Shown: positions 1-64,000 of the stretch, in pieces
Layout: the number at the start of each line of letters is the position of its first letter
Numbering within the stretch: the stretch's first letter is position 1
Assembly: GCF_000715015.1 (NCBI RefSeq)
Contig: NZ_JMIW01000006.1
Span: 219,001 to 283,000 of the forward strand
Direction: 5' to 3'
From: Erythrobacter longus
GTDB lineage: Bacteria; Pseudomonadota; Alphaproteobacteria; Sphingomonadales; Sphingomonadaceae
Length of the DNA stretch: 64,000 bases
The notes under the pieces: model-generated
What the model was told of the DNA's origin: nothing
Seen by the model: only the letters and a program-made list of their open reading frames with translations
Database searches by the model: none
Made by a program: the position numbers and the translations under genes

Positions 1-60
1 CAGGCCGATCGCTGCCAGCACGAGACGTGAAAATATGGAGCGCCGGGCTTCCAAAGTCAT
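1..60 (-). CDS. Sensor histidine kinase, N-terminal fragment (cut by window edge)
   Basis: Only the first 20 codons are inside the window. They start at an ATG (60-58) that overlaps the TGA of the response regulator as ATGA. The translated start reads MTLEARRSIFSRLVLAAIGL, basic residues followed by a hydrophobic stretch, as in the first membrane segment of a sensor kinase. Translational coupling directly behind an OmpR-type regulator makes a membrane histidine kinase the natural reading. The kinase domains lie outside the window, so this is inference from context. Confidence 0.6.
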   Translation of the reverse strand, partial: MTLEARRSIFSRLVLAAIGL

Positions 61-749
61 TTGCCTTCAAGAATGCGGTAGCCAGAGCCAAAGATTGTTT
101 CGAGCGCAGGCGTGCCAAAACCTTCTTCAAGCTTGCGCCGTAACCGTCCAATGTTGACATCAACCACATTGGTTTGCGGATCAAAGTCGATATTCCAGAC
201 ATCGCGCAAAAGCATCTCGCGCGTGACCATTTCGCCAGCGTTTTCCATAAAATAGCGGAATAGTTCGAATTCCTTGGGACTAAGCGAAAGGTGTTGGTTG
301 TCACGAAACGCAGTGCGCGCTTTCAAATGGCATTCAAATGAGCCGTAAATGATCACAGCCTGGTGCTCTTTGCCAGCAGAGCGCCGGTGGAGAGCCCGCA
401 ACCGGGCCATCAATTCATCGGGTTCGTAAGGCTTTGCCATGTAGTCATCTGCGCCTGCATCAAGCCCTTCGGCCCGGTCACTGCTTCGGCCCAAAGCGCT
501 CATTATCAAGATCGGTGTGCCAATTCCGCTTTCGCGAAGGCGCCGGGTGATCGTCAGGCCGTCAATGTCGCCAAGCATCCGGTCAAGGATGATAACATCA
601 AACGCCTCCATGCCTGCCCTTAAAAGAGCAGCGCTGCCATTCTCTTCCCAGATCAGCACATCGCCGCTTGCCTGAGCCAATTCGCTTACCGCAGCGGCGG
701 TGCGTTGATCATCCTCAACATAGAGAATTCTGAGCGGTGTATTTGTCAT
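57..749 (-). CDS. OmpR/PhoB-type response regulator
   Basis: This 230-residue protein has an N-terminal receiver domain and a C-terminal winged-helix DNA-binding domain. Visible receiver residues are the acidic pair in YVEDD (D13, D14), the phospho-acceptor D56 in ILDRMLG, and K106 in MAKPYEP. The C-terminal half carries the LSPKEFELFRYFMENAG and VVDVNIGRLRRKL segments typical of the OmpR wing and recognition helix. An ATG 20 codons upstream (809) is possible, but the conserved domain starts right after the ATG at 749, which follows a GGGGGA stretch. It is coupled by ATGA to a downstream kinase gene. It lies next to the SH3 and Slam-type genes, which share an upstream direct-repeat element, so it may regulate them; that link is inference. 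Confidence 0.95.
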   Translation of the reverse strand: MTNTPLRILYVEDDQRTAAAVSELAQASGDVLIWEENGSAALLRAGMEAFDVIILDRMLGDIDGLTITRRLRESGIGTPILIMSALGRSSDRAEGLDAGADDYMAKPYEPDELMARLRALHRRSAGKEHQAVIIYGSFECHLKARTAFRDNQHLSLSPKEFELFRYFMENAGEMVTREMLLRDVWNIDFDPQTNVVDVNIGRLRRKLEEGFGTPALETIFGSGYRILEGK

Positions 750-845
750 TCCCCCATCCCGGCCACATTGAACGACCGCATGACTTTGTGCTGCGTCATG
801 AGTTGCCATTGCTTAGCCTTCCCTGCAAGCGAACGATTAAGACGA

Positions 846-906
846 ACAAAAAGGCGCCCAAAGGGCAGGCTGTACCAGGCTTGCACAAAGCCGATGCAGC
901 CTGCCC
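846..906 (-). terminator. Strong nested hairpin terminator downstream of the SH3-domain gene
   Basis: A perfect 10-bp stem (863-872 with 897-906, GGGCAGGCTG arms) encloses a second small hairpin (GGCTT with AAGCC). Read on the minus strand it is followed by TTTGGGCGCC and then TTTTT. It lies 12 nt beyond the stop of the SH3-domain gene, the expected place for an intrinsic terminator separating it from the response regulator. Confidence 0.7.
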
Positions 907-917
907 CCTCGGGTCGC

Positions 918-1790
918 TCAGTTAAGCGATTCGACCGATACCCATCCTTTGGTGCCAAAGTTGTCTTCAACTTCAACAAACAAACCTTCACGTCGACCGG
1001 TGGTATTGAGCGTTGTACCAGGCTCTAACCCGCGAACAGCTTCGCCATCGGCCATGGGCATCGCCATCATTGAAGTAGCAACAGTGACAGTCGTGATATT
1101 GGCGTTTTTTGATGCAACGCTGACCGCTGGCACCGAAGCGATCACAGCATCTTGAGCAACAACTTCATTGAAGGCGATGACAAAGGCTTCGACCAATTGC
1201 TTGCCGGTGCGGCTATCGCGATAGCCGACTTGATCGGCGCGTGCGATCCATGGCGATGATCCGCGAAAATCTAGCGAACTGCGCTTGACCGTAGCAGAGC
1301 CGGTAACAATGGTCTGGCCGGTCGCAGGCGAAAGCAGTTTGATGCCGGCGGCCACGCGCTTTTTCTTGCCGCCAAACATATTGAACATGCCCACAACCGC
1401 GCCTGCACCAGGCACTCGGCCCAGGACCTGCCCAGCTGCGCCTGAACGCACTAAGCCTTCAACCGCTGCCGACTTGGCGATTTCAATCGATTGATCGACC
1501 TCTTCGCTAGACCCGGCGATGACATTCATCAGAAAGTCGGCAGGTTGGCCGCTGGCCGCGGAATGGGGCGTGAAACAACCAGAGTCGATTGCGAAAGAAT
1601 TGATAAGCTCGCGCGGTGAACCAAGGTCGAACTCCGCCCAGCCTTGCGTGTCGCCATCAACAACCGCAATAGTGCCAAGGCTCTCCTCGCAAGTCACAAG
1701 TTCAAGATCATCATCTGCCATTGCCGATGTTGGCGCACAAAGTGCCGCGATAATGGCGATGCTGGCCATACCTGATTTAAAGTGTTTCAT
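918..1790 (-). CDS. Secreted SH3-domain protein of unknown function
   Basis: The start is the ATG at 1790, preceded by GAGGGGAATGAAGC. It gives 290 residues with a signal peptide (MKHFKSGMASIAII...TSAMA, then DDD). The middle (about 120-230) contains a glycine-rich stretch with FGGKKKR and a segment TGQTIVTGSATVKRSS followed by residues predicted to form strands, vaguely like periplasmic assembly factors; I do not recognise the family. The last about 45 residues (VRGLEPGTTLNTTG...GWVSVESLN) match a bacterial SH3-type fold, often a peptidoglycan or protein contact. It has its own upstream region with the 17-nt element seen upstream of the Slam-type operon, so it is probably co-regulated with that system. 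Confidence 0.8.
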   Translation of the reverse strand: MKHFKSGMASIAIIAALCAPTSAMADDDLELVTCEESLGTIAVVDGDTQGWAEFDLGSPRELINSFAIDSGCFTPHSAASGQPADFLMNVIAGSSEEVDQSIEIAKSAAVEGLVRSGAAGQVLGRVPGAGAVVGMFNMFGGKKKRVAAGIKLLSPATGQTIVTGSATVKRSSLDFRGSSPWIARADQVGYRDSRTGKQLVEAFVIAFNEVVAQDAVIASVPAVSVASKNANITTVTVATSMMAMPMADGEAVRGLEPGTTLNTTGRREGLFVEVEDNFGTKGWVSVESLN

Positions 1791-1872
1791 TGCTTCATTC
1801 CCCTCGCATTGTTCTGCTTGCAGTTGTGTCGCAAGGGCTTTGAGGGGACCACACACAGCTTCTGTCACATGG

Positions 1873-1889
1873 ATGACAATAGCTGTTAG
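1873..1889. promoter_or_regulatory. Shared 17-nt upstream element, copy 1
   Basis: ATGACAATAGCTGTTAG lies 83-99 nt upstream of the SH3 gene start (1790). It differs at one base from 8230-8246, upstream of the Slam-type operon. On the minus strand the region reads TAACAG, TGTCAT, TGACAG at 10-11 bp spacing, the arrangement OmpR/PhoB-family regulators usually bind. Binding by the response regulator at 57-749 is inference. Confidence 0.5.
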
Positions 1890-1910
1890 AATTGTGGTCC
1901 CCTTGGCTAA

Positions 1911-4900
1911 TCAGCGCATCTGGCGTTGTTCACCCCATGTAATCGTTCCGCCCATGATGGCCTCAATGTCAGCAATCGCCGCGGCCCTTTCGGCAGGTCC
2001 AATCGCGCCTTTGAGACCAGGTGCAATCGGCTGCGAAACCGAAACAGAACCATCAGCCGGATTATCACCGCCAGGCAGAGGCCCTACACCCCAACGGCCC
2101 CAATCGGTGGGAACCGCGGGCGTTTGCATCGGCGCGGCAGCGAGCGCATTTTGAACCGGATCAACAATCGACGCGGCTGCACCTTCTTGCCCGAATATCG
2201 CGAGGCCCGACGCAGCGACAACGCGGCCAAGGCCGCTGTCGGTCACATTCATCGCAAGCGCTGCATAGGCAGCGTCATCGCCATACAGCGTACCGCTGAC
2301 ATTGACGAAGCAACTTATCGAGCAGGTGTCTCCAGTTGAGGTGACGGTACCAACCGAGTTGGTGTAAGAACCGCCAAATGTAAAGCCTGCGCTGCCGACG
2401 ACGAGGTTGATATCGCTGCTTGCCGGATTGGCTGCACCGCCGTTGGTCGACACAGACCAGCTGCGCCCGCCAACGGCCATGGTAAGGTCGTAGCCGACAA
2501 GGTTGCTTGCTCCAAAAGCGATGGCAAGATCGCCCGTGAGCGTGCCGGGCGCAGAGCCCGCGTTATCGGTTGCTGAAGTTCCACCGATCAGCTCGTAGGC
2601 GATCGTGCCGCCGGGCAGGCTTGTAGTGACTTCGCCGGTCATCACATGATAGCCGCCATTGGCGCCCACGGGGAAATCGAGATTGCCAAGAAGGCCAGCG
2701 GTTTGAACCGTGCCATTGGTCCATCTCGCCCACGCCACTTCACCCAAATCGGTGGCTTCAACGATGGTGGTGTCGTTGCTGGAGACGGTGCCCACGAGCG
2801 ATGACATACCCGTGATCTGGCCATTGACGAAGTCGGCCGACCCACCAAAACCGGTGTTAAGCGAACCGTCGAGATAGGCGTAGTACACCTGACCATCGCG
2901 TGTGCCGGTAAAGCCGGTGCCGGTGCTGCCGCCGCCTGCACCACCATCATAAACACCATTCCCGAAAATCGCGGCACCATCGATACGCCTGGTGTTGATT
3001 GTGGCATCGACCGTGGTGGTCGCCGAATAGGTCAGGCCAAGCTGGTTGATATCGGCACCAGCGAAATAGCCTGCGAACGAAATCGTGCAATTGGCATCGC
3101 AAGCGTTGTCGCTGGTGGTGATACCGCTACCGAGCACCGAGAAATTCACATTGCGCCCTTGTGTCACGCGGAACTCTGATGTGCTTTGCGAGGCATTGGC
3201 GATGCCGCCTTCGGTGGAGAAGCCATAGACATAATCGCCGGTGGCCGTTGGCATGGTGATCTGGCCTTCGATGGCTACACGGTTGGTGGAGCCGAAAAGC
3301 ACGGCCATATCCGCTTCGAACTTGCCTGGGGCTAGCGAGCCATCGGCGATAGTGGGTGCAGTGGCTGCTATCAGTTGATAATCGATGCGACCCATCGTTG
3401 GGAGCACGAAGGCACCCATCGAAGTGGGAGCCGCGATTAGGTAATGCAGTCCTTGTGTACCTGATAGCGTGGTGTCCTCGGAGGGATTGGTACTGCTGAC
3501 ATACAAGCCATCTCTCCAACGCCCGATGGCGAAGCGGTCATTGGTCGAGATATCGGTGACCATGGCCGTACCGATGCTGCGCGGGCGGAAGCTGTCATCG
3601 ATTGCCGTGACACCCCGAGCTTCATTGAAATCGACGGTAGTGGCGCTGAAACCGCTCAAGCGCGTCGATGGTCCTGCAAGATTAAAGTTCACCCCGCTGG
3701 TCGCCGTAAAATCGCTCTGAGTGGCAAGGATCAACGGCGTACCTGCATCGCCGCCATTGCCGCCGCCCGTTCCGACGCCACCGGGCAGGGTGCCAAGGCT
3801 GGCCAAGGCGGTGCCGTTTTGGCCATAAACCGCCAGACCGCTGACATTGGAGAACCTGGCGTCAGTGGTACCGTTGGCGACGGCCGAGATTTGATAGGCA
3901 AAGCCCGCATATGGCGCGCCATCGCCAAACAGCGAACCGAACACGCGGGTTGAACAGGACACTGCGCAAGAGCCTTCGATCAAGGCGGTAGTGGTCAATT
4001 CTGTGCCAGAGGTGAAACTGAAGCGCCCATCTGCGCCGACCAACAGCCCTTGCGCATCGGGATCATCCGCGCCGCCAGCAGTGCGTGTATTCCACCCGCG
4101 CCCACCGAAATAGACATCGAAATCGAGGCCCACTTCGGGGATGGTTTTGAAAGCAATCGCCATCCGCCCGGAGAATGATCCGGTGGTGCCTTGTTCGACA
4201 AACACGTCAGTAGGCAATGTGCCACCAACCAGTGCGTATTCGACGGTTCCGGTAGTAGGTATACTGGTAGCGAAATTGCCAACCAGCAAATGCGTGTTCT
4301 GATTTGTGGCTTGCCCGTTCGCAACCGCGTTTTCATAGCGGGTGAAAGCCACATCATTGCCAAAGCGGCCATGCTCACGCAGCGTGCCTGCCGTTGTAGC
4401 ATGATCGGTGACTACGCCGCTGGACGATGTTGTGGTCGTGATCTGGCCATCGGTTGTCACAGTGGCAGCCCTGGCTGGACCGAACGAGCTAACCCCTGGT
4501 TGCAATATGGCCCTATAATTATTCTCGAAATTTGTTCCTTGACCACCTGAAAGACCGGCAAAATCGTTCGGATTGCCTCCGCCAAGAAGGAAAGCGTAAT
4601 AGTCGACAAAGAACGAATTAAGGTTGCCAAACCCAGCAAGTCCGCCCTGCAGGCCAGCGAGCGCGGCAAGGTACTGCTCAATCGTCACTGCATCCAGAAC
4701 GGTATATTCGCTTGGCAAATTGCCCGCTTCGAGGAAGGCGAAATAGGCGTTTAGCTGCGCCACATAGTCGAGATAGATCGGTAGCGCCGCAAAGCCGTCA
4801 ACGGCCCCTCCGTTATCAAGAAAGGCGAAATAGGCTAACAGCAATGCGCCATTATCGCCAAGCAAGGTATCGACCTGACCTGATTGCTGAACCGCGTTGA

Positions 4901-6782
4901 AAAACTGCTGTAACGTGCCAAGATCGCCCTCAGTAAAGTCTGACGGCAGGCCATTGGCAGCCAGGAATACGGCATAGGCATTGAGAGCGGCAGCAAAGGC
5001 CGGGAAATCCGGCGGCACGGGAAGCTGCGCAAAGTTATCCGGGTTTCCACCACCAGAAACAAAGGCAAAATACGCCTGATAGAAATCAGCAAGATCGCCA
5101 AGGAAGAACTGCGTTGCACCTGCCGTCTCAAGCGCGGCGAGATATTGCGCGATCACCTCTTGTGAAAGAGGGGTATAGGCCGATGGAATACCGCCATTCT
5201 CAAGGAATGCGAAGTAAGCGGCAAGATCTGTCTGGTATCCTGCAAAGATGTTTGCAGGCAGTCCGACAAATGCATCAACATCGCCGCCCGCCTGCAAGAA
5301 TGCGAGGTAATCGGCGAAAAATTGGGCTTGGCCTTCTTCAAGGTTCGCAAGAAGCCCGGTGCGTGCAAGTGTCTCAAGATAGCTGCGCAAGGTCGCTTGA
5401 TTGAGCACGGTGTAGCTGCTTGGCCGCTCACCGCTGGCAAGGAATGCAAAATAGTCGGCAAGCGCGGTCTGGAACTGGCCTGCAAAACCGATCCCGCCAT
5501 TGTTCAGGAATGCTGTGATCAAGGCTTGATCGGCAGCGCTAAGCTGGAGCAGTAATCCGCTTTCCTGCAAGAATGCAATCGACTGCACGAGCGCTTCCTG
5601 ACTTGCGTCTGCAAACTCACTAGGAATGCCGCCAGACCGCAAGAATGCAAAATAGGCAGTCGTGAGGTCGGCAAAGGAGGAGGCAAACAGGTCGCGGTTT
5701 TGCCCGCTGGCGATGAACGCCAAATAGGCATCCGCAAGAACGCGATCCTGTGCGCCAAGCGCGGAAATTGCGCCGGTCCGGCTGATGAAAGCGAGGTAGG
5801 CGTCAATATCGCCTGCACTTGTATTGCCACTGGCAAAGCCGCTGGGCACGCCGCCTGCCCGGATCAATTCGAGGTAACTCAGTGTGAAACTGCTATACGT
5901 GGTCAGGAACTCGGCACCCGATGCTCCGCTTGCGAGAAAGGCAAGATAGGTTCTGATGATGTCGGCTTGTGCTGCATTAAAAGGCGATCCGCCATAAGCG
6001 CGCTCAAGGTCAGCCGCTGCCGCCACCAGCAGCGCCAGATCACCGCTGGGAAACCGATCAAGCGATGGGTTTGCAACGGCGGCCTCAACCCTGCGCCCTG
6101 CATCAATAATGTCAGAGGACGCACCCGCGGCCGCAAGTCCATCGCCAAGGGTCACCGGAATGCCGTTCAATGCCGCATTAACAGGCCCCGAATCGCCGCC
6201 AATGGCAACAATTTGTGCCGGGTCCAAGCCATCAGAAGACACATTGCCGGGTTGCTCAACCGCTCCATTGGCTATGGTGCGCGTGGGGCTCTCGCCAGAC
6301 TGCGCGCTCCACATTTGGCCTTCGCGATAGGGGCGTTGGCGTTTGCCCTCGGTGCCAACTCGAACAACGCCGGTGAGTGTGTGGCCAGAGGCTGTGCCGT
6401 CATTGGCTACCGAAAAACTGGATGAAGACGACGTGCCAACAATGCGCGCCACGACGCCGCCTGGCATTCGCACTTCCACCGGTGAATGCGCAGCGCCTGT
6501 GACTGTGATGGAGCCTTCAAAAAGGTCAATCGAGCCGTCTTCATTGATAGTGTATTGCGCCCCTTGTGTAATCGAGGCCATACCACCTGATGCCAGCCTG
6601 ATCTGTGTAATGCCTTGGGCTTGCGTGGTGCGTTTGCCTGGCACAATCTGCGCGTCAGACGAGGTGAAGATCACGTCGTTGGCAGCAACTGCTCCGGGTA
6701 CAAACCCTGTCAAAGCAAGGCTTGAACAACCAACCAAAAGGAAGCGCAGTTTGCGCGATGAAGTCATCGGAAACGAGGTCAT
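1911..6782 (-). CDS. Giant secreted FecR-domain / helical-repeat / TbpB-like barrel protein, probable Slam (type XI) cargo
   Basis: This is a 1623-residue exported protein. Residues 1-34 are a signal peptide ending AVAA. Residues about 40-160 form a FecR-like domain (IRLASGG, DLFEGSI, VRMPGGVVARIVGT). Residues about 274-745 hold about 19 copies of an AYFAFLxxGG-type helical motif. Residues about 806-990, 1070-1280 and 1345-1535 are three related beta modules, each with an RW or RY start, a YxLIGGT-like strand, a CxxxC pair, and an FxGxLFGDxAxYAG-like strand resembling the barrel domain of transferrin-binding-protein-B-type surface proteins. The ATG at 6782 has a good AGGAG site. The gene follows the Slam-type barrel protein by 21 nt, the order expected for transporter and cargo. 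A short LVGC sequence at 16-19 looks like a lipobox, but the hydrophobic core before it is too short. Biological role unknown. Confidence 0.85.
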   Translation of the reverse strand: MTSFPMTSSRKLRFLLVGCSSLALTGFVPGAVAANDVIFTSSDAQIVPGKRTTQAQGITQIRLASGGMASITQGAQYTINEDGSIDLFEGSITVTGAAHSPVEVRMPGGVVARIVGTSSSSSFSVANDGTASGHTLTGVVRVGTEGKRQRPYREGQMWSAQSGESPTRTIANGAVEQPGNVSSDGLDPAQIVAIGGDSGPVNAALNGIPVTLGDGLAAAGASSDIIDAGRRVEAAVANPSLDRFPSGDLALLVAAAADLERAYGGSPFNAAQADIIRTYLAFLASGASGAEFLTTYSSFTLSYLELIRAGGVPSGFASGNTSAGDIDAYLAFISRTGAISALGAQDRVLADAYLAFIASGQNRDLFASSFADLTTAYFAFLRSGGIPSEFADASQEALVQSIAFLQESGLLLQLSAADQALITAFLNNGGIGFAGQFQTALADYFAFLASGERPSSYTVLNQATLRSYLETLARTGLLANLEEGQAQFFADYLAFLQAGGDVDAFVGLPANIFAGYQTDLAAYFAFLENGGIPSAYTPLSQEVIAQYLAALETAGATQFFLGDLADFYQAYFAFVSGGGNPDNFAQLPVPPDFPAFAAALNAYAVFLAANGLPSDFTEGDLGTLQQFFNAVQQSGQVDTLLGDNGALLLAYFAFLDNGGAVDGFAALPIYLDYVAQLNAYFAFLEAGNLPSEYTVLDAVTIEQYLAALAGLQGGLAGFGNLNSFFVDYYAFLLGGGNPNDFAGLSGGQGTNFENNYRAILQPGVSSFGPARAATVTTDGQITTTTSSSGVVTDHATTAGTLREHGRFGNDVAFTRYENAVANGQATNQNTHLLVGNFATSIPTTGTVEYALVGGTLPTDVFVEQGTTGSFSGRMAIAFKTIPEVGLDFDVYFGGRGWNTRTAGGADDPDAQGLLVGADGRFSFTSGTELTTTALIEGSCAVSCSTRVFGSLFGDGAPYAGFAYQISAVANGTTDARFSNVSGLAVYGQNGTALASLGTLPGGVGTGGGNGGDAGTPLILATQSDFTATSGVNFNLAGPSTRLSGFSATTVDFNEARGVTAIDDSFRPRSIGTAMVTDISTNDRFAIGRWRDGLYVSSTNPSEDTTLSGTQGLHYLIAAPTSMGAFVLPTMGRIDYQLIAATAPTIADGSLAPGKFEADMAVLFGSTNRVAIEGQITMPTATGDYVYGFSTEGGIANASQSTSEFRVTQGRNVNFSVLGSGITTSDNACDANCTISFAGYFAGADINQLGLTYSATTTVDATINTRRIDGAAIFGNGVYDGGAGGGSTGTGFTGTRDGQVYYAYLDGSLNTGFGGSADFVNGQITGMSSLVGTVSSNDTTIVEATDLGEVAWARWTNGTVQTAGLLGNLDFPVGANGGYHVMTGEVTTSLPGGTIAYELIGGTSATDNAGSAPGTLTGDLAIAFGASNLVGYDLTMAVGGRSWSVSTNGGAANPASSDINLVVGSAGFTFGGSYTNSVGTVTSTGDTCSISCFVNVSGTLYGDDAAYAALAMNVTDSGLGRVVAASGLAIFGQEGAAASIVDPVQNALAAAPMQTPAVPTDWGRWGVGPLPGGDNPADGSVSVSQPIAPGLKGAIGPAERAAAIADIEAIMGGTITWGEQRQMR
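4548..5963 (-). repeat. Coding repeat region: about 19 AYFAFLxxGG helical motifs
   Basis: Residues about 274-745 of the giant protein repeat a unit of roughly 20-27 residues: an aromatic helix (AYFAFL or QYLAAL), a small turn (SGG, NGG, TG), then a polar helix. Two or three variants alternate to give a longer period of about 75 residues (YFAFLxxGGxPSxY, then SYLxxLxxTGxL, then DYxAFLxxGGxxxxF). The DNA copies are clearly diverged, so this is an old protein repeat and not recent tandem duplication. Confidence 0.85.
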
Positions 6783-6803
6783 GTCATATTCTCCTGATGG
6801 CGA

Positions 6804-8123
6804 TCAAAATTCGAACCGGGCACCGACCGACACGGTCCAACGTTCGAAGTCGAACAGAGCGATATTGCTCCAGTTGCGGGTGTAAGTGGCTGTGGGCTGG
6901 AGGAAGAGGCGGTCGAGCACGGCAACCTTGAGTCCCGCTCGAAGATCAAGCCTTTCATCCTCGCGCTCGGCCAAGAACAGGGGGTCGGGCGCGTCATGGC
7001 GTCTCAGGTCAAAAGCTGCTCCACCCACGACTGCGACACGTTTGGAAACGGGCAATTCTGCCCCGACATTGGCGGTTACAAAGCCAAAACTCTGCGCATC
7101 GCCTGCTGTGCGCCGGGTTTCTTCTTTGCCGCCCGTAAGGTTGATCGCGAACTGTTTGCCGACAAACCCAACGCCCGCTGCAAACCGGTCGGCATCGCGC
7201 AAGGGATCATTGTCAAAGTCGAGCCTGTTCCATTGTGCGGAAATGGTAAGCGCACGCCCACTTGCAATTGGCTTTGTGTATTGCGCAATCGCCCCGTAAC
7301 TTGTCCGAAAGCCGCTATCATCAAGCCAGAATTTCTGGACCTGGCCAGACAGCGACAGGACATCGCGATTGGCGAACGTGCGCGCATAACCAGCCGTTCC
7401 GGTGAGCGCGGCCTGATCGAAAGCACTGCTGTCGAAATTGTCGCGCCAGCTGCCGAGAGCGGAAGCGAAAAGACGATCTTGCCGACCGATCGCGGTCACT
7501 CCTGACACACCGGCGGTAACTTCGTAAAACTCGTCTTCCTGTGCGATCGCATTGGCACCAAGCTGTCCTGCGCCAAGGAAGCTGAACAGCGGGATCACAA
7601 TGGTATCGAGCTCGGTGGCGGTGTTGATATTGCTATCAAAGCCCAACCTCGTATCGACGAAACCGCTCACATCCGATCCGCCGCCTGCAATCTGGCGATC
7701 AAATTGACGGACAAATCCGGTGAAGCGTTGACGCACCGGATCGGGCAGCGTTGGGTCTTCCACGACGGTCGCAAATTGCTCTCGCGCTGTATCGATATCG
7801 CCTGCAAGGGCATAGGCACGCGCAAGCTCCGCTCTTGCCGCTGCATTGCCGGGTTTAACCGCAAGCACGCGCTGAAACGCGATGATCGCATCGCCAAAAC
7901 GTCCTGCATCCAGCGCGGCAATACCAAGCTGATAATCGAACGAAGGATCGCCCGCCCGCTCGCTTACTTGAGCATTGAGCGCATCAAATGCGCCTTGCGC
8001 AGCATTCTCTTCTGATTGCGTGGCTTCTTCATTTTGTGCGTGCGCTGTTATTGGTATCAAAATTCCGAATGAAGCGGCGCCCAGCATCGCTGCTTTGATC
8101 ACCAATCTACAAAGTCTGTTCAT
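6804..8123 (-). CDS. Slam-type (DUF560) outer-membrane secretion protein with TPR domain
   Basis: This 439-residue protein has a signal peptide (cleavage near AHAQNEE), a TPR region (about 45-150: FDYQLGIAALDAGRFGDAIIAFQRVLAVKPGN and the next unit), and then a beta-barrel from about 165 that ends in GARFEF with C-terminal phenylalanine. A TPR domain plus a 14-strand-type barrel ending in a YTRNWSNIALFDFERWT-like segment is the architecture of surface lipoprotein assembly modifiers, the outer-membrane component of type XI secretion. These proteins move TbpB-like barrel cargo to the cell surface. The next gene, 21 nt downstream, encodes a protein with three TbpB-like modules. An alternative is a generic TPR-plus-barrel outer-membrane protein without secretion activity. 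Confidence 0.8.
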   Translation of the reverse strand: MNRLCRLVIKAAMLGAASFGILIPITAHAQNEEATQSEENAAQGAFDALNAQVSERAGDPSFDYQLGIAALDAGRFGDAIIAFQRVLAVKPGNAAARAELARAYALAGDIDTAREQFATVVEDPTLPDPVRQRFTGFVRQFDRQIAGGGSDVSGFVDTRLGFDSNINTATELDTIVIPLFSFLGAGQLGANAIAQEDEFYEVTAGVSGVTAIGRQDRLFASALGSWRDNFDSSAFDQAALTGTAGYARTFANRDVLSLSGQVQKFWLDDSGFRTSYGAIAQYTKPIASGRALTISAQWNRLDFDNDPLRDADRFAAGVGFVGKQFAINLTGGKEETRRTAGDAQSFGFVTANVGAELPVSKRVAVVGGAAFDLRRHDAPDPLFLAEREDERLDLRAGLKVAVLDRLFLQPTATYTRNWSNIALFDFERWTVSVGARFEF

Positions 8124-8229
8124 CGTGTGCTTGCCCCCGGTTTGCCATCAATTGCCTCCGCAAAGGAGGCTCTGACAGAGCAATGGGGCAGTCACGCGGC
8201 TACGTCCGCTGACAAGCTTGGTTACGCTT

Positions 8230-8246
8230 ATGACAATCGCTGTTAG
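8230..8246. promoter_or_regulatory. Shared 17-nt upstream element, copy 2
   Basis: ATGACAATCGCTGTTAG lies 107-123 nt upstream of the Slam-type gene start (8123) and matches 1873-1889 at 16 of 17 positions. On the minus strand, TGTCAT, TAACCA and TGTCAG follow at 10-11 bp intervals. It probably is the promoter-proximal operator of the transporter-cargo operon. A 6-bp hairpin (8154-8170) lies between it and the gene. Confidence 0.5.
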
Positions 8247-8285
8247 GTGGCTGGAAAGTGTAAGGACCCCGGCGAAAATGCCGTC

Positions 8286-9551
8286 CTATTCGGTGCGCAA
8301 TGCCTCAATCGGTGACAGGCGCGAGGCTCGGATCGCGGGGTAACTCCCGAACACCAAACCAAGCACCGCCGAAAAGGCCAAAGAGCCAAGAGCAACACCG
8401 ATGCCAATGGGTACAGGAAAGTCGGCATAGGCGGTCAAGGCCGAACCAGCGAGCCACGCCAAGACAAGGCCGACTGCACCACCAAGCACACACAAAACCG
8501 CTGCTTCGACAAGGAATTGGTTGCGAATATCGCTGCCTTTGGCGCCCAATGCCATGCGCAGACCGATTTCACGAGTGCGCTCTGTAACGCTGACGAGCAT
8601 GATGTTCATAATGCCAATTCCGCCCACAAGTAGCGAGATTGAGGCAATCGCAACCAGAACCGCTTGCAGGATGCCTGTGATAAACTGGCTTTCCTCCATA
8701 AACTCTTGCGTGGTGCGCACCCGGAACGGGTTAATCTCGCCATCCCGGACCCGGTAGCGGTCCTTCATCAGATTAGTGATATCGATCTTGCCTTGGACAA
8801 GAGAGGCCCCCTCTTCAAACCCGGCAAAGGCAAGTTGAAGGTCATCTGGCCCAGGCAGGCTGTCTCCAACAAAGCGTTGACGCATGGTGGATATAGGAAG
8901 CACAGCTGTGTCGTCATTATCGGTGCCGAAAGTTGATCCTTTTTCTTCGAGAACACCGATGACCTGAAATGGCACGCCGTCGACGCGCACGGTCTCTCCA
9001 ACAGGGTCAAATTCGCCAAACAGAGTTTCGGCCGTGGTTTGCCCCAGAACCAGAACGCGGGCAGCAGAGCGAACATCGGCCTCACTTATATAGCGCCCGC
9101 GATCAGCGGGATGATTGGTGATCTGGCCATATCCCGGGGTTGTCCCGACCGCGCTGGTCGAAGTGTTGGCCCCTGCCGTCACCATATCAAGGGTTGAGCG
9201 CAATTGCGGCGCGGTGGCGATAACGCCGGGGACTTCGCGCTCAATCGCGCGCAGATCGCGGCTTGTCAGGCGGCCCCGATCGTACGATCGCCGCCCACCT
9301 TCATTGTCGGGTTCTGGCACGATAATCGCCATGTTCGAACCAAAGCTGTTGATCGACTGCATGACGGATTCTTGCGCGCCATTGCCAACGGCCACTGCCA
9401 GCGTCACCGCAAAAACGCCGATCAAAACGCCCAGCATTGTGAGAATAGAGCGCATCAAATTGGTGCGCAGCGCGGTCAAAGCAATGGCGATATTCACGCC
9501 CCAGCTGGAGAGGAATTTCTGGCCCTTTCGCTTTGCAGGGATGGTCGCCAT
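8286..9551 (-). CDS. MacB-type ABC transporter permease
   Basis: This 421-residue inner-membrane protein has one membrane segment at about 22-42, a large periplasmic domain (about 45-285), and three C-terminal segments of the FtsX type. The conserved stretch VGGIGIMNIMLVSVTERTREIG at the start of the C-terminal membrane part is diagnostic of MacB/FtsX permeases. Its ATG overlaps the stop of the ATPase gene by one base (TAATG). Together with the ATPase and the membrane-fusion protein it forms a tripartite efflux pump; here the permease and ATPase are separate chains, unlike E. coli MacB. Substrate unknown: lipids, peptides or small toxins are all possible. Confidence 0.93.
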   Translation of the reverse strand: MATIPAKRKGQKFLSSWGVNIAIALTALRTNLMRSILTMLGVLIGVFAVTLAVAVGNGAQESVMQSINSFGSNMAIIVPEPDNEGGRRSYDRGRLTSRDLRAIEREVPGVIATAPQLRSTLDMVTAGANTSTSAVGTTPGYGQITNHPADRGRYISEADVRSAARVLVLGQTTAETLFGEFDPVGETVRVDGVPFQVIGVLEEKGSTFGTDNDDTAVLPISTMRQRFVGDSLPGPDDLQLAFAGFEEGASLVQGKIDITNLMKDRYRVRDGEINPFRVRTTQEFMEESQFITGILQAVLVAIASISLLVGGIGIMNIMLVSVTERTREIGLRMALGAKGSDIRNQFLVEAAVLCVLGGAVGLVLAWLAGSALTAYADFPVPIGIGVALGSLAFSAVLGLVFGSYPAIRASRLSPIEALRTE

Positions 9552-10312
9552 TACGCCTCCTCCACCGCTAATGCGCCAGTAGCCACCGCGCGATTTTGGA
9601 CCAGCCTGTCTTCAATCACCTTGCCATCGCGAAATTCAATCCGGCGCTTTGCATGGTCGGCAATCTCGTCCTCGTGGGTGACCACAATCACCGTAATACC
9701 AGCGGCGTTGAGCCCTTCAAAAATCGCCATGATCTCTTCGCTGGTGCGGGTATCAAGAGCGCCAGTGGGTTCATCGGCAAGCAGCATAAGCGGCTCTGTC
9801 ACAAGAGCCCTTGCGATAGCCACGCGTTGTTGCTGCCCGCCTGAAAGCTTGGCAGGCGTGTTCAGCAATCGGTCGCCTAGCCCCATCTCGATAAGCTTTG
9901 CAGTCGCACGCTCACGCCGCTTTGCTTTATCCATCCCGGCATAGATTAACGGCACCGCCACATTATCAATCGAAGACGTCCGGGCAAGCAGGTTAAACTG
10001 CTGAAACACAAAGCCGATTTTCTCATTTCGAAGAACCGCCAGATCGTCGCTCGACATATCGGCGGTTGGCGTTCCGTCGATCAACACCTGTCCCGATGAA
10101 GGCACATCAAGGCACCCGATCATGTTCATGAATGTCGATTTGCCCGAACCGCTCTTTCCCATGATTGCGACATATTCGCCGTGCTCAATCGTGAGAGAGA
10201 CGCCGTTCACTGCATGGATCACTTCCCCGCCAAGATTGTATGACTTGACCAGTTCGCGTGTCTCAATCAGCGGATGGCCTTGATCGGCGCTTTGGGTGGC
10301 TGGGATTGCCAT
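9551..10312 (-). CDS. ABC transporter ATP-binding protein, MacB/LolD type
   Basis: This 253-residue ATPase has Walker A GKSGSGKS, signature LSGGQQQR and Walker B LMLLADEP followed by TGALD, the form seen in MacB/LolD-type ATPases. The start used is the ATG at 10312, just before the conserved IETRELVKSYNLG segment and 10 nt after the fusion-protein stop, with AGGCAGG as ribosome site. Earlier starts would overlap the fusion protein. It powers the permease at 8286-9551. Confidence 0.94.
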   Translation of the reverse strand: MAIPATQSADQGHPLIETRELVKSYNLGGEVIHAVNGVSLTIEHGEYVAIMGKSGSGKSTFMNMIGCLDVPSSGQVLIDGTPTADMSSDDLAVLRNEKIGFVFQQFNLLARTSSIDNVAVPLIYAGMDKAKRRERATAKLIEMGLGDRLLNTPAKLSGGQQQRVAIARALVTEPLMLLADEPTGALDTRTSEEIMAIFEGLNAAGITVIVVTHEDEIADHAKRRIEFRDGKVIEDRLVQNRAVATGALAVEEA

Positions 10313-10322
10313 AGGCCTGCCT

Positions 10323-11561
10323 CTAAGACCCCTCGCCAGAGCCATCACCGCGAAGGCTTTTGGACCGGACAAGGACCGCTTGCCCAGCTTCAAGACCGTC
10401 AGTGATTTCGACGTGTTCTTCGCCCTCAAGTCCAATTTTTACCGGCACGCGCCGGGGCAGATAAGGCTCCTCGCCCGGTACCCAGACATAGGCCTGCTTT
10501 GCCTCACCGGATTGCTCGCCGCCCTCTGGCTGTTCGCCCCGATCCTCCTCGCGCGGCAGAAAACGGGTCGAGGCGACCGGCACTCTCAAGACGTTCTTCT
10601 TCACGCCAGTGATGATCTCAACATTTGCGGTCATCCCGGTGAGCAAGCGCCCATCGGAATTGTCGACATCAAGGATCACCAAATAGCTCACCGCATTGCC
10701 ATTTTGCGAGGCGGATTGGCGGATCTGCTGAACGAGAGCTTCAAATTCAGCTTCTGGATAAGAGTCCACGGTAAAGCGCACAGATTGACCTTTGCGCACT
10801 TGGCCAATGTCGGCTTCGTCCACCGATGCCTCGACTTGCATGCGGCTTGTGTCGGCTGCGATTGTAAAAAGGTTGGGCGTTTGGAAATTCGCCGCCACCG
10901 TGGTTCCTGGCTCAACCAGCTTATCGATGACAACACCGCTTGTCGGCGCAATAATACGCGTCCGCGAAAGGTCGAGCTGAGCAGATTCCAGCTCTGCCAT
11001 GCTCTGAGCGATTTGAGCCCGCGCGCTTTGTGCCTGCGCCTGCGCAGAGCTTAAATTTGCTTTTGCCGCGACCAATGCGTTCTCTGCCTGGTCCAGCCCT
11101 GCGGTTGAAACAAAACCCTTTTCCGCCAGCTCTTTACGACGGGCAAATTCGCGGGTTTGCACTTGAACATCGGTGAGCGAGCGAGTGATGGAGGCCTCGG
11201 CCTGGGCAAGGCTTGCGCGGGCAAGATCAACCTGCGCGCGCGCCTGCGTCACCCTTGCGCGCGGACGGGTTGCGTCAATTTCGGCCAGCAATTGGCCAGC
11301 GGATACGGGCGAGTTAAAATCGACGTAGACGGCTGTGATCTGGCCAGAAACTTCCGCGCCGACATTGATCGTATTGAGCGCCCTTAATGTCCCGCTTGCG
11401 GAAACAACGCGGGCGACTTCGCCCTTTGACGCATCTTCTGCGACATATTCATAATCGCGGCCACCCGAGGACAGAACGGCCCACAAGATCAGAATGACGA
11501 CCAGCGCGATAACTCCCGTTATAATTGGGTGCCGTTTGATCCAATCCAAAACTCGCTTCAC
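10323..11561 (-). CDS. MacA/HlyD-type membrane-fusion protein
   Basis: This 412-residue periplasmic adaptor is the first gene of the efflux operon. The start chosen is a GTG at 11561 (MKRVLDWIKRHPIITG), placing the single membrane anchor near residues 12-30; a TTG at 11615 is also open. After the anchor come a lipoyl half-domain (VSGQITAVYVDFNSPV), a long alanine- and glutamine-rich helical hairpin (about 85-195), the second lipoyl half (RIIAPTSGVVIDKLVEPG), a barrel domain and a C-terminal domain that ends early, rich in glycine and serine. It links the permease to an outer-membrane channel; no TolC gene is adjacent. Confidence 0.92.
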   Translation of the reverse strand: MKRVLDWIKRHPIITGVIALVVILILWAVLSSGGRDYEYVAEDASKGEVARVVSASGTLRALNTINVGAEVSGQITAVYVDFNSPVSAGQLLAEIDATRPRARVTQARAQVDLARASLAQAEASITRSLTDVQVQTREFARRKELAEKGFVSTAGLDQAENALVAAKANLSSAQAQAQSARAQIAQSMAELESAQLDLSRTRIIAPTSGVVIDKLVEPGTTVAANFQTPNLFTIAADTSRMQVEASVDEADIGQVRKGQSVRFTVDSYPEAEFEALVQQIRQSASQNGNAVSYLVILDVDNSDGRLLTGMTANVEIITGVKKNVLRVPVASTRFLPREEDRGEQPEGGEQSGEAKQAYVWVPGEEPYLPRRVPVKIGLEGEEHVEITDGLEAGQAVLVRSKSLRGDGSGEGS

Positions 11562-11732
11562 AACACTTACGCCCCATTTTTTAAAGCATGAGCTATACAG
11601 CCAATCGCGCGCCAATCGAGTGCAAATGACGTTGTTTGGCAGATCAGCTTGTGCGGCGAACGATAGTTTTGCGCAATCTTACTCAAGGTCGGCTTCAGCA
11701 CATCTTGTCAAAGCAGCAGTACCACATGGGGT

Positions 11733-12563
11733 ATGACCGCTTTGTCTCTATTGCCCAGAACAACGAGCTTCCTTCCGTTCCAGATCGGAGAGGTCCTGCG
11801 CGAAGCCGCAGTGACAAGCGTCATTCCGCGCTTTGGACGGCTTGGGTCTGATGAGGTGCAGGAAAAGTCTGTCGGCGACTTGGTGACTATCGCTGATACG
11901 CAAGCCGAGGCGATAATTGCAGCAGGTTTGACAGCTTTGCGCCCGCGGGCGCGGGTCGTGGGAGAGGAGGCCTGCGCTGCCAATCCGGGCCTGCTTAAAA
12001 ACCTTGATCGCGGCGAGGTTTGGATCATTGATCCTATCGATGGCACGGGCAATTATGCCGCTGGCCGCGCCCCATTCGCGATGATGGCTGCGCTCTTGCA
12101 AGAAGGCGAGATCGTTGCCTCGGCCGTTCTCGACCCCTTGTCGGATCGCCTTCTCTTGGCCGAAAAAGGCGGCGGCGCGTGGTTAAACGAAATGCGCCTC
12201 GTAAGCTGCGAACAAAGGCCTGTCCCTCGTGCGCTGTCCGGGATCATCAGCCATTTTCAACGTCCCCCAGAAATGGAAGCCAAAGCTGGGACCTTGGCAG
12301 ATGACGGTGTGACCCTTCTTTCGACCCAGCGCTGTGCCGGGTTCGAATATGCGCGGATTGCGATAGGTGAACTGGACTTTGCGCTTTATTGGAGGACACT
12401 GGTTTGGGACCATGCACCCGGCATCCTTATTCTGGAGGAGGCAGGCGGCAAAGCGGCGCATTTGGATGGCACTTCTTATGCCTCTTCGCGTCCCCATCGG
12501 CCCATTCTTCTGGCGCGAAATAAGGCAATCTGGGACCACATCGCCTCTGCCATGGCACGCTGA
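11733..12563 (+). CDS. Inositol-monophosphatase-family phosphatase
   Basis: This 276-residue protein carries the metal-binding signatures of the family: VGEE (first metal ligand), IIDPIDGTGNY and WDHAPG near the C-terminus. Such enzymes remove phosphate from inositol, histidinol, PAP or sugar phosphates, and the exact substrate cannot be read from sequence. The gene converges on kdsA with only three bases between the stops. Because the ulosonic-acid operon lacks a KdsC-type phosphatase, it could supply that step, but the opposite strand and separate promoter argue against a tight link. The start ATG at 11733 follows a GGGG stretch. Confidence 0.88.
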   Translation: MTALSLLPRTTSFLPFQIGEVLREAAVTSVIPRFGRLGSDEVQEKSVGDLVTIADTQAEAIIAAGLTALRPRARVVGEEACAANPGLLKNLDRGEVWIIDPIDGTGNYAAGRAPFAMMAALLQEGEIVASAVLDPLSDRLLLAEKGGGAWLNEMRLVSCEQRPVPRALSGIISHFQRPPEMEAKAGTLADDGVTLLSTQRCAGFEYARIAIGELDFALYWRTLVWDHAPGILILEEAGGKAAHLDGTSYASSRPHRPILLARNKAIWDHIASAMAR

Positions 12564-12566
12564 CGA

Positions 12567-13385
12567 TCAAGCCTTCGCCAGCCGATCGAACGCCATAAGT
12601 CTCTCAAGCAAGGCGCGCATCTCTTTGAGCGGGATCATATTGGGGCCATCGCTGGGCGCGCTATCGGGGTCTTGATGAGTTTCTATAAAAAGGCCCGCAA
12701 CGCCAATTGAAATGGCTGCGCGCGCCAATGCGGGCACAAACTCACGCTGCCCGCCAGAACTGTCCCCTCGCCCGCCCGGTTGTTGCACCGAATGCGTTGC
12801 ATCGAACACGACCGGATACCCTGTTTCAGCCATGATCGGCAAAGAACGCATATCGTTCACCAGAGTGTTATAGCCAAAGCTGGTTCCCCTCTCGCACAGA
12901 AGAATATTGTCGTTGCCCGTGCTGCCGATCTTTTGTGCGACATTGGCCATGTCCCAAGGCGCCAGAAACTGACCCTTCTTCACATTCACCGCGCGCCCTG
13001 TGTTGCCCGCTGCAAGCAGGAGATCGGTCTGGCGGCACAAGAAGGCAGGGATTTGCAAGACATCCACGGCCTGCGAAACGGGTTCGCATTGCTCAGGCGC
13101 GTGAACATCGGTGATAACCGGGCAGCCAAATGTCGCCCGTATTTCGGCAAAGACATCGAGAGCCTTCGCTATGCCGATCCCGCGCGGTGAATTGATCGAG
13201 GTTCGGTTCCCCTTGTCGAAGGATGACTTATAAATCAGCCCAAGGCCAAGCAAGCTGCAAATCTCGCTCAAGCCTGCTGCCATTTCCAAGGCATGATCGC
13301 GGCTTTCCATCGCGCAAGGTCCCGCAATAAGGACGAAGGGTTTGTCATTCCCCATTTGCAATTCGCCGATTGTGACCCGCTTCAT
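12567..13385 (-). CDS. kdsA: 3-deoxy-8-phosphooctulonate synthase (KDO-8-P synthase)
   Basis: The enzyme condenses arabinose 5-phosphate with phosphoenolpyruvate to KDO 8-phosphate in the cytoplasm. At 272 residues it has the normal length. Visible signatures are VLIAGPCAMES, YKSSFDKGNRTS, ITDVHAPEQ, LQIPAFLCRQTDLL, NVKKGQFLAPWDM and CERGTSFGYNTLV. It has an asparagine-free PEP site as in metal-dependent forms (GPCAMES), though I cannot assign the metal class with certainty. It is the last gene of a four-gene minus-strand operon, nine bases after the cytidylyltransferase-RraA fusion. Confidence 0.96.
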   Translation of the reverse strand: MKRVTIGELQMGNDKPFVLIAGPCAMESRDHALEMAAGLSEICSLLGLGLIYKSSFDKGNRTSINSPRGIGIAKALDVFAEIRATFGCPVITDVHAPEQCEPVSQAVDVLQIPAFLCRQTDLLLAAGNTGRAVNVKKGQFLAPWDMANVAQKIGSTGNDNILLCERGTSFGYNTLVNDMRSLPIMAETGYPVVFDATHSVQQPGGRGDSSGGQREFVPALARAAISIGVAGLFIETHQDPDSAPSDGPNMIPLKEMRALLERLMAFDRLAKA

Positions 13386-13394
13386 CGACGTCTC

Positions 13395-14711
13395 CTAAAA
13401 TGATCCAAAGCTGTTTAGAATTTCGCCAGTTTCCATCCCGCGTGCAGCATTGATGCGAATGTGAGCCTCGTTGCTGAGCACTTCCCAGCTTCGCGCTTCC
13501 ACTTCGGCCCAGCGTTCTTGCGGCACGACAACCACGCCGTCCTCATCGGCGAACACCACGTCACCATTGCGGATCGTGACGTCGCCGATCTGGATCGGCT
13601 TGTTCATTGATTTGACTGTTCCCTCGAACTTGACGTCGTTGCAGTGGCTTGCATGGGCATAAACCGGAAGGCCAAGACGCCGCACATCGGCTGTGTCGCG
13701 CGTGACCCCATCAATCACCGCTCCAACCGCGCCGGCCCTGATCGCAAGGCCTGCATTGAGATCGCCGAAATATGCTCTTTCCGGCACATCATTTGCGACC
13801 ATGACGACATCACCCTGGCGCACGAAATCATAGGATTGAAGCGCGTCATAAATGCCCTTCCACGCATCCGCTGGGCCGCCGGGATCGACCTTTGCCAATT
13901 GCAATGTCTTGGCCCGGCCCATGATAGCGCCGCCAGTGGTTGGACGGATGTGCGCTGGCAATACGGCTGCTACACCCAATTCCTTGCAAGTATCAGCCAG
14001 CACCGTGGATGAGAATTGCCCCATCATTGCCTTGAACCGGACCGCTTCTGAAGCCCGTTGGCCCGCAGCGATCGTCTCAGCGACTTGAAAATCACTGTGT
14101 GTGTTGATGTCTATCTGCTCAATCGGGTCAAGCTCGAACAGTATCGGATTGGCCCCAAAACGGTGCCGGGGCGGTTTGCCGTCTGCGCCCTTGCGCACGA
14201 TGTAGAGGCTCATTGCCTCGACAATGGTGTCTGACATTTCAAAGCTGTTGGGGATGCGCCCTTCGGCATCGATATAGGCTGGGGCGCTGCCTTCCCAACA
14301 ATATTGCTTTGCCCGTGAAACACCCACAAGGCTGTCTGCCTCCGGGTTTGCAAGCAGGGTTTCGACCGCGCGCGTGACAGTGTCAGCAGTCACAAAAGGC
14401 GCAGTGCATAGCGCTTGTATCCAGAGGTCAGCCTCGGGCCGCTGGCTGCATTGCCAGGCGAACATTTCGTGCCCGTCGGTCGCATTGCTTGCGAGCGATT
14501 GCGGGCGCTTGACCCATGCAACTGGCAGATCATCGGCTAATTCAGCCAGCCCCTCATCCTCGGTATCGAGGCACACCTCAGTGATTAGGCGGCAATCGAG
14601 CAATTGTTTGAGTTTGCGCTTAAAAAGGTGCTCTCCATCAAGGATTGCCCGGTTTTTGCCCGGCACCCGCTCGCTGCCCCCTTTGGCAGGGATAAAGGCG
14701 ACAATGTTCAC
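13395..14711 (-). CDS. NeuA-type cytidylyltransferase fused to an RraA-like aldolase domain
   Basis: This is a 438-residue, two-domain protein. Residues 1 to about 225 are a nucleotidyltransferase of the acylneuraminate/ulosonate class: IPAKGGSERVPGKN for CTP binding and DINTHSDF near the domain end. It is closer to NeuA than to classic KdsB. Residues about 228-430 are an RraA-superfamily domain with GRAKTLQ, the metal and catalytic DGVTRD (R338, D339), PVYAHA and GDVVFADEDGVVVVP, so the aldolase-type site looks intact. The GTG start has an AGGA site overlapping the kdsD stop region. In context the first domain would activate the sugar made by KdsD and KdsA; the task of the RraA domain (aldol cleavage or decarboxylation of an ulosonic acid, or a structural role) is unknown. 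Confidence 0.88.
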   Translation of the reverse strand: MNIVAFIPAKGGSERVPGKNRAILDGEHLFKRKLKQLLDCRLITEVCLDTEDEGLAELADDLPVAWVKRPQSLASNATDGHEMFAWQCSQRPEADLWIQALCTAPFVTADTVTRAVETLLANPEADSLVGVSRAKQYCWEGSAPAYIDAEGRIPNSFEMSDTIVEAMSLYIVRKGADGKPPRHRFGANPILFELDPIEQIDINTHSDFQVAETIAAGQRASEAVRFKAMMGQFSSTVLADTCKELGVAAVLPAHIRPTTGGAIMGRAKTLQLAKVDPGGPADAWKGIYDALQSYDFVRQGDVVMVANDVPERAYFGDLNAGLAIRAGAVGAVIDGVTRDTADVRRLGLPVYAHASHCNDVKFEGTVKSMNKPIQIGDVTIRNGDVVFADEDGVVVVPQERWAEVEARSWEVLSNEAHIRINAARGMETGEILNSFGSF

Positions 14712-14714
14712 GGC

Positions 14715-15707
14715 TTATCCTAGAATATCTTGAGCGTGGAGCATGCCTTTGAGGCGCCCCGCCTCATCGACCACGGGCATGACAAGCCATGCAGTTGGCG
14801 CTCTTTTGCGCAGGGAAAGAACGTGGCCAAGACTCAAGCTATCACGCACCGTATGCGGCGTTGCCCTCATCATATCGCCCGCCGTAACTGCTGATATGTC
14901 CACCCCTGACTGCAAATGCCGGCGCACATCGCCATCAACGATGAGGCCTAGCAATTGATCGCCTTTGCCAACGACACAGGCGGCTCCCAGCCGTTTGGAT
15001 GACATTACCGTCAAAAGCTCGAGCAAAGGCGTCGCCTTTTGCACTTTGGGCAAATCGTCACCTTGCCGCATCAGGCTGGCGATAGGGATCATCTGGCGCC
15101 CTAAAAGACCAGCGGGATGGTGGCGCAGAAAATCCTCGCGCGTAAAGCCGCGGTGTTGGCTCGCCGCGATTGCCAGAGCATCGCCGATTGCAAGCTGCAA
15201 TGTCGTGCTGGACGTCGGAGCCATGCCCTGCGGGTCAGCTTCCCGCTCAATCTCGGCGAGGATCACATAATCGGCAGCGCGCACCAATGGCGATGCCTTC
15301 CGGCCCACAATCGCGACCATGTCGCAGTCGCGAGCCCTAAAGGGTGGCAACAGGCGGACAAGCTCTTCGGTCGTGCCGCTGTTGGAAAAAAACACGACGA
15401 CACTTTGCGGTTGGACTGCGCCCAAATCGCCATGAGCCGCCTCGCCTGCGTTGAGAAACAAGGCTGGCATATCGAGGCTCGAAAATGTTGCGGCGGTTTT
15501 GGCTGCGATATGGCCAGATTTACCGATCCCTACAAAGACAATGGGCTTATCTTGACGGGCGAGAAGGGCAACCGCCTGCTCGATATCGGGCTGAGGCGAT
15601 TGTGCAAGAAAGTGCGACAGAGCATCGCGCTCCTCGGCAATCGTATGGTAGAAACCATGCGCTGGCCGATGGGCAAGTGTCGGCTGAATAGTGGTCAAAG
15701 CGTTCAT
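14715..15707 (-). CDS. kdsD: Arabinose-5-phosphate isomerase (SIS plus two CBS domains)
   Basis: The 330-residue protein has an N-terminal SIS sugar-isomerase domain (VFVGIGKSGHIAAKTAATF, EAAHGDLGAV, SNSGTTEELVRLLP) and a C-terminal CBS pair (about 205-330), the standard KdsD/KpsF layout. It converts ribulose 5-phosphate to arabinose 5-phosphate, the KdsA substrate. Its ATG overlaps the preceding stop as ATGA, and only three bases separate it from the cytidylyltransferase fusion, so all are translated from one message. A housekeeping or capsule-specific role cannot be told apart here. Confidence 0.93.
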   Translation of the reverse strand: MNALTTIQPTLAHRPAHGFYHTIAEERDALSHFLAQSPQPDIEQAVALLARQDKPIVFVGIGKSGHIAAKTAATFSSLDMPALFLNAGEAAHGDLGAVQPQSVVVFFSNSGTTEELVRLLPPFRARDCDMVAIVGRKASPLVRAADYVILAEIEREADPQGMAPTSSTTLQLAIGDALAIAASQHRGFTREDFLRHHPAGLLGRQMIPIASLMRQGDDLPKVQKATPLLELLTVMSSKRLGAACVVGKGDQLLGLIVDGDVRRHLQSGVDISAVTAGDMMRATPHTVRDSLSLGHVLSLRKRAPTAWLVMPVVDEAGRLKGMLHAQDILG

Positions 15708-16891
15708 GCAGCGACCTCATCCATTGCGGCCCAGCCAGCTGCAAACACTGCGATATTTCTCTCCCAGCGCGCTGGATCAAACGGTGTGGTGATACGCTCG
15801 AGCAAGGCCGAACCCGTAAGGCACGGATCCCTTGGTGAAACAAGGTTATTGCCCGCATGATAGGCAAACCAGATACGCGCCATTTGCGTATCTGGCCGCG
15901 CCGCATTTCCCGCCTGAATGGCTGCGAAAAACGCCTCAAAATCATCATACGCGTTAAGCCATTTGCCCGTTGCAAAGCGCGACTGGCGCATAATGGGCGT
16001 GCCGCAAAACCCGGCAAGCGTATAAGACTTTGAATTGCCCAAAAGCACACCATCAGCGCAGCGCATAAGCAGCGAGGTGCTTCGCGAGGCGCAAGGTGCC
16101 TCACCCTGTATCAGGCGCACGTCATTCGAGTGTGTCTCAACCACACGTTCAAGCGCGCTGTTGTCGACATAAAGATCATTGAGAGGATGATTTGTAAGGG
16201 CCAGAAGCGCTCTGCCATCCAGCGACGCCAGCATGTCCTCGACTAACAGCGCATTGGGACTGCGGCCCACTCTATGGTGGACGTAGAAATTCTCTTTGTG
16301 TTCGTATTCCAGCGGCATGAACAACACCGGGCGATCATCCGGAAGGCCTGCCCACTCGCGAAACTTGCGCAAGGCGGATTGGCGCGTCTCAGGCGCATTT
16401 GCCAATCGGTCCCAATAAGGCTCCATCAATTGGCTGAGCTGCGCTTTGTGTGCGTCTTCAAGCGGGGGCAAGAGGCCGTGATCGAACGGTTTTTCGGCGA
16501 AGTGAACCGCGCCAACCGGGAGCAGCAGTGGATCAGCACCGCCTTCGGTTATATGGCGCACAATGCCGGGAAACTGGGCAGGCGTCTCAAAATCAGCCGA
16601 CCGGCAAAGAACAAAATCGGGGTTCATCTGGCTTACAAAACCGACAATTTGCGCCCGCTGGACAGCGTCGACGCGCATGGATTTGTGATCTTCATCAGTG
16701 ACAATATGCCAAGCTACATCTGGCAGGTGCGCGCACAGGTCATATTGCTGCTGCATGACCCCGGTGCCCTGCCAAAAAATGGGCGCGAGGATGTGCACCT
16801 CATGGTCGACAGCCAGCTTTTCGATCAGCGGCAGTATGATGCGCTCAAACCACCACGGGGTCACCGCTGGCAAATAGAATAATACGCGCAT
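15704..16891 (-). CDS. Putative GT-B-like glycosyltransferase, first gene of the KDO-type operon
   Basis: I do not recognise the family with confidence. The 395-residue soluble protein begins MRVLFYLPAVTPWWFERIILPLIEKL and alternates strand and helix as in GT-B transferases. It holds ITEGGADPLLLP and a late segment (ADGVLLGNSKSYTLAGFCGTPIMRQSRF) resembling the sugar-nucleotide-binding second half of such enzymes, where a serine and a glycine-rich turn precede TLAGFCGTP. It is translationally coupled (ATGA) to kdsD, so a transferase using the CMP-activated sugar made by the operon is the simplest guess. A GTG one codon earlier (16894) is an alternative start. Confidence 0.55.
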   Translation of the reverse strand: MRVLFYLPAVTPWWFERIILPLIEKLAVDHEVHILAPIFWQGTGVMQQQYDLCAHLPDVAWHIVTDEDHKSMRVDAVQRAQIVGFVSQMNPDFVLCRSADFETPAQFPGIVRHITEGGADPLLLPVGAVHFAEKPFDHGLLPPLEDAHKAQLSQLMEPYWDRLANAPETRQSALRKFREWAGLPDDRPVLFMPLEYEHKENFYVHHRVGRSPNALLVEDMLASLDGRALLALTNHPLNDLYVDNSALERVVETHSNDVRLIQGEAPCASRSTSLLMRCADGVLLGNSKSYTLAGFCGTPIMRQSRFATGKWLNAYDDFEAFFAAIQAGNAARPDTQMARIWFAYHAGNNLVSPRDPCLTGSALLERITTPFDPARWERNIAVFAAGWAAMDEVAA

Positions 16892-17038
16892 CACCTGCCC
16901 CAGCTAAATCCATGAAACCGCAAAGGTTCGCGGTTCGTGATGGAGCAGGGTTAGATCACGAGGGTAATGATCGGTTAACCATGGGACCCGTGGTTCCTGA
17001 CTAGGGAAAAGCCCCTACTCAACGCCTTTCAGCCGCGA

Positions 17039-20000
17039 CTAAGTTGGTTCCACAAGATTGTCGTCCGAGTTGCGATCAACATATTTGTTGTAGGGATCAA
17101 TGCCGAGCCAAGTGGGCCGTTTCTGGGTGATGATCTTTATCTTTTGCGTGCCGGATTTGATCGGGCGACGTTCCATCAAAAGCACATTTGCCCGTTCAAA
17201 GACACCCGCACCGGGACGCTGTGTAAAGGCACCGATTTCGATTTGGTCGCGCAGCGCCGCCTTGGATTCATTGCCTTCACCATCGGCATAAAACTTGGCC
17301 GCAGCAATGGTAAGCGTTGTCTCAAACGTGCCATCGGAACGCTCTTTGACCACCGCCTCTTCTGCCTTGAGGTCATACACCGTGATCTTCTGGAGCAGAT
17401 CGCGAACAAGGGCGCGCTCTTCCTCATTGCGAGCAAGCGAGAAGAAGCCTGACACAAGATCTTTTGAGTTTGCATAAGGCTTGCCCTTGAAGCGGAAGCG
17501 GTCAAGCAGATCGGCCAGCATCGCATTGACGCGGTCTTCGCCCAGACGGTCCTGGAGCAAATACAAGGCCACAGACCCTTTGCGGTAATGGATGTAGTCC
17601 TGATTTTCGACGCGCTCCAAAGGCAGTTCTTCAAGCGCTTCGCTGCCTCGGGCGGCCAGATAACTGTCCAGCTCGAACTTTAAGAAGCGGCGCATATCGT
17701 CTTCGCCGTACATCTCCTTCATCACCATAAGGGCCGAGTATTGCGCCAATGTCTCAACCAGCATGGTTCCGCCCTGTTGGTTGGCAGAGATCAACTGGTG
17801 CGCCCAATATTGGTGCGCGGCCTCGTGCGCGGTGATGTAGGTTACGTAATCAATCTCACCCGGATCAGCGAGATTGGCGAGAAAGCCGATGTCCTCTGAA
17901 TAAGGCATGGTCCCTGCGAATGCCTGCGCAAAGCTGGCATAGCCCGGGAACTCAATAATCCGCGCATAGTCAAATTGATAGGGGCCAAAATTGGCGCGGT
18001 AATATTTGAACGATGCGTCCATCGCATCGATCATGCGCTCTGCGTTGTAAGGGTGCTGCGCGTCGTAATAGACTTGCAAATTCACCCCGTCCGCATCGCG
18101 GTCCATGATTTCATAGCGGGCCGATTGGATTGAGAAAAAGCTCAAAACAGGCGCGGTCGACTGGAAGCGAGCGATACGCCTGTCGCCTTCCACCACGTCA
18201 GCGACCCTTTTACCCGGCGCGATTGGTACCTGATCGGCTGAAGTCGACAAAGTGATGTCAGAATTCACCCAATCCGCGCCCACATAATTACCAAGGTGAT
18301 CGTGATCATCCTCAAGCTTGGCAGGGCGCAATTCAGGCTCAAGCCCATAGCTGCGACGGGTCGCCCGGTCGGTTAGCAAACCTTGTTCATCCATACCGAT
18401 TTGCGGTGTAAATTCGCTGTTATTCAGAAACGTGCCGTTCTCAACCAGACGCGTATCGTAACCGCTCGCACTCATCGCTTTGTGCCAACGCTGGGTTTTG
18501 AAGTTCAGGCTCGCCGTTTCGCCAGGGGCAAGCGGCGTGTCAAAGCGATAAATGCGGTGTTGATAGGTTTCATCATTTGTCTCAAGCGTCGCCCCCGCCA
18601 CATCGACATCCAGCAATTTGGTTTGCGCATCCAAAAGCCTCACGTGAAGCGTTTCAACCGGTGCGCCGGTATCATTGACCATCGTGTAGGCGCCCGATGC
18701 TTCCATGCGGCGTTCTTCGGGATAAAGATCGACGTCAAGCAAGACATCGGTGAGCGTCGGCTGCTTTACATCGGCGTATTTCAGGTATTTTTTCTCGTAA
18801 TTGGCGAGCAATTCTTCCTGCTGATCATTTGTCCGATAGGTGTTCTCGACATTCATCTGATTGTAGAGAAACAACCCCGTTGCCACCGACGTCAAGGTAC
18901 CCGCAAGACCAAGTGCGCCAGCCATTGACATAGCCCGGCGAGGAAGCGCTTTTAGACGCGGCATCAATCGGGTTTCCGTCCCGCGACGCCACAGCAGATG
19001 CGCGAGGACAGCCATAAGCAGTGCCATTCCGCCGAAATAGAGCCGCAGCCACCAACCAAGCGCGCCGCCTTGGGCATTGCCGTTCATGTCCGAAAGCGGG
19101 CTGAATTGAATATCGCCATACAGGATCAAGGGATGCCCCAGCCCAATGCCGACAAAAGTCTCGGAGGCAACAATGTGGAGCAGCATCAGACCCCACCCGA
19201 CATATTTGTTAGGGCTTAGCGCTTGGACAAAGACCGACAGGATCGCGATCATAAGAAAATCGACGCTGAGCGGTAGAACATACCAGGAGATGTATTTGTC
19301 CAGTTCGAAATTGAAGTACCCCCGGCTCGCCTGCACGACAAGAGCAGCGATCACCGACACCATCAATGTGGCAAAAAGGACCACGGCAACTGCGATGGTT
19401 TTGGGAACCATATAGGCCCAACCAGGAAGCGAAGTGCTGTCGATGATTTCATGGAATTTGCGGTCGCGGTCACGCCAAACAAGCTCGCCGCCATAATAGA
19501 TGGCAATGATGAATGGGATGATCGCAAACGAGCCCAACACGACCTCGATGATTGAGAATGTCGCAGGGATGCGCGGGGTGCCGTAGGTTTCGGTCCCAAA
19601 GAACAGGGATGCAAGGCAATTGGTCAAACCAAGCGCCAAAAGCACAGGGAACGCGGGGCTTCGGACAACCTGCGAGATCTCGAAGCGCGTCGTCTTTATC
19701 AGCCGCGCAAGGCCCGCCTTTTCCGGCTGTGTTTCAGGCAGCACATCGACCGTTTGCGGTTCGACCCTGGCAAGCTTTGACGCCTGTTTTTCGAGCTTGC
19801 GAGCCTTGCGCGCAGATACGCCGCGCTCCGCAAAACTGAACTTCCACAAGGCAAAAGACAGTGCCACAACGGAAAGGCCAATCGCACCCAATCGGTTCGC
19901 TAACATTGTCCCTGTTAAGGGCGGCAATTGGCTGTTGAGTTCTGTTGCCGTCCAATACCGCGTTTCAACGCCGACCGCAGCAAGGCCCAAGGGCTCAAAC

Positions 20001-20620
20001 AGTGCAGCGATATCGCGATATTCCGGCTCTCCTGCAACTACGCCCAGAAACACAAAATACAGCACCAGAAAGGCGACCACCGCGACATAGGTGTACATCA
20101 TCGAGCGCGTGACAGTCGCCACAGCGAAAAACACAGCGCTGAGCAAGAGCACGTTTGGCACGGAGAAAAATCCGAAGCTGACCAGATAGTCAGCCCATCG
20201 ATTTGGGCCCAGAGTTTCTGTATCGAGCCAAGGCATCAACGACCCGATAAAGATCGCAAATGGTATCGCGACAAAGGCAATAAGGGCGACGCACAGGGCC
20301 CCTGCAAACCGCCCCATAAGATAGGCGAATTTTGTGACCTGTGTGGAACGGACCATGGGCCCAAATCCGCTGTCATCATCACGCACGACGACATTGGCGA
20401 CAAATGCCGTGGTCACGAACATAAAGAAAAGGCTCATGATCTGCTGAACCTGCAGGATTGCCGACGGGCTATTCACATTGACATTGCCCCCACCGCCGAT
20501 CTGGACCTGTTCGATCACAACAGACGCATAAGTCAGGAGGAAGAAAATAGCTGTCGCTGCCCAGAATACCGGGTTGCGCAACTGATAACGCAGCTCAAAA
20601 AGCGCGATCGAACCGAACAT
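17039..20620 (-). CDS. ABC-2 permease fused to an M1-family aminopeptidase
   Basis: This 1193-residue membrane protein has two sets of about six transmembrane segments of the ABC-2 type in the first about 570 residues. A C-terminal M1 metallopeptidase domain carries HEAAH near residue 930, followed by VETLAQY, whose glutamate is the third zinc ligand. The ATG at 20620 follows a GGGAGG site, 15 nt after the stop of its ATPase gene. Fusion of an exporter permease to an aminopeptidase is a known but poorly understood combination; no substrate is established. The topology puts the peptidase after the last membrane segment, probably in the periplasm. The M14 peptidase next door supports a peptide theme. 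Confidence 0.92.
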   Translation of the reverse strand: MFGSIALFELRYQLRNPVFWAATAIFFLLTYASVVIEQVQIGGGGNVNVNSPSAILQVQQIMSLFFMFVTTAFVANVVVRDDDSGFGPMVRSTQVTKFAYLMGRFAGALCVALIAFVAIPFAIFIGSLMPWLDTETLGPNRWADYLVSFGFFSVPNVLLLSAVFFAVATVTRSMMYTYVAVVAFLVLYFVFLGVVAGEPEYRDIAALFEPLGLAAVGVETRYWTATELNSQLPPLTGTMLANRLGAIGLSVVALSFALWKFSFAERGVSARKARKLEKQASKLARVEPQTVDVLPETQPEKAGLARLIKTTRFEISQVVRSPAFPVLLALGLTNCLASLFFGTETYGTPRIPATFSIIEVVLGSFAIIPFIIAIYYGGELVWRDRDRKFHEIIDSTSLPGWAYMVPKTIAVAVVLFATLMVSVIAALVVQASRGYFNFELDKYISWYVLPLSVDFLMIAILSVFVQALSPNKYVGWGLMLLHIVASETFVGIGLGHPLILYGDIQFSPLSDMNGNAQGGALGWWLRLYFGGMALLMAVLAHLLWRRGTETRLMPRLKALPRRAMSMAGALGLAGTLTSVATGLFLYNQMNVENTYRTNDQQEELLANYEKKYLKYADVKQPTLTDVLLDVDLYPEERRMEASGAYTMVNDTGAPVETLHVRLLDAQTKLLDVDVAGATLETNDETYQHRIYRFDTPLAPGETASLNFKTQRWHKAMSASGYDTRLVENGTFLNNSEFTPQIGMDEQGLLTDRATRRSYGLEPELRPAKLEDDHDHLGNYVGADWVNSDITLSTSADQVPIAPGKRVADVVEGDRRIARFQSTAPVLSFFSIQSARYEIMDRDADGVNLQVYYDAQHPYNAERMIDAMDASFKYYRANFGPYQFDYARIIEFPGYASFAQAFAGTMPYSEDIGFLANLADPGEIDYVTYITAHEAAHQYWAHQLISANQQGGTMLVETLAQYSALMVMKEMYGEDDMRRFLKFELDSYLAARGSEALEELPLERVENQDYIHYRKGSVALYLLQDRLGEDRVNAMLADLLDRFRFKGKPYANSKDLVSGFFSLARNEEERALVRDLLQKITVYDLKAEEAVVKERSDGTFETTLTIAAAKFYADGEGNESKAALRDQIEIGAFTQRPGAGVFERANVLLMERRPIKSGTQKIKIITQKRPTWLGIDPYNKYVDRNSDDNLVEPT

Positions 20621-20635
20621 GGGCGTGCCTCCCGC

Positions 20636-21535
20636 TTACGCTGCTTGCGTGGCTTCAGAGGCCGCACGGCGGCTTTGCGCAAGGGTTGAGAAATAGACAT
20701 CTTCCAGCCCGCCATCGACGCTCGAAAAACCGTCGCCCGGGTCATGGTCGCACAAGATGTGAATGATCGTCTCACCTGCGAAAAGCCGGGTGGAGATAAC
20801 CTCATACATGGAGCGATAACCATCAAGCTCACCGCGCTCGATAGTCTTGGCCCAGATCGTGCCGCGCGCCTTGGTCATCAAATCCCTGGGCGCGCCCTCA
20901 AGCTTGATCGAACCGTTCACCAGAACCGCCATGGATGGACACAGATCGGCGACATCTTCGACGATATGAGTGGAAAGGATCACGACAACATTCTCGCCAA
21001 TTTCAGCAAGCAGGTTGAGGAAACGGTTGCGCTCTTCCGGGTCAAGACCGGCGGTCGGCTCGTCAACGATGATGAGATCAGGATTTCCGATCAATGCCTG
21101 CGCGATGCCAAAGCGTTGGCGCATACCGCCAGAAAAACCCGCAATCGCTTTCTTGCGCACGTCCCACAAATTGACCTGATTTAGGAGCGTCTCGACCGTA
21201 TCCTTACGCGCGCCGCGTGATGAAATGCCTTTGAGCACCGCCATGTGGTCAAGCATATCGTAGGCGGAAACGCGCGGATAAACGCCGAAATCCTGTGGCA
21301 GATAGCCAAGGCGTTTGCGCAAGGCTTCGGGTTCGGCAAGGATGTCGAGACCATCAAACGTAATCTCACCAGAGCTTGGCGTTTGAAGCGTCGCAACCGT
21401 GCGCATCAGGGTTGATTTGCCTGCGCCGTTTGGCCCAAGCAGTCCGAACATGCCCTTGGGGATCGTCAGGCTCACATCATCAAGCGCTCTCACACCGTTA
21501 GAATAAACGTGGCTGACATTCTTAAGTTCGAGCAT
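20636..21535 (-). CDS. ABC-2 type transporter ATP-binding protein
   Basis: This 299-residue ATPase has Walker A GPNGAGKS, signature FSGGMRQR, Walker B LIIVDEP followed by TAGLDPEE, and a C-terminal extension of about 80 residues. The start is the ATG at 21535, eight bases after GAGGG; an ATG nine bases upstream would sit on top of that site. It is the partner of the permease/peptidase fusion 15 nt downstream. Confidence 0.94.
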   Translation of the reverse strand: MLELKNVSHVYSNGVRALDDVSLTIPKGMFGLLGPNGAGKSTLMRTVATLQTPSSGEITFDGLDILAEPEALRKRLGYLPQDFGVYPRVSAYDMLDHMAVLKGISSRGARKDTVETLLNQVNLWDVRKKAIAGFSGGMRQRFGIAQALIGNPDLIIVDEPTAGLDPEERNRFLNLLAEIGENVVVILSTHIVEDVADLCPSMAVLVNGSIKLEGAPRDLMTKARGTIWAKTIERGELDGYRSMYEVISTRLFAGETIIHILCDHDPGDGFSSVDGGLEDVYFSTLAQSRRAASEATQAA

Positions 21536-21666
21536 GAAACACATCCCTCTATTTTGCCGTGAGATTAGTGAGGTGTGTTGCCCATGTAAAGCACCAGATT
21601 CAAACAGGCCCCATCATTGGCTGATGGCAATCGACAAACTGCAATCCTTTAACGAATGCGTGCGCC

Positions 21667-24306
21667 CTAGCGAACCCGCGAGGGGGCGATCAGAACAGCG
21701 TTTGCAATCAAAAGATCAAGCCCATCAAGATACGCCCTGGTCGAGGGATCATGCGCAAAGCCAATTGTCAGACCTCGCCCTGTTCCTTGCGCCATCATAT
21801 AAGGCTTGAACGCCAGCTGGCGCCGGTTTTCATCCCAGACATAGCCGCTTTCGATCAAAACGCCCGGAGCCGCGAACCGCATCACATTGCTGCCAACGGC
21901 CCGGTCGAGCGGGGTATATACCAGGGACCCAGTTGCAAGGACCACCGCGCCTTCATCATAACCGGCGGACAGGAAACTCTCTTTATCGGCAACCGTATTC
22001 AAGAGCGCACCGGGCAAAGTATCGGGGAGAGCTTCCTGGCTGGCAATAGCCTCGCGGTATTCCTCTTCGTTTGTGATTTCGGTCGCCTTGGTAAGCGATC
22101 CTGCCTCTTCTTTGTCATCAGAAGCACTGAGCCCAAGAGCGGCCTCGCGCTGAATGGAAAGAAGCGGATCATCGCCCGAAGCAAAAGCGCCAAGCGAATT
22201 GCCCACAGCCACAAGAATCCCGCCCCGCTCCACAAAACTGCGCAGGTTTCGAACACCGCCAGATCCCATCGCACTGCGCGGCGAACCGTCGGGCACAAGC
22301 ACCACATCGTAATCCGAAAGGTCAGCCCGGCCAAAACGGTTGGTGCGAATAGGCACCACCGGCAGGCCCAAACGCTGCTCCAGAACATAGCGCATGCTAC
22401 CTGCACTCAGCTGCGATACGCCTTCGTCCCATGCAATCGCCACTTTAGGCAAGGTAAGACGCACGAAGGAAGAACTGCCAAGGTTAGGCCCGTCTTCGAC
22501 CCAGCTATCAGCGATACCCACGGTTTCTGCGCCGACCTGATCGGCAAGCTCACGCAAACGCGCCATCTGCTCTGGCGTATTCATTGCAGTAGGGAACAGG
22601 ACGGTTCCGCGCGGGAAGGTGCGCCCATCTTTCGTGAATGCCTCATCGCTTGCACGCGCATCTATGCCTTCACGAAGGGCAAGCGTGACAAGCCGCGCCT
22701 GTCCGCTGTCGTTCCATGGAACAGCCACTGCATAGGCACCTGAGGCATTGCCAACAGGAGCAATCGGCTCTGCGCCCGTCAACCGTTGCCCACCGACCGC
22801 GCGATTGCATAGATCAACCTCAACGCCAGACATCGCACCCACAGCCCAAGCCGTCACATCGTACAGCTCATGCGCAAGATCTTGAGATCGGCGTTTCTCC
22901 TGCTCTACGATAAATTCACGCGGCAGCTCGGTGTCTTTGTCAAGCAAGCTTCGCACCAGCTTACCGGCAGGCTGCGCTTGGGGAATGGCGATGTAGCCTT
23001 GCGGATAAGACCGCCCGCAAGCGGTGACCGGACCATCGCGCCGGACCACTTCAATCCCCTGCGCTGCGAGCCTTCGGCCGAGCCCTTCCGCGTTCCAGCG
23101 GCGGCTTGAAAGGTCAATCACATAAGAGCCCGATCCCGTAGCACCGTTTGCATTGGCGCGCCTGTAATTGGCGTAATCGGCCAAGAACCGATCCGCGTTC
23201 AGGGCGACCGCTTCTGCTGTCGAAAGGCTTGCGACAAAGTGGTTTCTGACGGTGGCCGCGTAAGGCAAAACTGTGCCATCGCTTCGATCCCAGACCAGCC
23301 CTCTGGCAGACCCTTGCTCATAGGTCATACCAACCGCACCCTGGTGCGCGTTCCATGTGTCGCCATATCCCGGATAGAACAGGTCAAAAATCTCGCGGGT
23401 GAAGTATGGTTCGCCGATGCGATCAAAATGGCGCGCATTATTGCGCCCAATCACTTCGTACAGGCTCAGCTGTTCTGGGGTGATATTGGGGTTCACCGGG
23501 TCGGCAGCTGGCGCAAAGAAATAGGTTTGGTCCCCGCCCATTTCATGGATGTCCGCAACAACAACCGGGTTCCATTCCTGCAACGCGGCGACTTTCCCGC
23601 GTGTTTCGGGCTGGCTCAACGTGAACCAGTCGCGGTTGAGATCAAACATGTAGTGATTGACCCTCCCGCTTGGCCAGGTTTCGTCGTGTTCAGCTGCCTG
23701 ACGATCACCGATTGGCATCATACCAAGAGCATTGCGGAAATGACTGACAAAACGAGCCCGACCATCCGGATTCTGGACCGGATCAAGCACAACAATTGTG
23801 TCAGACATGATTTGCTGAACGCGGGGATCATCTGTCGCGGCAATCAGATGATACGCCATCATAATCGCCGCATCGGTCGATGCGATTTCATTGCCATGGA
23901 CCGAATAGGCAAGCCAGGTCACCGGCAGCGCGGAACCGTTGCTTGCCCGGCCAGCGGCAATATTGGCCATATCCGCCTGAATTTCGCCCAACCGCGCCAT
24001 GTTTTCAGGAGCCGTCAGCACCAGATAATGCAATTTGCGCCCCTGCCAGCTGGTCGCATATTCGACCATCCGCACACGGTCAGGCGCTGCTGCGGCAAGC
24101 GCTTTGAGATACTGGACAGTCTCTTCGGGACTTGTGATCCGCTCTCCGGGTTGATGCCCGATCACTTCGGTTAAAGTCGGTATAGCCGCATCAAACTGCG
24201 CCTCCTCAAACGATTGGGCAAACGCCGCGCTATGTGCGGTAAGACAAGCGAATGCGGCTGCAAGATATGCGGCGCAGAGCCGGAAAGGTCGTGTCATCAT
24301 GGCCAT
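21667..24306 (-). CDS. Secreted M14-family zinc carboxypeptidase-like protein
   Basis: The 879-residue protein has a signal peptide (MTRPFRL...SAAFAQ) and an M14 domain over about 30-380: HGNEIAS gives the HxxE zinc pair, ADIHEMGGD the later histidine, and a YEQGSARG segment lies near the catalytic glutamate. The second half (about 500-870) includes a flavodoxin- or amidotransferase-like segment (DYDVVLVPDGSPRS). This size and order fit the large secreted M14 proteins of Proteobacteria and Bacteroidetes. It is divergent from a TonB-dependent receptor, separated by 216 nt, so it may feed peptides to that receptor. ATGs at 24306, 24300 and 24297 are all plausible. Confidence 0.88.
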   Translation of the reverse strand: MAMMTRPFRLCAAYLAAAFACLTAHSAAFAQSFEEAQFDAAIPTLTEVIGHQPGERITSPEETVQYLKALAAAAPDRVRMVEYATSWQGRKLHYLVLTAPENMARLGEIQADMANIAAGRASNGSALPVTWLAYSVHGNEIASTDAAIMMAYHLIAATDDPRVQQIMSDTIVVLDPVQNPDGRARFVSHFRNALGMMPIGDRQAAEHDETWPSGRVNHYMFDLNRDWFTLSQPETRGKVAALQEWNPVVVADIHEMGGDQTYFFAPAADPVNPNITPEQLSLYEVIGRNNARHFDRIGEPYFTREIFDLFYPGYGDTWNAHQGAVGMTYEQGSARGLVWDRSDGTVLPYAATVRNHFVASLSTAEAVALNADRFLADYANYRRANANGATGSGSYVIDLSSRRWNAEGLGRRLAAQGIEVVRRDGPVTACGRSYPQGYIAIPQAQPAGKLVRSLLDKDTELPREFIVEQEKRRSQDLAHELYDVTAWAVGAMSGVEVDLCNRAVGGQRLTGAEPIAPVGNASGAYAVAVPWNDSGQARLVTLALREGIDARASDEAFTKDGRTFPRGTVLFPTAMNTPEQMARLRELADQVGAETVGIADSWVEDGPNLGSSSFVRLTLPKVAIAWDEGVSQLSAGSMRYVLEQRLGLPVVPIRTNRFGRADLSDYDVVLVPDGSPRSAMGSGGVRNLRSFVERGGILVAVGNSLGAFASGDDPLLSIQREAALGLSASDDKEEAGSLTKATEITNEEEYREAIASQEALPDTLPGALLNTVADKESFLSAGYDEGAVVLATGSLVYTPLDRAVGSNVMRFAAPGVLIESGYVWDENRRQLAFKPYMMAQGTGRGLTIGFAHDPSTRAYLDGLDLLIANAVLIAPSRVR

Positions 24307-24522
24307 GGTCTTACTCGTTACATTGCAGAGCGCAAGAGAACGCGTTGGAGACATCCTGCCGGCTTAAGAGCATAGGGGTGCAATGGAATACCCCCGTTCA
24401 CTGTGCCCATAGAGCAACAATATTTCGATCTGAGCGACAGAATTGGTCTTTTTCAGTGCCGCTTCCTTGACACTCGCAAAACTGAGCTTGAGCATAAGGG
24501 CAGAACAAAAAAGGACGTACCG

Positions 24523-27500
24523 ATGAAACCTCTCCAACTTTCGGCGCAAGCATTGCTGCTTGCGGCGGCCAGCACTGTTCCATTTTCTGCTCTCGCTCAG
24601 GATGTTACCACCGCTTCGGGTGAGCAAGAGGAGGAGCAAAGCAATCAGATTGTCGTAACCGGATCGCGCATCGCGACGGATTCGACAACTTCTCTGCCCA
24701 GCCCTGTTCAAGTCATCACGGCCGAAAACCTTCGGGCGGCCGGTGAAATCGACATCTCGCAAACACTGCGCGAACTCCCCGCACTTCAAGGTTCAGACCC
24801 AGCGACACTTTCGGACGCCCAAGGCCTTGCTCTCACCGGTGCCAGCACGCTCAACCTGCGCCAACTGGGCACGAACCGGACACTGGTGCTTCAGGATGGA
24901 CGCCGTCACGTGCCGGGCATCGAAGGCACCGCGACGGTTGATGTCGGCTCAATTCCATCGGCGCTTATCGCCAATGTCGAAGTTCTAACCGGCGGCGCGT
25001 CTGGCGTTTACGGCGCAGACGCTGTTTCGGGCGTTGTGAACTATATCATGCGCGATGGCCGTGATTTTGACGGGCTTGAGTATCGCCTCCAAGGCGGGAT
25101 CAGCGACGAAGGCGATGCAGAGGAATTCTTCGGCTCGGTAGCAGGGGGCGGGACGTTCAACGATGGTCGCGGCAGCGCGGTCTTCGCGGTTGAATACTCG
25201 CACTCCACATCGATCCTCAACCGCGACCGCCCTGATTTTGCAGGGCCCGGTTTCTCCTCGTTCAACCCGAGCAACGCGTTCTTGAACGGTATCCTGGGCC
25301 TCGATCCCGATGCAGAGAATGCGTTTGTCCCGAACCGCACACTTCCAGTGTCTAGTGCTGGCTCTACCATTGCGCTTGACCCAACCCCGTTTGCCTTTCC
25401 GTTTGGTCAGTTGCTGTCGTTCGTGTCCAACTTTAACCCGGCGACGGACACTATCCCGAACATACCGGGCACCTCTATTCCCGTGCTTCAGATCATCGAC
25501 GCCGGTGGAAACTTGCGGGCGTTTAATCCCGGCATTTCAACCGGGGCATTCAACGCTAGCGGCGGCGATGGCATCGCCATTGGTGAAACAGCGCCGGGCC
25601 TCACGCTTATTCCGGAGCTAACCCGCTTTAACGCGGCCGCGGGCGTGGATTATGAGATTGCGCCAAATCTCACATTCTTTGCCGATGCAAAGTTCTCTTA
25701 TGTCGAAACCAGCAATATCGCCGGCATTCCATTCTCGGACGACATTCCAATCGCGCTCGACAACCCGTTCTTGCCACAAGCATTGGTTGACCAGATTGCG
25801 GTTGTGGATGCGCTTGGCCCCGACACGCCCAGCATCTTTGTTGCGCGCGACAACCTCGGCTCTGAGACCGGCTCAGGCACCGATATCGAGCGTTCGACCA
25901 TCCGCGCATCGGGTGGCCTGCGTTGGGAGTCGCCTGACAATAACATCGCGCTTGAAGCGACCTACACCTGGGGCCGTACCGAGGTGGACGACACCTTCCG
26001 CAGCGCCCGTGTAAACGACCGCTATTTCGCCGCGATTGACGCCGTCGCGCTGACCGCTGGCAACCTTGATGGAACCGACCCGATTGCCGCATTTGGCGGT
26101 AACGGTCCGGGCACGTTGAACGCCATCCGCAATGGTGAGAATATCGCTATTGATGCTGGCACTGCGCAGGTCGGGGATATTGTTTGCCGCTCCGAAGTCA
26201 CCGGCAACCCATCGCCTGGCGCTCTTTTTGTTGGTGGTCCGCCGCTGTTCGCAGATGGCACGATCATCAATGGCGTCGACGTCAGCGGTTTGACGCGGCC
26301 TGTCACCTATCAAATCCTTGATGGACAATGCGCTCCGATCAACATTCTGGGACCGAACTCGATCAGCGGTGATGGCGCAGCGTTCGCCTTCCCCAACCTG
26401 CTCGATACGACGACCATCGAACAGCAGCAGTTCCTCGCGGTTCTCTCTGGCGACACCGGGCACTTCTTTGAGCTTCCCGGTGGTCCTATCGGCTTTGCGG
26501 CAGGCTTTGAATATCGCAAAGACACCTCGCAGTTCATACCCGATGCCTTCTTCCAGATCGAAGGCGACGTCATCACCAACAACGCCGTTGTCATCAGCCC
26601 GTCGCCAACCGACGGTCAGGGCATCACGGTCTATGAAGGTTTTGGTGAAATCAGGCTTCCGCTGCTTGCAGACATGCCGTTTGTTGAGCTGCTCGAAGTC
26701 TCGGCAACGGGTCGCTATTCCGATTATAACACCATCGGAAGCACAGAGACATATTCGTTTGGTGCGATCTATTCCCCGGTCGAATGGCTGACCCTTCGCG
26801 GTACGTACTCACGGGCCATCCGTGCGCCTAACATTGGTGAGCTTTTCGGCCCACAAACCGCAGCTTTCATCGATGTGGACGCTGACCCTTGTGACGATGG
26901 CAACATCAACAACGGAAGCGCAAACCGTCCTGCAAACTGCGCCGAGTTTGTCGCAGCGGGCTTCGACAGCTCCGACTTCCTTACCGCGTTTGTTACCGGC
27001 ACAACCGGCGGCAACCCGAACCTGATCGAGGAAACCTCGGACAGCTTCACGATTGGCGGTATCTTTGAACCAAGGGGTGCGCTCGATGGTCTTGTGGTCA
27101 TTGCCGACTATTACGACATCGAAATCACGGACGCTGTTGGCAGCCTGACGGGTCAGGCGATTGCCAACGCATGTGTTGATTTGCCATCGACCGACAACCA
27201 GTTCTGCGGCGCAATTCAGCGTAACCCGAACAATGGCGGTGCGATTTCCGGCTTTACGTCAGGCAATATCAACCTTGCGTTCCTGCGGGCTCGCGGGATC
27301 GACTTTGAAGTCCGGTATGAATTCGATGCGCCGTTTGGCAATGGTGACTTGGGTGTGTTCCAGCTGACAGCTGCGGGTTCGCACTTCCTGGAACGCTTCA
27401 CCGAAAGCGACCCGGTCATTGGCGAAACCATCGCGAATGAACCCGACCCGATTCAACAAGAGCTGCTGATCACAGACCAGGCAACCGTAAGCGACCTTCT

Positions 27501-27873
27501 GGGCGTCATCGGCAACCCGGACTGGATCGTAAACTTCGGTCTCAACTGGCGCAATGACAACTGGAGCGTTGGTTGGAGAACCCGTTTCGAAGACAACACG
27601 CTGCAACGCTCCAACGCGGCCAGCACCGATGTCGAAATCGTCAGCGGCGAAGTCGTGGTGTCTGAAAACACCGGCCTGCTCGATCCATCGCAGTTCCGCA
27701 CCGGAAACGCGTTCGAGCATGACTTCAACTTCACTTATGATGTGAAGGACAACGTGCAGGTGTTTGGCGGCGTGAACAACGTATTCGACCGCACACCATT
27801 CCTCGGGAGCCTCGCGCGCCCAGTGGGTCCACGTGGGCGGTTCTTCTTCCTGGGTATCTCAGGCGGCTTCTAA
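24523..27873 (+). CDS. Large TonB-dependent outer-membrane receptor
   Basis: This 1116-residue receptor starts at the ATG at 24523 with AAGGAC upstream. It has a signal peptide (MKPLQLSAQALLLAAASTVP...ALAQ), a TonB-box-like IVVTGSRI, a plug domain (about 45-165 with GGASGVYGADAVSGVVNY) and a barrel that ends LGISGGF. Cysteine pairs appear in extracellular-type loops (DPCDDGN, ANCAEF; ACVDLP, QFCGA). Sphingomonad receptors with this plug type take up diverse large substrates; the ligand cannot be told from sequence. The adjacent M14 peptidase suggests peptides. Confidence 0.94.
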   Translation: MKPLQLSAQALLLAAASTVPFSALAQDVTTASGEQEEEQSNQIVVTGSRIATDSTTSLPSPVQVITAENLRAAGEIDISQTLRELPALQGSDPATLSDAQGLALTGASTLNLRQLGTNRTLVLQDGRRHVPGIEGTATVDVGSIPSALIANVEVLTGGASGVYGADAVSGVVNYIMRDGRDFDGLEYRLQGGISDEGDAEEFFGSVAGGGTFNDGRGSAVFAVEYSHSTSILNRDRPDFAGPGFSSFNPSNAFLNGILGLDPDAENAFVPNRTLPVSSAGSTIALDPTPFAFPFGQLLSFVSNFNPATDTIPNIPGTSIPVLQIIDAGGNLRAFNPGISTGAFNASGGDGIAIGETAPGLTLIPELTRFNAAAGVDYEIAPNLTFFADAKFSYVETSNIAGIPFSDDIPIALDNPFLPQALVDQIAVVDALGPDTPSIFVARDNLGSETGSGTDIERSTIRASGGLRWESPDNNIALEATYTWGRTEVDDTFRSARVNDRYFAAIDAVALTAGNLDGTDPIAAFGGNGPGTLNAIRNGENIAIDAGTAQVGDIVCRSEVTGNPSPGALFVGGPPLFADGTIINGVDVSGLTRPVTYQILDGQCAPINILGPNSISGDGAAFAFPNLLDTTTIEQQQFLAVLSGDTGHFFELPGGPIGFAAGFEYRKDTSQFIPDAFFQIEGDVITNNAVVISPSPTDGQGITVYEGFGEIRLPLLADMPFVELLEVSATGRYSDYNTIGSTETYSFGAIYSPVEWLTLRGTYSRAIRAPNIGELFGPQTAAFIDVDADPCDDGNINNGSANRPANCAEFVAAGFDSSDFLTAFVTGTTGGNPNLIEETSDSFTIGGIFEPRGALDGLVVIADYYDIEITDAVGSLTGQAIANACVDLPSTDNQFCGAIQRNPNNGGAISGFTSGNINLAFLRARGIDFEVRYEFDAPFGNGDLGVFQLTAAGSHFLERFTESDPVIGETIANEPDPIQQELLITDQATVSDLLGVIGNPDWIVNFGLNWRNDNWSVGWRTRFEDNTLQRSNAASTDVEIVSGEVVVSENTGLLDPSQFRTGNAFEHDFNFTYDVKDNVQVFGGVNNVFDRTPFLGSLARPVGPRGRFFFLGISGGF

Positions 27874-27900
27874 GCCCGGCCTTCCAGGCTAATCACGCAA

Positions 27901-27937
27901 AAAAGGGGCGCGAAGGTCAGACCTTCGCGCCCCTTTT
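27901..27937. terminator. Bidirectional intrinsic terminator between TonB receptor and VOC/HPPD operon
   Basis: A perfect 17-bp inverted repeat (AAAAGGGGCGCGAAGGT, loop CAG, then its complement) ends in T4 on the plus strand and in TTTTTTGCG on the minus strand. It serves both converging transcripts. Confidence 0.92.
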
Positions 27938-27961
27938 CATTGGAATGACAAGTAGCCGTAT

Positions 27962-28522
27962 TCAGGCGTTGCCGTGTTCTTGTCTGGCAATCTCATGCAG
28001 CCAATCGGCATGGCGCGGTGCGGTTTTGGTCTTGCTCCATTCGTCGAGCATCACAGGGGCAACGCGCTTGAGCTCTGCATATTGCTCATCACTGCCAATG
28101 TCTGTGGCAAGCTCCACCCGGTGGCCATTGGGGTCGAAGAAATAGATCGACTTGAAGATGCCGTGATGGGTCGGGCCAAGCACGTCGATGCCTTCAGCTT
28201 CGATGTGAGCCTTGGCGGCAAGGAGCTCTTCTTCCGAGCCGACCTTGAATGCAAAATGCTGCACCCATTGAGGCGTGTTCTCATCACGGCCCATCTCAGG
28301 CTGATTGGGAAGCTCAAAAAAGGCGAGGATATTGCCGTTCCCCGCATCAAGGAACACGTGCATATACGGATCGTAGTCGCCGGTTGAGGGCACGTGATCC
28401 TCGGCAAAGGCGGTGGTGTATTCCATGCCGAGCACACGGGCATACCACTCAACCGTTTCCTTGGCGTCCTTGCAGCGCAATGCCGTGTGATGGACGCCGC
28501 CCAATTTGACAGGATGGCTCAT
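27962..28522 (-). CDS. VOC-family (glyoxalase/dioxygenase fold) protein
   Basis: This 186-residue protein has two beta-alpha-beta-beta-beta modules: [23 protein letters not shown] first, then [19 protein letters not shown] and [16 protein letters not shown]. Conserved H, H and E positions could bind one metal ion. Its ATG overlaps the stop of the HPPD gene (ATGA), so the two are co-translated. A role with 4-hydroxyphenylpyruvate or homogentisate is likely from position, but the substrate is not known; extradiol dioxygenases and glyoxalases share this fold. Confidence 0.88.
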
Positions 28523-29640
28523 TGCGCAGGCTCCTCTTGAACATTGAGCACGCCGCGCGCGACTTGATCGCGCTCGATGCTCTCGAAAAGGGCTTTGAAG
28601 TTGCCTTCACCAAAGCCATCTTTGTAGTCGCCCACGCGCTGGATGAACTCGAAGAACACGGGGCCAATGCGCGGTTCTGCGAAGATTTGGAGGAGGAGGC
28701 GCGGTGCACCGCCCTCGGTCGTGCCATCCAGCAGGATCCCGCGCGACTTGAGTTCGCTTTCGTCTTGGCCGTGGCCGGGGAGGCGCTCGGACAGCATCTG
28801 ATAGTAGGTCTCTGGCGGCGCGGTCATGAACGGCACGTCTAGCTTCTTCAGCCGGTCCCATGCCGCCACAATATCATCGCAGATGAGCGCGATGTGCTGA
28901 ATGCCTTCGCCGTTATATTCGCGCAGGTACTCTTCGATCTGACCTTTGCCGTTCTCGCCCTCTTCATTCAGCGGAATGCGGATCTTTCCATCAGGCGCGG
29001 TCAGCGCTTTGGAAGTGAGGCCGGTGTATTCGCCTTTGATGTCGAAATAGCGGATTTCCTGGAAGTTGAAGAGCTTCTCATAAAAGTCGGCCCAATAGGC
29101 CATGCGCCCGCCGTAGACGTTGTGGGTGAGGTGATCGATCAGCTTGAAGCCGCAGCCTTCTGGATGCTTGTCGACGCCGGGAAGATACTCAAAGTCGATG
29201 TCATAGATTGAGAGGCCCTCGCCGCCTTCATCAGCATAGCGATCAACGAAGTAGAGGATCGAGCCGCCGATCCCGCGAATAGCAGGAATGCTGAGCTCCA
29301 TTGGACCCGGCGCATTGGCAACAGGCTCTGCGCCTTGTTCGAGCACATGAGCATAGGCTTTGGCTGCATCGCGCACGCGAAAAGCCATGCCGCAGGCGCC
29401 GGGACCATGCTCGCGCGCGAAGTACCATGCGGCGGACTTTGGCTCATAATTCACCACGAGGTTGATCCCGCCCTGACGCCACAGAGCCACATCTTTCGAG
29501 CGGTGGTTGGCGATGTGGGTAAAGCCCATGCTTTCAAACACAGGTTCAAGCATACCCTTTTCCGGCGCTGAGAATTCGACGAACTCAAAGCCGTCAAGGC
29601 CAGCGGGGTTTTCGAACAGATCGCCTGGATAGATGGTCAT
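28519..29640 (-). CDS. hppD: 4-hydroxyphenylpyruvate dioxygenase
   Basis: The enzyme turns 4-hydroxyphenylpyruvate into homogentisate in tyrosine breakdown, using Fe(II). At 373 residues it has normal length. The iron ligands are visible: H in [15 protein letters not shown] in [11 protein letters not shown] and E in [13 protein letters not shown]. The C-terminal gate-helix region reads [22 protein letters not shown], as in authentic HPPDs. The start ATG at 29640 follows AAGGCATCACAT. Inverted repeats at 29691-29720 lie just upstream and probably form an operator. No homogentisate dioxygenase is in the window. Confidence 0.95.
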
Positions 29641-29690
29641 ATGTGATGCCTTATGTGATGAACGCTGCCGAGAGAGGAATCAACGAAATG

Positions 29691-29720
29691 TAGTTTCGTT
29701 TGAAACTATCTAGTTCAAAC
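29691..29720. promoter_or_regulatory. Overlapping inverted repeats upstream of hppD (probable operator)
   Basis: TAGTTTC-GTTT-GAAACTA (29691-29708) is a perfect palindrome with 7-bp arms. GTTTGAA and TTCAAAC (29698-29704 and 29714-29720) form a second, overlapping repeat. They lie 51-80 nt upstream of the hppD ATG. A similar AGTTTC/TTGAAA element lies in the fad intergenic region at 32697-32711. Confidence 0.5.
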
Positions 29721-29808
29721 GCCGCCATTTGTCAAAGGGCGGCATCCTCAGCCGCTCGTTGGAGCGGTAGGAAATCAGAACAGTCCCTCGAGTGGGATAG
29801 TGGCAGGT

Positions 29809-31332
29809 TTAGGCGATGCGTCCGATATTGCGGCCACGCTCATCGCGGGTCACAGCCAGCCTGGCGCCAAAGGGGCTTCCCCCCTCAAACGCCGCGCGGG
29901 TGGGTTCGTTGGACAAATCCGCATTGCCCACCACTCGCTCGCCAGCATCATTGCGGCCAATCCACACTGCATCTGCGCCCTTTTTGGTGACGTTGATGGT
30001 GTAGCTCTCAACCACGGCGCTCTCAAACGGCTCGTGGCTGCGCGGGACGCCGTTGTTGGCATCGGGCAGTTTGGCAACGCGCGCCTGCGACCAGTCCGCT
30101 GGCTCGGTCGAATATACGCCGGTTGCATATTTGCTCATCCAGCCGCCGTTTGCGCCCACCAGAGCAAACTTGCCCCTGTTGGCACGCACGCGCTCAACCG
30201 CCTCGACAATCGCATGGGCGGAATAATTGTTTCCGGCCCCGCCAAAGAACGGCAACCCGCCCGTCAGCGTGAGCCCGCGCGGGTCGTTGGCGCTCAAACC
30301 AAAGTGATCAATCTGATTGAACACCGGGATTGCAAAGCAGGAGTAGAAATCGAGGAAGGCCATGTCCTCCATGGCCTTGCCCGCGATGGCCAAGGCCTGC
30401 TCAACGCTCGCAATCGAAGCCGGGTTTGCGGACAGGTCAGGCCGCTCGGACAGCTCCAATTCGGTCGCCGAGGTGACGGCGTGAATATGCACCCATTTGT
30501 CTTCGGGCACGCCCATTTCGCGCGCTTTGCGGGCGCTTGCGATCAGGATCGCCGCCGACTGGTTCACCTGATCGCGCGCCACTGTCATGCGGGCATAGGG
30601 CTCTGCGACGATCCTGTTGCGCTCGGTGATGGTGGCAAGTTCCTCAGCGCTGCGCGCTTTGGGAGCGGCCGCGTGAGGGTTGTTCGCCGCAACGCGCGTG
30701 AAAGGTTCGAACAGCTCGCCAATCTTGAGGCGATATTCATCGAGGCTTAGGTCCAGTTTTGCCCGGCGCGCATTCTCGGCGATGGCATACAGCGGGATGG
30801 CTCCGGTCGCGCCATGGGCAAACAGACCCATTTCCATCAGGCCATCGCTGCCATAGCCCCGGTCCTCAAGGCTGCCTTCGACCTCTTCGGACCAATCGGG
30901 TTTTTCGCCTTTGGCTGCAAGCGCAAGGGCGGTCGAAATCGCCTCCGCCCCGACAATGGCTGCACACCCGCTCTCACCCGCCGCAATCGCCTCAGCGAAC
31001 TCACCGACGAGGTACTGGTTGTACTGGCCGCCGGTGGTCGAGAGGATTGCGCGGCTTGGGTTCGCGCCCACGCGGTTTGCAATCGAGCGCGGCACATTGT
31101 TCGAGCCACCGAAGGGCGGTTCGCGGTCGGGCCGGGAGATTTCAAAGGCGCGGATCGCGCCCACGGTGTCGATTATGGGCGCGACGGGCTGGGTGGCGCC
31201 GCTGTCAGCAATCGCTGCTGCCAACGCACGCCCGCCCAGGTCCATGTAGGACAATGCCTCGTAACCCGGTTCGCCAACACGCTCCGAATATTGCCCGACG
31301 CCGATGATGACCGGGGTGTTGTCTGCCACCAT
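29809..31332 (-). CDS. Thiolase-like protein (acetyl-CoA acetyltransferase family) lacking the usual catalytic cysteine
   Basis: This 507-residue protein has the thiolase fold seen in SCP2-thiolase-like proteins: IIGVGQYSERVG at the start, GQYNQYLVGEFAEAIAAGE, and AFLDFYSCFAIPVFNQIDHFGL later. Where most thiolases have the nucleophilic cysteine followed by a small residue and glycine, this protein has ILSTTGGQYNQ, with no cysteine. This is a known trait of a thiolase-like subgroup whose reaction is poorly defined. It follows the catalytic thiolase by 11 nt, so the two form an operon. A C-terminal domain (about 415-507: ESYTINVTKKGADAVWIGRN) looks like an OB-type add-on. Confidence 0.82.
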   Translation of the reverse strand: MVADNTPVIIGVGQYSERVGEPGYEALSYMDLGGRALAAAIADSGATQPVAPIIDTVGAIRAFEISRPDREPPFGGSNNVPRSIANRVGANPSRAILSTTGGQYNQYLVGEFAEAIAAGESGCAAIVGAEAISTALALAAKGEKPDWSEEVEGSLEDRGYGSDGLMEMGLFAHGATGAIPLYAIAENARRAKLDLSLDEYRLKIGELFEPFTRVAANNPHAAAPKARSAEELATITERNRIVAEPYARMTVARDQVNQSAAILIASARKAREMGVPEDKWVHIHAVTSATELELSERPDLSANPASIASVEQALAIAGKAMEDMAFLDFYSCFAIPVFNQIDHFGLSANDPRGLTLTGGLPFFGGAGNNYSAHAIVEAVERVRANRGKFALVGANGGWMSKYATGVYSTEPADWSQARVAKLPDANNGVPRSHEPFESAVVESYTINVTKKGADAVWIGRNDAGERVVGNADLSNEPTRAAFEGGSPFGARLAVTRDERGRNIGRIA

Positions 31333-31343
31333 GATCTAGCGCC

Positions 31344-32612
31344 TCAGTCTACGAAGTCCTCGACGCGCTCGATGATGATCGCAGGGGCCATGCCTCCGGC
31401 CGCGCACATGGTGACAAGGCCGCGCTTCTTGCCCTGACGCTCAAGCTCATCGACCATGGTGCCGATAAGGATCGAGCCGGTCGCGCCGATAGGGTGGCCA
31501 AGAGCAATAGAACCGCCATTGACGTTGACCTTGTCCCAATCAAGCTCAAGGTCTTTCACGAACTTCGCCGCGACAACCGCAAACGCTTCATTGATTTCAT
31601 ACAGGTCGATGTCGTCCTTGGTGAGGCCCGCTTTTTCAAGAACCTTCTTGGCCGCTGGCACCGGGGCGTTCAGCATCAATGTGGGATCATCGCCCATATT
31701 GGCGGTCTGGACGATGCGCGCGCGGGGCTTGAGGCCGTGCTTTTGCGCATAATCTTTGGAGCAGATGAGGACTGCCGCCGCACCATCGACAACGCCCGAA
31801 GAGTTGCCCGCATGGTGGAAGTGTTGGATGTCCACGTCAGGATACTTCTGATTGATCAGGCCCCGGAAGGTGGTGCCGTTCTTGTCGAGCGGCACGTCGG
31901 CGATTTTGACGAAGGCCGGGTTCAATTCACCAAGCCCTTCGAGAGTGGTTTCCGGACGCGGATATTCATCGCGGTCGAGGATCACATTGCCTTCGTCATC
32001 CACCACTGGGACAACTGACTTGTCGAAACGCCCCTCTGCGATTGCGGCTGCGGCGCGCTGCTGTGAGCGGTAGCCCACCTCGTCGAGTTCTTGACGGGTG
32101 AAGCCCTCGATAGTGGCAATTGCATCGCCGCAAATACCCTGGTGCGATTGCGGGTGCTTGGCTTGGAGGCGCTCGTTATGGCTGCCCATCATGGGACCGG
32201 GGATCCCTGCCTGCATCTTTGCTTTCGCCATTTCTGCGGTCAGGCTCATCATTTCAGTGCCGCCAGCGACAACGCAGTCTTCCATACCGCTCATCACCTG
32301 AGCAGCAGCCAGCGCCACAGAAGTTATGCCGCCGCCACAGAATCGGTCGAGCGTGGTGCCTGAAGAGGTAATGTCATAGCCAGCATCAAGCGCCGCCATC
32401 CGGCCAAGGTCGCCCGCCTGAGGGCCATCCTGGGTGGAGGTGGACCAGATCACATCATCAACCGTAGAGGTGTCGAGGCTGTTACGCTCCGCAATCGCTT
32501 TCAGAACCGTTGCCCCCAAATGCTGCGGGTGGGAATCGGCCAAAGCGCCCTTGCCCTTTTTGCCAATCCCGCGCGGGGTGCGCACTGCGTCGATGATATA
32601 TGCTTCAGCCAT
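31344..32612 (-). CDS. Acetyl-CoA C-acyltransferase (thiolase, FadA type)
   Basis: This 422-residue thiolase carries the full catalytic set: the cysteine in DRFCGGGITS, the histidine in GGSIALGHPIGATG and the second cysteine in MCAAGGMAPAIIIE. The ATG at 32612 follows AGGGAAGAGAGACC; longer starts are less likely. It catalyses the thiolytic step of beta-oxidation. Divergent from the enoyl-CoA hydratase across 125 nt that hold a palindromic element. No 3-hydroxyacyl-CoA dehydrogenase is present here, so the pathway is completed elsewhere. Confidence 0.93.
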   Translation of the reverse strand: MAEAYIIDAVRTPRGIGKKGKGALADSHPQHLGATVLKAIAERNSLDTSTVDDVIWSTSTQDGPQAGDLGRMAALDAGYDITSSGTTLDRFCGGGITSVALAAAQVMSGMEDCVVAGGTEMMSLTAEMAKAKMQAGIPGPMMGSHNERLQAKHPQSHQGICGDAIATIEGFTRQELDEVGYRSQQRAAAAIAEGRFDKSVVPVVDDEGNVILDRDEYPRPETTLEGLGELNPAFVKIADVPLDKNGTTFRGLINQKYPDVDIQHFHHAGNSSGVVDGAAAVLICSKDYAQKHGLKPRARIVQTANMGDDPTLMLNAPVPAAKKVLEKAGLTKDDIDLYEINEAFAVVAAKFVKDLELDWDKVNVNGGSIALGHPIGATGSILIGTMVDELERQGKKRGLVTMCAAGGMAPAIIIERVEDFVD

Positions 32613-32697
32613 GGTCTCTCTTCCCTTGAACTCGTTTTTATCGAAAATGCGGTTGACGGGTGCGTAAAGCGTCTGCACTCCATACACAAGAATTGAG

Positions 32698-32710
32698 TTT
32701 CAATTTGAAA
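32698..32710. promoter_or_regulatory. Palindrome in thiolase/enoyl-CoA hydratase divergent promoter region
   Basis: TTTCAA-T-TTGAAA forms perfect 6-bp arms, and TTTGAAATGTCAAATTT extends the AT-rich symmetry to its right. It is centred 34 nt before the hydratase ATG and 92 nt before the thiolase ATG. It resembles the hppD upstream palindrome, with one extra central base. Confidence 0.45.
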
Positions 32711-32737
32711 TGTCAAATTTGATAGGGAGAGCTCCCG

Positions 32738-33511
32738 ATGAGCGAACAGGTGAGTGAAGAAGTTATAACTGAGGTCGAAGACGGCGTTCTGATCGTCACG
32801 ATCAATCGCCCCGAAGCCAAGAACGCCATGACCAAGGCCGCATCCGAGGCGATTGCTGCGGCGATGGACCGGCTCGATGCCGAAGACGATCTGCGGGTTG
32901 GCATTCTGACCGGGGCTGGCGGGACGTTTTGTTCGGGCATGGACCTTAAGGGCTTCCTTCGCGGCGAAAGCCCAAGCGTACCGGGACGCGGATTTGGCGG
33001 CGTGGTTCAGGCGCCTCCCGCAAAGCCGCTGATTGCAGCCGTTGAAGGCTATGCGCTGGCGGGCGGTCTTGAGCTGATGATCGCGTGCGACCTCGTGGTC
33101 GCCAATGCGGGTGCGAAATTCGGTATTCCAGAAGCCAAGCGCGGCCTTGTCGCAGCGGCTGGCGGGGTGATGATGCTGCCCGATCAAATCCCTGAGCGGG
33201 TGGCGATGGAACTGGCGCTGACTGGCGACTTTATCGATGCAAAGCGCGCCTACGAGCTTGGCATGATCAACACTGTCACCGAAGGATCAGCGCTTGAAGG
33301 CGCGAAGGAACTCGCCGCCAAGATCGCGGCAAACGGTCCGCTGGCCGTGCGCGTGTCCAAGCAGATCATGAAGGAATCGCGCGGCTGGCCTATGGACGAA
33401 CGCTATGACCGCCAAGGCAAGCTGATCGCGCCTGTCTTCGTCTCAGAGGACGCCCGGGAAGGCGCAGCCGCTTTCGCTGAAAAGCGCGCGCCTAACTGGA
33501 AGGGCAAGTAA
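32738..33511 (+). CDS. Enoyl-CoA hydratase/isomerase family protein (crotonase fold)
   Basis: This 257-residue crotonase has the oxyanion-hole segments AGGTFCSGMDLK and EGYALAGGLELMIACDL, and the later FGIPEAKRGLVAAAGG. A glutamate of the hydratase type (ELMIACD in the first motif, PEAKRG in the second) is present, so hydration of enoyl-CoA is possible. RBS GGGAGAG precedes the ATG at 32738. It forms a two-gene unit with the acyl-CoA dehydrogenase 63 nt downstream. Confidence 0.9.
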   Translation: MSEQVSEEVITEVEDGVLIVTINRPEAKNAMTKAASEAIAAAMDRLDAEDDLRVGILTGAGGTFCSGMDLKGFLRGESPSVPGRGFGGVVQAPPAKPLIAAVEGYALAGGLELMIACDLVVANAGAKFGIPEAKRGLVAAAGGVMMLPDQIPERVAMELALTGDFIDAKRAYELGMINTVTEGSALEGAKELAAKIAANGPLAVRVSKQIMKESRGWPMDERYDRQGKLIAPVFVSEDAREGAAAFAEKRAPNWKGK

Positions 33512-33574
33512 CACGAAGCGGGCGTCCTTTTGAAGCGCCCTGTCGTAATTCTATTGGGATTTAAGGAGAGAGAT

Positions 33575-34738
33575 ATGCCCGTCATTGACGTAGCGCAGCC
33601 CGAATTCATGGAAGACGAAGAGATTTCGATCTTCGCCGATGCCGTGGGCAAGTTTTATCAGCAACACGCACCCCAAAAGCGCGTCCAGAAGTGGCGCGAT
33701 GAGGGCCAGGTTGAACGCGAGTTTTGGAACGAGGCGGGAGCCGCCGGCCTTCTCGGCGTGTCGGTCCCGGTCGAATATGGCGGCCACGGCGGCGATTTTC
33801 GCCACGACATGGTCGTGATCGACCAGCAATCAAAACACGATGTCGATGGCTTTGCGGCCTCCTTGCACAACACCATCATCCTTCCCTACCTCGTGCGTCA
33901 CGGGACCGAGGAGCAAAAGCAAAAGTATCTCCCAAAGCTCGTGACCGGTGAGCTTGTCAGCGCGATTGCGATGACCGAGCCGGGCGTTGGCTCCGACCTT
34001 CAGTCGATTACTACGACGGCGCTGAAAGACGGCAATGGCTACCGCATCAACGGCGCGAAAACCTATATCTCGAACGGTCAAACGGCCGACTTCATCGTCG
34101 TCGTTGCCAAGACCGACCCGAATGAGCGCGCCAAGGGCATTTCGCTTATGCTGCTCGAAACCGAAGGCGCAGAAGGCTTCCAGCGCGGCAAGAAGCTCGA
34201 CAAGATCGGGCTTGATGCAGCGGACACTTCGGAGCTGTTCTTTGACAATGTCTTTGTGCCAGCCGAAAACGTCCTTGGCGGGGTCGAGGGCAAAGGCTTC
34301 TACCAGCTGATGGGTGAGCTTCCGCAGGAGCGCCTCGTCATCGCAATGGGTGCCTGCACCGGCATCGAGAAAGCGCTCGACACCACCATCGACTACGTCA
34401 AATCGCGCAAGGCGTTCGGGCAGACCATCTGGGACTTCCAGAACACGCAATTTGTGCTCGCCGACCTTAAGGCGCGCGGCACAGCGGCGCGGGTCTTCGT
34501 CAACGATTGCATCGCAAAGCTGCTTAAAGGCGAGCTTGATGTCGCAACCGCGAGCATGGCGAAATACTGGTGCACCGAGCTTCAAGGCGAAGTCGTCGAC
34601 AAGTGCCTGCAACTGCACGGCGGCGCTGGCTACATCAACGAATACCCCATCGCCAAAATGTACCGCGACAGCCGCATCACGCGGATCTTTGGCGGTTCAA
34701 ACGAAGTGATGAAGATGTTGATCGCACGCAGCATGTAA
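33575..34738 (+). CDS. Acyl-CoA dehydrogenase, long-chain (LCAD) type
   Basis: This 387-residue flavoenzyme starts at the ATG at 33575, after AAGGAGAG. Visible segments are IAMTEPGVGSD (FAD and substrate contacts), NGAKTYISNG, GVEGKGFYQLMGELPQERL and GGAGYINEYPIAKMYRDSRI. The C-terminus reads IFGGSNEVMKMLIARSM, with glycine where medium-chain enzymes have their catalytic glutamate. As in LCAD and isovaleryl-CoA dehydrogenase, the base is probably E252 in PQERL. It performs the first oxidation of beta-oxidation and is co-oriented with the hydratase. Confidence 0.93.
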   Translation: MPVIDVAQPEFMEDEEISIFADAVGKFYQQHAPQKRVQKWRDEGQVEREFWNEAGAAGLLGVSVPVEYGGHGGDFRHDMVVIDQQSKHDVDGFAASLHNTIILPYLVRHGTEEQKQKYLPKLVTGELVSAIAMTEPGVGSDLQSITTTALKDGNGYRINGAKTYISNGQTADFIVVVAKTDPNERAKGISLMLLETEGAEGFQRGKKLDKIGLDAADTSELFFDNVFVPAENVLGGVEGKGFYQLMGELPQERLVIAMGACTGIEKALDTTIDYVKSRKAFGQTIWDFQNTQFVLADLKARGTAARVFVNDCIAKLLKGELDVATASMAKYWCTELQGEVVDKCLQLHGGAGYINEYPIAKMYRDSRITRIFGGSNEVMKMLIARSM

Positions 34739-34764
34739 GCCGATCAATCAGAAACATTTAAAAA

Positions 34765-34795
34765 GGGCCGCTCGGGAAACCGGGCGGCCCTTTTT
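34765..34795 (+). terminator. Intrinsic terminator after acyl-CoA dehydrogenase
   Basis: GGGCCGCTCGG, loop GAAA, CCGGGCGGCCC then TTTTTG. It starts 27 nt after the stop of the dehydrogenase. Confidence 0.9.
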
Positions 34796-34802
34796 GTTGA
34801 GG

Positions 34803-34838
34803 TAAAAAAAAGGGTGATCCGGTTGCCCGGATCACCCC
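34803..34838 (-). terminator. Intrinsic terminator of the TonB receptor gene (minus strand)
   Basis: GGGTGATCCGG and its complement (34812-34838) form an 11-bp stem; on the minus strand it is followed by TTTTTTTTACC. It lies about 20 nt after the receptor stop. Confidence 0.88.
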
Positions 34839-34859
34839 CTTCGTTTTTGGCTAGAACGC

Positions 34860-37427
34860 TTAGAACTTCGTCCGGATCGTCGCGCCATAGGTGCGAGGTT
34901 CAAGGGTAAAGCTTGAGCGGGCATTGATCGCGCCGGTCCCACGAAGAACGTTGTTGAAGGTCACGCCCCGTGTGATCTCATTCGTGAGATTGAGGACGTA
35001 AAGTTCAAACGTGATGCGTTCATCGAATGTCCGAATACCAGCGCGCAGATTGATCTTGATGTTGGCGTCCTGAACATCGGCAACAATTAGCGGGGCCGCA
35101 TCAATCGCGGCCTGGGTTGCCGCGACGGTCGCCCCTTGCGCAGGTGGGACAATCGCCTGTGTCGACGTACGTTCGTCTGACACCATGCGGACTTGCCCTG
35201 CGGCGAAGAATTCAAGCGTGTCGCTGAGTTCGGTTTCATAAAGAGCCCCGGCAATCGCGGTAATTTCCGCCGCATTGGTGAGGTCATTGCCGCATAGCGA
35301 TAGAACCGTCACGCTGGTCAGATCGCCTGCGCAATCATCGGGATACCGCGCATCCAGGATCGTCGCGCCAAGGTTGAAAGTCCAATTGTCACTCGGGCGA
35401 ATGACGCTTTCAATCTCGACACCGGTCGTCAGCGCTTCGGGCACGTTGAACGATTCAAAGGCAGCGCCTGTAAATTCCAGAACCTGGAAGTTCGAAAACT
35501 CCTGATGGAAACCAGCGATGTTCAGGGTGACTGCATCATCAAGCAGACGGGCTTTCAGACCGACCTCATAGGCATCGACCTCTTCCGAAAGGAAGGTCGG
35601 GTCTGCGCCCAGAACGCCTGCGGTTGTATCGAGGTTGATACCGCCCGCCTTAATGCCGTGGGTGAAGCTGGCATAGGTGCTGATATCCGGCGTGATTTCG
35701 TAGCCCAATTTGACTGTGTAGATGAGTTCATCATCATTAAAATCGGCCTGGAAGGTTTGCGGCAGCGGAAGAACCGCCGACGCTGGAAGATCGGCCGGGG
35801 CCGTGAAGCCAAAACACCCGGTTCCCAATGCAAGCGGTGCAAGCGGCCCTAATGCGCCTGGAATAGACCCATTGACAAAGCCAGGAACAAGGGTGTTGCA
35901 GACGTCGTTGGTGTTCGCGACCTGCGCAAACCCGCCCGACTTGCTTTCGTCGGTATAGCGAAGGCCAAGCGTAAATATGAGACCATCGGTGATCTCGAAG
36001 TCGTTGTGCGTGAAGATCGACCAGCTTTCCGCTTCCTGAGTGAACCGGTTGGTGCTCGTCGAGCCTGCTGGATCAAAGCCCGTCAGCGCGGTAAGCGGAT
36101 TGGCCCCCAGCGTTCCGAGCGTTGCCCCGCCTGAAAGACCTGCAAACAACGCGCCGATATATTCGCCGTAATCCTCGCCAAGGAAAAACGAGTTGTTCGC
36201 CTCGATCTGTTCATCCGAATAATAACCGCCAACGAGCCAGTTCAAACGGCCATCAAGCGCCTCACCCTGGAACCGCAATTCGGCGGTGAAAGTCTCGATT
36301 TCGGTCAGCAGCTCAACGTTAAACACATCGACTGCAGAGAAGTCTGAATCGTAGAATTCTTCTGCATCAAAACTGCGGTAGGACGCGATAAAGATCGCCT
36401 CCGCATTGTCTCCGATGGGATGCTCGAATTCACCAAGAATGCCCCAGTTATCGACATCGGCACGCGGGGCGAAGCTTGCTGCAACCGCACGGTCTTGTGC
36501 CGCTTCGTCAAATCCTGCCTGATCAAAAGGATTGGTCGCGAAGTTGCCCAACGGCTGACCACCATTCCCCGGAAGGCCGACCGCCGCGTAAAACGGGGCA
36601 ATCGGTGTTTCGAAAACCGACGTTGCAACACCGGCACTGGATTGGTTGTTTGAATAGTCACCGATGATGCGACCTCTGAAGCCGCTATCGGTTTCCCAAC
36701 CGATTTGGCCGCGAACAAGATAGCGGTCAGTGTCATTGGTGTCGTCGAACTGGGTGCCGGTCGCATCAACAACTGCAATCGCACCGTCGCGTTTACGATA
36801 GGCACCGGTGAGGCGCAACGCTAGCGTGTCTTCCACAATCGGGAGGTTGACGGCACCTTGCAGGCTTATCTCGTCGAACCGGCCGTAAGTTGCGTTTGCA
36901 AAGCCGCCAAACTCACCCAAGTCCGGGCGGACAGTTGTAATGTTCAACGCGCCTGCCGAGGTGTTACGGCCAAACAGGGTGCCTTGCGGCCCGCGCAGAA
37001 CCTCAACCCGTTCGATATCGACGAACTCGCCAAGAGCAACACCGGGACGCGACTGATAAGCGCCATCGATAAAGATACCGACCGCAGACTCAAACCCGAT
37101 GTTGTTCGAAGTCGTACCAACGCCGCGGACACGAAGCACCACCGAACCGGCGGCGGTTTGCGCGGTCGTGCTGGAGAAGCTTGGTGCCACCGCAGTGACG
37201 TCTCTGATCTCGTTTACGCCCTGGCGTGCAAGCTGCTCAGGTCCAACTGCTGTCACGGCCAATGGAATATCCTGCACGTCCTGCGCGCGGCGCGTTGCCG
37301 TCACGATAATGACGTTGTCATCCGCCTCGGGCGCGGCTGCCGTCTCACCGTCCTGCGCAAATGCTGGTGCTGTGAATGAACTACAGGCCATAAGGCCAGC
37401 CGCATAGGCGGCAAGCTTGCGTGTCAT
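34860..37427 (-). CDS. TonB-dependent receptor
   Basis: This 855-residue receptor has a signal peptide (MTRKLAAYAAGLMACSSFTAPAFAQ), a TonB-box region NVIIVTATRRAQDVQDIP, a plug with GPQGTLFGRNTSAGALNI (about 130-150), and a barrel ending ATIRTKF. The start at 37427 follows GGAGAGAG. The IPLAVTAVGPEQLARQGV plug start is the form common in sphingomonad receptors near fatty-acid, steroid or aromatic catabolic genes. It converges on the beta-oxidation genes, so a lipid-like ligand is a reasonable but unproven guess. Confidence 0.93.
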   Translation of the reverse strand: MTRKLAAYAAGLMACSSFTAPAFAQDGETAAAPEADDNVIIVTATRRAQDVQDIPLAVTAVGPEQLARQGVNEIRDVTAVAPSFSSTTAQTAAGSVVLRVRGVGTTSNNIGFESAVGIFIDGAYQSRPGVALGEFVDIERVEVLRGPQGTLFGRNTSAGALNITTVRPDLGEFGGFANATYGRFDEISLQGAVNLPIVEDTLALRLTGAYRKRDGAIAVVDATGTQFDDTNDTDRYLVRGQIGWETDSGFRGRIIGDYSNNQSSAGVATSVFETPIAPFYAAVGLPGNGGQPLGNFATNPFDQAGFDEAAQDRAVAASFAPRADVDNWGILGEFEHPIGDNAEAIFIASYRSFDAEEFYDSDFSAVDVFNVELLTEIETFTAELRFQGEALDGRLNWLVGGYYSDEQIEANNSFFLGEDYGEYIGALFAGLSGGATLGTLGANPLTALTGFDPAGSTSTNRFTQEAESWSIFTHNDFEITDGLIFTLGLRYTDESKSGGFAQVANTNDVCNTLVPGFVNGSIPGALGPLAPLALGTGCFGFTAPADLPASAVLPLPQTFQADFNDDELIYTVKLGYEITPDISTYASFTHGIKAGGINLDTTAGVLGADPTFLSEEVDAYEVGLKARLLDDAVTLNIAGFHQEFSNFQVLEFTGAAFESFNVPEALTTGVEIESVIRPSDNWTFNLGATILDARYPDDCAGDLTSVTVLSLCGNDLTNAAEITAIAGALYETELSDTLEFFAAGQVRMVSDERTSTQAIVPPAQGATVAATQAAIDAAPLIVADVQDANIKINLRAGIRTFDERITFELYVLNLTNEITRGVTFNNVLRGTGAINARSSFTLEPRTYGATIRTKF

Positions 37428-37448
37428 ATTTTCTCTCTCCACTTCCAT

Positions 37449-37462
37449 CTGGTTTATACCAG
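37449..37462. promoter_or_regulatory. Small palindrome in TonB receptor leader
   Basis: CTGGT-TTAT-ACCAG, 22 nt upstream of the receptor ATG and next to its ribosome site. It could be an operator or mRNA hairpin. Confidence 0.3.
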
Positions 37463-37637
37463 AATGGTTTCCGGAGCAGAGATTATCAGGGGTTTCCGAC
37501 TTGCCAAGGGACCTCAGTTAGTTATCGGGCCGATGATGTAAAAATGCCACAACTTACGCTGCAGCGCAGCATTTGTGCAAAGTCGTGCTGCCTGGGAACA
37601 ATTTTGTTTCGAAAGTCCGCCAAAAATAGCGCGTAGG

Positions 37638-39653
37638 CTAAAGCCCTATGCGAATGCCAAGCCAGACGGTCCGAGGGACCCCAAGATCAATGTCACCGCC
37701 CGAATTGCGGGTCACAATCGTCTCGTCAAACACGTTTTCTGCTCGCGCGATGATTGACACTGCGTCGTTCAAAGGAACCTGCGCAAACAAGTTTAGCGTT
37801 GTCGCGGCTGGAAGGACGTCGGCTTCCTGATCATCCTCGAACTGCGAGCTGACGTGCCGAAGCGTTCCGGCAAGACGCACGCCCTGAGACGGCTCCCACG
37901 CGAGGGTCGCCGATGCCGAAAATTCGGGGGTTTGTGGTGGACGGTTCCCATCAAGCGCCACGGACGCACCCTCCCCATCGATCGTGGCATCTGTGTAGGC
38001 AAGCGATGCGTCGAGGCTTACCGCGCCAAATTGCAAGGCAAGCGCACCTTCAATTCCAGCAGCATCAATCGCGGGCAGGTTCTGGCGTTGGCGCAGATTG
38101 GGCTCAATCGTCACATTGGCAATGGCGTTCTTCACCTTGTTGTCGAACGCTGTGACGGAAAGCGCCACGCCGCGTGAGGGTTGCCAGTCAAAGCCTGCCT
38201 CAAACCCTTCGAGCCGTTCGTTCTCCAGCTCTGCATTGGCCTGCGTCACGACAGGGAAAACCACGAAAGGGCGGTAAAGCTCGTTCAATGTTGGCAAGCG
38301 AAGGCCGGTGTAAGCAGCCGCGCGCAAGGAAAGCCCGCGCGCTGCAGTGATGGTTCCGCCCGCCCTCCAGCTAACCGTCCAGTCGGAACGGTCAGGGGCC
38401 ACGGTTTCGCTGACCAGATTGCCATTGGCATCCACAGCGCGGAAAAATCCATCCTCGATCCGAGTGTGATCGGCCCGAAGTCCGCCGGTCAGCACAAGGG
38501 GTCCAATCGACCAATCATCCTCAAGGAATAGCCCAAGATTGCTGTTCACCCCGCCCGCTCGGCGGCTTTCGCGAAGGGCGCCGGTAAAGGCGCTAAATGC
38601 GTCTTCCTGAAGCTCTCCATCGCTGCGGCGATAATCCGCGCCGATGCGGACGTCGTGCCCCTCTGCCACAGGAGGGCGCAGTTCGAACTTACCGCCAAGC
38701 CCGGTGGAAGGCGTATTGCGCTGATCGAGCACGCGCGTGAAGCGGGTGGAACTGATGATGATATTGTCGAAATTGCGCGCCTGCACATAGCCAAGCACAT
38801 CAAACTGCCAGTCGCCTCTACCAACGATCCGCAAGCTTGCGTCCTGGCCCTGATGGTTTGAATCCGCACCCTCAAAGCGTAAGGTACGCCCGTCATCAAA
38901 AGCGCTCACACGCGCCTGAAGCTCTACATCTGGCGAAAGCGGGGCAACCGCGCGAAGACCCACTTGCCAGCTGTCGAATGCCGCCCGTGCGCTGGCCGGG
39001 ACGCGGCTGTCGTCGGGTGTCGTGAAGAAGCCGCGCCCCCGGTCCCAGCGCCCGCTCACCACCGCAAATCCACCACCAAGCTCCTGTGCCACGGCGCCCG
39101 TAAGCTCCGTTTCTTCGCGGTCATTGACCAGCAGGCTGGCCGCCGCATTGCCGATCGTTGCAGGTCCTGCGCTTTCCAACTCGATCGTTCCAGCGAGCGC
39201 GCCAGCGCCAAAGGGTCCAGAGCCCCCGCCGCGCGTCACCCGGATGTTTGACAGCGTATCAGGTGAAATCGACGATAGCGGGATGTAGCCAAAGAACGGA
39301 TCAGCAACCGGCACCCCGTCCAGCAATACCAGAGCGCGGCTCGTGGCATTTCCACCCAGCGCCCGCAATGTGACACCTTGGGCTGTCGGATTGGAAGAAC
39401 GGCTGTCGGAGCGGCGAAACTGCTGAAAACCGGCCACATTGGAAAGCACATCTTCGAGCCGTCCTGAGCCGGTAGAGACAATCGCCTCCCGGTCAATCTC
39501 GACGGTCGAATACACGATATTGGACAAGGCAGGCTCAAGCCCCTCACCCGTCACGACAATCTCGTCACCTTCCCCTTCGTCCTGCGCTAAGGCAGGAGAG
39601 GTGACACACAAAGCGAGGAGCGAGGCGGCGGTGAGCCGAAAGGGGGTCTTCAT
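37638..39653 (-). CDS. TonB-dependent receptor (vitamin/siderophore-receptor size)
   Basis: A 671-residue receptor beginning MKTPFRLTAASLLALCVTSPALAQ. It has IVVTGEGLEP as TonB-box region, a plug over about 45-150 (LRALGGNATSRALVLLDGVPVADPFFG), and a 22-strand-type barrel with YTGLRLPTLNELYRPF in the middle, a motif common in cobalamin, heme and siderophore receptors. The final residues LGIRIGL lack the usual terminal aromatic. The ATG at 39653 is chosen because everything upstream is hydrophilic and overlaps the divergent gene region. Ligand unknown. Confidence 0.91.
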   Translation of the reverse strand: MKTPFRLTAASLLALCVTSPALAQDEGEGDEIVVTGEGLEPALSNIVYSTVEIDREAIVSTGSGRLEDVLSNVAGFQQFRRSDSRSSNPTAQGVTLRALGGNATSRALVLLDGVPVADPFFGYIPLSSISPDTLSNIRVTRGGGSGPFGAGALAGTIELESAGPATIGNAAASLLVNDREETELTGAVAQELGGGFAVVSGRWDRGRGFFTTPDDSRVPASARAAFDSWQVGLRAVAPLSPDVELQARVSAFDDGRTLRFEGADSNHQGQDASLRIVGRGDWQFDVLGYVQARNFDNIIISSTRFTRVLDQRNTPSTGLGGKFELRPPVAEGHDVRIGADYRRSDGELQEDAFSAFTGALRESRRAGGVNSNLGLFLEDDWSIGPLVLTGGLRADHTRIEDGFFRAVDANGNLVSETVAPDRSDWTVSWRAGGTITAARGLSLRAAAYTGLRLPTLNELYRPFVVFPVVTQANAELENERLEGFEAGFDWQPSRGVALSVTAFDNKVKNAIANVTIEPNLRQRQNLPAIDAAGIEGALALQFGAVSLDASLAYTDATIDGEGASVALDGNRPPQTPEFSASATLAWEPSQGVRLAGTLRHVSSQFEDDQEADVLPAATTLNLFAQVPLNDAVSIIARAENVFDETIVTRNSGGDIDLGVPRTVWLGIRIGL

Positions 39654-39777
39654 GGTCGCAGCGCCTAGCCTCTTCGCACTCGCCTTCGCAAGCCAAAGTA
39701 AGTTGCTTTTTGCAATCATGACTCGCTTTTGCCCGCCCCATGTGCTTACCTTCACGTCAACTGGAGAGAAAATAGAT

Positions 39778-41289
39778 ATGCTGGCAACACCACCCGACTT
39801 CGACGTCCTCATCGTCGGTGCAGGCATTTCCGGGATTGGAATGGCCGCCCACATGCAGATGAAGGCGCCCAATCACACCTTTGCGATCATTGAACAACGC
39901 GAGAATCTGGGCGGGACCTGGGATTTGTTTCGCTATCCCGGCATTCGCTCGGACAGCGATATGCACACGTTGGGTTTTGATTTTGAACCGTGGCGTCATG
40001 AAAAAAGCATCGCGGATGCGCCTGCGATCCTCGAATATCTCAACAAAATCGTGGACGATCGCAAAATCCGTGACCGCATCCGCTTTGGCCACAAGGTTAT
40101 CTCTGCCAATTTTCGCAAAGACGAAGCGCGCTGGCACGTCGAGATGGAGCTATCCGATGGCTCGCGCACACATTTGACCGCCAACTTCCTTTATCTGGGC
40201 TCTGGCTATTATGACTATGATGAGCCGCATGATGCAGGCTTTGAATTGGGCGAATTTGAGGGCCAAGTGCTCCATCCGCAATTCTGGCCCAAAGACTTGG
40301 ATTACACCGGCAAAAAGGTTGTAGTCATTGGTTCTGGCGCAACGGCTGTCACCATTGTCCCATCAATGTCGGACAAAGCGGCCAAAGTCACCATGCTCCA
40401 ACGCACGCCAACATGGATGTTTGCGCGCCCTGCAAAAGACGGGGTTGCCAACTTCTTGCGCAAAATCCTGCCAGAACGGGTTGCCTATGCAATCACGCGG
40501 TTCAAGAACATCCGCTTTCAGGATTTCGCCTTCAAACGCGCCCGCGAAAATCCGGAAAAGGTCAAAGAAGCGCTTTATAAAGGCATCGAGAAGGCGCTTG
40601 GCCCGGACTACGACAAGGCCGCCTTCACCCCGCCTTACAATCCTTGGGAACAACGCCTCTGCCTCGTGCCCGATGATGACCTTTTCGAAGCGATGAAAGC
40701 GGGCAAGGCTGAGGTTGTTACTGACCATATCGAAGCGTTTGAGAAAAACGGCATTCGCCTCAAATCGGGCAAATTCCTTGAGGCAGACATTATCGTCACC
40801 GCAACCGGATTGAAGCTTGCTATCGCTGGTAAGATCGCGGTGAGTGTCAATGACGAGCCCGTCGATTTCTCCCAGCGTTATTACTACAAAGGCTGCATGT
40901 ATTCCGACCTTCCCAATTTGGCGGTTGTGTTTGGATATATCAATGCAAGCTGGACCCTACGCGCAGACATCAACTCCGATTATGTGTGCCGTGTCCTCAA
41001 TGAAATGAAAGCTAAGGGAGCCGATATCGTCAATCCGGCGATGACACCTGCGATCAAGGCGACGATCGAGGATGAGGACATCTTTGGGGATTATTCGAGC
41101 GGCTATCTTCTGCGTGCCAAAGACATCAATCCCAAGAACGCGAATGCATATCCATGGCGGCTTAATCAGGAGTATGTCCTCGACAAAAAGCGCATGGAAA
41201 GCGATCCGGTGGACGATGGCATCCTCGTGTTTTCGCGCGCTGGTGCCAATGCACGCGGCGCTGATGAACAGTTGGAGGCAGCGGAGTAA
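39778..41289 (+). CDS. Baeyer-Villiger-type flavin monooxygenase
   Basis: This 503-residue protein has an N-terminal FAD site (VGAGISGIG), GGTWDLFRYPGIRSDSDM, the exact BVMO fingerprint FEGQVLHPQFW (FxGxxxHxxxW), and a second nucleotide site VVVIGSGATAV for NADPH. The real start is taken as the ATG at 39778 with GGAGAG upstream; the open frame extends 339 nt further but covers the start of the divergent TonB receptor. Such enzymes insert oxygen into ketones; substrate unknown, with cyclic ketones or terpenoids possible given nearby catabolic genes. Confidence 0.93.
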   Translation: MLATPPDFDVLIVGAGISGIGMAAHMQMKAPNHTFAIIEQRENLGGTWDLFRYPGIRSDSDMHTLGFDFEPWRHEKSIADAPAILEYLNKIVDDRKIRDRIRFGHKVISANFRKDEARWHVEMELSDGSRTHLTANFLYLGSGYYDYDEPHDAGFELGEFEGQVLHPQFWPKDLDYTGKKVVVIGSGATAVTIVPSMSDKAAKVTMLQRTPTWMFARPAKDGVANFLRKILPERVAYAITRFKNIRFQDFAFKRARENPEKVKEALYKGIEKALGPDYDKAAFTPPYNPWEQRLCLVPDDDLFEAMKAGKAEVVTDHIEAFEKNGIRLKSGKFLEADIIVTATGLKLAIAGKIAVSVNDEPVDFSQRYYYKGCMYSDLPNLAVVFGYINASWTLRADINSDYVCRVLNEMKAKGADIVNPAMTPAIKATIEDEDIFGDYSSGYLLRAKDINPKNANAYPWRLNQEYVLDKKRMESDPVDDGILVFSRAGANARGADEQLEAAE

Positions 41290-41342
41290 CTCTGCTGCTT
41301 TAGGAATGGATTTCACGGGGCATTTCGCTTAGACGATATCCC

Positions 41343-42116
41343 ATGAGTTCCCCCAAAACCGTTCAAGAGAAAATCTGGACCGCAGGCCTTGTCATTATCG
41401 GTGATGAGATCCTGTCTGGTCGCACCCACGACAAGAACATCGGTCAAATCGCCACATGGCTTCAGGTGCAAGGCATTCGCCTGGCTGAGGTTCGCGTGGT
41501 GGCCGATGATGAAGACAAAATCGTTGCCGCGGTGAACGCACTTCGCGCCGAGAACGATTATCTCTTCACCACGGGCGGCATTGGCCCAACCCATGATGAC
41601 ATCACGGTCGATGCGGTCGCAAAAGCCCTTGGCGTGGACGTCGTGATCCACCCGGAGGCGCGCTCCATTCTTGAAGGCTATTACGAGGGGCGCGGCGGGC
41701 TCAATGAAGGCCGCCTTCGCATGGCGCGTGTACCCGATGGCGCAGAGCTTATCCGCAATAAGAAATCAGGCGCCCCCGGCATTCGCCACGGCAACATCTT
41801 TGTCATGGCAGGCGTCCCGCATATCGCGGCAGGCATGCTTGATGCCCTCACCGGAGAGCTCGAAGGCGGCGCGCCTTTGCTGTCCGAGACGGTTGGCTGC
41901 TGGACCGCTGAAAGCGAGATCGCAGACCTGCTGCGCGAAGTCGAAGAAGCGCATGAAGGGTGTCAGATCGGCTCCTACCCCTTCTTCCGCGAGGGGCGCG
42001 TAGGCGCAAACTTTGTGGTCCGCTCCACCGATGCAGAAACGGTGAAAAGCGCGGTCGACAGCCTTACCGACGGGCTCGCGACCAACGGATTGGACTTTAC
42101 CCCCGGCGGTATTTAG
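41343..42116 (+). CDS. MoaB/CinA-type molybdopterin-binding-fold protein
   Basis: The 257-residue protein starts with VIIGDEILSGRTHDKN and has LFTTGGIGPTHDD, the signature of the MoaB/Mog/CinA-N fold. The C-terminal CinA deamidase domain is absent, so it is a short stand-alone form, as in many alphaproteobacteria, where it is often annotated as competence/damage-inducible protein A. The activity may be pyrophosphatase on ADP-ribose or nicotinamide mononucleotide recycling; this is not proven here. It follows the monooxygenase by 53 nt. Confidence 0.88.
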   Translation: MSSPKTVQEKIWTAGLVIIGDEILSGRTHDKNIGQIATWLQVQGIRLAEVRVVADDEDKIVAAVNALRAENDYLFTTGGIGPTHDDITVDAVAKALGVDVVIHPEARSILEGYYEGRGGLNEGRLRMARVPDGAELIRNKKSGAPGIRHGNIFVMAGVPHIAAGMLDALTGELEGGAPLLSETVGCWTAESEIADLLREVEEAHEGCQIGSYPFFREGRVGANFVVRSTDAETVKSAVDSLTDGLATNGLDFTPGGI

Positions 42117-42152
42117 CGCGCCAATTGAAGAGCCTGGAATTCAGGAACACGA

Positions 42153-43550
42153 TTAAGCGACCTGCACATGGACCTGCGCCAATTCGGACGCTGCAATCAC
42201 ATCCATGGGCCGCAAGATCAGCGTCTCACGGTCATGGCCTGCCGCAATGCTCAGCACATCGCCTGCGCACACCGTGATCGGCTCAGGGAACGCGTGCAGC
42301 ACCTGCAGCCAGCCACCATCGGTATAGCCATCGGGATGATTGTCGAAGGTGATCCCTTGCGCCAGATCGACGTGCATCCATTGCACAATGCCTGTGGCCA
42401 CACCGTCTTTGGTAATCTCTATGCGAAGCTCGCGAAGTGCGCTGCCATGTTTGGGTTTGGTGAGGTCGAGATGCACCAACTCCACATCGGGTGACAGGCG
42501 CTTCCAAGCTGTCATTGTACCGTGGATCGGCAATTTCGCAGGCCCCAATGCACCAAAGCGCGAGACATCAAATCCCGACACCTCATCAACAAAGACATAA
42601 TCGTCCAGAACCGGGCTTTCGACCAGGCACCCAATCGCCGAGGCTGCGCGCGGGATCACAATCACATCGCGCGTTAGCAAACGCTCGTACGCATCTTCAA
42701 ATGTGTCGAGAACGCTTTCAGCCAGAAGATCGCTCGACAGGATTTCGGAGACGAGAATATCGGCGCGCGCCTCTAAATGGGTGCCCACTTCCAATTGGCC
42801 CGACGGCGCAGTGTGGACCGCAATCTGGTCTGCCAATCCATTGTCAGCGATAATCGCGCGGGCCGCATCAGCGATCACCGGGCTCATTTCGCAAGCCGTA
42901 ATCGTCTTAGCCCCCGCGCGCGCGGCCATCATGGAAAGCAGCCCGCTCCCCGTCCCGATGTCGAGCACATGTGCATCTGGCCCTGCCTCATCAATCGCGG
43001 CCACAATCGCTGCTTCAAACGCATCATTGCGGCGTGTATCGTTGAGCATCGGGATATGCCAGAACGGCACCAGCTCTGCGCGAAGGCGGCGGATTTGATG
43101 CTCAATCGTGATGTTTGCAGGGTCCAGGCTCAATGCGCGGGCAAATTGCCCCAATGCCTCTTCCTTGCGCCCCGCATTGGACAACATCACGCCCAGATTG
43201 CTTGCCGCGACCGGATTGTCCGGGTCCGACGCGCAGCTTGCCTCAAGCGCCGTGATCGCCTTGTCCATGCGACCTGTGCGGCTGTAGATCAGCCCCTTTT
43301 CGTGGTGAGCAATCGCATGGTCTGGCACGATTGCCAGCAGCGCATCCCATTGCTCCATCGCCTCGTCATTCGCGCCGCACTGGCCCAGAATGCCTGCAAG
43401 GATCGGCAGCACATCGACCACCCTATACCCCCGCGCAATCACTTCGCGGTACCGCGTCTCGGCAGCGGCCAGATTGCCTGCCTTCTGAAGCTCCATCGCC
43501 TCTTCAAGCAGAGTGCGCGTCTCGGTGATGGTATCGGGGGCGTCTGGCAT
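42153..43550 (-). CDS. TPR protein with protein-arginine-methyltransferase-like domain
   Basis: The 465-residue protein has about three N-terminal TPR units (about 10-145), then MLND and RRNDAFEAAI, motif I VLDIGTGSGLLSMMAA (195-210) with E221 ending the next strand, and VSEILSSDLLAES (268-280). In that last segment E269 and E278 are nine residues apart, as in the double-E loop that holds the substrate guanidinium in PRMTs. Later QWMHVDL and GGWLQVLHAF resemble the PRMT barrel, with GGW where eukaryotic enzymes have THW. A TPR-plus-PRMT arrangement recalls PRMT9. The start ATG has AAGGAAACTGT upstream. Activity and substrate are unknown; a general methyltransferase is the alternative. Confidence 0.8.
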   Translation of the reverse strand: MPDAPDTITETRTLLEEAMELQKAGNLAAAETRYREVIARGYRVVDVLPILAGILGQCGANDEAMEQWDALLAIVPDHAIAHHEKGLIYSRTGRMDKAITALEASCASDPDNPVAASNLGVMLSNAGRKEEALGQFARALSLDPANITIEHQIRRLRAELVPFWHIPMLNDTRRNDAFEAAIVAAIDEAGPDAHVLDIGTGSGLLSMMAARAGAKTITACEMSPVIADAARAIIADNGLADQIAVHTAPSGQLEVGTHLEARADILVSEILSSDLLAESVLDTFEDAYERLLTRDVIVIPRAASAIGCLVESPVLDDYVFVDEVSGFDVSRFGALGPAKLPIHGTMTAWKRLSPDVELVHLDLTKPKHGSALRELRIEITKDGVATGIVQWMHVDLAQGITFDNHPDGYTDGGWLQVLHAFPEPITVCAGDVLSIAAGHDRETLILRPMDVIAASELAQVHVQVA

Positions 43551-43718
43551 ACAGTTTCCTTAATCGTGCTGTTATCTCAGTGCCCCTGAGTAAGCTTGTT
43601 AAGGATAAGGAAGCTCTTGCGCTGACTAAGGGTTTTTCGCAGGCGGGTTCATGGGACCAATGGCCCGGGATTGGGGACTGTGATAGGCGAGCTTCGCAAG
43701 ATATTAGTGAGGGATCAT

Positions 43719-44156
43719 ATGACAACCATCGAAGGGCCCAATGACACAGCACGCGGCCTCTTTTCCGATCTGCCGGGCGTATTGCTAAACCATCGTATCT
43801 GGGTAGGCCTTCTCGCCATCCTGATTTGTGCAGGCACATGGACAGTGGACCTGATGGATCTGGTTTATAACTGCCCCTATTGCCGCGCCCAACGCACGGT
43901 GATTGGCTTGCTTGGCCTGCTGCTTCTGATGCCCAATCTGCGCTTCTGGCTCGTCCGCTATCTCTCCGCCGTTTTCGCCGTGTTCGGCCTTGGTGTCGCA
44001 GTGCGCCAGCACTTTGGCGGATGGGCGGCGATGAACCGGGGTGAATTTGAATGGGGCGAGATGTGGTTCATCAACCCGTGGCTTTTGTCCGGCTGCGCGA
44101 TCTTCATCATCACTGCGCTGGTGCTTTTGATCTGGTCAGAGCGCGCGAAGGATTAA
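43719..44156 (+). CDS. Small DsbB-like membrane protein
   Basis: Starting at the ATG at 43719 (GTGAGGG upstream), the 145-residue protein has four hydrophobic segments. After the first it carries NCPYCRAQR, matching the DsbB quinone-side signature CxxCxxQR. Full-length DsbB has a second periplasmic cysteine pair in the next loop; here only one further cysteine is present, inside the last membrane segment. It could be a reduced DsbB-type oxidase or a protein that only kept the scaffold. Confidence 0.7.
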   Translation: MTTIEGPNDTARGLFSDLPGVLLNHRIWVGLLAILICAGTWTVDLMDLVYNCPYCRAQRTVIGLLGLLLLMPNLRFWLVRYLSAVFAVFGLGVAVRQHFGGWAAMNRGEFEWGEMWFINPWLLSGCAIFIITALVLLIWSERAKD

Positions 44157-44178
44157 ATGTGAGGCAAAGCGACAACGA

Positions 44179-44218
44179 AAAAAGGGGCCAGAAGCAGTAA
44201 CGCTTCCGGCCCCTTTTT
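44179..44218. terminator. Bidirectional terminator between DsbB-like gene and rplA
   Basis: AAAAAGGGGCCAGAAGC and GCTTCCGGCCCCTTTTT pair with one mismatch across a 6-nt loop. T-runs on both strands fit the two convergent genes. Confidence 0.88.
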
Positions 44219-44235
44219 GATGTTTCTACCGAAGT

Positions 44236-44260
44236 GAGCAAGCGAAGCCTTCGCTTGCTC
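44236..44260 (-). terminator. Second hairpin downstream of rplA
   Basis: GAGCAAGCGAA, loop GCC, perfect 11-bp complement. No T-run follows on either strand, so it may protect the 3' end of the ribosomal-protein message more than stop transcription. Confidence 0.45.
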
Positions 44261-44283
44261 TACCGCTTCGCAGCTTGAGCGCG

Positions 44284-44976
44284 TTACGCGCCTTCTACCT
44301 CGCTCAGGTCAACCTTGAGGCCCGGACCCATGGTCGAGGTCAGCGATACCTTCTGGACGTACTTGCCTTTGGCGCCTGTTGGCTTGGCTTTGACAATCGC
44401 CTGCGTCAGCGCTTCGAAGTTTGCCTTCAAAGCTGCGTCATCAAACGACAGCTTGCCGATGCCAGAGTGGATGATGCCCATCTTCTCAACGCGGAACTCA
44501 ACCTGGCCGCCCTTGGCGTCCTTCACGGCTTGCTCAACGTTCGGAGTGACAGTGCCAAGCTTCGGGTTTGGCATCAGGCCCTTTGGACCAAGCACTTTAC
44601 CCAAGCGGCCAACAACGCCCATCATGTCAGGGGTTGCGATCACGCGGTCGTAATCAAGGTTGCCGTTCTGCATGTCTTCCATGAGGTCTTCAGCGCCAAC
44701 CTTGTCAGCGCCAGCAGCGGTTGCCTTGTCAGCGTTCTCGCCGCGTGCAAACACAGCAACCTTCACGTCTTTACCCGTGCCCGATGGAAGCGAGACCATG
44801 CCGCGAACCATTTGGTCAGCGTGGCGCGGATCAACGCCAAGGTTCATCGCAAGCTCAACAGTTTCGTCAAACTTCGCCTTGTGCGCGCGAAGCGTCGCGA
44901 TGGCTTCGTCCACGGTGTAGAGCTTTTCATTGTCGAGCTCAGCAACGGTTTTTTGCTTTTTCGTCAGTTTCGCCAT
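44284..44976 (-). CDS. rplA: 50S ribosomal protein L1
   Basis: The 230-residue protein shows the L1 signatures [28 protein letters not shown] and [16 protein letters not shown]. It binds 23S rRNA at the L1 stalk, and in many bacteria it represses its own operon by binding the message. It follows rplK by four bases and is the last gene before the double hairpin at 44179-44260. Confidence 0.98.
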
Positions 44977-44980
44977 GGTC

Positions 44981-45409
44981 TTAGCCCTCCACCTCGAGGC
45001 CCATCGCGCGTGCGGAGCCTTCGATGATCTTTACAGCAGCGTCGATGTCGTTCGCGTTGAGGTCTTTCATTTTGACTTCCGCGATTTCAGCGAGCTGTGC
45101 ACGAGTGATTTTGCCAACCTTGTTCTTGTTCGGCTCACCAGAACCCGATTTGATCTTCGCAGCCTTCTTGAGAAGGAAGGAAGCAGGCGGGGTTTTGGTG
45201 GTGAAGGTGAACGAGCGGTCTGCATAAACCGTGATCGTGGTGGGGATCGGGGCGTTCTTCTCAAGGTCCTGTGTGGCAGCGTTAAACGCCTTACAGAATT
45301 CCATGATGTTGACGCCGCGCTGACCCAGAGCCGGGCCGATTGGCGGGCTCGGGTTTGCAGTACCAGCTGGCACTTGCAGCTTGATATAGCCTTCGATTTT
45401 CTTGGCCAC
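44981..45409 (-). CDS. rplK: 50S ribosomal protein L11
   Basis: The 142-residue protein begins at a GTG with a strong AGGAGG site. Signatures are [27 protein letters not shown]-type N-terminal domain and the C-terminal rRNA-binding domain with [11 protein letters not shown]-like [12 protein letters not shown]. It forms the stalk base where elongation factors and RelA act. Co-transcribed with rplA. Confidence 0.98.
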
Positions 45410-45771
45410 TATGGGCCTCCTTTCGCACTGTCTCCGTCACTGTTCCCAGCGATGGATCATGTTAAGCGGTCAAGCAGCTGTCCGATCAGACGGCCTCCCG
45501 CATGGATTCGCGTTCATTGAACACGAGCGCGTTCCACTAGCGTTTCAGGGCGCATATGCAAGCAAAAAAGCCGGTAGCGCCCGCCTGAGTTTGACACACT
45601 TGACACACTGTCCAGGAACCAAAAACCTTACCCTCGAAAGACAGCCCACAAGTGCCCACAAGAATGGCGGAGCAAAAAACAGCTGGCACAATGTTCATGC
45701 GGCAGCCCCTATCGAACATTGGGCAAAGTAGGAAAATGGCCAAGCGACCCGATTTCAGAAGCCAGGATTAC
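45410..45771. other. Intergenic region between rplK and the zinc-ribbon gene (362 bp)
   Basis: It must hold the promoter of rplK-rplA (minus strand). A direct repeat TTGACACAC occurs at 45591-45599 and 45600-45608. A run of six A (45565-45570) gives T6 on the minus strand after a poor, bulged GC-rich stem, so a weak terminator of the nusG unit is possible. Small open frames here have no recognisable features or ribosome sites. Confidence 0.5.
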
Positions 45772-45957
45772 CTAAAGCTCGCCTCGCTCATACGAAGGAG
45801 TTTTCATCCCCTTGGTCCGGCTGGTGAGGTGGTATTGGTGGCACAGCTCGCATTTGTAGGCGCGCAAGGTAACGTCCGCGCGCGCCGCGACCTCTTCGGC
45901 GGCTGCGCGCGTGGCAAAGCGTTTCTTGCGATTGCAGATGCGGGGGCTGGTCTTCAC
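45772..45957 (-). CDS. Small zinc-ribbon-like protein between nusG and rplK
   Basis: The 61-residue basic protein (GTG start, GGGGG upstream) has RICNRKKRFATRAAAE followed by YKCELCHQYHLTSR. The CxxC plus histidine, with the earlier cysteine at position 8, could hold one zinc ion, and the pattern of a basic N-terminus and a C-terminal CxxCxxYHLT segment recurs in small proteins of several phyla. It lies 20 nt downstream of nusG in the same orientation. Function unknown; its position in a transcription/translation operon suggests an RNA- or ribosome-linked role. Confidence 0.75.
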   Translation of the reverse strand: MKTSPRICNRKKRFATRAAAEEVAARADVTLRAYKCELCHQYHLTSRTKGMKTPSYERGEL

Positions 45958-45977
45958 CGTATGCCCCCAAGCAGCGA

Positions 45978-46514
45978 TTACTTGACCAGTTCGACCTGTT
46001 CAAAGTCGAGCTCAACCGGGGTTGCGCGGCCAAAGATCGAAACGCTGACCTTGACCTTGGCTTTGTCGAAATCGAGCTCTTCGACCACGCCATTGAAGCT
46101 TGCAAACGGTCCGTCGAGCACTTTGACCTGATCGCCGATTTCATAATCGACGCTGATCTCTTGCTTGGGCGCTGCTTTCGCTTCTTCAACGCCGCCAAAG
46201 TAACGGGCCGCTTCACGCTCGCTGATCGGTTGCGGCTTGTTGTTATTGCCAAGAAAGCCGGTAACTTTCGGCGTATTTTTCACAAGGTGATAAATGTCAT
46301 CGTTCATGCGCAATTTTGCGAGCACATAGCCCGGCATAAACTTGCGCTCGACCTGGACCTTCTTGCCGCGCTTTACCTCGGTCACGGTTTCGGTCGGGAC
46401 TTCGATTTCCTCAACGCCTTCGGTAAGGCCAAGACGATCAGCTTCCGCAAGGATCGCCTCTTTCACCTTGTTTTCAAAACCGGAGTAGGCGTGGATGATA
46501 TACCAACGAGACAT
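45978..46514 (-). CDS. nusG: Transcription termination/antitermination protein NusG
   Basis: The 178-residue protein has the NGN domain (WYIIHAYSGFENKVKEAI, RKFMPGYVLAKLRMND, VTGFLGNNNKPQPIS) and a C-terminal KOW domain (GDQVKVLDGPFASFNGVVEELD). It binds RNA polymerase and couples it to Rho or the ribosome. It follows secE by 37 nt, the usual order. Confidence 0.98.
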   Translation of the reverse strand: MSRWYIIHAYSGFENKVKEAILAEADRLGLTEGVEEIEVPTETVTEVKRGKKVQVERKFMPGYVLAKLRMNDDIYHLVKNTPKVTGFLGNNNKPQPISEREAARYFGGVEEAKAAPKQEISVDYEIGDQVKVLDGPFASFNGVVEELDFDKAKVKVSVSIFGRATPVELDFEQVELVK

Positions 46515-46551
46515 GAAAAATGTGTCCTTGAAAAGTGCTTGTGCGCCTGAA

Positions 46552-46794
46552 TCAGGCGAGCGTGAGCAAGAAGTTGACGACAGCGTTGAACAGGCTGTCG
46601 ACGCCGAAGAAGAACAGGGCGAGGACCACCATGAAGATAAAGACGAAGATCGCTGTGCGAACCGTCTCCTCGCGGGTGGGCCAAACCACCTTGCTGGTTT
46701 CGGTGCGCACCTGATTTACGAATTCAGGGATAGTCGTCTTGCGCTTCTTTTGCGCTGCTCCCTTTGCTTCAGGGGCCTTGGGTGCCTCAGCCAT
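46552..46794 (-). CDS. secE: Preprotein translocase subunit SecE
   Basis: The 80-residue protein has a hydrophilic alanine-, proline- and lysine-rich start, then the SecE core VNQVRTETSKVVWPTREETVRT and one membrane segment (about 47-75), the short form usual outside Enterobacteria. It pairs with SecY. First gene of the secE-nusG unit. Confidence 0.96.
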   Translation of the reverse strand: MAEAPKAPEAKGAAQKKRKTTIPEFVNQVRTETSKVVWPTREETVRTAIFVFIFMVVLALFFFGVDSLFNAVVNFLLTLA

Positions 46795-47107
46795 GTGCTT
46801 ATTCTCTCAGCTACGCGTGAAATTACCGTTTGATCCGTTTTCAGGTAGGGCTCATCGCCGCCAGGAACAAGGTCTCAGGCTGGCTCAAATTGCTACCAAT
46901 GTCGGAATTGGCCCTGCGAATAGGGCGATTCCCCGCCAATGGCAAGAGCAAGCAGGCCATCGAGGGCCAAATCGCGGTGGCACGCTCATTTCCCCTAGCC
47001 AGCCGCCCCTTGCGGCGATAGCTTAGGCCCTATTCAGCCAAAGGACTGGCCACCTATAGATAAGGCCAGCGCGGCACAGGGCAAAGTTAACGGGGATTTC
47101 AAACACA
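46795..47107. other. Divergent intergenic region secE / sodium:alanine symporter (313 bp)
   Basis: This stretch must carry promoters for both genes. I see no tRNA here, although many bacteria keep tRNA-Trp upstream of secE; in this genome it lies at 50907-50982. No convincing open frame, repeat or hairpin was found. Confidence 0.5.
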
Positions 47108-48646
47108 ATGGCAGCAGCAGATAATGGGTCGATGAGCATGATCGATCACGTCACCAATGTCTCTGACTTTATCTGGGGTGGGACTTGGAACGGCGAGACG
47201 CTTTCCTGGCTGTCGATTGCTGGCAATCCGATCCCGCCGATGGTGATCATCCTGCTTGGCGCAGGGCTTTACATCATGTTCGGCCTCAAATTTTACCCGA
47301 TCCGCCAATTGGGCAGCGCCTTTGCCGGCCTGTTCAAGGGACGCAAAAGCGAAGGTGACGGGGAAATCTCTCCATTCGCTGCGCTTTCAACTGCGCTTTC
47401 GGGACAGGTGGGCACAGGCAACCTTGCAGGCGTCGCGACCGCAATCGCCTTGGGTGGTCCGGGCGCAATTTTCTGGATGTGGATCACCGCACTTATCGGC
47501 ATGGCGCTTGCCTTTGCGGAAGGCTCGCTTGCGATCCGGTACCGGGAAAAGACCTCCGACGGGGTCTATCGCGGCGGTCCGATGAGCTACATCATGATAG
47601 GGCTTGGTCCCAAGTTCACCTGGCTTGCCATCGTCTTTTGTCTTGGCACGTTGTTCTCAGCGATGGTGACCGGCAATTCCATTCAGGCAAACGCCGTGGC
47701 GGACGGCCTCAATGAACTGTTCGGCATCGAGGAATGGCAGGGCGGATTGATCGTAGCGATCGCCGTGTTCGTCGTCATTATCGGCGGTATCAAATCAATC
47801 GGCGGCGTGGCGGAGAAGGTCATTCCTTTCATGGCGGGAGCCTACATCGTGATGGCCCTCATCGCTCTTATGCTGAACATTCAGGATATTCCGGCGACCT
47901 TCAGCCTGATCTTCCGCGGTGCGTTCGGCTTTGATGCAGCAGCGGGCGGATTTACCGGCGCCATGATTGCTTTGGCGATCCGGGCCGGTGTTGCGCGCGG
48001 GCTTTTCTCTAATGAAAGCGGACAGGGCTCCACCCCAATTGCGCACGCTGTGGCACAGACCAACGATCCGGAACAACAAGGCCGCATGGCGATGCTTGGC
48101 TGTTTCATTGATACGATCGTGATCTGCACCATGACGGCGCTGGTGATCCTCACCGTACAGGGCGATTTCACCAATGGCGGCGCAGCGGTGGCCCATGCCT
48201 ATGAAAGTGACCTTCAAGGCTTCGCCATGACATCGGGCGCTTTTGCAGCAGCCTTCCCGTTCGAGATCGCTGCGATCCCGCTGGGCACGCTGATTGCATC
48301 GACAGCGCTGATCCTGTTTGTGTTCACCACTCTGCTCACCTGGAGCTATTATGGCGAGCGGGCGATCACGTTCATCTATGACCGCATCCCGGGCTCGACC
48401 CGCGGCGGTGAGAAGGTCTTGCACATGATCTGGCGCGTATTGTGGTGCGTGGTGATTTATGTCGGCTCCACGCAGGACCTTACATTGGTTTGGCGGCTGG
48501 GCGACATCTCCAATGCGGCGATGGCTCTGCCTAACTTGCTCGCTCTGCTGCTGCTTTCAGGAGTGGTGTTCAAGCTCGCTCAGGGGATGCGCGATGCGGG
48601 GCCAAACCACACGGCAGACACACCCGAAGAGCCTGAGGAATACTAA
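47108..48646 (+). CDS. Amino-acid carrier, sodium:alanine symporter (AGCS) family
   Basis: The 512-residue protein has about 10-11 membrane segments. AGCS signatures are GQVGTGNLAGVATAIALGGPGAIFWMW, YRGGPMSYI and RGLFSNESGQGSTPIAHA. It imports alanine or glycine with sodium across the inner membrane. The C-terminus is polar (PEEPEEY). An ATG at 47132 is also possible; the first is kept because it lies closer to AACGGGG. It stands alone. Confidence 0.94.
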   Translation: MAAADNGSMSMIDHVTNVSDFIWGGTWNGETLSWLSIAGNPIPPMVIILLGAGLYIMFGLKFYPIRQLGSAFAGLFKGRKSEGDGEISPFAALSTALSGQVGTGNLAGVATAIALGGPGAIFWMWITALIGMALAFAEGSLAIRYREKTSDGVYRGGPMSYIMIGLGPKFTWLAIVFCLGTLFSAMVTGNSIQANAVADGLNELFGIEEWQGGLIVAIAVFVVIIGGIKSIGGVAEKVIPFMAGAYIVMALIALMLNIQDIPATFSLIFRGAFGFDAAAGGFTGAMIALAIRAGVARGLFSNESGQGSTPIAHAVAQTNDPEQQGRMAMLGCFIDTIVICTMTALVILTVQGDFTNGGAAVAHAYESDLQGFAMTSGAFAAAFPFEIAAIPLGTLIASTALILFVFTTLLTWSYYGERAITFIYDRIPGSTRGGEKVLHMIWRVLWCVVIYVGSTQDLTLVWRLGDISNAAMALPNLLALLLLSGVVFKLAQGMRDAGPNHTADTPEEPEEY

Positions 48647-48674
48647 CCCATTGATGGTTGGTTAAAACGGAAAT

Positions 48675-48895
48675 GGGAGCGTTCTACTCGCAAGAACGCT
48701 CCCAACACCCGGATACGGGTCCCCCCAATAAGTTGCGGCCTTCATTAAGAGCCCGCTGGAGGCTCATGCACCCTTGATCAGCTTCGCCACAAGTCATTGC
48801 CCTTGTGGCAGTGAGCCTCACAAGCTGGACGCGAAAGATTGCTCTTTTGCGTCAGGCCGCGAGCAGCAATCCGAAGGATTGGCATACGGTGATCT
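48675..48895 (-). ncRNA. Candidate structured RNA in convergent intergenic region (family not recognised)
   Basis: The stretch 48647-49081 (435 bp) has no gene but is packed with inverted repeats. They are GGGAGCGTTCT (48675-48685) with 48693-48703; ACCCG-GATA-CGGGT; GCGGCCT (48735-48741) with AGGCCGC (48854-48860) as an outer closing stem; GAGGCTCA (48759-48766) with TGAGCCTC (48812-48819); GCCACAAG (48786-48793) with CTTGTGGC (48802-48809); and GACGCGAAAGA with TCTTTTGCGTC (one wobble) near 48828-48853. Together they form a closed, branched fold about 130 nt wide. The minus strand is preferred because the outermost 11-bp hairpin is then followed by ATTTCCGTTTT. A 6S-like RNA is one option among others. 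Confidence 0.4.
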
Positions 48896-48917
48896 TACCC
48901 CCCAGTGAGGTCACCGC

Positions 48918-48940
48918 ATGATATCATCGCGTGATATGAT
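48918..48940. promoter_or_regulatory. AT-rich palindrome and near-repeat upstream of the candidate RNA
   Basis: ATGATATCAT (48918-48927) is a perfect palindrome followed after CGC by GTGATATGAT. It lies just upstream of the structured region when read on the minus strand. It may be a promoter/operator; evidence is weak. Confidence 0.25.
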
Positions 48941-49081
48941 CTTCAGGCCATTTCGAGAGAGATCGTGCCTGACACCAAGTCCTTCGAATCGCTGAACTCG
49001 GGGCGGAAAATGCAGGGTGCTGGCGCGGCGCGATGTGCAAATTGCCACATCCGGAAAATTGCGTAACGGCGCGCGCTGGTG

Positions 49082-49525
49082 TCAAGCCATTGCAGGTTTG
49101 GCCGGAGCGCCCAGAACCTTTGCAAAAATCCAACCGCCGATGCCGCCTGCTATCACTTGCGCAACAAAACCCAGCGCCGAACGCGCGCCGCTGATGGGGA
49201 CAGTTTGGAACTGCAAATACATAAGGCCCAAAACCATGCCGAGGGCAGCTGCACCCGCTATCGGATAGGCGGCTCGGGCCAAGCTTGGCACAAAGCGTTT
49301 CACCAAGGCGGCAATCGCAAAGCCAAGCAGAAACGCGGCCGCAATAACCGCAAGGTAAAGCCACATGTTAGAAATATCAAAGGCGGTCATATTAAGTCTG
49401 TCGGAGAGGCTCACAGGCACATTATGCGCGCCGATCACAAACTGCGCATTGGCGATAACGGCCAGCACATAGGTGCCTATGCTTGCAACAATCAAAGCGG
49501 CAATCCACCGGCCAAAACGCTTCAT
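49082..49525 (-). CDS. Small four-helix membrane protein of unknown function
   Basis: The start ATG at 49525 follows GGAGAGAGAA. The 147-residue protein has four hydrophobic segments (about 8-28, 53-75, 85-110, 118-142), with basic residues at the first loop and ends. I do not recognise it; it looks like a conserved hypothetical integral membrane protein. It is divergent from the PQQ dehydrogenase. Confidence 0.75.
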   Translation of the reverse strand: MKRFGRWIAALIVASIGTYVLAVIANAQFVIGAHNVPVSLSDRLNMTAFDISNMWLYLAVIAAAFLLGFAIAALVKRFVPSLARAAYPIAGAAALGMVLGLMYLQFQTVPISGARSALGFVAQVIAGGIGGWIFAKVLGAPAKPAMA

Positions 49526-49657
49526 TTCTCTCTCCAAAAGCTTTGCGCAAACTAGATGCTTTGCGTGTGTGATCAAGTGATATGGGTGCCAGTGGACAAA
49601 TGCTCCATGTCACCTGATAAGCGTCGCAAACCGACCGGGGCTTCGAGGACTACGAAC

Positions 49658-50866
49658 ATGCGCGCGATTTTTACCACTTTGGCCTTGGGCGCAGCGACCC
49701 TCACGTTGGCAGCATGCACGGACCAGGGCGCATCACCAACCGGTGACAAGACCAGCGTACTTGCAGGGCGCGTGGATGCGGGCCCTGTGAACTACGAGGT
49801 CCAGACGGTGGCCGAGGGGCTCGATCACCCGTGGTCGCTTGCCTTCCTGCCTGACGGAAACATGCTGGTGACAGAGCGGACCGGTGCGCTTTTGTTGATT
49901 AAGCCCGATGGATCACAAGAGACGGTTCAAGACTTCACCGGAAGCTGGAAACTTCCCCCGGTCCACTTTGGCGATGGGATACAGGCGGGGCTGTTCGATG
50001 TGGTCTTGCATCCGCAGTTTGGAGACAATGATCTCATCTACATCTCTTATGCGGGTCTTCTCGAAAATGGCGAGAACACGCTTATTCTGGCGCGCTTCGT
50101 TTATGCAGATGGGAAGCTGTTGGATGGGGAAGAAATCTTCCGTGCCTCGCCCAGCCGCATTCAAGGCAACCATTATGGCGCACGGATCGCCTTCCTTCCC
50201 GATGGCACATTGTTGATGCCCATAGGCGATGCTTTCCACTTCCGCGAGGAGGCGCAAAACCTCGACAACCACTTTGGCAAGATCGTGCGCCTCAATGACG
50301 ATGGGTCTGTGCCCGCCGATAACCCATTTGTTGGGCAGGAGGGCGCGCTGCCGGAAATCTGGTCCTACGGTCACCGCAACCCGCAAGGGATTCTTGTGGC
50401 CGCTGACGGCCGCGTTCTCGAAAACGAGCATGGCCCGGCTGGCGGCGATGAAGTCAACCATATCGAAAAAGGTGCCAATTACGGCTGGCCCACGGTCACC
50501 TATGCGCTCGATTATTCGGGCGGGCGGGTATCACCGTTCGAAGCGCTGGAAGGAACCGAGCAATCGCTGGTCCATTTCACCCCTTCAATCGCGCCTTCGG
50601 GATTTGCGCAATATTCAGGCCCACCCTCTTCCGACACGCCCTTCCCCGATTGGCAAGGCGATCTCTTCCTCTCCGCTCTCGCGCTTCGCCATGTGCGCCA
50701 TATCGAAATGGAAGCGGACGGTTCGCTGGGCAAGCAACAAGAGCTTTTCGGAGAGCTTGGTGTGCGTTTGCGCGATGTGCGCAGCGGGCCCGATGGAATG
50801 CTTTATCTCCTCACCGAGGAAGAGGGCGAAACCAGCCGCATCCTGCGCATCACACCAAAAGGGTGA
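49658..50866 (+). CDS. PQQ-dependent sugar dehydrogenase (aldose/sorbosone type), lipoprotein
   Basis: The 402-residue protein begins MRAIFTTLALGAATLTLAAC, a signal peptide with lipobox LAAC, so it is probably anchored to a membrane facing the periplasm. The beta-propeller domain shows LDHPWSLAFLPDGNMLVTER, GHRNPQGI and HGPAGGDEVNHIEKGANYGWP, hallmarks of the soluble glucose/sorbosone dehydrogenase family that uses PQQ. The ATG at 49658 is chosen for the lipoprotein signal; upstream starts are hydrophilic. It oxidises aldoses and passes electrons to the respiratory chain; substrate not certain. Confidence 0.93.
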   Translation: MRAIFTTLALGAATLTLAACTDQGASPTGDKTSVLAGRVDAGPVNYEVQTVAEGLDHPWSLAFLPDGNMLVTERTGALLLIKPDGSQETVQDFTGSWKLPPVHFGDGIQAGLFDVVLHPQFGDNDLIYISYAGLLENGENTLILARFVYADGKLLDGEEIFRASPSRIQGNHYGARIAFLPDGTLLMPIGDAFHFREEAQNLDNHFGKIVRLNDDGSVPADNPFVGQEGALPEIWSYGHRNPQGILVAADGRVLENEHGPAGGDEVNHIEKGANYGWPTVTYALDYSGGRVSPFEALEGTEQSLVHFTPSIAPSGFAQYSGPPSSDTPFPDWQGDLFLSALALRHVRHIEMEADGSLGKQQELFGELGVRLRDVRSGPDGMLYLLTEEEGETSRILRITPKG

Positions 50867-50906
50867 TGCAAGGTACTCTGCAATCAATCCGACAATGTGG
50901 TGAGAA

Positions 50907-50982
50907 TGGCAGGGGCACAGAGACTCGAACTCTGGACCTTCGGTTTTGGAGACCGACGCTCTACCAACTGAGCTACGCCCCT
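50907..50982 (-). tRNA. tRNA-Trp (anticodon CCA)
   Basis: Read on the minus strand the 76-nt gene has acceptor AGGGGCG pairing with TGCCCCT, D-arm TAGCTCAGTTGGTAGAGC, anticodon stem TCGGT/ACCGA with loop CTCCAAA (anticodon CCA), T-arm CAGAGTTCGAGTCTCTG, discriminator G and an encoded CCA. Confidence 0.96.
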
Positions 50983-51112
50983 ACGCAAGACAGCGCCTTT
51001 AGAACGTGCATTTGCAATAGGCAAGCGCCCTCTTTTGTTGCCCTCTTTGATTACTGGGCAGGGCAATTGCATACTGACGCGAGGGCGGTAGGCTGTTAGA
51101 CATACTCCCGCT

Positions 51113-51838
51113 ATGCATTCCCCGATCCGAAGCCCTATCCCGGTGGAAACCTTGCTGCTTGCCTATCGCAGCGGGATTTTTCCGATGGCGGACAACCGCG
51201 AGGATGAGGAGATTTTCTGGGTCGAACCGCGCGAGCGGGCGATCATCCCCTTGGAAGGCCTCTATATCTCAAAATCCTTGCGCAAAGTGCTGCGTGTCGA
51301 CCGGTTTACGGTGACGATGGATCAGGATTTTGAAGGTGTTATGCGCGCCTGCGCAGCGCCCCGTCCGGGGCATCCGGAAAGCTGGATCAGCGGGCGCATT
51401 GTCGAAAGCTATAAGGGTCTTCATCAGGCGGGCCATGCCCATTCCATCGAATGTTGGGAGCATGATGAGGGTGGGAACGAGAACGGCGCGCGGCGGCTGG
51501 TGGGCGGTCTTTACGGCGTTGCGTTCGATTCGGTCTTTTGCGGGGAAAGCATGTTCAGCCGCGCAGACAATGCCAGTAAAGTTGCGCTGTGCTGGCTGGT
51601 CGCGTGTTTGAGGCAGGCCGGATACAAACTGCTCGATTGCCAATTTATGACCGATCACCTGGCTTCTATGGGCGCGGTCGAGATGCCGCAAAAGGCGTAT
51701 CTCAAATTGGTCGAAATGGCGCGGCGAGCCCCTGAAATTGAACTGGCTGAGGCTTTTGCGAGCTTTTCAGCGCAGCAAGTGGACAATCACTCTTCGCCGG
51801 GAAAGCTCATCGCGCAGTCTTTGACCCAAACGTCATAG
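51113..51838 (+). CDS. aat: Leucyl/phenylalanyl-tRNA-protein transferase
   Basis: This 241-residue enzyme transfers Leu or Phe to the N-terminus of proteins beginning with Lys or Arg, creating N-degrons for ClpS/ClpAP. Conserved parts are YRSGIFPMADNR, FWVEPRERAIIP, SWISGRIVESY, LVGGLYGVAFDSVFCGESMFSR and LLDCQFMTDHLASMGA. The gene end overlaps the convergent DUF2155 gene by 52 nt. Confidence 0.96.
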   Translation: MHSPIRSPIPVETLLLAYRSGIFPMADNREDEEIFWVEPRERAIIPLEGLYISKSLRKVLRVDRFTVTMDQDFEGVMRACAAPRPGHPESWISGRIVESYKGLHQAGHAHSIECWEHDEGGNENGARRLVGGLYGVAFDSVFCGESMFSRADNASKVALCWLVACLRQAGYKLLDCQFMTDHLASMGAVEMPQKAYLKLVEMARRAPEIELAEAFASFSAQQVDNHSSPGKLIAQSLTQTS

Positions 51839-52311
51839 ACCGGGTGCTCAACCACGTTGAGGCTGGGGTTTTCCTTAAAGAGCCAGCCTGAAAAGACGCG
51901 GGAGTGTTCGTTCTGGCCGCGCTCCAGCACATCAAGCTGCACAAAAGCGCCCGTTTCCTGCGGAAATTCATAAGGGGCGGTGCGCTCGCACGCTTCCAGC
52001 CGCACGATTACCGGACCTTCTTCAACGCTCTCACCCGGGCGAAGTTCAAGGTCTTTGCTCACATTATTGCGCTTATTAAGAAGGCCAATGGTCGCCACAC
52101 GTTCTGCCATGGGGGTGGCATCATCCTCAGCACCAATCCCGGTTTCAGCAGCACCAGCGGTGGCCGTACCTGAAGGCGCAGGGGTTTGCGCCTCGCCGTT
52201 TTCAGTCTCGCTTCCCTCGGCCTCAGTGTCCGTAAGCGAGCCCAACGCATCGCATCCCGCCAACGCAAAGGCGGCAAGAATGGGCAGGGTTAGAGAAAGT
52301 CTGCGGCTCAC
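51787..52311 (-). CDS. DUF2155-domain lipoprotein
   Basis: Taking the GTG at 52311 gives 174 residues with a lipoprotein signal (MSRRLSLTLPILAAFALAGC). A low-complexity linker rich in E, G, A and T follows, then the DUF2155 domain from about residue 95: VIVRLEACER, AFVQLDVLERGQ, FSGWLFKENPSLNVVEHPVYDVWVKDC. This domain is typical of alphaproteobacteria and unexplained. The next gene upstream encodes NDUFA12; the two often neighbour each other in this class. Confidence 0.9.
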   Translation of the reverse strand: MSRRLSLTLPILAAFALAGCDALGSLTDTEAEGSETENGEAQTPAPSGTATAGAAETGIGAEDDATPMAERVATIGLLNKRNNVSKDLELRPGESVEEGPVIVRLEACERTAPYEFPQETGAFVQLDVLERGQNEHSRVFSGWLFKENPSLNVVEHPVYDVWVKDCAMSFPGEE

Positions 52312-52348
52312 GATCAATCGACCTTTTTGGCGCTTGGGGTCTGAGGCC

Positions 52349-52768
52349 TTAGCCCTCAGGCGCCCACGCTTCGTAATCGCCGTCCGCCTTCGCGCGCTTA
52401 CCGCCGCGCTCAATCATGCCTTGGGGCAAATAGGCGTTGGGGGTGCCGGTGGCATTGGGCGTGTAGTCCGATTCCCAAATTTTCGCAGGGGGCAGATGGC
52501 TTTCAGGCAGATCATCAAACGACCCGTGAAGCCAGCCGTGCCATTCGCTCGGCACGCGGCTTGCGTCATTCACACCGTTGTAGATCACCCAGCGGCGCTC
52601 TTTTTGTGTGTAAGAACCGGTGTTTGGACCGCCTGTGCCTTTGGAGCGGTAGTATTTGTTGCCTTCCGCATCGGTGCCAACATGCTCGCCGCCCACGCGC
52701 TTGGCCCACCATTGGGTGCCAATGGTTGCGCCGTCCCACCAGGTGAAGATTTTGCCCAGAAAACTCAT
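52349..52768 (-). CDS. NADH:ubiquinone oxidoreductase NDUFA12-family subunit
   Basis: The 139-residue protein (ATG 52768, GGGAATGACATT upstream) shows the NDUFA12/B17.2 pattern: FTWWDGATIGT, VGTDAEGNKYYRS, RRWVIYNG and SRVPSEWHGWLHGSFDDLP. In alphaproteobacteria and mitochondria it is an accessory subunit on the peripheral arm of complex I. It is not in a nuo operon here, as is usual for this gene. Confidence 0.95.
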   Translation of the reverse strand: MSFLGKIFTWWDGATIGTQWWAKRVGGEHVGTDAEGNKYYRSKGTGGPNTGSYTQKERRWVIYNGVNDASRVPSEWHGWLHGSFDDLPESHLPPAKIWESDYTPNATGTPNAYLPQGMIERGGKRAKADGDYEAWAPEG

Positions 52769-52820
52769 AATGTCATTCCCATTTGCGAAGCCGTTAGCGG
52801 AATTGATGATCGACGCCAAG

Positions 52821-52860
52821 CCGCAAGAAGCTGCAAGAAGCCGCAAGATGCTTCAAGATG
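52821..52860. repeat. Four 10-nt tandem repeats
   Basis: CCGCAAGAAG, CTGCAAGAAG, CCGCAAGATG and CTTCAAGATG follow directly upstream of NDUFA12 and just after the DUF192 stop. The unit matches the turn of the helix but no known protein-binding consensus. It may be a replication-slippage product. Confidence 0.6.
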
Positions 52861-52888
52861 CACCAGACGCGCGCGAGGCGGCGAAAAA

Positions 52889-53404
52889 CTACAGGCTCGC
52901 CTCGTCCGGCAATTCAAATTCAACCAGATCGCCCGGCCCAATGCCAAGTTCCTCGGACAAGCCGCCCCTGATCTCGAACACCGCAATCGACATACCGCGC
53001 GAGGTTACACTGTCGAGCGAATAGGGAACGCCTGCCTCGATATTGGTGATACGCTTGTTTGGCCCGATGAAGATAATGTCGAGCGGGAGCGGGGTGTTTT
53101 TCATCCAGAAACTGCGGAATTGCGGAGTGTAGGATGGGAACAGCATCCCCTCATCATCGCCCATTTGCGTGCGGAACATCATGCCTTTGGCCTGTTCTTC
53201 CTGCGATGCTGCAAGCTCGGTTGTGAAGCTGTGCCTTGTATCGCCGCTGACAATGGTGACATCGATCAGGCGCAATCCAGCTTCGGAAACGCCAGAGGTT
53301 TGGGCCGCAGGAGTGGTTACGGATGCACTCTCCTGTGCCGCCGTGCCGTTGGGCGAACACGCCACCAACGCCAAGCCCGCCAGTGCTAAAGCAATTCTCA
53401 CCAT
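52889..53404 (-). CDS. DUF192-domain lipoprotein
   Basis: The 171-residue protein has a lipoprotein signal (MVRIALALAGLALVAC) and a DUF192 domain (about 55-165): VELA-like ELAASQEEQAKGMMFRTQ, GMLFPSYTPQFRSFWMKNTPLPLDIIFIG and a C-terminal VEFELP. DUF192 is widespread and of unknown function. Its start overlaps the recX stop by seven bases, so the two are translated together. Confidence 0.92.
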   Translation of the reverse strand: MVRIALALAGLALVACSPNGTAAQESASVTTPAAQTSGVSEAGLRLIDVTIVSGDTRHSFTTELAASQEEQAKGMMFRTQMGDDEGMLFPSYTPQFRSFWMKNTPLPLDIIFIGPNKRITNIEAGVPYSLDSVTSRGMSIAVFEIRGGLSEELGIGPGDLVEFELPDEASL

Positions 53405-54096
53405 GAATTTGGACCTTCTTCTTCTCTGGCTTCCTCTTCGGCTTCGAAGAGCCAGTCCTCTATGTCAGCTTCTTCGCGTGCATCAAGGATGAACGCGATG
53501 TGATCAAACTTGTGACCGGCTCTCAACATCGCCGCAATCTGTTTGTCGCGGCGTTTGTGGGCCAGTTCTGCAGGTTCATCTTCATCAAAAGCCGTCGAAA
53601 ATGGTCCAAAGCGGCGCTTTTTTGCAAGCAGGATAGCCGCGCGCCTTGTTTCAGCTTCATTGGGGGCGGTTTCTTCGCGGGTGTTTTCATCAACCCCTGC
53701 CGCCCAAAGCGCCTGTTCCACCCGCCTTGCGCCATAACCGCGCGCCGTCAGATCGCGGGTTTTAGAGCGCGCATAGGCCTCATCATCGACATAACCCAGA
53801 TCAATAAGCCGTGCGACAAGTCCCGCCACATCAGGCGTTTGCACGCGGCCCTCTTCATCCTCTGCCACCCCGCGCTCACGCAGTTTACGGGCAAGGTATC
53901 CTTCAAGCTTGGCCCCTGTCGTCGCAAAGCGCGCAGCGTAGGATAATGCGAGATCGCGCAGGGCTGTTTCGTCGAGTGGGCGCGCCTTTTTGGGTTTACG
54001 CACATCTTTCGAAGATGCGCGCTTTGCACCGTCTTCCTCTGAAAACCGGGCATTTTTGCGCGTTTTGCGCGACCTTTTGCTTCCATCAAGGGTCAT
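53398..54096 (-). CDS. recX: RecX-family regulatory protein
   Basis: The 232-residue protein has a basic N-terminal tail, then three-helix repeats typical of RecX: AARFATTGAKLEGYLARKLRERG, VARLIDLGYVDDEAYARSKTRDLTARGYGARRVEQAL and a last unit DKQIAAMLRAGHKFDHIAFIL. RecX limits RecA filament growth. recA is not adjacent here. The C-terminal acidic stretch (EEADIEDWLFEAEEEAREEEG) is longer than usual. Confidence 0.88.
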   Translation of the reverse strand: MTLDGSKRSRKTRKNARFSEEDGAKRASSKDVRKPKKARPLDETALRDLALSYAARFATTGAKLEGYLARKLRERGVAEDEEGRVQTPDVAGLVARLIDLGYVDDEAYARSKTRDLTARGYGARRVEQALWAAGVDENTREETAPNEAETRRAAILLAKKRRFGPFSTAFDEDEPAELAHKRRDKQIAAMLRAGHKFDHIAFILDAREEADIEDWLFEAEEEAREEEGPNSW

Positions 54097-54227
54097 TTCG
54101 CCTTATTCGTGCCACAGTCCTTATCAAATGGAAAAGACAAAACCCCCAGTCTGTATGTAAAATCGCTGGGGGTGTGGGATCGAAAGGGTGCGTTCGACGG
54201 CCAAACAGGTTGAAAGGCGCACAGGAA

Positions 54228-55994
54228 ATGACGGGTACTGCAAACACTATGACCGACGCCGCTTTGACGCCCCCGTTAACACCGACGCCGAATGACTGTG
54301 AATTGCCAAGGATCCGCGCTCAGTTCGCGACCTTTAATGACGCCATCGATTATGCCGCCAAAAGCCGGAAGGGCCTGAACTTCCACGATATGCGCGGGAA
54401 TCTGGAGCGGGTGTATCCCTATTCGGAGATGCGCGAAGATGCGCATCAAATGGCCTATCGCCTGATTGCGGCAGGCATCAAACCACAAGACCGCGTTGCA
54501 TTGATCGCAGAAACGGGCCCCGATTTCGCGGCGCTTTTCTGCGCCTGCGTTTACGTTGGCGCATGGCCTGTGCCGCTTCCCTTGCCCACCAGCTTTGGCG
54601 GCAAGGAAAGCTATATTGATCAATTGTCAGTGCAGCTCAAAAGCTCTGATCCGGTTGTCCTGATCTACCCTGAAGAGATCGCCGAAATGGCGAGCCAGGC
54701 GGCTGAGCGTCAGGAATGTTCTGGCATAAGCTGGCAGGACTTTGCCAAGTATGACGCGCCGGTGGTTGAACTTCCCGAAGTCTCGCCGGATGACATTTGC
54801 TATTTGCAATATTCCTCTGGCTCGACCCGCTTCCCCACCGGGGTTGCGGTGACCCACAAGGCGTTGCTGCACAATTTGTATGGCCATGCGGTGTCGATGG
54901 AACTGGGCGAGAATGACCGCTGCATCAGCTGGCTTCCGTGGTATCACGATATGGGGCTGGTGGGCTGTTTCTTGTCGCTTATCGCCAACCAGTTTTCCGC
55001 TGACCTGTTGAAACCAGACGCCTTTGCGCGCCGACCTCTGGCCTGGCTCGACATGATCAGCCGCAATCCGGGCAACACGGCAAGCTATTCGCCCACCTTT
55101 GGCTACGACATTTGCGCGCGCCGCATTTCGAGCCAGACCAATGTGGCCGAGCGCTTTGATCTGTCGCGCTGGCGGATTGCCGGAAACGGCGCGGATATGA
55201 TCCGACCTGATGTCATGCAAAACTTCGTCAACGCCTTTAGCGATGCAGGGTTCAAGGCAAGCGCCTTCACCCCGTCCTATGGCCTTGCCGAAGCCGTCCT
55301 TGCGGTCACCGTCATGCCGCCGGGCGAAGGGATCAAGGTTGAGCTGGTCGAGGAAGAGCGATTGTCGGGTACTCCGCGCGATCTTAGCCGCCCTGCCCGC
55401 TACCGTGCGATCGTGAATTGCGGAAAGCCGCTTCCCGATATGGAAGTGCTCATCTCAGGCGAAAACGGAGAGCGCCGCGAAGACCACCAGATCGGCAAGG
55501 TCTGGTGCCGTGGCCCATCCGTCATGCACTCCTACTTCCGCAATCCGGAAGCGACTGAGGATTGCCTCGTCGATGGATGGCTCGACACAGGCGACATGGG
55601 CTACACCGCCGATGGATACCTCTTTATCGTTGGCCGCGCCAAGGACATGATCATCATCAATGGCAAGAACCATTGGCCTCAAGATATCGAATGGGCTGTG
55701 GAACAGCTCCCCGGCTTTAACCACGGCGATATTGCTGCCTTCTCGCTTGAAACCGAGAATGGTGAGGAGGCTCCTGCTGTGTTGGTCCATTGCCGCGTGT
55801 CGGACCCGGTTGAACGGGTAAAACTGCGCGAACAAATCTCTGACAAGGTGCGTTCGGTCACCGGCATGAGCTGTGTAGTGGAACTGGTTCCCCCGCGCAC
55901 TTTGCCGCGCACAAGCTCTGGCAAGCTCAGCCGTGCAAAGGCCAAGAAGCTGTATCTTGCAGGCGAAATTGTACCGCTTGAATTAGCCGCGTAG
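54228..55994 (+). CDS. Fatty acyl-AMP ligase (FAAL)-type adenylating enzyme
   Basis: This 588-residue enzyme has the adenylation signatures LQYSSGSTRFPTGVAVTH (P-loop), SYGLAEAVLAVT, DGWLDTGDMGY, GRAKDMIIINGKNHWPQDIEW and PRTSSGKLSRAKAKK. GKNHWPQDIE and the segment after it are the FAAL form; these enzymes activate fatty acids as AMP esters for transfer to an acyl-carrier protein and not to CoA. No PKS or carrier protein lies beside it. The start at 54228 or the second ATG at 54249 are both possible; the upstream frame overlaps recX and is not used. Confidence 0.9.
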   Translation: MTGTANTMTDAALTPPLTPTPNDCELPRIRAQFATFNDAIDYAAKSRKGLNFHDMRGNLERVYPYSEMREDAHQMAYRLIAAGIKPQDRVALIAETGPDFAALFCACVYVGAWPVPLPLPTSFGGKESYIDQLSVQLKSSDPVVLIYPEEIAEMASQAAERQECSGISWQDFAKYDAPVVELPEVSPDDICYLQYSSGSTRFPTGVAVTHKALLHNLYGHAVSMELGENDRCISWLPWYHDMGLVGCFLSLIANQFSADLLKPDAFARRPLAWLDMISRNPGNTASYSPTFGYDICARRISSQTNVAERFDLSRWRIAGNGADMIRPDVMQNFVNAFSDAGFKASAFTPSYGLAEAVLAVTVMPPGEGIKVELVEEERLSGTPRDLSRPARYRAIVNCGKPLPDMEVLISGENGERREDHQIGKVWCRGPSVMHSYFRNPEATEDCLVDGWLDTGDMGYTADGYLFIVGRAKDMIIINGKNHWPQDIEWAVEQLPGFNHGDIAAFSLETENGEEAPAVLVHCRVSDPVERVKLREQISDKVRSVTGMSCVVELVPPRTLPRTSSGKLSRAKAKKLYLAGEIVPLELAA

Positions 55995-56006
55995 TCTGCG
56001 CCGCAA

Positions 56007-56417
56007 TCAGCGCAGAGCCCTCAGCTCTGTCTTTTCGAGGAACCCCAAAAGGTCTTTCGCCGGCTTTGCAACCGACCACGACCCATCCCATTTGGGGGCG
56101 TGGCCGTGACGCTTTTCCATCACTTGAAAAAGCAAATCGTGGGGCATTAAATACCACCGTCGCACTTCGTCAGCGTCCCATGGGCTACCTGGAAAAAGCA
56201 TCCAGATACCCCTGCCACCGTAAAGCTTCCAGTTGACCGTCAATCGCGATTTAAGCTGGACGCTCACAAGGTCGCCCGAAGGCTGCCGCAGGACAAGATC
56301 AACTCCATCCACGTCTGCTTCGGGTCGATATATCTGATAGCCAAGCCGAATAAGAAGCGCCGAGACCTCTCCCCGATTTGCGGCTTCAATTTCGTTGGAG
56401 GAAAGCTTTCTGTGCAT
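56007..56417 (-). CDS. PD-(D/E)XK nuclease-fold-like protein, no partner seen
   Basis: The 136-residue protein begins MHRKLSSNEIEAANRGEVSALLIRLG, then ADVDGVDLVLR and VSVQLKSR. E17, D40 and the Q54-x-K56 pair follow the order of the PD-(D/E)XK nuclease core, with glutamine where many have Asp or Glu. Such small stand-alone proteins are often annotated as predicted endonucleases. It is 18 nt downstream of the DUF389 gene on the same strand. No methyltransferase or toxin partner is present; it could be non-catalytic. Confidence 0.6.
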   Translation of the reverse strand: MHRKLSSNEIEAANRGEVSALLIRLGYQIYRPEADVDGVDLVLRQPSGDLVSVQLKSRLTVNWKLYGGRGIWMLFPGSPWDADEVRRWYLMPHDLLFQVMEKRHGHAPKWDGSWSVAKPAKDLLGFLEKTELRALR

Positions 56418-56435
56418 CCTTGAAGATAAGGAGCG

Positions 56436-58076
56436 CTAACCCCCGCCCCATTTCGCCCTTACCGGGCCTGAGCTGCTTTGAACGGTCACATTCACGCCGC
56501 GCTGACCCAGCAATTCTGCTGCGCGCGTTGCGTCCTCTTCGCGCCCTTCGAGCACAATCGGCAAGCCGGTCCGATTTGCAGCCCATTCGATCACGGCAAG
56601 CGCCTGAGCGCCTTCTAGTGTGGGCCCTTCTTCGCCAAAGGGAATGCTGTCAGGCAAATCACCAGCCGGTGGTAGCAATTCGATCACCCATTCAGGTTCA
56701 GTCCTGGCGATGCGCATTTCAAGCACGCGGTAAGCGGCAAGTGTCGCGCCTTCCAATTCCCTTGCCCGCACGGTCGCGCGGCGGCGGGTGCGGTCAACGG
56801 TGACGTCGTCTTCATCTACTCCGGCCACAAGCGCAAGCCGCGTTGCCAAGGTCTCTGCGCGCTGCTGGGCGGCGGCTTCTTCGTTTGCGCGGGCAGCAGA
56901 CAAAGCGGCCTGCTGAGCAGCGCTCGCCCCTGAATCCACTCCAAATTCTCGCAGACTGAATTCAATTGGCCGTCCAAGACGCGTAATCAATGCCGCTTCA
57001 ATCTCAGTTTCTGCGCTCACCTTGGGCGAAGGGGTATAGACGGTCGCTGTCGCAAGGACGGGATCGGCTCGAAAATCCACATCAAGTTGTGCAATATCGA
57101 CGCTGCCAGCGTAGGCCTCTTCGATCTCCGCCCGGATGATCCGCTGCGAATTGGTCTGGAATGCGATTTGTTGCAGCGACAAGGCGAGCGGCACGGCGAG
57201 CGCCACAAACACGGTCGCCACGGCAATGTTCTGGAACAGGCTGTTACGCGCGCTCAGCGAGGATTCAAAGCCATACAGGCGCGCCATTGCGAGCGCCGTC
57301 AGCGCGATGGTGATAAGGTTGGTGATGTAAAGAAGAAGCGCGCCTGAAAAGACCGTCCAGTTCCACGTCGCAAGGCCAAAGCCAACGGTTGCCAAAGGCG
57401 GCATCAAGGCGGTCGCGATCGCCACGCCGACAATTGTGCCCTCGCGCCCGCGGATCATCGCATAGGCACCGGCGAGCGCGGAAAAGAGCGCCACAAACAG
57501 GTCAAACAGATTGGGCTGCGTCCTTGCAGCGATCTCTGGCGTGATCGTTTGGATTGGTGAGAAATAAACCAGCGCTGCCGTTAAACCGACTGCGATGATA
57601 GTGCCCCAAAAAAGGCTGCGCGCCGATTTTTTGAGCCATTGATAGTCACCAATCGCGAGCGCAAATCCCAGCCCCATGATCGGATCCATCAACGGCGAGA
57701 GCAACATGGCCCCGATGACAACCGCAGGCGAGGAAAGCAAAAGACCAAGCACCGCAATCCCGGCACTCATCGCAGTCATGAACAAATAGCGTTCCGATAA
57801 AGCACATTCGGCCCGGCGCTTTTCGATGACGGCTGATTGCTCAACCGTTCCCACCACGTCCTCGCGCCACCAACCGCGCAAAGTCGCAAGCACACGCTTG
57901 AAACCATAGCGGCTTTGTGTGGCCGCCCTAACCGCTTCGCCCGCGCTATCGACCTTGCCAAAAACCGCATGAGGATCACGCTCAGTGGCGTTCTTCTCTT
58001 CAGCAGGTGGGGTAGAAGAATCTTCAGTTTTGCCAGAATTTTCGACGGTGTCGGCCAAGTTCATTCCCTTCTGCAT
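56436..58076 (-). CDS. DUF389/TIGR00341-family membrane protein with C-terminal extension
   Basis: The 546-residue protein starts at an ATG with AAAGGACG upstream. It has a cytoplasmic N-terminal part, then about six membrane segments (about 95-300) including SPAVVIGAMLLSPLMDPIMGLG and REGTIVGVAIATALMPPLATVGFGL, the DUF389 signature. The long C-terminal part (about 310-546) holds an alanine-rich helix and a last segment (SIPFGEEGPTLEGAQALAVIEW...DATRAAELLGQRGVNV) that resembles an OmpA-like fold. Function unknown; upstream 181 bp separate it from the divergent TelA gene. Confidence 0.85.
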   Translation of the reverse strand: MQKGMNLADTVENSGKTEDSSTPPAEEKNATERDPHAVFGKVDSAGEAVRAATQSRYGFKRVLATLRGWWREDVVGTVEQSAVIEKRRAECALSERYLFMTAMSAGIAVLGLLLSSPAVVIGAMLLSPLMDPIMGLGFALAIGDYQWLKKSARSLFWGTIIAVGLTAALVYFSPIQTITPEIAARTQPNLFDLFVALFSALAGAYAMIRGREGTIVGVAIATALMPPLATVGFGLATWNWTVFSGALLLYITNLITIALTALAMARLYGFESSLSARNSLFQNIAVATVFVALAVPLALSLQQIAFQTNSQRIIRAEIEEAYAGSVDIAQLDVDFRADPVLATATVYTPSPKVSAETEIEAALITRLGRPIEFSLREFGVDSGASAAQQAALSAARANEEAAAQQRAETLATRLALVAGVDEDDVTVDRTRRRATVRARELEGATLAAYRVLEMRIARTEPEWVIELLPPAGDLPDSIPFGEEGPTLEGAQALAVIEWAANRTGLPIVLEGREEDATRAAELLGQRGVNVTVQSSSGPVRAKWGGG

Positions 58077-58257
58077 CGTCCTTTAAGGGCAATCCAATTC
58101 AAACAAAAGCGCCAAACATCAGTCTGCACATCGCAAAACCATGGACGAGGGGGTCATAAAAGGGCAGTCTTGAACAACGTGTTTTAGATGCCTAATACAG
58201 TAAGGTAGCAAGCCTATCTTGTGTATTGGCCAATGAGGGAGCGACGATTTTTTCGCT

Positions 58258-59493
58258 ATGAGCACCGAGACAACACCTGATCTGAACGTTTCAGCACCGA
58301 CCAAGACCGCGACCGATTTTGAGCTGACCCCGCCCACCCCTGTACCTCATGTGGCGCCTGAAAAGGCAGCGGGCCTTGTGCCGGTTTCGACCGAGCAAAA
58401 GTCCAAGCTTGAAATCAAAGCCGATGCATTTGTCGATGATTTGATTTCGGTTGATGCCAATTCGCCGGAATTTGGCGCCAAGATCGATCAGATCACCCGC
58501 ATGGGGCAGGAGCAAATCCGCGCCGCTGCCGGGCACTCCAACCGTTTCCTTGATCGCCCTGTGCGTGCAATGGACGCCGATAGCGGTGTTGGCACCGACT
58601 TGGCCGAACTTCGCCGCACGGTCGAAGACCTTGATCCGGGCAAAAAGAGCAAGCTTTTGGAGCCGCGTCGCCTGTTCGGGATCATCCCGTTTGGCAACAA
58701 GCTCAAAAACTACTTCGACAGCTACACCAGCAGCCAAGGCCACATTCAGGCGATCCTTGAGCGGCTTGAGAGCGGCAAAAAAGAGCTCCACATGGACAAT
58801 GCCGCGATCGATACAGAGCGCGCCAAATTGTGGGAAGCGATGGGCGAGCTGGAACAGATGATCCACATCGCCAAGACGCTCGATGCAAAGCTTGAAGCCA
58901 AGGCCTTGGAATTGGACGCAAGCGATCCGGCAAAGGCGAAAGCCCTTCGCGAAAGCGCGCTATTCTATGTGCGCCAACGCACGCAGGATCTGCTCACCCA
59001 AATGGCGGTGAGCGTGCAAGGCTATCTTGCGCTTGATCTTGTAAAAAAGAACAATGTTGAGCTTGTCAAAGGCGTCGACCGGGCGAGCACCACCACTGTG
59101 GGCGCGCTGCGCACCGCTGTGACGGTTGCGCAGGCGATGACCAATCAGCGCCTTGTTCTGGGCCAGATCACCGCTCTCAACCAGACGACGAGCGACATCA
59201 TCGATTCCACCAGCACTCTGCTGCGCGAACAAACCGGGCAAATCCACGAGCAGGCCGCAGCCAGCACAATCCCGCTGGAAACGCTGCAACGCGCGTTCCA
59301 GAACATCTATGACACCATGGATGAAGTGGACGAATTCAAGGTCCGCGCGCTCGACAGCATGAAGCAAACGGTCAATGTCCTCACCGACGAGGTGGAAAAA
59401 TCCAAAGGCTATATCGCGCGTGCAGAAGGGCAGGCACAGGCGCAGGCCAAGGTTGCCTCGTCTGAACCATCGCTCCTGTCGCTGGATAAATAA
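58258..59493 (+). CDS. TelA-family protein (toxic anion resistance)
   Basis: The 411-residue mainly helical protein has FDSYTSSQGHIQAILERLESGKKEL, AAIDTERAKLWEAMGELEQMIH, and long coiled segments with TTVGALRTAVTVAQAMTNQRLVLGQITALNQTTSDII, which mark the TelA/YceH family. Members are linked to tellurite and antibiotic tolerance in some species; the mechanism is unknown. Its stop overlaps the next start (TAATG). It opens a three-gene plus-strand operon. Confidence 0.93.
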   Translation: MSTETTPDLNVSAPTKTATDFELTPPTPVPHVAPEKAAGLVPVSTEQKSKLEIKADAFVDDLISVDANSPEFGAKIDQITRMGQEQIRAAAGHSNRFLDRPVRAMDADSGVGTDLAELRRTVEDLDPGKKSKLLEPRRLFGIIPFGNKLKNYFDSYTSSQGHIQAILERLESGKKELHMDNAAIDTERAKLWEAMGELEQMIHIAKTLDAKLEAKALELDASDPAKAKALRESALFYVRQRTQDLLTQMAVSVQGYLALDLVKKNNVELVKGVDRASTTTVGALRTAVTVAQAMTNQRLVLGQITALNQTTSDIIDSTSTLLREQTGQIHEQAAASTIPLETLQRAFQNIYDTMDEVDEFKVRALDSMKQTVNVLTDEVEKSKGYIARAEGQAQAQAKVASSEPSLLSLDK

Positions 59494-60326
59494 TGACAGA
59501 CAGCACGCGCGAATCTGATCGGATCATGCGGGCGGCGAGCCAATCGCTTGACGCCAATCGCAACGGCGGAGTGCACCGGCGCGCCGCCTCGATTGGCAAA
59601 GGCTCTGCCGAAGCCAAGATGAAGCATTGGCTGAAGCGCGGCGCCTATCTGGTTGCTGCCGTATTTGCCATGTTTGTCGCGACCGGGATTATTGGCGGGA
59701 TTATTGGCGGGATTGGTACATGGGGGGTCATGGCGCTTGGATTGGCCGTGATGATCGCCGTCGCGGTCTTCGTTCTTGCCCCAAAGCCCAAACCACCCAA
59801 ACGTTCTGAGCTTAAACTGGGCAACCCCAAACAGATGGTGGCGCGCGTTGAACTGTGGCTTGAAAGCCAGCGCAGCGCATTGCCAGCCACGGCGGTCGCG
59901 CTTGTCGAAAAGCTGGGCGGGCAATTGGACGCGCTTGGCGCGCAGCTTGAGACGATGGATGAAAGCCATCCGGCCATGTCCGAAGTGCGCGAGCTTGTGG
60001 GCGACTACATCCCTGAGACGATCGACAATTACCGCAAAATCCCGGAGCATTTGCGCAAAGTGGAACATGCCGGCGGAACCGCTGATCAGCGCCTCGTCGA
60101 AAGCCTCACCAAAATTTCCGGCGAAGTGGACCGCGTGACCCGGCGTTTGGCCGAAGGGGCGATGGACGATCTGGCAGTCAAATCGCGCTATCTGGATTAC
60201 CGCTTTGGCGGGGACGATTTGCTCGAAGATGGCTCTGCTCTAACGGGTACAGGCATGCCGGACACAGGCGTTCCCCTGCCCGATCTCACGCCTGCAACGA
60301 CAAAGGTAAAAGGGGCAAAAGGGTAA
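59493..60326 (+). CDS. XpaC-like protein (5-bromo-4-chloroindolyl phosphate hydrolysis family)
   Basis: The 277-residue protein has a membrane hairpin at about 50-98 (AYLVAAVFAMFVATGIIGG; VMALGLAVMIAVAVFVLA), then a helical cytoplasmic domain (PETIDNYRKIPEHLRK, LTKISGEVDRVTRRL). XpaC and TelA are often encoded together, and here they are coupled by a one-base overlap, so they probably act in one complex at the membrane. Function unknown; the old enzymatic name is doubtful. Confidence 0.88.
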   Translation: MTDSTRESDRIMRAASQSLDANRNGGVHRRAASIGKGSAEAKMKHWLKRGAYLVAAVFAMFVATGIIGGIIGGIGTWGVMALGLAVMIAVAVFVLAPKPKPPKRSELKLGNPKQMVARVELWLESQRSALPATAVALVEKLGGQLDALGAQLETMDESHPAMSEVRELVGDYIPETIDNYRKIPEHLRKVEHAGGTADQRLVESLTKISGEVDRVTRRLAEGAMDDLAVKSRYLDYRFGGDDLLEDGSALTGTGMPDTGVPLPDLTPATTKVKGAKG

Positions 60327-60329
60327 ACC

Positions 60330-60632
60330 ATGCGGATCGCGCTTCCTCACAAGCTTGGCCGCGAAGAAGTGCGCCGCCGGATGCACGCCCACGCCCATGA
60401 GATCGGCAGCTATTTCCCGCCCGGCATGGCGAGTGTTGAAACCGATTGGCCCCACGAAGACCGTATGGACTTATACATCACCGCTGCTGGTCAACAGATC
60501 GAAGGCGGGATCGATATAAGTGATGATACGGTAGTGATTGACCTCGACTTACCCGCTATCCTCGGTTTTCTGGGTGGCACACTTGAGAGGGCGGTGCGCA
60601 AGCACGGCGGCAAGCTGCTAGAAAAGAAATAG
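60330..60632 (+). CDS. Polyhydroxyalkanoic acid system family protein
   Basis: The 100-residue protein (MRIALPHKLGREEVRRRM, DLYITAAGQQIEGGIDISDDTVVIDLDLP, LERAVRKHGGKLL) matches the small PHA-system/START-like family found in Proteobacteria. It follows the XpaC-like gene after three bases, hence the operon. A link to PHA granules is only a family label; no PHA synthase is nearby. Confidence 0.8.
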   Translation: MRIALPHKLGREEVRRRMHAHAHEIGSYFPPGMASVETDWPHEDRMDLYITAAGQQIEGGIDISDDTVVIDLDLPAILGFLGGTLERAVRKHGGKLLEKK

Positions 60633-60832
60633 CGCTATAGTTTAAGGGTCAGCAATATGACTGCCCCCCAAATCAATACGAGATTGAACCTGCGCCGCTG
60701 CTGTTGCGCGGTGAGGGAGCTGCGCCTTCAGGCAGGCTTCTGCCTTGCCCCATGACCCGTCGTCGTGTTGCATTGACAATATAAAATGACTACTTTGTTT
60801 GACGCGAGAGAGTTGAGGTCAAGAAAAAAGCA

Positions 60833-61432
60833 ATGCAAACGGGCCGCAGAGAGACAAAAGCACAAACTCTGCGTGACCATTTGCGAGCGGCGACCGCGCA
60901 TTCACACGACCGGCTCGACACATCAATGCGTCCTGCTTCCGATTGGCGCTCGCGCGAAGATTATGGCCGTTTCCTGAGTGTCCAATTTTGCGCACGTGTA
61001 CCGGTTGAGCATTGGCTTTCGTCTCTTGCGCCTGCTGATCTTAGACCTCCCGAGCAAACCCATCTTTTGGTGAGCGATCTCATCAATCTTGGGATGCCTA
61101 TTCCAAAGGCAGGAGATGCGCTTGGCCTGGAGTATAAAGGCCGGGCAACCGCTATCGGCGTCGCGTGGGTGCTTGCCGGCTCGTCGCTTGGAAACAAGGC
61201 GATGCTCCTCGATATGCAGCGCACCCTTCCACAAGGCGAGCGGTGGCCGCACTATTTCCTTGGCGCAGAGGCGATGACCGAGTTTTGGAAAACGCTGCGC
61301 AGCGGTGTCGAAGTCGCCGTGGACGCACAAGCTGCACAAGAGGCGACCAGAGCTGCAACCTTTGTGTTCGATCATTTCCTCGACGCGGCAAACAGCAATA
61401 TCTCGCAAAAAATTCCGGTGGGCGCACAATGA
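60833..61432 (+). CDS. bphO: Heme oxygenase for bacteriophytochrome (BphO)
   Basis: The 199-residue helical protein cuts heme to biliverdin. LRAATAHSHDRLDTSM holds the proximal histidine (H25 in HDRLD), and SSLGNKAMLLDMQ and WPHYFLG match the distal helix and later helices of BphO enzymes. Its stop overlaps the phytochrome start as ATGA, so chromophore maker and photoreceptor are translated together. The 200 bp before it (60633-60832) hold a TTGACA at 60777 and AT-rich TATAAAA, possibly promoter parts. Confidence 0.92.
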   Translation: MQTGRRETKAQTLRDHLRAATAHSHDRLDTSMRPASDWRSREDYGRFLSVQFCARVPVEHWLSSLAPADLRPPEQTHLLVSDLINLGMPIPKAGDALGLEYKGRATAIGVAWVLAGSSLGNKAMLLDMQRTLPQGERWPHYFLGAEAMTEFWKTLRSGVEVAVDAQAAQEATRAATFVFDHFLDAANSNISQKIPVGAQ

Positions 61433-63987
61433 ACTTTCAAACGTTTTCCAATGACCTCACCGAATGCGACCGGGAACCAATCCAGCATATCAATTTTATT
61501 CAGGACTTTGGCGCTCTCATCGCGGTCGATACAAAGTGGACGGTCACGCATTTGTCGGCCAATTGCGCCGAGATGCTGGGAGCCAAAACTGCCCCGGAAC
61601 TTGGGCAAGCGCTTGATCAGTGCTTCACAGATGACGCCATTTCTACGCTAAAGGGCGCGCTTGCAAAGATCGCCGAAGACGACAGCGTTGAACGCCTTTT
61701 TGGTGTCGATCTTGCCGGCAATGGGCAGTTGTTCGACTGCGCTATACACCCCACAGGCCGCACGATCGTCGTCGAATTTGAACGCCACGCAGATGCGCAG
61801 TTTCAGGACCACCTGCTTGCCATCACGCCTGCGATGAGCCAGCTTTCCAACGCACGAAGCACGGACAATTTGTGCGATATGGCCGCCAGAATGGTCCGAG
61901 AATTGCTCGGCTATGACCGGGTGATGATTTACCGCTTTCACAGCGATGACAGCGGCGAAGTGATCGCAGAAGACAAGCGCGACGATCTCGAGACTTATCT
62001 TGGGCTGCGCTATCCAAGGTCCGATATTCCGCAGCAAGCGCGGTCTTTGTTCGTGCGCAATCGGTTTCGTATTATCGCTGATATGGATCGTGAACCGGTT
62101 CCCATTGACGCCGCAGACGATCACCAGGACGATCCGCTGGATTTGTCGATGAGCGTCCTGCGCTCGCACTCGCTCATGCATGTCAAATACATGAAAAATA
62201 TGGGCGTTGGCGCGTCTCTTGCGATTGCGATTGTGCGCCATGGCAAATTGTGGGGCATGATCACATGCCATCACTATTCCCCTAAATCCGTTCCCTATTC
62301 ACTGCGCAGCGTGGCTGAAATGCTCAGCCATATGTTTTCAATGACGCTCGACCGGCTCTTGATTGCCGGATCCGATGCGCTGCGTGCCCGCACGCAGACC
62401 CTGCACCAGCTCTTGATGCAACGCCTTGCCGATGGCGCATCATTCGTTGAAAACCTTGATACTTTTGCGAATTTCCTTGGCGATTTGATCCCGCATGACG
62501 GCACGTCGGTCCTGATCCATGACGAATACCGATCCCATGGTGATAGCCCCAGCAAAGAGCAGTTCCTTGCCCTTGTGCCAACCCTTGGCGCAGCGCCCGA
62601 CAGCCCTGTTCTGGCCGCGAGTAATCTTGCCGATCACATTCCAGAAGCCAGCAATTTTTCCGATGTGGCAGCAGGCGCATTGATCCTGCCCATATCGAGA
62701 CCACCGCGCGATTATCTGGTGCTTTGGCGCAAACCACTGACCCAAACCGTTCGCTGGGCCGGAAACCCTGCAAAAGCGATCAGCCCCACATCAGAGCGGC
62801 TCGAACCGCGCAGCAGCTTTGCCGCCTGGGCACAAACGGTCGAAGGGCACGCCGAGCAATGGAGCGATGATCATATCGCAATCGCTGAAAGCCTGCGTAC
62901 CACGCTTCTCGAAGTGATCTTGCGGATGACCGATGAGGTCTCACGAGAGCGAAAGCGTGCCCGCGAACAGCAGGACCTTCTCATCGCAGAGCTGAATCAC
63001 CGGGTTCGCAACATCTTGAACCTCATCCGCTCGCTTGTGTCCCAGTCAGGCAAAGATGCCCCCGACATCGGCAGTTTCACCGCGAACATTGATGGCCGAA
63101 TCAAGGCACTGGCCAGCGCGCATGACAACATCACCCGCCAGAATTGGAGCTCTGCTCCGCTGGGCGATTTGTTCGCAAGCGAGATCGAAGCCTATCTTAC
63201 GGGCAAGCAGGATCGCCTGAACATTGTTGGCGACGATGTTATGATCAAGCCGGAAGCCTACACCGTACTGGCCTTGGTGGTGCACGAGCTGGTCACGAAT
63301 TCGGCCAAATACGGCAGCCTTTGTGACAGCAGGGGCACCATCGATATCGGCGTTAAGCGCGCTGATAATGGCGATCTGCTGATCTCTTGGCGTGAACGCG
63401 GGGGACCACCTGTTCAACCGCCGACGCGGCGCGGGTTTGGGACAACCATCATCACCCGGATCATTCCGCACGATCTTCGCGGTGAGGCTGATTTGACCTT
63501 CAAACTGTCCGGGCTCGAAGCACAATTTCGCATTCCCGCGCGGCATGTATCAGACGATGGCGACATTGATGCGCCCGAACGCCGTGAACCCGCCAGCGAG
63601 ACTGAAAACAAGACATCGGTATTCCAATGGCCTGTTCCAGAGCATGTGCTTTTGGTCGAAGACAATATGATCATCGCGCTCGACACAGAAGACAGCCTCC
63701 GCGAAGCAGGCGTCAAGTCAGTCATGGTGGAGAGCACGGTCAGCGGGGCGCTTGAAGCGATTGAAAAGCGCCAGCCCGATTTTGCTGTCGTGGATTTCAA
63801 TCTCGGCTCAGAATCGAGCGCCAAGGTCGCCGAAGAGCTTGCCAGGCGCGGCGTCCGCTTCGTTCTGGCGACAGGGTATTCGGAACTTGGCCGTGACTTG
63901 GCCAGTCTTGGCGCAGACGGCCTGATCCGCAAGCCTTATGGCAAAGCAGAGATAGAGCGCGCTCTTGCCGGGGATATGGCGGAATAG
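61429..63987 (+). CDS. bphP: Bacteriophytochrome: PAS-GAF-PHY, HWE histidine kinase, receiver
   Basis: This 852-residue red-light sensor kinase has a PAS domain with the biliverdin-binding cysteine C13 (TECDREPI). The GAF domain has PRSDIP (196-201) and CHHYSP; the PHY domain has the tongue motif PRSSF (460-464). The kinase is of the HWE type: H524 in ELNHRVRNIL, NSAKYGSL, and WRERGGP (654-660). A C-terminal receiver has D789 in VVDFNLG and K835 in IRKPYG. The usual IQPHG of the PAS domain reads IQDFG here. The ATG at 61429 overlaps the bphO stop. No photosynthesis gene lies in the window. Confidence 0.95.
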   Translation: MNFQTFSNDLTECDREPIQHINFIQDFGALIAVDTKWTVTHLSANCAEMLGAKTAPELGQALDQCFTDDAISTLKGALAKIAEDDSVERLFGVDLAGNGQLFDCAIHPTGRTIVVEFERHADAQFQDHLLAITPAMSQLSNARSTDNLCDMAARMVRELLGYDRVMIYRFHSDDSGEVIAEDKRDDLETYLGLRYPRSDIPQQARSLFVRNRFRIIADMDREPVPIDAADDHQDDPLDLSMSVLRSHSLMHVKYMKNMGVGASLAIAIVRHGKLWGMITCHHYSPKSVPYSLRSVAEMLSHMFSMTLDRLLIAGSDALRARTQTLHQLLMQRLADGASFVENLDTFANFLGDLIPHDGTSVLIHDEYRSHGDSPSKEQFLALVPTLGAAPDSPVLAASNLADHIPEASNFSDVAAGALILPISRPPRDYLVLWRKPLTQTVRWAGNPAKAISPTSERLEPRSSFAAWAQTVEGHAEQWSDDHIAIAESLRTTLLEVILRMTDEVSRERKRAREQQDLLIAELNHRVRNILNLIRSLVSQSGKDAPDIGSFTANIDGRIKALASAHDNITRQNWSSAPLGDLFASEIEAYLTGKQDRLNIVGDDVMIKPEAYTVLALVVHELVTNSAKYGSLCDSRGTIDIGVKRADNGDLLISWRERGGPPVQPPTRRGFGTTIITRIIPHDLRGEADLTFKLSGLEAQFRIPARHVSDDGDIDAPERREPASETENKTSVFQWPVPEHVLLVEDNMIIALDTEDSLREAGVKSVMVESTVSGALEAIEKRQPDFAVVDFNLGSESSAKVAEELARRGVRFVLATGYSELGRDLASLGADGLIRKPYGKAEIERALAGDMAE

Positions 63988-64000
63988 CGCGTCACAAGCT

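Follow-up and report, generated by a model that had tools for sequence, protein, structure and literature searches.

Which secretion route is encoded at a locus of Erythrobacter longus where the gene of a TPR-plus-barrel protein is followed, after a gap of 21 nt, by the gene of a giant exported protein? Both genes are on the minus strand of the window (the whole stretch of 64,000 nucleotides that was analysed), at 6804..8123 (439 aa, ending in GARFEF) and 1911..6782 (1623 aa), exactly as the sequence-only reading had described them. That reading had proposed a two-gene operon for type XI (Slam-type) secretion. In the known Slam1-TbpB system (type XI; Slam/DUF560, PF04575), a TPR plus 14-strand pore likewise stands beside a handle-barrel cargo of the TbpB/NHBA/fHbp/hemophilin fold. 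The best explanation of our data, to which we assign a probability of roughly 0.84, is that the locus is a type XI secretion system of a divergent branch that exports a giant cargo. The computational evidence lies in the pairing of the genes, their homologies, the predicted fold, the number of modules, a mosaic structure and conservation of a gene cluster.

Profile matches link the putative pore protein to the Slam family

A Pfam search placed the TPRs at about residues 43-124 of the putative pore protein (TPR_16, E 1.6e-9). AF2, supplied with 10 closely related sequences, returned five models with mean pLDDT of 77, 61, 59, 57 and 54, of which one was good. In this best model, of moderate confidence (mean pLDDT 77), the TPR helices are followed by 14 strands when the broken strand 381-394 is counted once. 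The Slam barrel has 14 strands, whereas two-partner (ShlB/FhaC) pores have POTRA domains and a 16-strand barrel. The Pfam search gave no POTRA or ShlB match in the protein, which has TPRs instead, and with the strand number this led us to reject a two-partner identity.

Searches of Pfam, NCBIfam and PDB sequences with the single protein yielded little beyond the TPRs and weak barrel matches. PF04575 (SlipAM) did not match it at E values up to 1, and Pfam's own cut-off was not reached; the model also had no match in the window's own genome at E up to 0.01 and none to the remote L122 pore at E up to 0.1. A profile of the pore family (alignment A2), however, matched the PF04575-positive proteins of L078 (E 5.6e-27) and L080 (2.1e-27) over nearly their full length, TPRs and barrel included. 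Closer relatives found with it, the pores of L121 (E 5e-75) and L130 (5.8e-85), pass PF04575 with 37.6 and 58.7 bits (cut-off 22). When run against nine fetched PF04575 loci, the profile matched all but L084, though only five of the eight across most of the length. These matches support the pore as a probable divergent member of the Slam family, though it fails PF04575, and so bear out the earlier assignment.

In the 50 Foldseek matches listed for the pore model, OmpG was found among the best matches (ranks 7, 10, 19 and 37), BcsC and PelBC occupied ranks 4, 9 and 30, and a Slam structure was absent. BcsC was also among the weak sequence matches, through its TPRs. Such similarities are what one would expect if the barrel protein exported a polysaccharide, like the TPR-plus-barrel proteins BcsC, PgaA and PelB, the giant protein being an independently exported matrix protein; the sugar genes elsewhere in the window, which from their Pfam hits we take to resemble Kdo or CMP-sugar synthesis, would suit this too. 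We regard a polysaccharide exporter as very improbable, given the 14-strand model, the matches to SlipAM members across TPRs and barrel, and a constant partner that is itself a protein, with the Slam-cargo fold.

The cargo carries modules of the Slam-cargo fold

Pfam and NCBIfam searches with the window cargo alone gave nothing convincing, and profiles were required to delimit its parts. Three modules had been read from the sequence, and a profile seeded with the window's own module 2 and fed by other modules located their barrel parts close to the boundaries proposed (806-990, 1070-1280 and 1345-1535): residues 790-986 (3825..4415, minus strand; domain E 1.4e-45), 1071-1273 (2964..3572, minus; 1.4e-58) and 1337-1530 (2193..2774, minus; 2.8e-52). 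Their likeness to TbpB-type barrels was submitted to a fold test set beforehand, for which module 3 with its handle (window 2184-2948) was modelled (pLDDT 83, pTM 0.83). Among the matches listed by VIA-align, 50 of 50 belonged to the Slam-cargo fold class, with Z of 9.8-12.6 (TbpB, NHBA, fHbp, LbpB, HpuA and hemophilin), and Foldseek ranks 1-11 were all TbpB or NHBA. The outcome that would have spoken against the proposal, an unrelated fold, thus did not occur. Meningococcal surface antigens use the same barrel domain. The whole-model TM-scores of these eleven were low (0.29-0.41), indicating that the angle between handle and barrel differs or is uncertain. Thus, the one module modelled and matched has a predicted handle and barrel of the TbpB/hemophilin fold, which T11SS cargos generally carry at or near the C-terminus. 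No match to PF01298 was obtained for any of the 63 modules, with E values up to 1 allowed.

Hemophilin (HphA), a soluble T11SS cargo that is not lipidated, came first but weakly when the module profile was compared with PDB sequences (8glo, E 0.019, best stretch 0.21; two collinear pieces in its C-terminal half), and its fold match had a Z of 9.8. It differs from the window cargo in having one lobe, no FecR head and no repeats.

The cargo begins with a Sec signal peptide (residues 1-33, 6684..6782, minus strand) with a signal peptidase I-like site after AVA, recognised by eye and in alignment A5. T11SS cargos carry a Sec signal of lipidated or soluble type; here most relatives lack Cys 19, and downstream of it is an AxA site, so that by inspection the signal is of the soluble type and the cargo a non-lipoprotein, as had been suspected. 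The next part, at about residues 36-165 (6288..6677, minus), had been called a FecR domain. We treat it as a FecR-like head, delimited by alignment A5, whose profile matched the cargos of L121 (E 2.5e-15) and L130 (8.8e-7; partial, partly overlapping L130's FecR match); with the L122 head its alignment spanned just 39 columns (hhalign probability 52). The remote heads of L122 and L130 pass PF04773 (FecR; E 3.2e-10 and 4e-14), whereas the window head is below Pfam's reach, and three of 23 cargo N-termini match the model (best E 0.002).

Between head and modules is a helical-repeat stalk (about residues 270-745, 4548..5975, minus), which accounts for the AYFAFL repeats noticed earlier. It contains 15 YxAFL-type motifs within residues 279-728, with seven of 14 spacings exactly 24; in 2000 shuffles of the stretch the mean was 1.2 and the maximum 6, against the 15 motifs seen, for a motif picked post hoc after sequence inspection. 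In some cargos (L043, L054) a Pro/Thr-rich linker replaces the stalk.

Pore and cargo genes are paired across genomes

A homologous cargo gene directly follows the pore gene in all 24 distinct loci that were readable over both genes, a count that leaves out L038, where the contig ends right after the pore, and L056, with a truncated pore. By profile, each of the 25 cargo rows (24 distinct) has at least one module, and the number per cargo ranges from one to four. The total of 63 modules derives from 69 profile rows, after removal of L040 (same record as L032) and of fragments in L042 (two) and L045 (one). The remote pairs L121, L122 and L130 have a cargo reduced to signal, FecR, linker and one module; in L121 and L130, both from remote Pseudomonadota, the pore next to this small FecR-module cargo passes SlipAM. 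At L131 and L132 the chosen ORF set contained no module, though the genome search listed matches there.

The profile search of genome contigs found at least nine loci. Since the genome searches scored the first five or eight candidates per genome, absences from them are not firm. Within the same bacterial family, TbpB_B_D proteins also lie near other Slam homologs, in five of the seven neighbours scanned; the ORFs beside the distant homologs L060, L065 and L070 appeared out of frame, and L060 was the only one of these scanned.

Lobes move between cargos as whole cassettes

The cargo is mosaic in structure, with lobes that are exchanged as complete cassettes. A segment with module 1 (3776..4596, minus strand) has 83.3% DNA identity to L041 over 822 alignment columns, compared with 68.7% in the pore gene, and a segment with module 3 (2176..2938, minus) has 86.0% identity to L031 over 766 columns, compared with about 73% in other long matching blocks. 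Module 3 could instead have stayed in place while modules 1 and 2 were replaced in one lineage; whole lobes were replaced either way. Two further candidates were rejected. L046 and L047 have pores 98% alike and modules 72% alike, but one 92% DNA match runs through, which indicates faster divergence and no swap. Module 2 of the window and that of L033 are 75% alike, against 78% for the pore, which fits ordinary descent.

Whole-lobe turnover is more in keeping with surface exposure than with a periplasmic scaffold, and the characterised cargos of the same fold listed in PMC12282271 are at the surface or secreted. Both points argue against a cargo that stays in the periplasm at the outer membrane, its FecR head and lobes acting as a signalling protein or scaffold for the adjacent two-component system. 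What speaks for such a scaffold is the adjoining response regulator and histidine kinase genes, together with the head itself: FecR domains are chiefly familiar from signalling proteins of the periplasm. On balance we consider it improbable and retain surface export as the likelier reading.

Signalling and protease genes cluster with the pair

The two-gene operon proposed from the sequence is right as to the pair, but the unit is larger. It also comprises an exported protein of 316 aa with a C-terminal SH3-like domain (918..1868, minus strand; SH3_3 E 1.8e-5, 25.2 bits against a cut-off of 27), an OmpR-type response regulator (57..809, minus; Response_reg 8.1e-22, Trans_reg_C 5.6e-24) and a histidine kinase, whose gene start (1..60, minus) overlaps the regulator stop by 4 nt and which continues beyond the window (L087 18230-19561). 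Past the kinase, on the same strand, are a small exported protein (L087 17546-18226) and then an exported TPR-CHAT protease (L087 14818-17667). The CHAT His and Cys are kept in 12 of 13 aligned CHAT proteins, the thirteenth of which stops short of the region.

A CHAT gene is found within 12 kb of the pair in 13 of 18 genomes, whereas 0.35 would be expected under uniform placement, and near none of 24 other Slam loci, for which shorter flanks were examined. The neighbours themselves persist while their orientation and order vary. We favour a functional tie as the likelier reading. That CHAT, regulator and SH3 genes adjoin the pair only through a regional habit of the genomes, with no functional tie to the secreted protein, is unlikely but deserves serious attention: CHAT is not near the pair in five of the 18 genomes, CHAT and SH3 proteins are also encoded elsewhere in these genomes (G165 has both together, on a different contig from the pair), and the genomes are related, so that the loci in the CHAT count are not independent.

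The same genome contains a two-partner secretion locus, L105, which likewise combines a large ORF, a dedicated pore and a TPR-CHAT protein; it differs in that its pore is of ShlB/FhaC type with POTRA, not Slam, and its large ORF has no Pfam match. A tentative and rather doubtful generalisation is that exported TPR-CHAT proteases, relatives of caspase and separase, may be dedicated processing or release enzymes of giant surface exoproteins that use various outer-membrane pores, and that the present cluster may be a regulated display-and-release system. CHAT-cleaved exoproteins would then be served by a Slam-type pore here and by a ShlB/FhaC-type pore in the same genome, and the parts of the system would be a two-component sensor, a Slam pore, a FecR-headed exoprotein with exchangeable lobes and a cutting protease. 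The CHAT link, if true, would give the exported protease a candidate substrate. A literature search, outside whose coverage most subscription papers fell, found no paper with the term CHAT domain.

Proposed mechanism and relation to known systems

We infer how secretion by the locus and its direction, the anchoring and ligand of the cargo, its regulation and the role of the protease could fit together. The cargo would be made with a Sec signal and held unfolded in the periplasm, where the TPR and 14-strand barrel protein would recognise it through its TbpB/hemophilin-type barrels. It would pass through the pore and fold outside into a chain of handle-barrel lobes, one to four in number, borne on a stalk that is helical or rich in Pro/Thr; the N-terminal FecR-like head would presumably remain at or near the outer membrane, replacing the lipid anchor. 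The lobes may be the working, variable part, for adhesion or ligand binding, and would pass from one species to another as complete cassettes. Expression is probably under the control of the adjacent OmpR-type two-component system, and the probable task of the exported TPR-CHAT protease is to trim, release or quality-control the exoprotein. In one study, lipoproteins transferred from one species to another reportedly retained their surface topology; arrival at the surface is therefore not necessarily proof that the pore was used.

A pore of Slam kind with a giant multi-barrel protein, clustered with signalling genes and an exported protease, suggests a new variety of T11SS. It differs from Slam1-TbpB in a pore outside Pfam detection, in a cargo that is unlipidated by inspection, FecR-headed and built of one to four lobes with a long stalk, and in the linkage to a two-component system and a CHAT protease. 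T11SS cargos with several barrel copies, helical repeats or no lipid anchor are in print (PMC12282271), which narrows the novelty first claimed for the architecture; the combination of FecR with the modules remains new within the literature examined. The closest published group is that of the 'Sphingomonas surface proteins', in which several TbpBBD copies stand behind Pro-Thr repeats (PMC12282271). These share with our cargos the several handle-barrel copies, a related bacterial group and, in L043 and L054, the Pro/Thr linker, but they were found via known-cargo domains, 18 are lipoproteins and 12 soluble, and FecR has no occurrence in the main text of that paper. According to the same source, the type XI pores verified by experiment, seven in all, fall into a single animal-associated cluster. 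The present branch occurs in environmental Sphingomonadales and in a few remote Pseudomonadota. In the window's lineage the Pfam model misses it, and its cargos are giant and apparently non-lipidated; it is thus a test of the cargo capacity of Slam pores. It also tests whether export is signalled by every barrel or only by the last and which role a FecR head has in an exported protein, and its mosaic lobes are natural chimeras with which pore specificity could be mapped.

The cargo tail and the SH3 protein

The C-terminal tail of the window cargo (residues 1531-1623, 1914..2192, minus strand), with an end motif of [LM]GGxI[TS][WF] type, occurs in 12 of the 24 distinct cargos; it is in another reading frame in L039 and degenerate in L044, L052 and L055. 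Of 26 loci, 11 have the SH3-protein gene within the stretch fetched. The loci with this gene do not form one group on the pore tree, and the figure of one change obtained for SH3 on that tree counts against outgroup rows only. The SH3 protein was considered as a partner of the tail and rejected: strong SH3 homologs occur in the tail-less genomes G165, G174, G220, G289, G099 and G207, and therefore no link is claimed. In the fetched stretches, 11 of the 24 distinct cargos had both tail and SH3 gene, one had the tail only and 12 had neither; in G099 and G207 the homolog lies roughly 4.5 and 6 kb away from the pore, just beyond the stretch fetched.

A conserved pore-cargo gene pair

The pore gene (6804-8123, minus strand) and the cargo gene (1911-6782, minus strand) of the window (G000:C6:219001-283000, in a genome of 3.6 Mb) were both found as ORFs, as the sequence-only reading had described them. 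The first encodes 439 aa, with TPRs between a signal peptide (judged by eye) and a C-terminal barrel that has the GARFEF end; the second begins 21 nt past it and encodes 1623 aa. The named pores closest to that of the window come from Qipengyuania and Erythrobacter. A pore match of any kind was present in 121 of 298 genomes of the bacterial family. In 18 genomes, the window's own included, the homolog was close (17 near full length, with 49-100% identity, and one partial, in G131), and the remaining 103 had weaker matches, many confined to the TPRs. Nine pore loci came from the named collection, L032 among them being identical with the record G016; the complete set (the window, L031-L039 and L041-L056) comprised 26 distinct loci. 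Both genes were readable in 24 of these, and the proposed pairing of the barrel gene with a module-bearing cargo held in all 24. In each, a large ORF of 786-2139 aa lies 3' of the pore gene, at a distance of -1 to 47 nt (except in L054, where the start is uncertain), and its product contains one to four copies of a module of ~189 residues.

In L056 (G131:C1:1796946-1799368) the pore gene is reduced to residues 13-190 and adjoins a CHAT gene; this locus is apparently a decayed copy. Genes for a MacB-like permease, an ABC ATPase and an HlyD-type adaptor (8286-11615, minus strand) lie directly upstream of the window pore gene and share its strand. At E<=1e-15, the stretches fetched for the other loci showed no homolog of MacB.

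The modules resemble cargos of Slam

An alignment of the third window module, handle included (2184-2948), with 24 further modules of the window and of L031-L039 served as input for an AF2 model (pLDDT 83, pTM 0.83). In a Foldseek search of the PDB, all seven rows with E<=0.001 were TbpB or NHBA, as were ranks 1-11 throughout; beyond these, E was 6e-3 or worse and unrelated barrels predominated, fHbp appearing at rank 35. VIA-align was used as a second look at the Foldseek list, and every one of the 50 rows it displayed was NHBA (Z 12.6; placed in the Slam-cargo class on fold alone), TbpB, LbpB, fHbp (some of them chimeras), HpuA or hemophilin; row 3hoe bears only the title 'surface lipoprotein'. 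The TbpB rows span both handle and barrel. A PDB search with a profile of 63 modules ranked hemophilin 8glo first, weakly (E 0.019). In the available text of PMC12282271, verified T11SS cargos include TbpB, LbpB, fHbp and a hemophilin (Hpl), and that of PMC9090332 gives HpuA as a Slam2 substrate. The TbpB-like character ascribed to the modules from their strands is supported by the predicted structure of this one. The modules also share a near-invariant C-x(3-4)-C pair (C209 and C213 of the first sequence in the module alignment), perhaps a short disulfide loop ahead of the last strands.

Module 1 of the window is 91% identical to module 1 of L041, whereas the pores of the two loci share 66-68%; in DNA, an 822-column block spanning the whole lobe has 83.3% identity, against 68.7% in the pore gene. 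Likewise, module 3 is 95% identical to its L031 counterpart (pores 79-82%), with a 766-column DNA block at 86.0% compared with ~73% in other long blocks; in the module 1-2 region the same two proteins align at only ~20-40%. Among the 20 cross-locus module pairs with at least 60% identity, only these two stand well above pore identity, the third-ranked pair exceeding it by 1 point. The high-identity blocks terminate within or close to Gly-rich linkers. This pattern, found for two of the three window modules, is what whole-lobe replacement by exchange between species would leave in the sequences.

The pore is related to Slam

The barrel gene had been called Slam-type, though the window pore itself gave no match to PF04575 (SlipAM). 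A profile of the pore family, built from 25 sequences and checked on nine fetched PF04575-positive loci, matched eight of them. Coverage was almost complete in L078, L080, L082 and L083, began at position 70 in L079, and was piecewise in L081, L085 and L086. L084 gave no profile match. The pores of the remote loci L121 and L130 are closer relatives, which matched the profile very strongly (5e-75 and 5.8e-85) and both passed PF04575; that of L122 matched at 1.2e-57, yet gave no PF04575 match. Judged from these matches, the strong L121 and L130 links and the neighbours of other Slam homologs (below), the window pore represents a divergent Slam branch, and the assignment is upheld at the level of the family profile. 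The AF2 model of the pore contains TPR helices and 14 strands, a count that is moderate evidence because only one of five pore models was good, and OmpG was among its best structure matches. Slam homologs from the same bacterial family (25-29% identity) had TbpB_B_D proteins nearby in five of seven scanned neighbours, and six of the neighbours listed have lipoprotein-like N-termini (by eye).

Architecture and spread of the cargo

The cargos consist of a signal peptide, a FecR-like head, a stalk, the modules and sometimes a C-terminal tail, which is of a single kind in 12 of 24. Their signal peptides contain no conserved lipobox, in agreement with the view that the cargo is not evidently a lipoprotein. 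Stalk YxAFL motifs number 6-32 in 19 of the 24 cargos and 0-1 in L043, L052, L053, L054 and L055; a Pro/Thr-rich linker is clearest in L054 and L043. In L039, from a metagenome bin, the conserved tail is out of frame with the long ORF from 14555, reflecting either a frameshift or a sequencing error.

PF04773 (FecR) matched the head in only 3 of 23 members, most heads being too divergent. The cargos of L121, L122 and L130 each have a head, a linker and a single module, with the pore gene adjoining. The head profile covers most of the L121 head (E 2.5e-15) and part of that of L130 (8.8e-7), and the L130 and L122 cargos pass PF04773 (4e-14 and 3.2e-10). Judged from these remote cargos, the head of the window family is probably of the FecR kind, as had been proposed.

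The module search gave matches in 3 of 385 genomes of the class, the window's own included, and in 6 of 398 of the phylum, including that genome and two known family members. Besides the three remote pore-FecR-module pairs, module matches occurred in G898 and G939. We infer that the FecR-linker-single-module form may be older, stalk and lobes having been added in Sphingomonadales. At L130, a GT41-type (O-GlcNAc-transferase-like) gene (7683-9779, plus strand) begins where the cargo gene ends, and glycosylation of that cargo by its product is possible.

The cargo architecture had been considered new. The available text of the T11SS papers (including PMC12282271, PMC8406197 and PMC9090332) describes subcluster 1C as rich in Sphingomonadaceae and already reports multi-barrel 'Sphingomonas surface proteins', helical-repeat cargos and soluble cargos (including PMC12282271), so these elements are not new; FecR, however, is absent from the main text of two T11SS surveys (PMC12282271, PMC8406197), and as far as the available literature shows, the claim stands for this part. 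Unfolded TbpB crosses into Slam1-containing proteoliposomes with the help of the chaperone Skp, according to the available text of PMC9090332, and by analogy the window cargo would be expected to cross the pore unfolded and fold outside. The FecR head may take the place of a lipid anchor.

A larger cluster with a CHAT protease

Downstream of the cargo gene, inside the window and on the same strand, lie genes for an exported SH3 protein and an OmpR-type regulator. Outside the window, on the same strand, follow a histidine kinase gene, whose start overlaps the regulator stop by 4 nt, and a gene for a small exported protein of 226 aa. A TPR-CHAT ORF of 949 aa with a signal peptide (by eye) lies ~1.8-4.7 kb left of the window (L087 14818-17667, minus strand). 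L031 has the identical seven-gene order; the sequence fetched for it ends inside the CHAT gene. CHAT was found in 14 of 26 loci. Six further loci showed the small protein but no CHAT, some of these stretches ending too soon. In whole genomes, CHAT lay <=12 kb from the pore in 13 of 18, compared with 0.35 expected under uniform placement of the 0-11 CHAT genes per genome, a comparison that can serve only as a guide, since the genomes are related. In 24 other Slam loci, with shorter flanks, no CHAT, small-protein or SH3 homologs were found. Among the papers listed in the literature searches, none contained the term CHAT domain. The two-component system may control the cluster, and the CHAT protease could cleave the cargo. 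The active-site His and Cys of CHAT are kept in 12 of 13 aligned CHAT proteins; the 13th, from L044, stops short of the region.

The window's genome has seven CHAT matches in total. At L105 (3-10449, minus strand), a second CHAT gene adjoins a pore gene and a large ORF without a Pfam match. The arrangement parallels two-partner secretion, the pore there being of the ShlB/FhaC type, and suggests a broader CHAT-exoprotein link. At L107 (7404-12496, minus strand), a further CHAT gene is accompanied by homologs of two cluster proteins, the small exported one and the response regulator, in a fetched stretch without a pore-cargo pair. The genome that contains L041 has an SH3 homolog directly beside a CHAT gene (G165:C12:107438-110092), on a contig other than that of the pair.
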